The notes under the pieces are model-generated. The model was not told the DNA's origin. It saw only the letters and a program-made list of their open reading frames with translations, and made no database searches. The position numbers were made by a program, and so were the translations under genes. From an uncultured Pseudomonadota bacterium (lineage in GTDB: Bacteria; Myxococcota_A; Bradymonadia; Bradymonadales; Bradymonadaceae): a stretch of 35,086 nucleotides of DNA. Below, piece by piece: positions 1-35,086 of the stretch. Positions within the stretch are counted from its first letter, which is position 1; each line of letters starts with the position of its first letter. The stretch is taken from NCBI GenBank assembly GCA_950059285.1, contig CATLTV010000035.1:1-35086 (forward strand), written 5' to 3'.

Positions 1-362
1 CGAACCTCTTGCAAGTCCTGATCAACTTGAAGCTCTCCTTCAAGATCAACAAGTTCGCCGTTGCGCTGGATTTGAAGTTGGATGTTTTCTGTGAGGATGT
101 CGCCAGGTTGGTAATTGGCATAGTAGTAAAAGCTCGTTGCATCACTGCTGTGGTGAGGCTGTTGAGCGCTCCATCGCAAGGTGATGGGCGTATCTATGGC
201 GACATCAGTGCTATCCGCCTGTGGGAGCGTGCTTGACACATATCCTGTGTCAGGCTCTGGCTGGCACGCGTACACATCTGTGGTTGAGATGATCGCGATG
301 GTGGTGGTTGTGGCTATAATTGTGCAAAGATAAAGGGCTTTAAATGGTTTTTGGATGCTCAT
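1..362 (-). CDS. Exported protein, N-terminal part (truncated by window edge)
   Basis: A minus-strand frame stays open from an ATG at 362 to the left edge and gives about 120 residues. It begins MSIQKPFKALYLCTIIATTT, a basic start followed by a long hydrophobic stretch, so a signal peptide is likely. The mature part starts near a Cys (..VYACQPEPDTGY..) and continues with a segment like S-T-L-P-Q-A-D-S-T-D-V-A, reminiscent of Ig-like domains of bacterial surface proteins. An AAAGG stretch lies just upstream of the ATG. A hairpin terminator (384-427) separates it from the barrel gene upstream on the same strand. Function cannot be assigned from this fragment. Confidence 0.65.
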   Translation of the reverse strand, partial: MSIQKPFKALYLCTIIATTTTIAIISTTDVYACQPEPDTGYVSSTLPQADSTDVAIDTPITLRWSAQQPHHSSDATSFYYYANYQPGDILTENIQLQIQRNGELVDLEGELQVDQDLQEV

Positions 363-383
363 GTTATGCCTTTTGAATATGTC

Positions 384-427
384 TTTTTATGTGGGGAGTG
401 TTACGTTAACAACTCCCCACATAAAAA
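384..427 (-). terminator. Intrinsic terminator after the barrel gene
   Basis: Two 16-nt arms (384-399 and 412-427) pair perfectly around a 12-nt loop. The stem has a GC-rich centre (GTGGGGAGT) and A/T-run outer ends, so on the minus strand it finishes in a T run. It starts directly at the stop codon of the 428-979 gene, so it probably ends that transcript. The symmetric A and T runs could also stop plus-strand transcription. Confidence 0.85.
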
Positions 428-979
428 TCAAAAAGCTGTGCCAAAAGCGGTGTGGAGGGCGGGGAAGATGCCTTTGGGACCCATGCCCGCGATGTTGTAG
501 TTGATGTATTGAACACCAGCGCCACCCGAGAGCACGAATCCATTTTTGGAGATCCATGTGTAGCCACCAAGTGCGCTGACATAACCGCCAGGCTCAGCAG
601 TGGTTTGAAGCTCTGTGCTCAACCTCGCAATGGTTCCCCTTGCTCCAATCCAGAGCCCTTCAGGGGCCTGCTTTTTGAAAAAGAAGCGAAGCCCTGCCTC
701 AACGCCGATGCTGTTGTAGGGCTCGTATGTGTAATTAATCAGAGAGCTATGTGTGCGTGCATGAGGGGACACATAATAAGAGAACGAAGGTGTGACCGCA
801 TGTTCAAGCTGGAGATGCATGTAACCAAGCGCAGCGGTCAATGGATCAAATTGAAGGGTGTATTTGTAAGGGCGCTCGTTCTCTTCCACAGGTTTCTCTT
901 CAGCGTCCTGAGCGAAACTGGTTTGTGTGAGGAGGAGGAGCGTACCCAGCGTGAGTGTGATGATCTGGAAGGATTTCAT
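428..979 (-). CDS. Small outer-membrane beta-barrel protein, exported
   Basis: 183 residues when started at the ATG at 979, which has AAGGA 11 nt upstream. An in-frame start at 1069 would put 30 residues before the signal peptide and lies upstream of the likely promoter. The signal peptide (residues 1-23) ends in TSFA before QDAEE. The mature part is a series of short alternating strands rich in Gly and aromatic residues (LQFDPLTAALGYMHLQLEHA, VEAGLRFFF, VSALGGYTWI, LSGGAGVQYINYN) and ends in Phe, the usual C-terminal signal for insertion by the BAM machinery. The layout resembles the DUF3575-type or OmpW-like small barrels; the exact family is uncertain. It probably sits in the outer membrane. 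The ligand is unknown. Confidence 0.75.
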   Translation of the reverse strand: MKSFQIITLTLGTLLLLTQTSFAQDAEEKPVEENERPYKYTLQFDPLTAALGYMHLQLEHAVTPSFSYYVSPHARTHSSLINYTYEPYNSIGVEAGLRFFFKKQAPEGLWIGARGTIARLSTELQTTAEPGGYVSALGGYTWISKNGFVLSGGAGVQYINYNIAGMGPKGIFPALHTAFGTAF

Positions 980-1024
980 GGTGTGTCTGTCCTTGGTTGG
1001 TGGATTGTTGATGTATTTTATGTG

Positions 1025-1053
1025 ATTATACAGCGGAAAGTTTCCGTTCAGAA
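1025..1053 (-). promoter_or_regulatory. Likely sigma-70 promoter of the barrel gene
   Basis: On the minus strand TTCTGA (-35) is followed after exactly 17 nt by a consensus TATAAT (-10, plus coordinates 1025-1030). The predicted start of transcription is near 1018, giving a leader of about 40 nt to the ATG at 979. The -35 is weak. Confidence 0.5.
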
Positions 1054-1117
1054 TCCTGTGAAAGGTCACAGTATCATTTTATATCATGTGAGCAATTCGT
1101 TTTAGTAAGGTGTGGAT

Positions 1118-3646
1118 ATGATAAAGCGAGAGCAGAAGTTTGGTCTTCTTGGCGTGTGTTGTATGTGTTTATCACTGGCTACAGGCTGTCCTGTAGACAG
1201 CCCTCCTGATGCCGTGGATATGGGCAGCAGTTCCATGGACGATATGGGAGGTGTCGATGTGGACATGCCCGATGTGGACATGGATGAGCAACCCGATGTG
1301 TTGTCAATCAGCAGCGTGACGCCCGAGCAGGGTGTGATGTCGGGGGGCAGTGAGGTGTTGATTAATGGGACTGCGTTTGAGCCTGGCGCGAAGGTCTTCT
1401 TTGGCGAATCCGAAGCTACGGACGTGGATGTGCGTAGTCAGACACAGATCAAGGTGACATCACCTGCGGCTGCTTCAGCGGGAGTTGTCGATGTGATCGT
1501 GGAAAATCCTGATGGTACACGTGTCACAAAGTCCAGCGCATTTACATACCTTGAGGGAGCCGTTGAGACACCTCTGTACTGTCGTCTTCAGGCACAAAGT
1601 CCATACCGTGCGACCTCTGGTATGAGTGATGCTGAACAACTTTATGTGGTTGTATTTGCAGAAGGCAAGACAGCGGGCGAAGGCGCAGGTTCAGGTGTGG
1701 AGGCCGAGCTTGGTGTGGGGATGGGCAGTGATTACGAGAGCTTTGCCTTTGAACCCATGGCGTACAACGTGGACAAGGATGGCTTAACGCCAGGCGACCT
1801 TGCTAACGATGAATATGGCGCATTGCCACCGCTTGATGAGCCAGGAGAGTTCTCGTATCTGGCGCGTGTTCGCGTGGATGGTGGTGACTGGCTGTATTGC
1901 GATCTTGATGGCTCCGACAATGGTGTAAGCAATGAGCAACTGGGTCAGCTTGTTGTCGAGGCGGACGCTCCTGTGGAGTATGAGGTAAGTTACTGTCAAT
2001 TGATGAGCGCTGATCCTGTGGCTGTGACAACTGGTCAGCAAAGTCCCGAGCTGGCTGTGAGGGTCTTTAGTGATCAGGTCACACCAGGAAGTGGTCAGGG
2101 TACTGCTCTGGAAGGCTTCCTTGGTTATGGTGCATCGCTTGATGATCTGGATGCGCTCACCTATGTGCCCCTGAATTATCAGGGTGATGCCGATGGTTTG
2201 AGCCAGGGCGATCTTGCCAATGATGATTATACCGCAACTGTACTGCTGGATAGCGCAGGTGAGTACCGTTATGTGGCACGCTTCAGGGTCAAGGATCAGG
2301 AAGGCAGTGAGTGGTTCTATTGCGATCTGGATGGGCACGACGAATCGTCCCCCTTTGAGACCGAGCAGGCCGGTACGCTGCAAGTGACAGATCCTGCTGT
2401 GCCAACGCTTGGGTTCTGTCAGACCGAGACAACCCTTGTGAAGGTTGCTCCTGGCGAACAGACCACAGCGATCACGGGTCTGGTCTACATGCAGGATGTG
2501 ACCACCAGTGCAGGTCAGGGCACAGGCATCACGGGTGAGCTTGTGTGGGGCGCGCGAGGCACCGATCCTCAGACTTGGACCAACTCGACGGCTGCCGCAT
2601 ATGTCGAGGATGTGGATGGTTTGAACGCTGGCGATCTTGCCAATGATCGCTACTCGGTCACATTGACACCTGCTCAGGAAGGTAGCTTTGACTACGCTTA
2701 CAGGTTTAGTCTTGATAGCGGTACAAGCTGGGTGTGGTGCGACACCGATGGCTCTGGTCCAGACCCCACAAGCTTTGAGGACACCAAACTTGGTGAGCTT
2801 GAGGTAGAGAGCGTCAACCTGCCTGACAGTTGCCGCATTCAGTTCCCTTCAATTGTACAGTCTGCAATCGTGGGACAGGATGTGACCGTGTATGGCCGCG
2901 TGGAAGAGATTGGGATTACAGATCTTGTGGATGATAGTGCCGACGTCTCGATGGAATTGTGGGTTGGTCCTGTTGGACTTGATCCCGAGGTTGATGCGGC
3001 CATGTTCGACAAGGTTTCGATGGTATACAACCCTGCAATGCCCGCGAGCGTCACTGAGGATGAGTATGTGGCAACATGGTCCCCGACCTCCGCAGGTTCT
3101 TATCAGTTTGTATTACGTGCCAGCGTGGACAGTGGTGCAAACTATAGTTTCTGCGATCTTGATGGCGACGAGTTTGACGCGCTGAAAGTGGGTGTTATTC
3201 AGGCGTTTGATTCAGCTCCCGATTTGGTTGATTACTGTCATGTGTTTCAGACTCAGGCGACATGGTCTCTTGCAGATCCCTCACTTCCCATCTTCACTGC
3301 TGAGGTTTACGAAGGTGGTGTGACTGAAGGAAATGGAGGTGCAAACAGTGCACAGCTTGAAGCCGAAGTCGGTTATGGCGCTTCGGGTGTTAACCCTGCG
3401 CTTGCTGGTGGATATGCATGGCAACCTGCACCGTTCTCCATGGTGAATCCTGGCAATTCAAACAACTATGAATATCAGGGAAGCCCAGTGGATCAGGCAA
3501 GCGCACCATCACAAGGCACATACGGTGCCGTGATTCGTGTCAGAAGGGCTGGGCAATCCGATATGGAGTGGATGTACTGTGACAGTCTTTCAAGCAGCGG
3601 AGATTTTCTGATGGACCACATCTCAGTGTTTGAGGTGGTGCCATAG
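1118..3646 (+). CDS. Large surface lipoprotein: IPT/TIG domain plus five Cys-paired repeats
   Basis: 842 residues from the ATG at 1118; AAGG seven nt upstream supports this start over the GTG at 1112. A signal peptide ends in the lipobox-like LATGC (Cys24). A linker rich in Asp and Met follows (residues 25-58, repeated DVDMPDVDM-like units). An IPT/TIG Ig-like domain (about 60-145) has the typical VTPEQGVMSGGSEVLINGTAF opening, shown here in part. The remainder is five diverged repeats of roughly 130 residues. Each opens with a Cys (YCRL, YCQL, FCQT, SCRI, YCHV) and closes with an aromatic-Cys-Asp motif (YCDLDG, YCDLDG, WCDTDG, FCDLDG, YCDSLS). Three carry DGL-x-x-GDLANDxY. The Cys pairs suggest one disulfide per repeat. 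This is probably an extracellular, lipid-anchored binding or adhesion protein; ligand unknown. Confidence 0.85.
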   Translation: MIKREQKFGLLGVCCMCLSLATGCPVDSPPDAVDMGSSSMDDMGGVDVDMPDVDMDEQPDVLSISSVTPEQGVMSGGSEVLINGTAFEPGAKVFFGESEATDVDVRSQTQIKVTSPAAASAGVVDVIVENPDGTRVTKSSAFTYLEGAVETPLYCRLQAQSPYRATSGMSDAEQLYVVVFAEGKTAGEGAGSGVEAELGVGMGSDYESFAFEPMAYNVDKDGLTPGDLANDEYGALPPLDEPGEFSYLARVRVDGGDWLYCDLDGSDNGVSNEQLGQLVVEADAPVEYEVSYCQLMSADPVAVTTGQQSPELAVRVFSDQVTPGSGQGTALEGFLGYGASLDDLDALTYVPLNYQGDADGLSQGDLANDDYTATVLLDSAGEYRYVARFRVKDQEGSEWFYCDLDGHDESSPFETEQAGTLQVTDPAVPTLGFCQTETTLVKVAPGEQTTAITGLVYMQDVTTSAGQGTGITGELVWGARGTDPQTWTNSTAAAYVEDVDGLNAGDLANDRYSVTLTPAQEGSFDYAYRFSLDSGTSWVWCDTDGSGPDPTSFEDTKLGELEVESVNLPDSCRIQFPSIVQSAIVGQDVTVYGRVEEIGITDLVDDSADVSMELWVGPVGLDPEVDAAMFDKVSMVYNPAMPASVTEDEYVATWSPTSAGSYQFVLRASVDSGANYSFCDLDGDEFDALKVGVIQAFDSAPDLVDYCHVFQTQATWSLADPSLPIFTAEVYEGGVTEGNGGANSAQLEAEVGYGASGVNPALAGGYAWQPAPFSMVNPGNSNNYEYQGSPVDQASAPSQGTYGAVIRVRRAGQSDMEWMYCDSLSSSGDFLMDHISVFEVVP

Positions 3647-3655
3647 CACCAGACA

Positions 3656-3731
3656 ACACAAGGGCAGACGTCAAAAAGGGGGGCGACTTCGCTAGCGAAG
3701 TCGCCCCCCTTTTTGACGTCTGCCCTTGTGT
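3656..3731. terminator. 76-bp perfect palindrome between convergent genes
   Basis: Every base from 3656 to 3693 pairs with 3694 to 3731, with no spacer. The inner part is A5-G6-CGACTTCGCT and its mirror. Outside the A/T runs another 17 bp also pair. It lies 10 nt after the stop of the repeat lipoprotein and 36 nt from the stop of the NERD/kinase gene, so it can act as a terminator for both strands. The stem is much longer than termination needs. Confidence 0.85.
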
Positions 3732-3767
3732 GAACTGACACATCGTGTCAGCTCATTGCATGACGTA

Positions 3768-5228
3768 TTAATTGATATGATGTGGTGATGTGTCGTCGAG
3801 TGGTGGCAACAGATCTTCAAGGAATTGAGCCTTGTCGATAAAGAGTTGCAGGATGGACTCGAGGCAATCGGGGCGATGCTTGGAGTGGTAGGAGAGCATC
3901 TGTCCGAGAATGAGTAACAGCTCATCATCCTGAATCAGGTTCTTTTTCATATGCCATATCTCGTCATGGCGCATGAGTTGATCTTCCTCGCCGTAGAGTG
4001 GCTGTGAGGTGAACAGTTCAAACAGGATAGCACCCAGAGAGTACACATCCACACGATGGTCGTGTGCATAAGAGGGGGCCCATAGTTCAGGGGCACCATA
4101 GCCAAGCGAGACATTGCGACGCAGGGCGTCCTCGTGACCATCAAAACGGCCAACGCGTGCAAAGTCAAAGTCGATGAGTTTGAACGGCGTGGTGGTGGCG
4201 TCCTTTTTCTGCGTCATGACCACAGTTTCAGGGCTCAAGTTACGGTGCGTAATGTTGTGCTTATGCAAGGTTTGAACGGCACGCGTAAGCTCGGATGCGA
4301 GCGTCCATCGCTCGTGTTGAAGCAGAGGCGAGAGCTGTTCAAGTGGTTGGCTGTGCTCGGACTTCAGTACATCACGTAAGGTGTGTGCGCCGACCCATTC
4401 CGAGACGACGTGGAACACAAGCTCATCTTCAAGATCGCGAATAAGTTCATAGGCACGCGCGACGTAAGGCACCTGTTCAAGGGTGTTAAGTGCTTCGATT
4501 TCACTGAGCGTGGAGGCGAAGGCCTCGTCACGTTGATCGGGCTGTAAGAGGAGGTCAAGCGTGTAGGATTTAATGCGGACCTTACCACGTGAGCGAAGGA
4601 TGCTGTGCTGGGCAATGTATTCCTTGTAGGGGAGCATGGCCGAGGACAGGTCCTCACGAATGATATAATTTGGGATCTTGTGAAGTGCAGATGTAGGGGT
4701 GGACAGAGGAATCAGGAGTTCTTCTACCTCGGCCTGGAATTCAGGCGAGAGTTTACAGGGACTTTGTGCTGTCAGAGACTCAAAAAATTCGGCTTCCTGG
4801 CCACGTAAAAGCAGGCGCTTTTGACGAGGGTCATTGAGCGAGATATGGGTTTTTGGCGCAGGCAGGTAGACGATGGATTCACAGGCAAATTCAGCGGGAT
4901 AGTCGTCAAGTCGTTGTGCGAGGAATGCGCGCAGGGCTTTGGCGCGTGTTTCGTTGCGAATGAAGGGGCTCTCGACGCGTTTCCACGGGAGCTGCCAGCG
5001 ACGAATGTCGCCAGAGATATCACCACTCCAACCTTTGATCTCAATCACGTAGATGCCACCTTCACCAATGATAATAGCATCAAACTCCAGCGTGTTACGA
5101 CGCTGGGGAAGTTGTAACTCAAAGTTGCCAATAAGGGTGAAGTGCGCTGGCAAGTTGTCTCTGAGTCGTCGAAGTCCCTCCACTTCTGCGCGGTTCAGGG
5201 GCGAACCGATGGGGATATAGCGTGCCAT
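3768..5228 (-). CDS. NERD domain fused to a protein-kinase fold with altered catalytic residues
   Basis: 486 residues. The N-terminal 130 residues form a NERD (nuclease-related) domain: EFDAIIIGEGGIYVIEIKGW carries D50, E63 and K65 in the D...ExK arrangement of this restriction-like fold. Residues about 205-470 are a Hanks-type kinase fold: beta-3 Lys (VRIKSY, K220), catalytic loop HRNLSPE (328-334), LIDFDFAR (351-358), GYGAPE (386-391), then DVYSLGAILFEL. The catalytic loop has Asn330 where active kinases have Asp, and the metal-binding loop reads DFD rather than DFG, so phosphotransfer is doubtful. There is no membrane segment, so it is probably cytoplasmic. NERD-kinase fusions occur in phage-defence proteins such as PglW, but no defence partners are nearby. 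The gene stands alone between two unrelated units. Confidence 0.85.
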   Translation of the reverse strand: MARYIPIGSPLNRAEVEGLRRLRDNLPAHFTLIGNFELQLPQRRNTLEFDAIIIGEGGIYVIEIKGWSGDISGDIRRWQLPWKRVESPFIRNETRAKALRAFLAQRLDDYPAEFACESIVYLPAPKTHISLNDPRQKRLLLRGQEAEFFESLTAQSPCKLSPEFQAEVEELLIPLSTPTSALHKIPNYIIREDLSSAMLPYKEYIAQHSILRSRGKVRIKSYTLDLLLQPDQRDEAFASTLSEIEALNTLEQVPYVARAYELIRDLEDELVFHVVSEWVGAHTLRDVLKSEHSQPLEQLSPLLQHERWTLASELTRAVQTLHKHNITHRNLSPETVVMTQKKDATTTPFKLIDFDFARVGRFDGHEDALRRNVSLGYGAPELWAPSYAHDHRVDVYSLGAILFELFTSQPLYGEEDQLMRHDEIWHMKKNLIQDDELLLILGQMLSYHSKHRPDCLESILQLFIDKAQFLEDLLPPLDDTSPHHIN

Positions 5229-5255
5229 GATTGTAGTCTCTTCTGTGATGCTTCC

Positions 5256-5284
5256 CTTATAGAAGACGCCGCATACTCTATCAC
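5256..5284 (-). promoter_or_regulatory. Candidate promoter of the NERD/kinase gene
   Basis: On the minus strand GTGATA (-35) and TATAAG (-10) are separated by 17 nt. Transcription would start about 20 nt upstream of the ATG at 5228. Four and five of six bases match the sigma-70 consensus. Confidence 0.4.
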
Positions 5285-5458
5285 CGAGCCATGTGAAGTG
5301 CGAGTAAAATCACAATTTACTTTGTGACCTGTACGCATCTATGACCTCTTGCAGGTATGTGTCAACATGGGGAATGAGGGTTGTGAGCAAATCGTTTCAA
5401 ATCGGGTGAAGCGTGTCAGACCTTGGATGTGTCATGTGAGCGCTTCATGTGAGTTATC

Positions 5459-6109
5459 GTGGATATGCAGTCAGGTGTTGTGTTGAGCATGGAAAAAAGT
5501 GTGATCATGGTGGATCGGGCCGAGGGGCTTCTGGGGGCAGAAATATGCCGTCTTGCCGTGGCTTTGGCCCAGGATGTGTGTGGCGTTTTGGAGCAGTCTG
5601 GCGGGCTCTCATTGTATCAAGATGAGCCGTGGATTCAGGGCGTCGAGTGGGTTGAACTGGAGCGCGATGGTGTCATGTCATGTGCAAGAATCGTAGATAC
5701 TCTGATTTTATGCCGACAATCTTTGGATGATGATATATTTCTCAAAGATATTCATTCTTGCATAGAGCAGTACACCACAATGACGCATGCAAAGCGAATA
5801 CTTCTTATCTGCAATCATGCCTCCGTGGTCTGTCATGATAAGAGACAACAGCAACAGCTACTTGGTTCCACGCCCATCGATATCCTTGTGCAAACGCCCA
5901 CCATCATGTACTCGCCTGGCTACATCGAACTTGAGGCGGCGAGTAGAGTCTATTTTGAGCGCACAGGAGAGCTTTGTCCGCCTGAGCATGTGATGCGTGT
6001 GGAGCGTGTGGCGATGGCTTGCCTTCGTCTTGCGCTTGAAGATGACCGCCACGGTTTCTACTCCTGTGAGGAGATCGCAGTCATTGGTGATGCGATGATG
6101 ATACAGTGA
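5459..6109 (+). CDS. Unknown soluble protein, first of a three-gene cluster
   Basis: 216 residues from a GTG at 5459 (GAG five nt upstream); ATG codons at 5465 and 5489 are alternatives. I do not recognise a family. It has no signal peptide or membrane segment. The sequence looks alpha/beta with a basic, glutamine-rich centre (DKRQQQQLLG) and several Cys. It ends in a helical stretch (MRVERVAMACLRLALEDD). It lies 76 nt ahead of the Pro-rich membrane protein, which itself precedes the FHA/AAA+ gene by 79 nt, all on one strand. A link to the same signalling process is possible but rests on position only. The downstream gene appears to have its own promoter. Confidence 0.7.
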   Translation: MDMQSGVVLSMEKSVIMVDRAEGLLGAEICRLAVALAQDVCGVLEQSGGLSLYQDEPWIQGVEWVELERDGVMSCARIVDTLILCRQSLDDDIFLKDIHSCIEQYTTMTHAKRILLICNHASVVCHDKRQQQQLLGSTPIDILVQTPTIMYSPGYIELEAASRVYFERTGELCPPEHVMRVERVAMACLRLALEDDRHGFYSCEEIAVIGDAMMIQ

Positions 6110-6118
6110 ACCTTTGTT

Positions 6119-6146
6119 TTGCCTTTGTTGGATCTTGACGTATAGT
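6119..6146 (+). promoter_or_regulatory. Likely sigma-70 promoter for the 6186 gene
   Basis: TTGCCT (6119-6124), a 16-nt spacer, then TATAGT (6141-6146). Four of six and five of six bases match consensus. Transcription would start near 6153, about 33 nt before the GTG start. Confidence 0.45.
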
Positions 6147-6185
6147 GGGGGAGTGTGAGTTCAAGTACGAAACAAAGAGAGTGAT

Positions 6186-7766
6186 GTGTACGCAGTCATA
6201 GTCCACGCACAACCAGGTAATCAGGCTCAGGAGGTCGTCCCTCAACTTGTGTCCCTGATGGATTTACACGCTTCAACCTTACACAAAATGGCTGAGCGTG
6301 GCTTTATTACCGTGGAGTCTGGCCTCTCTCACGAGGAGGGCACCTTTCTTGTCGCTCGCCTCCAGGCACTCCAGTTGCCCGTCGAACTTATCTCGGAGAA
6401 CGACCTCTCCACACGTGTGGATTCTCCTGCCATCCAGCCTGCGCCTTCCTCTCCCACAACAGGCGTGCCTTCAGTCTCCTTGTTTGAAGACATGGAGCTT
6501 GATTCTCTTGTGCACAGTCTTGACTTTGATCCTGCCGTTGATGTTGGGAACAGCGAGCTACACGCCGAGGATATTCATATCACAACGCCCCCAAAGCCCA
6601 GAGCTGAAGAGGGCGGTTGGGGTGCTCTTTTCCCCGACCTGAATATCTCGCCTGAACCTCCTGCTCGCGCTGTACAACCTCCCATGACTCCAGCGCCTGC
6701 TCCCTCGTTTACTCCTCCATCATCAACAGGGAATGCCTCAAACTTTGGTGCCGAGCCTGCGTCTTTTGGTGCCGAGCCGATAGCTCCAACACCTGTGACG
6801 CCTCCCCCCTCGTTCACATCGTCCTCGTTGGGGCTTCCTGGTGCGACATCTCCTGCTTCATCTCCACCACCGCCTCAACCCATGAGCTCCTTTCAGGGCG
6901 GTAAGATCCTCTCTGCCATGGGCGTCTCCAATGAAGACGAGCCGCCCTACAAGCCAGAGGGGTTTGATGACCGCCCACCTCACTCACCTGCGATTGCCAA
7001 ATGGGTGAGCATCCTCGCGCCAGGCGCAGGACAGGTTTACAATGGTGATGAGCACCGCACCCTCGAATTTGGTCTGTGGTTCTTTCTCGTTAAGCCGTGG
7101 ATCAAGGGTGTAAAACAGGCGCATACACAGGCCGAGAAGATCTCGACACACTGGGCTCCCATGCCCAAGCCAGGTAATATCTTTAGAACATTGCGTTACA
7201 TGCTTGTTTGGTACTTTGCCGTGGTCATGGTCTGCGTGATGTGCGTCACGCTGGTTCAAATTGGCGTCAGTTTTTTTGGACGTCCTCCTGTGCCAAAACG
7301 TTCTCCCGCAGACGTGTCATTGACCGTCAAGGATGCTCGTCTTGAGATGCAAGCGGCTCGAATCAAGGCGCTTGATGCCGTGGGGGAGGTCATGGATGAG
7401 GCGATGGCCAAACGCTCTGAAATGAGTGGTCAGGAGCGCGTTCAACGCCTGTTCCTGAGAGGTCTTGAAGATTGTCAGCGCGGACACTTCCCGCTGTGTG
7501 AAGAGACGATGCGGCGCGTCAATGAGATCGCCAACGGCTCACATCGCGATGCTCTACGCCTTCAAACATGGGCTGCCATGCGTCGACAGGGCGGCTCCAG
7601 AGCGCCCATGCCTGAAGTCAGTACGCCTGCAAATTCACTGGCCGAGTACGAACTTCTCAGCCATCAGAAAAACAATCAGAAACAGGCTTCTGACACCGAG
7701 GGCACGCCAGCAGAACGTGATGTGCCCGGTGAGGATAGTCAGGAGCAAGGTGTAGAGAGCCCGTAG
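6186..7766 (+). CDS. Pro-rich membrane protein with a PGAGQVYNG motif
   Basis: 526 residues from a GTG at 6186 preceded by AGAGAG. Four parts are visible. Residues 1-75 form a small alpha/beta domain (YAVIVHAQPG ... LVARLQALQLPVELIS) that I cannot name. Residues 77-265 are a disordered linker rich in Pro, Ser and Ala. Residues 268-303 contain ILAPGAGQVYNGDEHRTLEF, like the opening of TM2-type or related small membrane domains, followed by a hydrophobic stretch. A clear transmembrane helix spans about 337-364 (YMLVWYFAVVMVCVMC). The C-terminal 160 residues are charged and helical. Such layouts are common in delta-proteobacterial membrane signalling proteins. The neighbouring FHA/AAA+ gene makes a shared pathway plausible but unproven. 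Confidence 0.75.
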   Translation: MYAVIVHAQPGNQAQEVVPQLVSLMDLHASTLHKMAERGFITVESGLSHEEGTFLVARLQALQLPVELISENDLSTRVDSPAIQPAPSSPTTGVPSVSLFEDMELDSLVHSLDFDPAVDVGNSELHAEDIHITTPPKPRAEEGGWGALFPDLNISPEPPARAVQPPMTPAPAPSFTPPSSTGNASNFGAEPASFGAEPIAPTPVTPPPSFTSSSLGLPGATSPASSPPPPQPMSSFQGGKILSAMGVSNEDEPPYKPEGFDDRPPHSPAIAKWVSILAPGAGQVYNGDEHRTLEFGLWFFLVKPWIKGVKQAHTQAEKISTHWAPMPKPGNIFRTLRYMLVWYFAVVMVCVMCVTLVQIGVSFFGRPPVPKRSPADVSLTVKDARLEMQAARIKALDAVGEVMDEAMAKRSEMSGQERVQRLFLRGLEDCQRGHFPLCEETMRRVNEIANGSHRDALRLQTWAAMRRQGGSRAPMPEVSTPANSLAEYELLSHQKNNQKQASDTEGTPAERDVPGEDSQEQGVESP

Positions 7767-7845
7767 GGGCCAGGTTCTGGTTGGTTTGAGTCGTGGTGCA
7801 GGCTCATGCCATGCCAGTGAAATCAGTATCAATGGAGTAGATTTC

Positions 7846-9576
7846 ATGACAATTCATGTGCGTGTGATGCATGATGGCGAAATGACTGAGTATGCGTTTG
7901 ATCGCGCTCAGGTACGTATAGGTCGAGGTCCTGCAAATGATCTCGTCGTGGCCTCACGTGCCGTTGGCATTACACATGGTCTGTTGTGCACCATCGCTCA
8001 ACAAGGCGAGATTGTGTTCAAGTCTCCTGCCTCCGATCTGGCCCAGGAAACTCTCCTCGTGCGAGATGGGCGGGTGCTCGCCGAATTAAGCGGAGAGAAG
8101 TTCGAGAAGGTTGTTGTAGAAGCAGGTGATTTCTTGATTCTTGGCGGTCATGTGCGCGTGGAGATCCTCGGCACAAAGTCGGTCAAGAAAGATGTCGAGG
8201 ATGTCTTTGAAACACACTTGCTTGAGCAGGCTGTTGGCGGCCAACCTCTCGCTGAATTTGCACAATATTATCTGCGCGCAAGCGAGCATCTTGTCGGCGA
8301 ACATCGCTTGATTCAACGTCTGTTGTCCGAGCTGGTTCAACTGACCTCGCTTGGACTACACGGTGAACCCGATGCGATCACCTTGCTCATGGTGTCCGCA
8401 CAAGACGAGTTCCATGATGAGAGTTGGTCGTGGGATGCATCACTTGGCCGTGTGGAACTCGGCGAAGAATCATTGTGTGAGGTTAAAAAAGGCGGCGATC
8501 CTCTGGCACGCCATGCGCTGGAGATCAGCGCGTGGGCAAAGGATGTCTTACGTGAAGGGATGTCATACCTGAGCGAGCGTCCTTCCGAGACAACACGCAG
8601 TGTGTACATGCCTCTGATGCGTGGAGGTGAGTATCTTGGCTACGTCATGGTCAGGATGGTCCTCTCTGATGGAGAAGATACCTCGTCGATGGAGGCGATC
8701 ACCGTCAGAGCGCTTGCGAGTTTGTCAGCGTTGATTGTGAACTCGTACCAACTTGGGCGTCGCCTTAACAGCGTGCAGGAGGAGAACAGGTACTTCAAGG
8801 AACACCAACGACGCCATTACCTCTTCAAGGAGCTGATCTGTGAATCCGAGACCATGAAAGAAGTGCATGCGCGTATGCAGTCTTTAATTCAGTCTCCCGA
8901 GGAGCCCGTGTTGATCGCGGGTGAGGCAGGCAGTGGCAAGGAGTTGTTTGGCAGAGCATTGCATCACCTTGGCGCACGCAAGGATGGTGTCTTTATCAGC
9001 GTACAGTGTGGTGCCATGTCCGAGGAGGTTCTTGGCGTGGAACTCTTTGGCTGTGTGGCCAGTGAGTTGTCTGGAGCGCTCGCTGCACGCAAGGGCGTCT
9101 TTGAGCTTGCGCATGGCGGCACAGTATATCTGGAAGAGGTCGAACGGCTCTCTCTCAGCTTGCAGGGAAAGCTTGCCCGGGTGTTGCGTGAAGGGGAGGT
9201 GCGACGTGTGGGTGATTCGGTAGGTCGTCAGGTCAACGCGCGATTGATTGTCAGCAGTAACGCATCGATCGCAGAGCTTGTACGAGAAGGGCAGTTTAGG
9301 CGAGATCTTTATATGATGCTCAAGGAAGGTTACCTCGAGGTGCCGCCATTGCGAGAGCGACGCGAGGATATCTTACCGCTGGCGTGTAACTTTCTGCGCG
9401 TCTACTCAAAGCGTTATGAGAAGAGCGCCGATGATTTTGATGCGCAGGTCCGTCAGATGTTCGCCAGCTATGACTGGCCAGGAAACGTCAGGCAACTACA
9501 AACGCTCGTTGAGGCCGCTGTGCTCAGAAGTCATCCAGAGGCAAGGTTCGTGACCCTGGACGACTTCAAGTTCTAG
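7846..9576 (+). CDS. FHA-AAA+ protein related to sigma-54 activators, without GAFTGA or HTH
   Basis: 576 residues from the ATG at 7846, which has GGAG eight nt upstream; a start at 7786 would add a non-homologous tail. Residues 1-105 are an FHA phosphopeptide-binding domain (VRIGRGPANDLVV, with R24, R27, S37 and H44). Residues about 130-300 look like a GAF-type sensor. A short coiled linker leads to an AAA+ module (about 330-520): Walker A GEAGSGKE (359-366), Walker B GGTVYLEEVE (424-433), FRRDLY, and the sigma-54-activator signature WPGNVRQLQ (544-552). The loop that should read GAFTGA instead reads SELSGALA (406-413), and the protein stops at DDFKF with no Fis-type DNA-binding helix-turn-helix. 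Walker B has Glu430 in place of the usual Asp. It probably does not activate sigma-54 promoters in the usual way. Confidence 0.85.
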   Translation: MTIHVRVMHDGEMTEYAFDRAQVRIGRGPANDLVVASRAVGITHGLLCTIAQQGEIVFKSPASDLAQETLLVRDGRVLAELSGEKFEKVVVEAGDFLILGGHVRVEILGTKSVKKDVEDVFETHLLEQAVGGQPLAEFAQYYLRASEHLVGEHRLIQRLLSELVQLTSLGLHGEPDAITLLMVSAQDEFHDESWSWDASLGRVELGEESLCEVKKGGDPLARHALEISAWAKDVLREGMSYLSERPSETTRSVYMPLMRGGEYLGYVMVRMVLSDGEDTSSMEAITVRALASLSALIVNSYQLGRRLNSVQEENRYFKEHQRRHYLFKELICESETMKEVHARMQSLIQSPEEPVLIAGEAGSGKELFGRALHHLGARKDGVFISVQCGAMSEEVLGVELFGCVASELSGALAARKGVFELAHGGTVYLEEVERLSLSLQGKLARVLREGEVRRVGDSVGRQVNARLIVSSNASIAELVREGQFRRDLYMMLKEGYLEVPPLRERREDILPLACNFLRVYSKRYEKSADDFDAQVRQMFASYDWPGNVRQLQTLVEAAVLRSHPEARFVTLDDFKF

Positions 9577-9708
9577 GACACGCTCAGGATCTGACCCTCG
9601 CTGCACCAGACTCACTCTGATCTCGGGTTCACTCAAGCTATCAAAATCATCGGCTTCGTTCACCTTGACCAACACACGATGGGTTCGCAGGTGAGCTCAG
9701 TGCGGAGG

Positions 9709-10515
9709 CTATTTGCCAAGTTTCTTGAGGAGCTTGAGCACAGCCTCTTCATGTTCTGGCGTGTGTTGAACCAGCGCTTGTAGAGCACTGGTCAGTTGTA
9801 GCGCAGGCTCAATCGACTGGCTGTACGTGCGATACAGCGCGACCTTGGCCATGTTGACTGCGGGGGAGGGGAGTGAGGCAATATGAAGCGCACGCTCCCT
9901 GGCACGCTGGTGTAACTGGTCAGGCGCAACTACTTCATGCACAAGCCCAATGCGGAGCGCTTCTTCGCTCTTAATCACGCGTGTGGACAGAATCAACTCG
10001 GTGGCACGCGAGAACCCCACGGCACGCGTCAGAAGAAATGCGCCGCCATCTCCAGGGATAAGCCCCACGCCTGCGAAGGTGGACCCAAACTTGGAGTTAT
10101 CACTTGCGATGCGAATATCCGTCATCAACGCAAGATCGAGCCCTGCGCCGATCGCAGCGCCTTGAATTGCGCTGATCACGGGGCGTTCAAGACGATCAAA
10201 CCCGCGCGTGACCTCCTGAAGTCCCTGCGAGTATTTGGCGCGCAGCTCAACCGTGTTGCCTTCAAACATGCCAGAGCGATCGCGCATCGCCTCCAGATCG
10301 CCACCTGCGCAGAAGTTCTTTCCGTTGCTCTTGAGGATGAGCACCTTGAGCGCAGAGTCATGCTGTAGTTTTGGGAGCAACGCGAGCATATCCGTGAGCA
10401 TCTGTTGGCTCCACGCGTTGCTCGCTTCGGGGCGATTGAGCGTGATCGTTCCGATACCTGTAGCGGTATCAAGTTCGTAAAGGAGGTGTTCTTCAGGAGG
10501 TGTAACGTGGGTCAT
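9709..10515 (-). CDS. Crotonase-superfamily protein (enoyl-CoA hydratase/isomerase type)
   Basis: 268 residues, the normal length for the family, starting at the ATG at 10515. The CoA and oxyanion-hole segments are intact: KNFCAGGDL (66-74) and QGAAIGAGLDLAL (118-130), then KFGSTFAGVGLIPGDGG (142-158). Compared with rat enoyl-CoA hydratase, the catalytic Glu144 aligns with D127 and Glu164 with F147, so classical hydration of 2-enoyl-CoA is unlikely. D156 in the PGDGG motif is a candidate acid/base. It more likely works as an isomerase or on another acyl-CoA. It follows the PEGA lipoprotein gene by 15 nt and is probably co-transcribed with it, a pairing without an obvious metabolic reason. Confidence 0.85.
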   Translation of the reverse strand: MTHVTPPEEHLLYELDTATGIGTITLNRPEASNAWSQQMLTDMLALLPKLQHDSALKVLILKSNGKNFCAGGDLEAMRDRSGMFEGNTVELRAKYSQGLQEVTRGFDRLERPVISAIQGAAIGAGLDLALMTDIRIASDNSKFGSTFAGVGLIPGDGGAFLLTRAVGFSRATELILSTRVIKSEEALRIGLVHEVVAPDQLHQRARERALHIASLPSPAVNMAKVALYRTYSQSIEPALQLTSALQALVQHTPEHEEAVLKLLKKLGK

Positions 10516-10530
10516 ATGCCTTGTGGTGGT

Positions 10531-11013
10531 TCAGGGAGTGGTTGTAGGGGCTTCTTCTGCGGCAGGTGTTTCAGGTGGAGTGGCCTGTGTAAACAACAGC
10601 TTGAGCGAGGTGTCATCCTTGATATGAATGGTCTTGCTCTCGGATGTTGATCCATCGGGGAACTTGACCTGTACCTCATGTTTACCCACGCTCACGGCGA
10701 GCGTTGAGGTGGGCGTTTGTACTTTCTGGAGCTTGCCATCGACGATGATCGCAGCGCTGGAAGGCTCTGAATACACAGTGATATCAACCTGTTTGGGCGG
10801 TGCCTGTGGGCTAGTCTTTTTCTCTTCAATGCTTGAAGCGTAGAGCACGATCTCCTTGTTGGATTCGAGCGTTTTTCGCGTATTTTCGCCTACATTCGTG
10901 GCGACCTGCTCGCCTGAGCGCAAGGGCGCCGTGTTGGATTGAGGCTGTGGAGATGTGGTGGAGCAGGCCATAAGCCCTGTGAGCAACACGCTCAAGATAA
11001 GTTTCTTATGCAT
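10531..11013 (-). CDS. PEGA-domain lipoprotein
   Basis: 160 residues from the ATG at 11013. This start gives a clean lipoprotein signal MHKKLILSVLLTGLMAC, with the lipobox LMAC and Cys17. The region just upstream is pyrimidine-rich and has no good ribosome-binding site, so the start rests on the signal peptide. A Ser/Thr/Gln-rich linker leads to a PEGA-like domain (about 75-145: VDITVYSEPSSAAIIVDGK ... LAVSVGKHEVQVKF), a beta-sandwich found in surface proteins of this group. The tail is rich in Pro, Glu and Thr. It is probably anchored to a membrane and faces the periplasm. The crotonase gene follows at once. Confidence 0.8.
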   Translation of the reverse strand: MHKKLILSVLLTGLMACSTTSPQPQSNTAPLRSGEQVATNVGENTRKTLESNKEIVLYASSIEEKKTSPQAPPKQVDITVYSEPSSAAIIVDGKLQKVQTPTSTLAVSVGKHEVQVKFPDGSTSESKTIHIKDDTSLKLLFTQATPPETPAAEEAPTTTP

Positions 11014-11188
11014 AATAAAAGGTGGGATGTTCGTGGGTTTAGGTGAGTACAAGGCGCGCGTTGGCTGTGTCTGAATGGATAGTATAGTCGTTGTGAAGTG
11101 TCCAGCGCGACACGAGATGAAAAAGAGCGAAGAAAAGAGTTGCATTCTTGGAACAAATATGGAAGAAAAGCATCCCCTTATCGCCCGT

Positions 11189-11218
11189 ATAATATGCGAG
11201 TAAGAGGGGAATTGATAA
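11189..11218 (-). promoter_or_regulatory. Candidate promoter of the PEGA lipoprotein-crotonase unit
   Basis: On the minus strand TTATCA, 18 nt, TATTAT. Four of six and five of six bases match consensus. It would leave a leader of about 170 nt before the ATG at 11013. The plus strand of the same site reads TATAAT but has no -35 element. Confidence 0.3.
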
Positions 11219-11253
11219 CAGAAAACCTGTTTTCTTTTGAGTTAGCCGCTCAC

Positions 11254-11605
11254 CATTATCGGGTGTGATTCCCCACACAAAAACCGATAATGTATTGAGA
11301 ACAGGCGGGTTTATTGCTCATCTCTCATCACATGATGAGAAAAGGTGTGCGCCTCCAAAAACAGACCAGAGGCGGATCCTCTCACCGGAGCTCATGTAGG
11401 CCTTATTTGGTAAAGATAGATTCGAGAAGATTAAAGACGTCTCAGGCATGACCTGAGGCATGGATTGTAAAAGAAGTTCTTTCAGTCACGCACATAATAC
11501 AGAGTAGACAAAAGACCTTGTGTGATTCAGGCGATGTAGGCCTGACGAGGTCTTTTTAAGCGAGCTGAGAGAACTTAAAGATGAGAACTGTAAAGGAGAG
11601 TTGAG
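11254..11605 (+). promoter_or_regulatory. Structured rpsD leader with a terminator-like hairpin
   Basis: The gap 11014-11605 upstream of rpsD has no convincing gene. It contains a series of stem-loops: 11254-11292 (CATTATCGG pairs with CCGATAATG, with an inner GTGTG/CACAC), 11323-11340 (TCTCATCA/TGATGAGA), 11350-11374 (CGCCTC/GAGGCG), 11441-11457 (CTCAGG/CCTGAG) and 11510-11556. The last has an outer stem AAAAGACCT/AGGTCTTTT ending in a U run and an inner stem TCAGGC/GCCTGA, so it looks like an intrinsic terminator about 50 nt before the rpsD start. S4 represses its own synthesis by binding mRNA leaders in several bacteria, so autoregulation or attenuation is a reasonable inference. I could not assign the promoter. 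Confidence 0.5.
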
Positions 11606-12217
11606 ATGGCACGATACACAGGCCCAAGACTTCGCATTGTTCGCCGTCTTGGTACAGCGATGCCAGGACTTACCCGTAAACTTGCGGAGAACCGTCCTTA
11701 CCCACCCGGCCAGCATGGTCAGGGTCGTCAGCGTTTTAGTGAATTCAAGAAGCAGCTTTATGAGAAGCAGAAGCTTCGCTTCAACTACGGCCTCAGCGAG
11801 CGTCAGCTCCGTAATCTCTTCACCGAAGCTCAGCGCGGCAAAGATCCTGCCGGTGTTGCTCTTCTCAGGTTGCTTGAGCAGCGTCTTGATAACGTTGTCT
11901 TCCGTTTGAACCTTGCGCCTACCATTCCTGCTGCTCGTCAGCTTGTCGCGCATGGTCACATCATGATTGACGGCAGCAAGGTTGACCGCCCCAGCTTCCG
12001 CGTGAAGCCTGGTGCAGAAATCTCCGTGCGCCCCAAGAGCCGTAACCTCGACGTCATCACAAGCAGCGTGGAAAGCCCCGGCCTTCGCCTTCCTTCTTAC
12101 CTCAGCTTCGACGGTAAGACCTACACAGGCAAGATGGAGACCTACCCCACACGTGAAGACGTGCCTCTGGAGCTTGAAGAGCAGCTTGTGGTCGAGTACT
12201 ACTCACCACGTCTGTAA
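11606..12217 (+). CDS. rpsD: 30S ribosomal protein S4
   Basis: 203 residues, the normal length. It starts MARYTGPRLRIVRRLG with the ribosome-binding site AAAGGAGAG upstream. The 16S rRNA-binding N-terminal part (RPYPPGQHGQ, LYEKQKLRFNYGLSERQLR) and the S4 RNA-binding domain (LEQRLDNVVFRL ... ARQLVAHGHIMIDG, about 92-155) are intact. There is no Cys, so it is the zinc-free form. S4 nucleates assembly of the small-subunit body. In many bacteria rpsD sits in the alpha operon with rpsM, rpsK and rpoA; here it stands alone with its own long leader and terminator, as it does in Bacillus. Confidence 0.98.
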   Translation: MARYTGPRLRIVRRLGTAMPGLTRKLAENRPYPPGQHGQGRQRFSEFKKQLYEKQKLRFNYGLSERQLRNLFTEAQRGKDPAGVALLRLLEQRLDNVVFRLNLAPTIPAARQLVAHGHIMIDGSKVDRPSFRVKPGAEISVRPKSRNLDVITSSVESPGLRLPSYLSFDGKTYTGKMETYPTREDVPLELEEQLVVEYYSPRL

Positions 12218-12241
12218 TCGCTCAGAGGGTTGAAAAGCTCA

Positions 12242-12284
12242 CAAAAAAGGCGAGCATCCTTTTACAGGATGCTCGCCTTTTTTG
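12242..12284 (+). terminator. rpsD terminator
   Basis: Nineteen-nt arms (12242-12260 and 12266-12284) pair perfectly around TTTAC. The stem runs A6-GGCGAGCATCCT to its mirror and ends in T6. It lies 25 nt after the rpsD stop. The symmetric A and T runs allow it to work on both strands. Confidence 0.92.
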
Positions 12285-12314
12285 CTTCTTGTCTTTTGTG
12301 GTGCGTGGTTTTGC

Positions 12315-12392
12315 TGTGCGCCAGAGAGCAAAAGAAGGGGCGAGGATTTGACCGGTCAAATCCTCGCCCCTTCTTTTGCTCTCTGGCGCACA
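12315..12392. terminator. 78-bp perfect palindrome after the VWA gene
   Basis: Arms 12315-12353 and 12354-12392 are fully complementary with no spacer. The core is AAAAGAAGGGGCGAGGATTT and its mirror; 15 more bp pair outside it. It ends three nt from the stop of the minus-strand VWA gene and follows the separate rpsD terminator. It probably stops the VWA transcript. Confidence 0.85.
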
Positions 12393-12395
12393 TGT

Positions 12396-14312
12396 TTACT
12401 GCTGACATGTACCTGTGTCGTTGCTCTCGTAGCCACAGACTCCCGAGCAACACTGGTCGTTTGTGATGCAGGAGAGACCCGCGTCAATACATGCAGGATC
12501 TGTGGGGTCGGGTATGGATGGGTCACAGACGCCTTCGATGCACGCGTTGTTGCAGCAGTCTTCATCTGTACTACAGTTGTTTGCACGAGGAGAACAATCG
12601 CTTGGATCGTTGGGTGTGTCAGGCACATTGACATCGCAGATGCCATTTGAGCAGGTCATGTTGCAGCACTCTGTATTTGTGGTGCAGCTATTTCCACGCG
12701 TGGTGCACTGTGTTGTGGGGCATCCTTCATCAACCTCGCCGTCACAGTCATTGTCCATGTAATCACACTCCTCTGTGGAAGGAATGCAGGATGAGGCGGC
12801 GCAGCCAAACTCAATAAGAATATTGGCATCCTGTGAGGCGCTCTCTCGGAGTGAGTCGCAGGTCGCTCCAGAGATGGACACGGTGTTGTCAGAGAGACGG
12901 TAGGTCACATCAGGGCTTGCGCCCGTGGAGTAAATCTGGGGGGTGCCATTGCCCATGTCGATGGTGACCCAGATCTTGTTTGCATCGGGAGGTGTGCTGT
13001 CGAGTTTGAATTCACAGCCAACAACACTACGTGTGATGCTTGTCAATACGTTGCTTAGAGAGTTTGTGTCATCAGCAAGATAGGCGACATCGGTGCCACC
13101 TGCGACGGCATAGTCTCTGATTTGAGAGAGGTTTGCTGCTGTACCAAAGCCGATGGCGTAGGTGTTGAAGCCCTCTAACAGGAGCTGCTGTACTTCGCTG
13201 ACGGCTCCTGCGTGGCCTCGTACCTGGCAGCTTTCCATTTCTGGAGCTTCGCCATCAGTGATCAGGATGACAACCTTGTCGCGCTCCTCATCAAGAGGAT
13301 CGTTTTGCATGTGGAGCCAGTTGTTTGTGCGTACATTGCGCAATGCGCTCCCTGTGGGAGTGCCGCCTGACGGGATGAGGTTTGAATAGGAGTTGATCAC
13401 CGTGTCTGCTGCGTGCTCACCCATGGGGAGGGCCTCCACGCTGTTACAGTCATAGGACATGGGGTCGCCACTTGCGCCGTAGTAGGAGAGGCCGATGTTG
13501 GCCTTGCCTTCAAGGTTCATGGCGAGCTGGTTCAGAGCGCTTGTGGCGAGTGTCCACTTGCTATCTGCCTGGATGTTTCCTGCGCAGGGATAGCGCTGTC
13601 CACCGAGCATGTCGGGGGAGTCACACATCGAGCCAGAGCGGTCGAGCACAATATGAATGCTTGGTTTGACGGTCTGGAAGGATGTCATCTGAGAGCCACA
13701 TGTGGGGCCCATGACAGAGGTGGAGCACGCATCACCGATGTTATCACCATCGGAGTCTACCTGATCGGGGTTTGGTGTGCTCTGGCAGTTATCACAGGCA
13801 TCGCCGATGCCATCGCCATCGCCATCCGAGAGGACCGTGCTTGGTGTGTTGGGGCAGTTATCATCACGGTCGGGCGTGCCATCGTTATCGGAGTCCTGGT
13901 CAGGATCATAGGTGACAGGGGGCTCATTGGACTCCTCGCAGGCATCTCCAACATTATTTCCATTGGCGTCGGCCTGATTGAGGTTGGGGATATCCTTGCA
14001 GTTATCGCAGAGGTTGCCCACGCCATCGGAGTCATCGTCGGCCTGATCGGGGTTGATGATGTAATCGCAGTTGTCGATGCCATTGATCACGCCATCGGCG
14101 TCCTCGTCGCCTTGAGGGTCAAGGGTGCCTGAGCTTGTGTTTGGGTTGGTGTTGGTGGTGACCGAGGATGTGGGGACACACTGGTTATTCGCGTTGGGTT
14201 CAGTGTTCGCGGGGCAGGTCGCGGTGGTGTCATCGGTGCAGGACACGAGGCTGAACGCGAGCGCCAGCGGTAAGAGCGCAGATGTGTTAAGGATTGTGGT
14301 TCTACGGGACAT
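12396..14312 (-). CDS. VWA lipoprotein with thrombospondin type 3 and Cys-rich repeats
   Basis: 638 residues from the ATG at 14312, chosen because it gives a lipoprotein signal ending LVSC (Cys25). Residues 66-197 are thrombospondin type 3-like calcium repeats (DEDADGVINGIDNC, DDDSDGVGNLCDNC, SDNDGTPDRDDNC, DSDGDNIGDAC). Residues about 215-430 are a von Willebrand A domain with a complete metal site: DRSGS (D224, S226, S228), GGTPTGS (T318/T320) and ITDGE (D353). A MopE-like segment EECDYMDNDCDGEVDEGC (514-531) follows. The last 100 residues hold three Cys-rich units (CxxxGxxC ... CC ... C ... C). It is probably a calcium-bound, disulfide-rich cell-surface adhesion or matrix protein. The gene is divergent from rpoB. 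Confidence 0.9.
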   Translation of the reverse strand: MSRRTTILNTSALLPLALAFSLVSCTDDTTATCPANTEPNANNQCVPTSSVTTNTNPNTSSGTLDPQGDEDADGVINGIDNCDYIINPDQADDDSDGVGNLCDNCKDIPNLNQADANGNNVGDACEESNEPPVTYDPDQDSDNDGTPDRDDNCPNTPSTVLSDGDGDGIGDACDNCQSTPNPDQVDSDGDNIGDACSTSVMGPTCGSQMTSFQTVKPSIHIVLDRSGSMCDSPDMLGGQRYPCAGNIQADSKWTLATSALNQLAMNLEGKANIGLSYYGASGDPMSYDCNSVEALPMGEHAADTVINSYSNLIPSGGTPTGSALRNVRTNNWLHMQNDPLDEERDKVVILITDGEAPEMESCQVRGHAGAVSEVQQLLLEGFNTYAIGFGTAANLSQIRDYAVAGGTDVAYLADDTNSLSNVLTSITRSVVGCEFKLDSTPPDANKIWVTIDMGNGTPQIYSTGASPDVTYRLSDNTVSISGATCDSLRESASQDANILIEFGCAASSCIPSTEECDYMDNDCDGEVDEGCPTTQCTTRGNSCTTNTECCNMTCSNGICDVNVPDTPNDPSDCSPRANNCSTDEDCCNNACIEGVCDPSIPDPTDPACIDAGLSCITNDQCCSGVCGYESNDTGTCQQ

Positions 14313-15169
14313 AATACCATCCATTTTATTCAATTTTGGCGAGACCATGATACAAGGCAGAGGGGGCCAGAGGATCAGACGCAAGTTATCGTCAGTAAAG
14401 TACGCGTACAGAGTAATGTTTTTTTGAATGAGTTACAACGTCTCATTGTAGCGCTCTTGTGGGAGGGGGTGAAGGGGGATGTGGGATAAATTAAGGGTTG
14501 ACAGTTATTCACTTTATGTTTAGTTTCTGCGACCCTGCCAGGCGTGGGAGAAGAGCGAAGGCAGGAAAAGAAGAGGTTATCATCGGCAGATAGCAGGGCG
14601 AATATCCTTAAAATACAAAGAGAAGACATTATAATCATGACGAATCATGAGGCCCTCACAGAAGATGTGGAGCTCGAGCTTGAGGTTCGGGGTCTCTAAT
14701 CCAGGAAGAGCGCACGTGAATATTGTGTCCTACCTAGTTTGACTCTGACAATTCCTGATTGTGGATTGTTTGGGGCAAGGGGGAGGAGCATAAATTCTAG
14801 TGTGCTTGTGGTGTTTCTTGTCGAGGTTGGTGTGTTTGTGTTTGGGACGGTTTGTGTTGAGATGCCCGTAAGTAGAGGGCGTCGAAGAATCTGGGGTGTA
14901 ACCTGGACTTGAGAGAACGATAGAAAGAAGGAAAGAGCCTCGACGTTACGAGAGGCTCGATGTGGGTCTTTGGAGAGAGCACGGTCAGCGTAATGAGGTC
15001 GTGAGAAGAGCTCTTCAGAGGTCTGAAATATAGAGGCATCATGGTTTGAGTTTGTCCCCCGCGTGTTGTGGGGGAGTGATGAGTTTAGATGGTTTCTGGT
15101 GAAGGTGTTACACAAGCGCCAGGGACTTCATGATGTCAAGACATCTTGTGTTACATGCAAGGAGAGAGG
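14313..15169 (+). promoter_or_regulatory. 857-bp divergent gap and long rpoB leader
   Basis: No convincing gene is present; the minus-strand open frame at 14696-15115 has low-complexity composition. TTGACA at 14498-14503 is a consensus -35, but the hexamer 17 nt later (TAGTTT) is poor. A 20-codon frame, MTNHEALTEDVELELEVRGL, runs 14637-14699 with AGAGAAG upstream and could be a leader peptide. Stem-loops lie at 14935-14958 (GAGCCT/AGGCTC), 15055-15075 (TCCCCC/GGGGGA) and 15132-15145 (GATGTC/GACATC), the last just before the rpoB ribosome-binding site. No terminator-like hairpin is seen. Confidence 0.35.
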
Positions 15170-19507
<4,338 letters not shown>

Positions 19508-19524
19508 GCGACAGAATACACGCA

Positions 19525-19569
19525 GTGATGTGAAGCGATCTGCCTTGAAGGTAGGTCGCTTCACATCAC
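19525..19569 (+). other. Long hairpin between rpoB and rpoC
   Basis: Fourteen perfect pairs (19525-19538 with 19556-19569, GTGATGTGAAGCGA and its mirror) continue inward through seven more pairs including two G-U, leaving a 3-nt loop. No T run follows directly, so it is not a classic intrinsic terminator. It starts 18 nt after the rpoB stop. Its 3' arm overlaps the -35 element of the predicted rpoC promoter. An RNase III cut site or a partial attenuator are possible roles. Confidence 0.7.
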
Positions 19570-19587
19570 CGTTTGACTTGATATAAG
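19560..19587 (+). promoter_or_regulatory. Predicted internal promoter for rpoC
   Basis: TTCACA (19560-19565), 16 nt, TATAAG (19582-19587): five of six bases match at each element. Transcription would start near 19594, about 166 nt before the TTG start of rpoC. The -35 lies inside the 3' arm of the 19525-19569 hairpin. Confidence 0.5.
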
Positions 19588-19759
19588 AAGTGAAGTGCAT
19601 TGCCTTGTGAGACACAGGCGGATGTACGATTTATGATAGACACTGGCTACCTGCTCACGGGCGTGACGATATGTGACGCTGCACACGGTGAGAGGAGCCA
19701 TCATCCAAGCGCTGCGACAACAGGTTACAGATGTAGCCGCCAGCAGCCAGGAGGCGACC

Positions 19760-23923
<4,164 letters not shown>

Positions 23924-23930
23924 GCTCACT

Positions 23931-24003
23931 GGGTAAGCTAAAAAAGAAGAGGGGCGAACATTTGCGCAGCAAATGTTCGCCCCTCTTCTTTTTTAGCTTA
24001 CCC
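23931..24003. terminator. 73-nt palindrome after rpoC
   Basis: Arms of 35 nt (23931-23965 and 23969-24003) pair perfectly around a GCA loop. The core is A6-GAAGAGGGGCGAACATTT and its mirror, with GGGTAAGCT outside. It lies 7 nt after the rpoC stop and should terminate rpoC; the mirrored A run lets it act on the minus strand too. Confidence 0.9.
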
Positions 24004-24008
24004 TCAAG

Positions 24009-24084
24009 GACAAAGAGCGGACACACAAAGGGGCGGCCTGTTGCATTCGCAACAGGCCGCCCCTTTGTGTGTCCGCTCTTTGTC
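24009..24084. terminator. 76-nt palindrome after the TPR gene
   Basis: Arms of 36 nt (24009-24044 and 24049-24084) pair perfectly around ATTC. The core AAAGGGGCGGCCTGTTGC resembles those of the neighbouring palindromes. It lies 5 nt beyond the stop of the minus-strand TPR gene and only 5 nt from the rpoC palindrome. It probably ends the TPR transcript, though no long T run closes the stem. Confidence 0.8.
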
Positions 24085-24089
24085 TCTTT

Positions 24090-24863
24090 CTAAAATGAGA
24101 GCTTTACGCCTGCGTAACCACCATCACGAGTGGGCATGACCTGAAGAGTTGTGGCGTTCTTCTTGTTGCCAAGCGCATAGATGAACAGGCCACCACCGAC
24201 GATGGTAAAGACCGCACCTGAGCTAAGCATGGTCAAGCCGAGTGTTCTGTATTGTGTGGCCTGTGTGGTCTGATCTTGTGGCACGTCGACCTTGGGGGTG
24301 GAAGGATCAACATCAAGCTCCTTGAGCTTGGAGTTAAAGTAGAGAGAACCTGCCATGAGGCCGACGCCAGCGACGCCAATACCAAGACCTGCCCAGCCAA
24401 GTCCGCCGATGCCGCTTGTCTCGGGCGGTGGCTTAAGCTGCTTGTCCTGTTGTTTGGTGACGACCTCCGAGATGGCAACGCCCGTGGATTGTGCGTGGCG
24501 TTTGAGCTCAAGGCCATGTGTCATGGCGTGAAGGCGAGCGAGGTTGCGCGCCTGCATATCGGCATCGAGGTCGGCGCTCTGGTCCTGAGCTTTTTTGGCA
24601 AACTCGATGGCCTTATCAAAGTTGTTGCTCTTGAGGTAGGCAAGGCTTGTCATGTAAAGGAAGATGCCATTTGGATCTTCCTGATATGCCTGGGAGAACT
24701 TGAAGATCGCAGCGCCATAATCACCACCTGCATAGGCTTGCTGTCCTTCCTGGAAGAACTTGGCTGCGGCCTCTTTGTTTTGTGCAAAGGCGGCGCTTGA
24801 GCTCAGGGTGAGGAGTGCAAATAAGAGTAGGGAGACGAGGTATGGAGTGGTGTTGTACTTCAT
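24090..24863 (-). CDS. Exported TPR protein with C-terminal membrane segments
   Basis: 257 residues from the ATG at 24863. A signal peptide (1-27) ends AAFA before QNKEA. Residues 29-100 are tetratricopeptide-like helices (AAKFFQEGQQAYAGGDYGAA, then FSQAYQEDPNGIFLYMTSLA). A short linker leads to two hydrophobic Gly-rich stretches (about 153-176 and 215-235), and the protein ends in GGYAGVKLSF. This layout, a periplasmic TPR part with C-terminal membrane passes, is common in delta-proteobacteria; its role is unknown. The TPR part could bind a partner protein. The Ser/Thr kinase gene lies 194 nt upstream on the same strand, so joint function is possible. No strong ribosome-binding site is seen. 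Confidence 0.8.
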   Translation of the reverse strand: MKYNTTPYLVSLLLFALLTLSSSAAFAQNKEAAAKFFQEGQQAYAGGDYGAAIFKFSQAYQEDPNGIFLYMTSLAYLKSNNFDKAIEFAKKAQDQSADLDADMQARNLARLHAMTHGLELKRHAQSTGVAISEVVTKQQDKQLKPPPETSGIGGLGWAGLGIGVAGVGLMAGSLYFNSKLKELDVDPSTPKVDVPQDQTTQATQYRTLGLTMLSSGAVFTIVGGGLFIYALGNKKNATTLQVMPTRDGGYAGVKLSF

Positions 24864-25057
24864 AAGTCAAGATCTGGATGTCGTTGCTTTTTGGGAGTAT
24901 TCACCACGCAAGACGTGTGATGCATCACGTAAGTGAAGGGCATTGCGTGGTCTGGCCTATGCTGTAGGGCTGAATCGTAAGAATGTTGGGGGAAGTGAGC
25001 ACAAGCTAGAGTTTTAACGTGACCATGAGCATAACGCAATTATCATTCATGAATTAA

Positions 25058-26725
25058 TTATTCAGGGATGATGAGTTTATAGGTGTCATTTTTGGGTTCG
25101 GTTTTGGGCTCTGTCTTCTTGGTTTCAGCCTCTTTTTTCACGCCAGTGTTTTTGGGCAAGAGGTTGATTTTTTGAGATGTGTCAGGCTCTGTGGTGGTGG
25201 TCTTTTTGCGCGTCTTGTCGCTCGTCTTTGTGGTCTTGTTTGTTTTGGTTGCCTTGGTTGATTTGGACGTTTTTTGAGCGGGTTGTTTTGTGTCCTCTTT
25301 GGGCTCAGCTGGTTCTACGTCTTCTTTGTCAGGTACAGCAGCGGGCTCGGTGGTGTCATCAGGAACGTCTTGAGCGGCGACCTCGCTTGGTGTGGAAGAG
25401 TCCTTCTTGTCAACCTGCGCAGTCGTGTCCTCAAGGGGCTCGGAGTTTTCCTTGGGCGTTGTTTGTGTGTCAGCCGAGATGGTGTCGAGCTGTTTGGTGC
25501 TAGCAAGGGGAGGGGGAGAGTCAGGTGTTTGACCTGGCATAAGAAGGATGAAAGCGGTGCCCACGACAAAGATCAAACCCATGAATAGGACCGCAGCAAC
25601 GAGGAGTTTTTTTGTGTTGTCAGGAGCGCTCGCCTGGGGCTCAGGCGCAGCGGGCGGTGCAAATGATACCTCTCTGGGCATGGGGACCGCAGGTATGGAG
25701 GGCTCTTGACGTTCATCAATCAGAGGTTCGGGTGAGCGTCGCTCGGTGATCGCCTCGGTGAGGCGGTCAGTCAGGTCAACCTTGTGTGTGGGGGTATGAT
25801 GGAGTCGCGGTGCATTGGGCGGCGCAACAAACTGATTGCGTTCACGTGCTGAGAGGTCTTCAATGATGGCGGCGGCGTTCTGGTAACGTTTTTTTGTATT
25901 CTTCTCGAGCATCCCGTTGATGATGCTGCGCAGAGCGATGTCTGTGGTGGGGAGCTGTGCTGGAAGATAAAACGATTCGCGCTCAAGCTGTTTACCAATA
26001 ATCTGGATGCTTGAGTCGGCCTGAATGGCACGCTCTCCTACAAGCAACTCATACATTACCAAACCAAGGCTATACAGGTCACTGCTTGGCGTGAGGTCCT
26101 CTCCGCGAATATATTCTGGTGCCATGTAGCGTGGTGTGCCCACGAGCGTGTCATCGCTTGTCAAGTCAACCTGATCGCGTGTGCTCTCGGAGCTGATGAG
26201 TTTGACGATACCGAAGTCGAGGAGCTTGACTTGGTCCTTTTGTCCAAGGTGCTCATAGACCATGATGTTCTGGGGTTTGATGTCACGGTGGAGCATTCCC
26301 AGCTCGTGCGCCTCATAGAGTCCGAGCAGGACCTGCTTCATGATCTTTGCGACGCGGTCTGCGGAGAGGGCTCCTTGAGCGCGCACCAGATCAGAGAGTG
26401 TCAGGCCATCGACATATTCAATACTCATAAAGAGCTGGCCATCATCGGCCTGCCCATAGGCATACATGGTGATGGTGTGTGGACTCCTGAGTTTGGAGAC
26501 CATACGAGCCTCGCGCTCAAAGCGGCTGATCAAACCCTGGAGCCTTTCATCACGTTCTTGATCGTCGTGAATACCTTGCAGTGGTGGCTGGAGGATCTTG
26601 ATAGCCACGGCACGTTCAAGATCAAGCTGGGTCGCCTGATACACGCGCGAAAAACCACCACTCCCGAGCAGTTTCTCAATACGGTAGTTATGGGCAAAGA
26701 TTTCTCCGATCTCCGGAAATCTCAT
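25058..26725 (-). CDS. Membrane Ser/Thr protein kinase, Hanks type (PknB-like)
   Basis: 555 residues. The cytoplasmic kinase domain (about 14-290) has every catalytic motif: GSGGFSRV (21-28), AIK (K43), the helix-C Glu near 71, HRDIKPQN (146-153), DFG (170-172), GTPRYMAPE (196-204) and DLYSLG. A Pro-rich, charged linker (300-370) precedes one transmembrane helix (about 373-396, LLVAAVLFMGLIFVVG). The rest is a periplasmic tail rich in Lys, Thr, Glu and Pro, with no PASTA or other sensor domain; it may contact the cell wall. The kinase should be active and could phosphorylate proteins read by FHA domains such as that of the 7846 gene, but that link is inference. Confidence 0.93.
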   Translation of the reverse strand: MRFPEIGEIFAHNYRIEKLLGSGGFSRVYQATQLDLERAVAIKILQPPLQGIHDDQERDERLQGLISRFEREARMVSKLRSPHTITMYAYGQADDGQLFMSIEYVDGLTLSDLVRAQGALSADRVAKIMKQVLLGLYEAHELGMLHRDIKPQNIMVYEHLGQKDQVKLLDFGIVKLISSESTRDQVDLTSDDTLVGTPRYMAPEYIRGEDLTPSSDLYSLGLVMYELLVGERAIQADSSIQIIGKQLERESFYLPAQLPTTDIALRSIINGMLEKNTKKRYQNAAAIIEDLSARERNQFVAPPNAPRLHHTPTHKVDLTDRLTEAITERRSPEPLIDERQEPSIPAVPMPREVSFAPPAAPEPQASAPDNTKKLLVAAVLFMGLIFVVGTAFILLMPGQTPDSPPPLASTKQLDTISADTQTTPKENSEPLEDTTAQVDKKDSSTPSEVAAQDVPDDTTEPAAVPDKEDVEPAEPKEDTKQPAQKTSKSTKATKTNKTTKTSDKTRKKTTTTEPDTSQKINLLPKNTGVKKEAETKKTEPKTEPKNDTYKLIIPE

Positions 26726-27141
26726 GGTATGCTCACTGTTGACAACTTTGATGGATGGAGCTCATCTTCACATGGCCACCTATCAGGTGTATAATTACGA
26801 TGTGATGTGTGAATGACCAAATCTTGGTAACCCTGCGATGCTACCATGTTTTGTTTCAGCATCGCAAGAGAAGCTGCGCTTATAGAAATAGTTGTCATAG
26901 GCTCATTTGTTTCCATGTTATCTGTGTCTGCACAGATGTGCTCTGACCTCCACACATGCTTCTCATTCGCCCGATTTGTCTCGTCGACCTGATGTCACAC
27001 ATCGGTGAGAAAAAATGTGACCTGCACTGGTGATGACCGCTCTATTGAAGGCGAGTCACACATCCAGATGTGGCCATCACGTGTGCTAAGCACTTTTAAA
27101 TTCTGCACTCAACACTCACCTCCTTTTTGTTTGGAGCCTTG
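26726..27141. promoter_or_regulatory. 416-bp divergent gap, possible long leader of the membrane gene
   Basis: No gene is convincing; the minus-strand frame 26722-26955 overlaps the kinase start and lacks coding character. The gap holds a strong plus-strand promoter (26767-26795) about 340 nt before the next start codon. Within the predicted transcript is a stem-loop at 26835-26865 (GCGATGCT/AGCATCGC), a second at about 26920-26937 (ATCTGTG/CACAGAT) and a short one near 27046-27060 (CACATC/GATGTG). A leader RNA or a small RNA is possible; no clear terminator is visible inside. Confidence 0.35.
26767..26795 (+). promoter_or_regulatory. Strong sigma-70-type promoter
   Basis: TTCACA (26767-26772), a 17-nt spacer, and consensus TATAAT (26790-26795). 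Eleven of twelve bases match. Transcription would start near 26802 and run toward the 27142 gene. Confidence 0.55.
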
Positions 27142-28203
27142 ATGAGCAATCAAAACGATACAGACGATCTCTTGCAGAGCTTGCAAGACCGTTCCAATAG
27201 CAATGACGCACCTGTGGAAGAAGATAACTCTCCTGCCGAGGACATTGACGCGTTCCTTGCAGGTCTTGAAGACAGCGCTTCAGATTCACCGCCCACGCCC
27301 ACTGCATCCAAACCAAGCGAGCCCGATCCTTTTGCTGACGCCTTTGGAGAGCTTGAGTCCCTTCACGGCGATGCCGTGGAACAGGAGCTCGCCATGAAGT
27401 ACGCGGCAGCCGAGCCAATCAAGGAAGAGCCTCCTGTCAAGGTCGCCGAGGTTGAAGCTGCTCCTCTTGCCAAGACTCCTGAACAGGACGCACCTCCTGT
27501 GAAGGAAGAGAAGGCCGAGAAAAAGGCGGACAAGAAGGCCAAGAAAAAGAAGCCCGAGGGTAAGATCAAGGTCGTCGAGACAGAACGCTCCAAGGGGTTC
27601 TTGTTCACCATGGGGCTCCTCAAGTGGAGCACGATCATGATGCCCGTGCTGCTTGCCTCATGGCTTGTGGGTGCCTTTGTGGGTGAATATCTCGCCACGG
27701 GTTGGGCGATCTTGTTGATTGCCTTGCTGCCCCTGTTGCTCGTGCCGTTGATCCTCAAAATGGTGCTCAAACGTGGGCGCTGGTGGTACTTTGCCTTGCC
27801 TCTTTCCTTGTTGACGCTCGGTGCACTTGTGGGCCTCTCTCCTGGCGGAGCAGGGACGGCGATGTCTTATTACGGGCACTGGCCTGTATCCACGGTGTCT
27901 CAACTTGCTGGTATGGAGCCTGATAATGCGTTTGTACGCAGCAACGCCTATGTCTCGGAGTTTGTAGGTACACAGGTTCGAGGGCTCGACGCCACCGCTC
28001 CTCAAAACAAAGATCTGCTCGCTCGAGCACTTGGCACTGAAACCGAACTTGTGACCTGGGCCGATGCACAACGTAAGGAAGCTGCGGCAAAATCTGCCGA
28101 GGAAAAAGCTGCACCCGCTGCCACAGAAGAGACCAAAAAAGAGGAAGCTCCTGCGGCTGATGAGGCCAAGGCCAAGGAAAATACTCCAGAAACTGGCAAA
28201 TAA
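27142..28203 (+). CDS. Unknown membrane protein with acidic and Lys-rich tails
   Basis: 353 residues from the ATG at 27142, which has GGAG five nt upstream. Residues 1-95 are acidic and disordered (DDLLQSLQDR, AEDIDAFLAGLEDS, FADAFGELESL, short leucine-containing motifs that may bind partners). A very basic stretch follows (about 121-143, KKADKKAKKKK). Three hydrophobic helices lie at about 161-182, 185-208 and 215-235. A region of 70 residues with conserved-looking aromatics follows (MSYYGHWPVSTVSQLAGMEP). The end is low-complexity Ala, Glu and Lys. I recognise no family. It is probably an inner-membrane protein with a large cytoplasmic front part. It is followed by a convergent terminator. 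Confidence 0.75.
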   Translation: MSNQNDTDDLLQSLQDRSNSNDAPVEEDNSPAEDIDAFLAGLEDSASDSPPTPTASKPSEPDPFADAFGELESLHGDAVEQELAMKYAAAEPIKEEPPVKVAEVEAAPLAKTPEQDAPPVKEEKAEKKADKKAKKKKPEGKIKVVETERSKGFLFTMGLLKWSTIMMPVLLASWLVGAFVGEYLATGWAILLIALLPLLLVPLILKMVLKRGRWWYFALPLSLLTLGALVGLSPGGAGTAMSYYGHWPVSTVSQLAGMEPDNAFVRSNAYVSEFVGTQVRGLDATAPQNKDLLARALGTETELVTWADAQRKEAAAKSAEEKAAPAATEETKKEEAPAADEAKAKENTPETGK

Positions 28204-28268
28204 TGTCAAAGGTATGACATTCAGATCATGACACCTCTCTATGGTGGATGATGATGTAGAATGTGTTC

Positions 28269-28314
28269 AAAAATAAATGCCGTCGATTGTTTCAAATCGA
28301 CGGCATTTATTTTT
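28269..28314. terminator. Bidirectional terminator between convergent genes
   Basis: Twenty-nt arms (28269-28288 and 28295-28314) pair perfectly around GTTTCA. The stem AAAAATAAATGCCGTCGATT and its mirror end in a T run on both strands. It sits between the stops at 28203 (plus) and 28326 (minus). Confidence 0.92.
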
Positions 28315-28325
28315 TGTCCCGTGCG

Positions 28326-28625
28326 TTATCTGCGTGCATCATGTGTGTGGATGAACTGATCACATGGTCTGTCTTGTTCAATCAATAACATGCTCTGCTT
28401 GGCGCGCGTATCTTCTGGATATTTCTCGTGAAGTCGGCGCGCGAGTGTCTCCCATGCGGCCTGATCCTGTCTTGAGCACGCCATCTGTGCTCTATCCGCC
28501 AGTTCGTTTGCCGTGTAATTGGTGGGGAGTCCTCTGTGGGGGTAGCACCCTGAAATTAAAAATAAACAGACAAGTTGTAGAGTGTTCAATTTTGTGACGA
28601 TGTGAATATGGCGCTGTCTTTGCAT
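28326..28625 (-). CDS. Small lipoprotein of unknown function
   Basis: 99 residues from the ATG at 28625. The N terminus MQRQRHIHIVTKLNTLQLVC runs into the lipobox LISGC, so a lipid-modified Cys is likely; the open frame upstream to 28715 lacks signal features. The short mature part is charged and helical (NELADRAQMACSRQDQAAWE, LARRLHEKYPED) and could be one TPR-like hairpin. It has two further Cys. It ends in HTHDARR. No family is recognised. It shares a terminator with the convergent membrane-protein gene. Confidence 0.65.
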   Translation of the reverse strand: MQRQRHIHIVTKLNTLQLVCLFLISGCYPHRGLPTNYTANELADRAQMACSRQDQAAWETLARRLHEKYPEDTRAKQSMLLIEQDRPCDQFIHTHDARR

Positions 28626-28797
28626 GTCTAAACTCTTGAGGGGAGTTGCAGGGTCACTGTTTCTCTCTATCTTGCATGATGACACGCTGGGAATCAATGT
28701 CTCAACACATACCATACAGATGACAACACCAGGTTTGTGAAGTTGTCCATGCTGACACTACTTAGTACAGGAATGACGTTCCTGAAGGAGCACTATA

Positions 28798-29607
28798 ATG
28801 CCACAGAGAATACTGGGATACATGAGTAATGATAATAGCTTGACTCCCTTGGCGTTCCAGAAGGTATCGCAAGAGGTCACGCTAGATACGTCGATGAGTT
28901 CTGGGCTGGGACTCAGTTTCATTCAACAGGATCGTGTGCTGGAGCGTAAGAGCCCGCAGATGACAGGAGGCGTGCACGACGTCTTTGGTTTGCTGTCCGA
29001 TGCGCCAACGCGTGCGTTGGTGGCGTGCGTCCAGGATGAGATCCTTTCACATACCCGCGAGATGAGTCCACACAGGTTCAAGGACTGGATTTACGCAGAG
29101 GGCATGATTGGTTCACGCGAGTTAAGAGGCGCAGAGGATCTTAATGCCGCAAGTCTTGAGAGGTTGCCTGACTTTCTGATGCGTAACGTCAGTGAGGATG
29201 TGCCTGCAAGCGTCCGCTTCTTTGACCTGATGTACGAGCTCTTTCAGCGTGATATCTACCATGTGGTCGAGCATCGACGTGAGGAAGCTGCGAAGGCATT
29301 TGCTGCAAGTATTGCACGTATGCATCACGCATCCGATGCGCCATTCCATGCGATGTTGATGAACCAAAAGTTCATGATGGCTGCAGCCGTGGGCGAGCCT
29401 CTTTATTACCGCACGATCAAGGGCATTGAGCAACCTGCTCCGCCGCCCTTGTACGAGGGCGAGCGCACTCGCCCTGTGAAGTCCCCACACTTCAGGGCCG
29501 TGATTATTGCCAGTCTAGACGAGGCTGGTAAAGAGTGGCAGACGCTTGAACCAGGTAAGATTTTGTTCCTCAAAAATGGCTGGGCGCTTGATACTGTTGA
29601 AATTTAG
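28798..29607 (+). CDS. Unknown soluble protein
   Basis: 269 residues from the ATG at 28798, supported by AAGGAG seven nt upstream. No signal peptide or membrane helix is seen, so it is probably cytoplasmic. The middle is helical (APTRALVACVQDEILSHTRE, RFKDWIYAEGMIGSRELRGA, SVRFFDLMYELFQRDIYHVV). The C-terminal 60 residues look like beta strands (FRAVIIASLDEAGKEWQTLE, GKILFLKNGWALD). I recognise no family or catalytic motif. It is a single gene ending 29 nt before a long palindrome. Confidence 0.75.
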   Translation: MPQRILGYMSNDNSLTPLAFQKVSQEVTLDTSMSSGLGLSFIQQDRVLERKSPQMTGGVHDVFGLLSDAPTRALVACVQDEILSHTREMSPHRFKDWIYAEGMIGSRELRGAEDLNAASLERLPDFLMRNVSEDVPASVRFFDLMYELFQRDIYHVVEHRREEAAKAFAASIARMHHASDAPFHAMLMNQKFMMAAAVGEPLYYRTIKGIEQPAPPPLYEGERTRPVKSPHFRAVIIASLDEAGKEWQTLEPGKILFLKNGWALDTVEI

Positions 29608-29635
29608 GGTGTTTGCCTGTCAGGTTTGAAGAGAC

Positions 29636-29697
29636 ACATGGATGGCGAACATTACAGTGCGTTTTTAAAAACGCACTGTAATGTTCGCCATCCATGT
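29636..29697. terminator. 62-bp perfect palindrome overlapping the end of a gene
   Basis: Arms 29636-29666 and 29667-29697 are fully complementary with no spacer. The right arm contains the last 10 codons or so of the minus-strand PEGA gene and its stop (29665-29667), and the left arm is its mirror outside the gene. The stem reads ...GGATGGCGAACATTAC... with an extended T7 run just outside on the plus strand. It can end the plus-strand transcript of the 28798 gene. Confidence 0.85.
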
Positions 29698-30318
29698 TTT
29701 TTTCGTCTGGAGTTGTGCTGAACGTGAGGATTCGCCAGCGAGTGCTTTCCAGCTCAGGAGGGTGATACCACCGAGGATGCTTGCGCCACCAAGTGCTGCT
29801 GTGGTGGTGGTCCAGCCAGAGGGAGCAGGCGCGTCTTCACAGCGGTTAAGGTCTCTGCAATTTGCAAGGTGGTTGCTTTGTCTGACAGCGAGGATGATGC
29901 TCGTGGTGACAAGTGCCACGCCAGCTGCGGTCATGATCCATCCTGTGATGGGACGACCATGTGCCATGTGATCCACGATGCCTTCACTGCGCATGGACGT
30001 GTCTGCCTGGGGTGGTTCCTTGGAGAGGTTGATGCTCATCAGGATCTCTCGTCCTGCCTGTGCTTCAAGGTTGATCGTCTCCTGGCGAGTGATGTAGCCC
30101 TGTGCAGTAATGGTGAAGGTGTGTTTGCCTGGAGGGAGCGCGAGTGTGCGTTGCGAGATCTCCTTGCCATCAAGCGTGACCGTTGCCTGTTTGGGCGTGA
30201 TGTTGAGTGTGACAGGAGTGGTGTTGATTGTGGCTGGTTGTTGTGCAAGCGCAGGTGTTGCTGCGCATACGATGGCGAGCGTTGAGAGAAGGGCGATATG
30301 TGGATTAGAGATCTGCAT
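29665..30318 (-). CDS. Exported PEGA-domain protein, coupled to murI
   Basis: 217 residues when started at the ATG at 30318, which has GGAGG nine nt upstream. The ATG at 30327 directly abuts GGAGG and is less likely. A signal peptide (1-25) ends PALA before QQPA. A PEGA domain follows (about 37-100: LNITPKQATVTLDGKEISQ ... LPPGKHTFTITAQGYIT). Two hydrophobic segments lie at about 130-150 and 173-192. The protein ends WMANITVRF with a terminal Phe. Its start lies inside the 3' end of murI (overlap 14 nt), so translation is probably coupled, linking an envelope protein to peptidoglycan precursor supply. Its last codons form one arm of the 29636-29697 palindrome. Confidence 0.82.
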   Translation of the reverse strand: MQISNPHIALLSTLAIVCAATPALAQQPATINTTPVTLNITPKQATVTLDGKEISQRTLALPPGKHTFTITAQGYITRQETINLEAQAGREILMSINLSKEPPQADTSMRSEGIVDHMAHGRPITGWIMTAAGVALVTTSIILAVRQSNHLANCRDLNRCEDAPAPSGWTTTTAALGGASILGGITLLSWKALAGESSRSAQLQTKKTWMANITVRF

Positions 30319-31189
30319 TGGTGTCATCCTCCATGATGATATTCACATGCTCGGGGCGTTGAATGGGTCCGCCAAAGAAGCGGATCGCGGTGGTCATAAA
30401 GCCAGATGGCTCATCCGTGACCAGGAAGCGGATTCTTTCTTTTGTGGGGAGAGGTTGTGACGTGGTGTCGCGAGCAAGGTCGAGCTCAGAGAGGACGCCA
30501 GCAAGATCGCGGCTGGTGCTCTGGGCGCAATCCAGCAGCGTGACATGGTGTGGCATGATGCTATCCAACGTCACAGCGATAGTGTCACGCAACATGGGGT
30601 AGTGTGTGCATCCGAGGATGAGCGTATCTACCGAGGTTTTCTTGAGGGGCTCAAGATAGGACATGGCGACCTTCTCGGGGACCTCACCCTGAAGCCATCC
30701 TTCCTCGGCAAGTGGCACAAAGAGAGGGCAGGCGATCTGTTCAAGTGCGATCGTTTTGTCCAGGTTGAGCTGTGTGAGGAGGTTTTGTATTTCAGCAGGA
30801 TAGCATTTGCTCGAGATGGTGCCACGAGTGCCAATGATGGCAACAGCACCACGCTCTGTACGCATGACAGCTTCTCTTGAGACAGGGGAGATCACGCCGA
30901 TGATGGGGATGTTTGGATAAGCGTGTTTGAGGGCCTCGAGGCCGTGTGCTGTGGCGGTGTTACAGGCGATGACGAGCGCCTTGATGCCCTCATTGATAAG
31001 GAGTTTTGAGGCGTTTAGTGCGTAACGTCGCACGGTGTCCGCGCCACGGTTTCCGTAGGGGACGCGAGCGGTGTCGCCAAGGTAGATAATCTGTTCATGT
31101 GGGAGGAGTTCGGTGATGGCGCGTGTGACGGTGAGGCCACCCACGCCGCTGTCGAAGACTCCGATGGGGAGGTTCTTTTTGGTGCTCAT
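30305..31189 (-). CDS. murI: Glutamate racemase
   Basis: 294 residues from the ATG at 31189; starting at 31252 would add 21 residues before the conserved IGVFDSGVGGLTV. MurI converts L-glutamate to D-glutamate for peptidoglycan. Both catalytic Cys motifs are present: VIACNTATA (first Cys) and LILGCTHYPML (second Cys). The substrate-binding segments DSGVGG and VPYGNRG are intact. The C terminus EDDTNADL is extended a little relative to E. coli. It is first in a two-gene unit with the PEGA protein. A divergent gap of 253 bp separates it from the 31443 gene. Confidence 0.97.
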   Translation of the reverse strand: MSTKKNLPIGVFDSGVGGLTVTRAITELLPHEQIIYLGDTARVPYGNRGADTVRRYALNASKLLINEGIKALVIACNTATAHGLEALKHAYPNIPIIGVISPVSREAVMRTERGAVAIIGTRGTISSKCYPAEIQNLLTQLNLDKTIALEQIACPLFVPLAEEGWLQGEVPEKVAMSYLEPLKKTSVDTLILGCTHYPMLRDTIAVTLDSIMPHHVTLLDCAQSTSRDLAGVLSELDLARDTTSQPLPTKERIRFLVTDEPSGFMTTAIRFFGGPIQRPEHVNIIMEDDTNADL

Positions 31190-31442
31190 GTGCAAGGCTC
31201 GTGGCGAAGGATAGGGTGGGCCGAGTGCCCGTGAGGGGATAATATCTCTCAAATCATCCTCATATGCTCAAGACACATCTTGAGGCCATGCATAAAATTG
31301 TGTTAGAAAATGGGATACGTCCATGGAGGTCGTGTTTGTGATTCTTGCAAGTGTACCCGTGAGGGTGATGTGAGGATCATGTGTGAGTCTTTTAAAAACA
31401 CAGGATCACCCCGCGTGATTACGGAGAAAGTAGACACCCATT

Positions 31443-32171
31443 ATGCTAATTGGCTACAACAATGACGTGAAGTATCGAGGCAAGGTCTTTCATATTCAGA
31501 CTGAGGATAGAGGGAATCTTGCGATGCAGATTGAGACACAGATTTTTCATGCTGGTGCGATCCTGGATACACGCATTGTCTCCTACGAGGATCTGATCGC
31601 AGGTGAGTCTGATCAGGAAGCGCGTAACCGTACCATCAAGACCCTGATGCAGAAGACCCACAAGGAGCTGTACAGGAACCTGTTCTCGGGTGGTTATGAT
31701 CACTTCGTAGGTCTTGAGCCACGAGGCACGGACAAGGTTGAAGAGGTCGAGGAAGATGCCGAGGACTTTACACCTGGTCAGGATGGTGTGCCCGAGGCTG
31801 CGATTGCGCTTGAGCAGGATGGCAAGCTTACAGAAGAGCTCAAGGGTGTTGCAGGTGGTGAGCATATTGACCTGTCATCCTTGAAGAGTCGTCTGGCAAA
31901 GGTGAGCTCTCCTGAGATCAGTGAGCCCGAGGAGGAGGCAGCCAAGCCTGCATCTGTGAGCGGGATGTTGAAGCCAGTTTTATCACTGAACAAGAAGCCA
32001 GCACCCAAGGTCTCGGCACCCAGTTCAGTGAAGAGGGCTCCAAGTAAATCCTTAAAAAATAGTGCAGATCCCATTGCGTCATGGGGGCAAACAGGTGTAC
32101 AAGCTTGGCAAGGTTGCGAGCCCTCCACCTCAGATCTTGACCTCGTCAAGTTGGTGGACGCGCTGCTGTAA
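31443..32171 (+). CDS. Conserved protein of unknown function
   Basis: 242 residues from the ATG at 31443. The N-terminal 95 residues look compact and conserved (MLIGYNNDVKYRGKVFHIQT, AGAILDTRIVSYEDL, LMQKTHKELYRNLFSGGYDH). From memory, proteins opening with GYNxDxxYxGxxxHxQTED are frequent in delta-proteobacteria, but I cannot give a function. The remainder is acidic, then Lys/Pro/Ser-rich and probably disordered, ending in a short helix (SDLDLVKLVDALL). There is no signal peptide. A GGAG lies 16 nt upstream, farther than usual. It lies 120 nt before ftsE on the same strand; a small CCACGAG/CTCGTGG hairpin sits between them. Confidence 0.75.
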   Translation: MLIGYNNDVKYRGKVFHIQTEDRGNLAMQIETQIFHAGAILDTRIVSYEDLIAGESDQEARNRTIKTLMQKTHKELYRNLFSGGYDHFVGLEPRGTDKVEEVEEDAEDFTPGQDGVPEAAIALEQDGKLTEELKGVAGGEHIDLSSLKSRLAKVSSPEISEPEEEAAKPASVSGMLKPVLSLNKKPAPKVSAPSSVKRAPSKSLKNSADPIASWGQTGVQAWQGCEPSTSDLDLVKLVDALL

Positions 32172-32291
32172 CGCTGAACACGTAAGTTAAAGATACAATT
32201 GAAAGATAGTCCACGAGCAGGATGCCTCGTGGCGCATCGGTTACAAGGATGTGACTGATGAGATCAGTTTAGAATGCAAGGATGCTTAGTT

Positions 32292-32996
32292 ATGATCTCA
32301 TGTTTTCACTTGAAGGTGCAGCACCCTCGTCAGGAAGGGATGCTGCTTGATGACGTCTCATTTGAGATAGAGACAGGGGGATGGGCCGAGTTCACAGGCG
32401 AGTCTGGCTGTGGCAAGAGCGCGATCTTTTCGATGCTCAGCCTGCGTACGATTCCCAAAGAGGGGACGCTCATTGTGGCGGGTCGTAACCTGTCTCGACT
32501 TCCTCAGCGCAAGCTTGAGAGGTTGCGCGCCAAGATTGGTTCATGCGCGCAAACGCCTCGTTTGCTCGAGGATCGTACGGTCGTTGAGAACCTCCTCCTC
32601 CCTTTTGTCGCACGCAATCAACTGAAAAAAGCACCCCGTCACGTGGATGAAGTCATTGAGCAGCTTGAGCTTGGTGCGCTTCGTGACTTGCCCGTGCGTA
32701 TGTTGTCCGAGTCCGAGCGCCGCGTGGTCGGCATCGCTCGCGCATGTGTGGGTGATCCTGCAATGATTCTTATTGATGGTGGTTTTGAGTATCTCGACCT
32801 CGTCTGGAAGAAGCGCGTGCGTGCACACCTCAGGCGTCTGCACCGAGAGGGAAGGACCGTGGTGTTGTTTGGTCGTGAGTCCGTGGGACCCATGACAGGT
32901 CGTGGTGTGGAGTTCCGCATTACACAGTCATCCATCGAGCCTGTGGAGCGCTCTGTGCATGCTCCTAGCCCAGAGATTGGGAGGCGTCGTCCATGA
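32292..32996 (+). CDS. ftsE: FtsE-like ABC ATPase with degenerate catalytic motifs
   Basis: 234 residues from the ATG at 32292, which has AAGGA nine nt upstream. The Walker A motif is intact (GESGCGKS, 36-43) and the Q-loop is FtsE-like (IGSCAQTPRLLEDRTVVENL, Q87). The other catalytic elements are altered: the signature LSGGQ reads LSESE (138-142), the Walker B Glu is Gly163 (ILIDGG), and the H-loop His is Arg195 (VVLFGRES). It may bind ATP but hydrolysis looks impaired. FtsE drives FtsX at the divisome to switch on cell-wall amidases through EnvC. Its stop overlaps the ftsX start (ATGA), so the assignment rests on sequence and operon. LolD or MacB ATPases are alternatives made unlikely by context. 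Confidence 0.9.
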   Translation: MISCFHLKVQHPRQEGMLLDDVSFEIETGGWAEFTGESGCGKSAIFSMLSLRTIPKEGTLIVAGRNLSRLPQRKLERLRAKIGSCAQTPRLLEDRTVVENLLLPFVARNQLKKAPRHVDEVIEQLELGALRDLPVRMLSESERRVVGIARACVGDPAMILIDGGFEYLDLVWKKRVRAHLRRLHREGRTVVLFGRESVGPMTGRGVEFRITQSSIEPVERSVHAPSPEIGRRRP

Positions 32997-33931
32997 TCGA
33001 ATCACCCATCAAGGCTCTCAAGCAAAGAAGAGGGGAGACGCTCGGTGTGGTCTTCCTGTTTGTGCTTTCGTTTTTTCTGCCTGGTGTCATCCTGATTGCT
33101 GCCGAGCGCACGCATGACCATGCAGAAGAATGGCTGCTTGCCTATCAACCCATGTTGTATGTGCAGGAAGGCGCATCTGTGGAGCAAGTTGCATCCTTGC
33201 AAGATGAGCTGTCGCGCTGGCCAGGGGTCAAGCAGGTTGTAAAGCATGATCGCAAGGACGCCTTGAAGGTGTTGTCCGAGTCGCTGGGTGAGGAGCGCGT
33301 GAATCATCTCGGGATCTCCGAGTCGATGTTACCTACAAGCCTTGAGGTGGTGCCAAACGTACCTTTGCAGGGGCATATTGAGCTTGCAAGCAAGGTCGCT
33401 GCGCTTGAAGTGCGCGATGAGGTTGCCGCCGTTGATGTGCCCGACAAGGATGCGTTGCGTTTGATGAGCTTTGTGCGCACCATCTCGCTAGGTGCCATCA
33501 TGATGCTTTTGATGATGTGTGCTACAGCGTTGCTGCTTGGTCGTGCGTATCTCCGAAGGATTCAGGATGATGAGGGCGATATGTCCGAGATTCTTGAGGT
33601 TTTTGGTGCTTCACATCGTTCGCTTTCAAAACCAACCATGCATCGTGCGTTGATGTTGAGCGTGTGGTCTGGTGGTCTTGCTTCCGTGGCATTGTTCATT
33701 GCGCAGCTTAACCTTGATCGCTGGGCGAGCGGTATTTTTGGCACGGATGCCATGGTGCCTTTGACCTGGTTGGTGGTGTTTCTTCCCCTGATTTCATCGC
33801 CGTTTGTTGGCTTTATGCTTGGAAAGATGGCCGTGGGCTTTGACTCCTTCAAGTTCAAGCGCTCCACAGGTTTTGCTGATATTCAATCGCTCCTGCGTTT
33901 TACACGTCAGGAACTTCCCGTGACCCCATAG
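32993..33931 (+). CDS. ftsX: Cell-division membrane protein FtsX
   Basis: 312 residues. It begins inside the end of ftsE (4-nt overlap), implying coupled translation. Four membrane helices are visible (about 15-36, 164-183, 218-238, 257-277). The periplasmic domain between the first two (37-160) is the part that contacts EnvC-type activators. The conserved FtsX segment MSEILEVFGASHRSLSKPTM follows helix 2. The length and topology match the family. It transmits the state of FtsE across the inner membrane to the cell-wall hydrolase system. The EnvC-like gene starts 16 nt downstream. Confidence 0.95.
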   Translation: MIESPIKALKQRRGETLGVVFLFVLSFFLPGVILIAAERTHDHAEEWLLAYQPMLYVQEGASVEQVASLQDELSRWPGVKQVVKHDRKDALKVLSESLGEERVNHLGISESMLPTSLEVVPNVPLQGHIELASKVAALEVRDEVAAVDVPDKDALRLMSFVRTISLGAIMMLLMMCATALLLGRAYLRRIQDDEGDMSEILEVFGASHRSLSKPTMHRALMLSVWSGGLASVALFIAQLNLDRWASGIFGTDAMVPLTWLVVFLPLISSPFVGFMLGKMAVGFDSFKFKRSTGFADIQSLLRFTRQELPVTP

Positions 33932-33947
33932 AGGAACTGCATCGGTT

Positions 33948-35012
33948 ATGCGACATCATGTTGTAAAATCTCTGTATGCTGCGAGCCTGTTGCTCTCTGT
34001 GTGCGCGGTGACATTTGGCGCCGTGGTGCTGGTGCATGGTGAGACTGTGCATCAGACCGTATTCTTTAACCTTGAAGAGGCCGATGCGCGTGCACACAAA
34101 GCAGGTCGGCAAGCTCATGCACTACAGGGTGAAGTCGCTGAGCACGAGACGGTGATTCAGGCGACGCTGGAAGAGCTCGATGTCACACGTCGTGCGACCG
34201 AAAAGCTGCGCCGCGAGCTTGTGGCTCAACATGTAGACTGGTCTCGCTCTTACCGTCAGCTCAATCGACGCAAGAGCAGGGAAGTGGGTCATCATGACAG
34301 GTTGGCGCGTATGCTCAAGCATGCGGCTCCTCAGGCGATGGCTGCCCGCATTGATGATCATCGAATCGTGAGCGTGCTTGATCGCGGCGAGGATCGCATC
34401 CAGCAACTGGTCGGCGCTCAGGGTGGTTTGATTGTCAGATTGGCTCAGGAGAAGGCAAGTCAACAGGCCGCAAAAGAGGAGTACAGCTCCACGCTCAAAA
34501 AAGCCAAGAAAGCCTCATCCTCCACAATCTCCCGTGACCTCAAGGTCACCGATGAGAAGCTCGCCAAGTCCATGAGCTTGATCCTGAAAAATCCCTCTAC
34601 CAAGGATTTCCACCGCTACAAGGGTACGCTTATTCCTCCTGTGAAGGGGCAACCTTCGTACACTTATGGGTCAAGAAAGCAAAAGGACTCCGCGAGTTAT
34701 GTGCGCCATACGGGCTACACATATATGGTGGACAAGGGGACTGAGGTACGCGCAGTGTCATCAGGTCTTGTCTCATATGCTGAGCGTTTTGAAGGCTTTG
34801 GTTTGCTGCTGATTATTGACCATGGCACAGGATATCACACCATTTATGCGCACCTGAATGACTTCAAGGTCAAGGTCGGTGACAGAGTAAGCAAGGGCGA
34901 CACCATCGCGCTGACAGGAGAGTCTGGCAGTCTTGATGGACCAAAGCTTTACTTTGAACTGCGTAAAAAAGGTAAGCCTATCAATCCTGAAGACTGGTTT
35001 ATCCGTCACTAG
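33948..35012 (+). CDS. envC: EnvC-like activator with coiled coil and degenerate LytM domain
   Basis: 354 residues. A signal anchor or signal peptide spans about 9-30. Residues 40-110 and 150-215 are charged coiled-coil helices, as in EnvC, where they bind FtsX. The C-terminal LytM (M23) domain spans about 225-354 (KGTLIPPVKGQ ... LIIDHGTGYHTIYAHLNDFK ... GPKLYFELRKKGKPINPEDW). Zinc ligands are incomplete: H254 remains, the HxGID Asp is Thr258, and the His of the final HxH is Tyr335. EnvC of E. coli also lacks zinc ligands and activates amidases without cutting itself, so this is probably a periplasmic activator. Position directly after ftsEX supports this. Confidence 0.9.
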   Translation: MRHHVVKSLYAASLLLSVCAVTFGAVVLVHGETVHQTVFFNLEEADARAHKAGRQAHALQGEVAEHETVIQATLEELDVTRRATEKLRRELVAQHVDWSRSYRQLNRRKSREVGHHDRLARMLKHAAPQAMAARIDDHRIVSVLDRGEDRIQQLVGAQGGLIVRLAQEKASQQAAKEEYSSTLKKAKKASSSTISRDLKVTDEKLAKSMSLILKNPSTKDFHRYKGTLIPPVKGQPSYTYGSRKQKDSASYVRHTGYTYMVDKGTEVRAVSSGLVSYAERFEGFGLLLIIDHGTGYHTIYAHLNDFKVKVGDRVSKGDTIALTGESGSLDGPKLYFELRKKGKPINPEDWFIRH

Positions 35013-35058
35013 AGCGTGATGGAGAAAGAGCTGGTCGAAGAAAAGCGAAGGAGAAAGC

Positions 35059-35086
35059 GTGGAGTTTAAGGAGCAAAAACCAAGAA
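35059..35086 (+). CDS. Start of a further gene (cut by window edge)
   Basis: A GTG at 35059 has AAGGAG five nt upstream and opens a frame MEFKEQKPR that runs off the window. It lies 46 nt after the envC stop on the same strand, so it may belong to the same operon. The fragment is too short to identify. Confidence 0.4.

Follow-up and report, generated by a model that had tools for sequence, protein, structure and literature searches.

The analysis suggested that the FtsE encoded in the window (the whole stretch of 35,086 nucleotides that was analysed) is a genuine FtsE with no second copy, that this protein became a pseudo-ATPase in its lineage, and that FtsEX there would serve as a scaffold recruiting EnvC independently of hydrolysis, possibly with ATP bound. 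From the sequences compared, we place the probability of this reading at about 0.72. By alignment, the window's family and almost the entire order Bradymonadales lack the motifs for ATP cleavage (catalytic Glu, H-loop His and LSGG signature), whereas every FtsE of the family retains the P-loop Lys and the Mg-binding Asp. Because the catalytic residues were lost and the gene is still under purifying selection beside its usual partners, the division switch of Bradymonadales probably works without spending ATP.

The ftsE-ftsX-envC operon of the window

The operon and the FtsE motifs were located as follows.

32292..32996, + strand: ftsE, 234 aa, degenerate ABC ATPase subunit; best NCBIfam match TIGR02673 FtsE
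32397..32420, + strand: Walker A GESGCGKS (residues 36-43), unaltered and with Lys42; Lys present in 18/18 family members
32550..32552, + strand: Q-loop Gln87, kept; Q 16/18 in the family
32703..32717, + strand: signature LSESE (138-142), replacing LSGGE; GG pair 0/21 in the order
32775..32780, + strand: Walker B Asp162 and Gly163, Asp retained, catalytic Glu replaced by Gly; D 18/18, E 0/18 in the family
32874..32876, + strand: H-loop Arg195, His replaced by Arg; R 16/18, H 0/18 in the family
32993..33931, + strand: ftsX, 312 aa, FtsX extracellular domain at residues 55-137
33948..35012, + strand: envC, 354 aa, predicted coiled coil, then zinc-less LytM domain (residues 253-347)

The ftsE frame starts at the ATG at 32292, where the orthologues also begin; a second in-frame ATG lies at 32274. 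Its stop overlaps the ftsX start by four bases (ATGA, 32993-32996), and ftsX and envC are separated by 16 bases. Relative to E. coli FtsE, K41 corresponds to K42, Q86 to Q87, LSGGE to LSESE, D162 to D162 and E163 to G163. The H-loop column was read from multiple alignments, in which R195 occupies the His position with no His within 5 residues; the pairwise alignment to E. coli FtsE slips a gap there. Alignment thus bore out the coordinates and residue changes of the preliminary description (Walker A kept; LSESE, Gly163 and Arg195 altered). Among the features that define an FtsE, the window protein carries a Walker A of the form GxxGxGK[ST], the Walker B Asp and adjacency to ftsX in an ftsEX operon, and lacks the catalytic Glu, the H-loop His and the LSGG signature.

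The top NCBIfam models of the three operon proteins are FtsE, FtsX and EnvC, all scoring under strict equivalog cut-offs. TIGR02673 was the top family for FtsE at 118.9 bits, against 83.9 for the next and a curated cut-off of 264.85, and NF008644 (EnvC) was the top match of the window EnvC, also under its cut-off. The window FtsX passed PF18075, the FtsX extracellular domain, with 34.5 bits (cut-off 23.5). The window EnvC matched PF01551 (M23/LytM) with 101.6 bits, and the Zn ligands of its LytM domain are replaced, as they are in E. coli EnvC (PMC11627006); the coiled coil expected of an EnvC lying 3' of ftsX is predicted by a low-confidence model. The operon is intact, with FtsX and EnvC that look normal, as had been described. 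An envC with a zinc-less LytM domain lies directly 3' of ftsX in those family members whose loci extend that far. The AlphaFold models of FtsE (mean pLDDT 58, with the N-terminal 70 residues below 50) and EnvC (mean pLDDT 51) were of too low quality for comparing folds and were left out.

Upstream, the 242-aa protein immediately 5' of ftsE (31443-32171) and the proteins at 28798-29607 and 27127-28203 had no Pfam match. A 509-codon open frame on the - strand (22400-23929) is probably a shadow frame; the long + strand frame opposite it (19673-23923), which follows rpoB, is probably rpoC. In the aligned part, the product of rpoB itself (15197-19489) exceeds that of most relatives by some 40 residues (1431 vs ~1390).

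FtsE in Bradymonadales and other Myxococcota

Two papers describe Bradymonadales as facultatively predatory bacteria and place them in Myxococcota (PMC11509652, PMC7460792). A scan with an FtsE fragment gave Lujinxingia vulgaris (Bradymonadales) as a named match in the window's family. Aligning FtsE from the lineage, the check proposed in the preliminary description, covered 21 proteins, 18 from the window's GTDB family and 3 from a sister family. None of the 21 has the H-loop His or the GG pair of the signature, and 19 are without the catalytic Glu; the Walker A Lys was retained in 19/21 and the Walker B Asp in 21/21. Loss of hydrolysis beside an intact operon is well supported, and it withstood the refuting condition set in the preliminary description, in that none of the close relatives has a normal pair of Glu and His.

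Within the window's family (n=18), the Glu position holds G in 12 proteins, A in 4, S in 1 and D in 1, and the His position holds R in 16, S in 1 and T in 1; the D-loop Asp is mostly gone, being present in 2/18. Other residues became newly fixed: R195 (16/18), C85 (17/18), E33 (17/18), P104 and R108 (both 18/18), and also W31. In this survey the comparison set was picked as canonical, so that 100% Glu and His follows there from the choice itself; the unselected count is that of 21 Bradymonadales against 143 other Myxococcota FtsE. The three sister-family proteins differ: L031 retains Walker A and Glu, L035 lacks the Walker A Lys and retains Glu, and L083 lacks both. FtsX was found in 18/21 genomes of the window's family and with certainty in 3/5 of the sister family. 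In G001 and G012 (genus g2) and in G007, all of the window's family f1, an FtsX of this type was not found and relatives have one; at a completeness of 87, 84 and 87%, this may reflect complete loss of ftsEX, or gaps.

Outside Bradymonadales, Glu and His are both kept in 130/143 sampled Myxococcota FtsE. The remaining 13, which lack one or both, represent at least two further lineages and belong to f31 (8/8), f54 (2/2), and f60, f24 and f44 (one of two genomes). The occurrence of the degenerate state in 21/21 within the order and 13/143 in the outside sample indicated more than chance. The rpoB tree lacks f24, includes some incomplete rpoB rows and has low support at its base; it joins f31, f54 and f60 in one clade (100/99) separate from Bradymonadales and requires at least three changes of FtsE state. 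His to Arg was seen again in 8 of the 13 degenerate outsiders, in the switch region (L163, L166, L167, L193, L195, L201, L232 and L246). The EnvC stretch preceding LytM spans ~113-150 residues in readable cases of f31, f54 and f24, compared with ~200-245 in canonical genomes. The loci L282-L292 of these families, with degenerate FtsE, also have a more diverged EnvC-like LytM domain.

We consider it somewhat better than an even chance that hydrolysis was dropped at least three times in Myxococcota while FtsX and EnvC were kept, and that FtsEX in these lineages is a hydrolysis-free scaffold marked by the recurrent change of His to Arg. Living intermediates suggest that the His and the signature would have been lost before the Glu, and the Walker A Lys last, with L035 as an exception.

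Division partners and rival explanations

No second FtsX with a periplasmic domain was found in any Bradymonadales genome; each has at most one FtsX_ECD match, always in the ftsE-adjacent FtsX. One full Amidase_3 enzyme occurs in nearly every genome. Since the window genome encodes a total of five M23 proteins, it may have further amidase activators. Most of the genomes carry a normal FtsA; G001 and G002 (window's family) and G021 and G024 (sister family) gave no more than weak matches, probably reflecting assembly gaps. Absence of FtsA as an escape from a block of the E. coli type was therefore rejected. Loss of the autoinhibitory restraining arm of EnvC, which would have done away with the need for an ATP stroke, was likewise rejected for the window's family, as the stretch before LytM has ~205-222 residues there vs ~201-245 in Myxococcota with canonical FtsE; these lengths come from clear family cases, several rows being unusable owing to start-codon choice.

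The loss of the usual residues could potentially be offset by a rebuilt active site, in which ATP is still hydrolysed by displaced residues, such as an acidic residue 166 acting as the base and Arg195 standing in for the switch His. Position 166, a Gly in canonical FtsE, is acidic in 15 of the family's 18 proteins (13 E, 2 D), and the frequency of Arg195, together with the recurrence of His to Arg outside the order, would fit such a repair. However, 166 is non-acidic in 3/18, the signature GG and D-loop Asp are gone as well, the Walker A Lys is missing from two proteins of the sister family, and His to Arg needs just one base change, making a rebuilt site unlikely. About equally improbable is that selection was relaxed, with FtsEX on its way out of the lineage and FtsE a decaying relic. 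The genomes G001, G012 and G007 without a detected FtsX (87, 84 and 87% complete), the further motif losses in the sister family and the short envC part before LytM in f31, f54 and f24 point in that direction, but ftsE frames are uninterrupted in 18 genomes at ~40% identity. Between three Lujinxingia genomes, to which the estimates were limited because dS was saturated in farther pairs, dN/dS was 0.06, 0.11 and 0.10 for ftsE and 0.17-0.19 for ftsX. These ftsE values, the intact operon and the residues newly fixed family-wide indicated that the degeneration of FtsE is not decay.

Pairs of a degenerate and a consensus site occur in other ABC proteins, and FtsE could in principle pair with a different, intact ABC ATPase in a mixed dimer, the partner supplying hydrolysis; the FtsE model has 66 matches in the window genome, which encodes many ABC ATPases. 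The preliminary description had likewise raised another ATPase as a driver of FtsEX and a second, complete ftsE as something to look for. No second canonical ftsEX was found, either among the window genome's best FtsE-like paralogues or across the Bradymonadales genomes. The five best paralogues adjoin permeases of the MacB/LolC type or adaptors, as assigned from adjacent frames rather than family scans. There is also no second FtsX with an extracellular domain to serve, and with the catalytic and the signature sides of FtsE both gone, a mixed dimer would have no complete composite site. We therefore regard outside hydrolysis of this kind as very improbable. The shortfall of the window FtsE against the TIGR02673 cut-off might suggest a misassembly or a paralogue taken for FtsE, but FtsE is its best family by 35 bits, ftsX is adjacent throughout, and the same degenerate state recurs in 18 separate genomes, including the single-contig G005, G008 and G010. 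Relatives with the same state left this explanation a negligible chance, and it was ruled out.

A probable hydrolysis-free FtsEX and its known counterparts

FtsEX of E. coli recruits EnvC without ATP hydrolysis; hydrolysis relieves an FtsA-mediated block on septal synthesis and gives the best EnvC activity, and FtsEX with FtsE D162N recruits EnvC and promotes cell separation once that block is bypassed (PMC7343993). Structures tied the activation of EnvC to ATP binding and resetting to hydrolysis (PMC7668044, PMC11627006), and binding rather than hydrolysis was proposed to free the EnvC restraining arm (PMC7668044). In Bradymonadales, FtsE may still bind Mg-ATP as a structural or slow-exchange ligand, without hydrolysing it. 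The FtsEX scaffold would anchor FtsX at the Z ring and position EnvC, which, once placed, would activate the single Amidase_3 enzyme, with timing set by recruitment and other division proteins instead of an ATP cycle. FtsEX would thereby be used for the recruiting step only, the FtsA block having been lost. Since hydrolysis-dead FtsEX of E. coli blocks septal wall synthesis via FtsA, yet FtsA is normal in Bradymonadales, a compensating change must exist; none was found in FtsA or in the EnvC stretch before LytM.

The earlier proposal that the switch runs on ATP binding alone is plausible in the window's family, where Lys42 and Asp162 (18/18) and Gln87 (16/18) are kept, but does not extend to the sister family, where 2/3 FtsE lack the Walker A Lys and ATP binding seems dispensable too. 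Without the signature, a tight ATP sandwich might fail to form, and this counts against a state locked by ATP relative to a nucleotide-independent one.

The need of FtsEX for ATP hydrolysis is puzzling, as the dead E. coli mutant blocks septal synthesis yet lets EnvC promote separation. Bradymonadales, with the cultured members Lujinxingia, Bradymonas and Persicimonas, would be a natural lineage seemingly past the FtsA block, allowing one to ask directly what alterations of FtsX, FtsA or EnvC do away with the need for hydrolysis. If the scaffold reading is true, hydrolysis, held necessary throughout septation, is dispensable in some Myxococcota. In the open-licence literature on FtsE in bradymonads, in Myxococcota or with degenerate or missing catalytic residues, no natural pseudo-ATPase FtsE was described, which is weak evidence of novelty.

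The closest known systems are the type VII ABC FtsE proteins of E. coli, P. aeruginosa, V. cholerae, M. tuberculosis and S. pneumoniae, with which the window FtsE shares its position before ftsX, its top FtsE model, Walker A, the Walker B Asp and, as partners, an FtsX with an extracellular domain and an EnvC-type protein. Unlike them, it lacks the catalytic Glu, the H-loop His, at whose position Arg is fixed, and LSGG, and the D-loop Asp is mostly gone in its family. The laboratory ATPase-dead FtsE D162N of E. coli is, like the window FtsE, expected to be non-hydrolysing and able to sit in an FtsEX that holds EnvC. However, D162N alters the Mg-binding Asp that Bradymonadales FtsE keeps, and it blocks septal wall synthesis via FtsA, whereas the Bradymonadales state is natural and fixed across the order with FtsA present. 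The zinc-less LytM domain of EnvC provides a parallel one step downstream, an enzyme fold retained as a non-catalytic regulator, although its activity is absent in E. coli too, unlike the loss of catalytic residues in FtsE.
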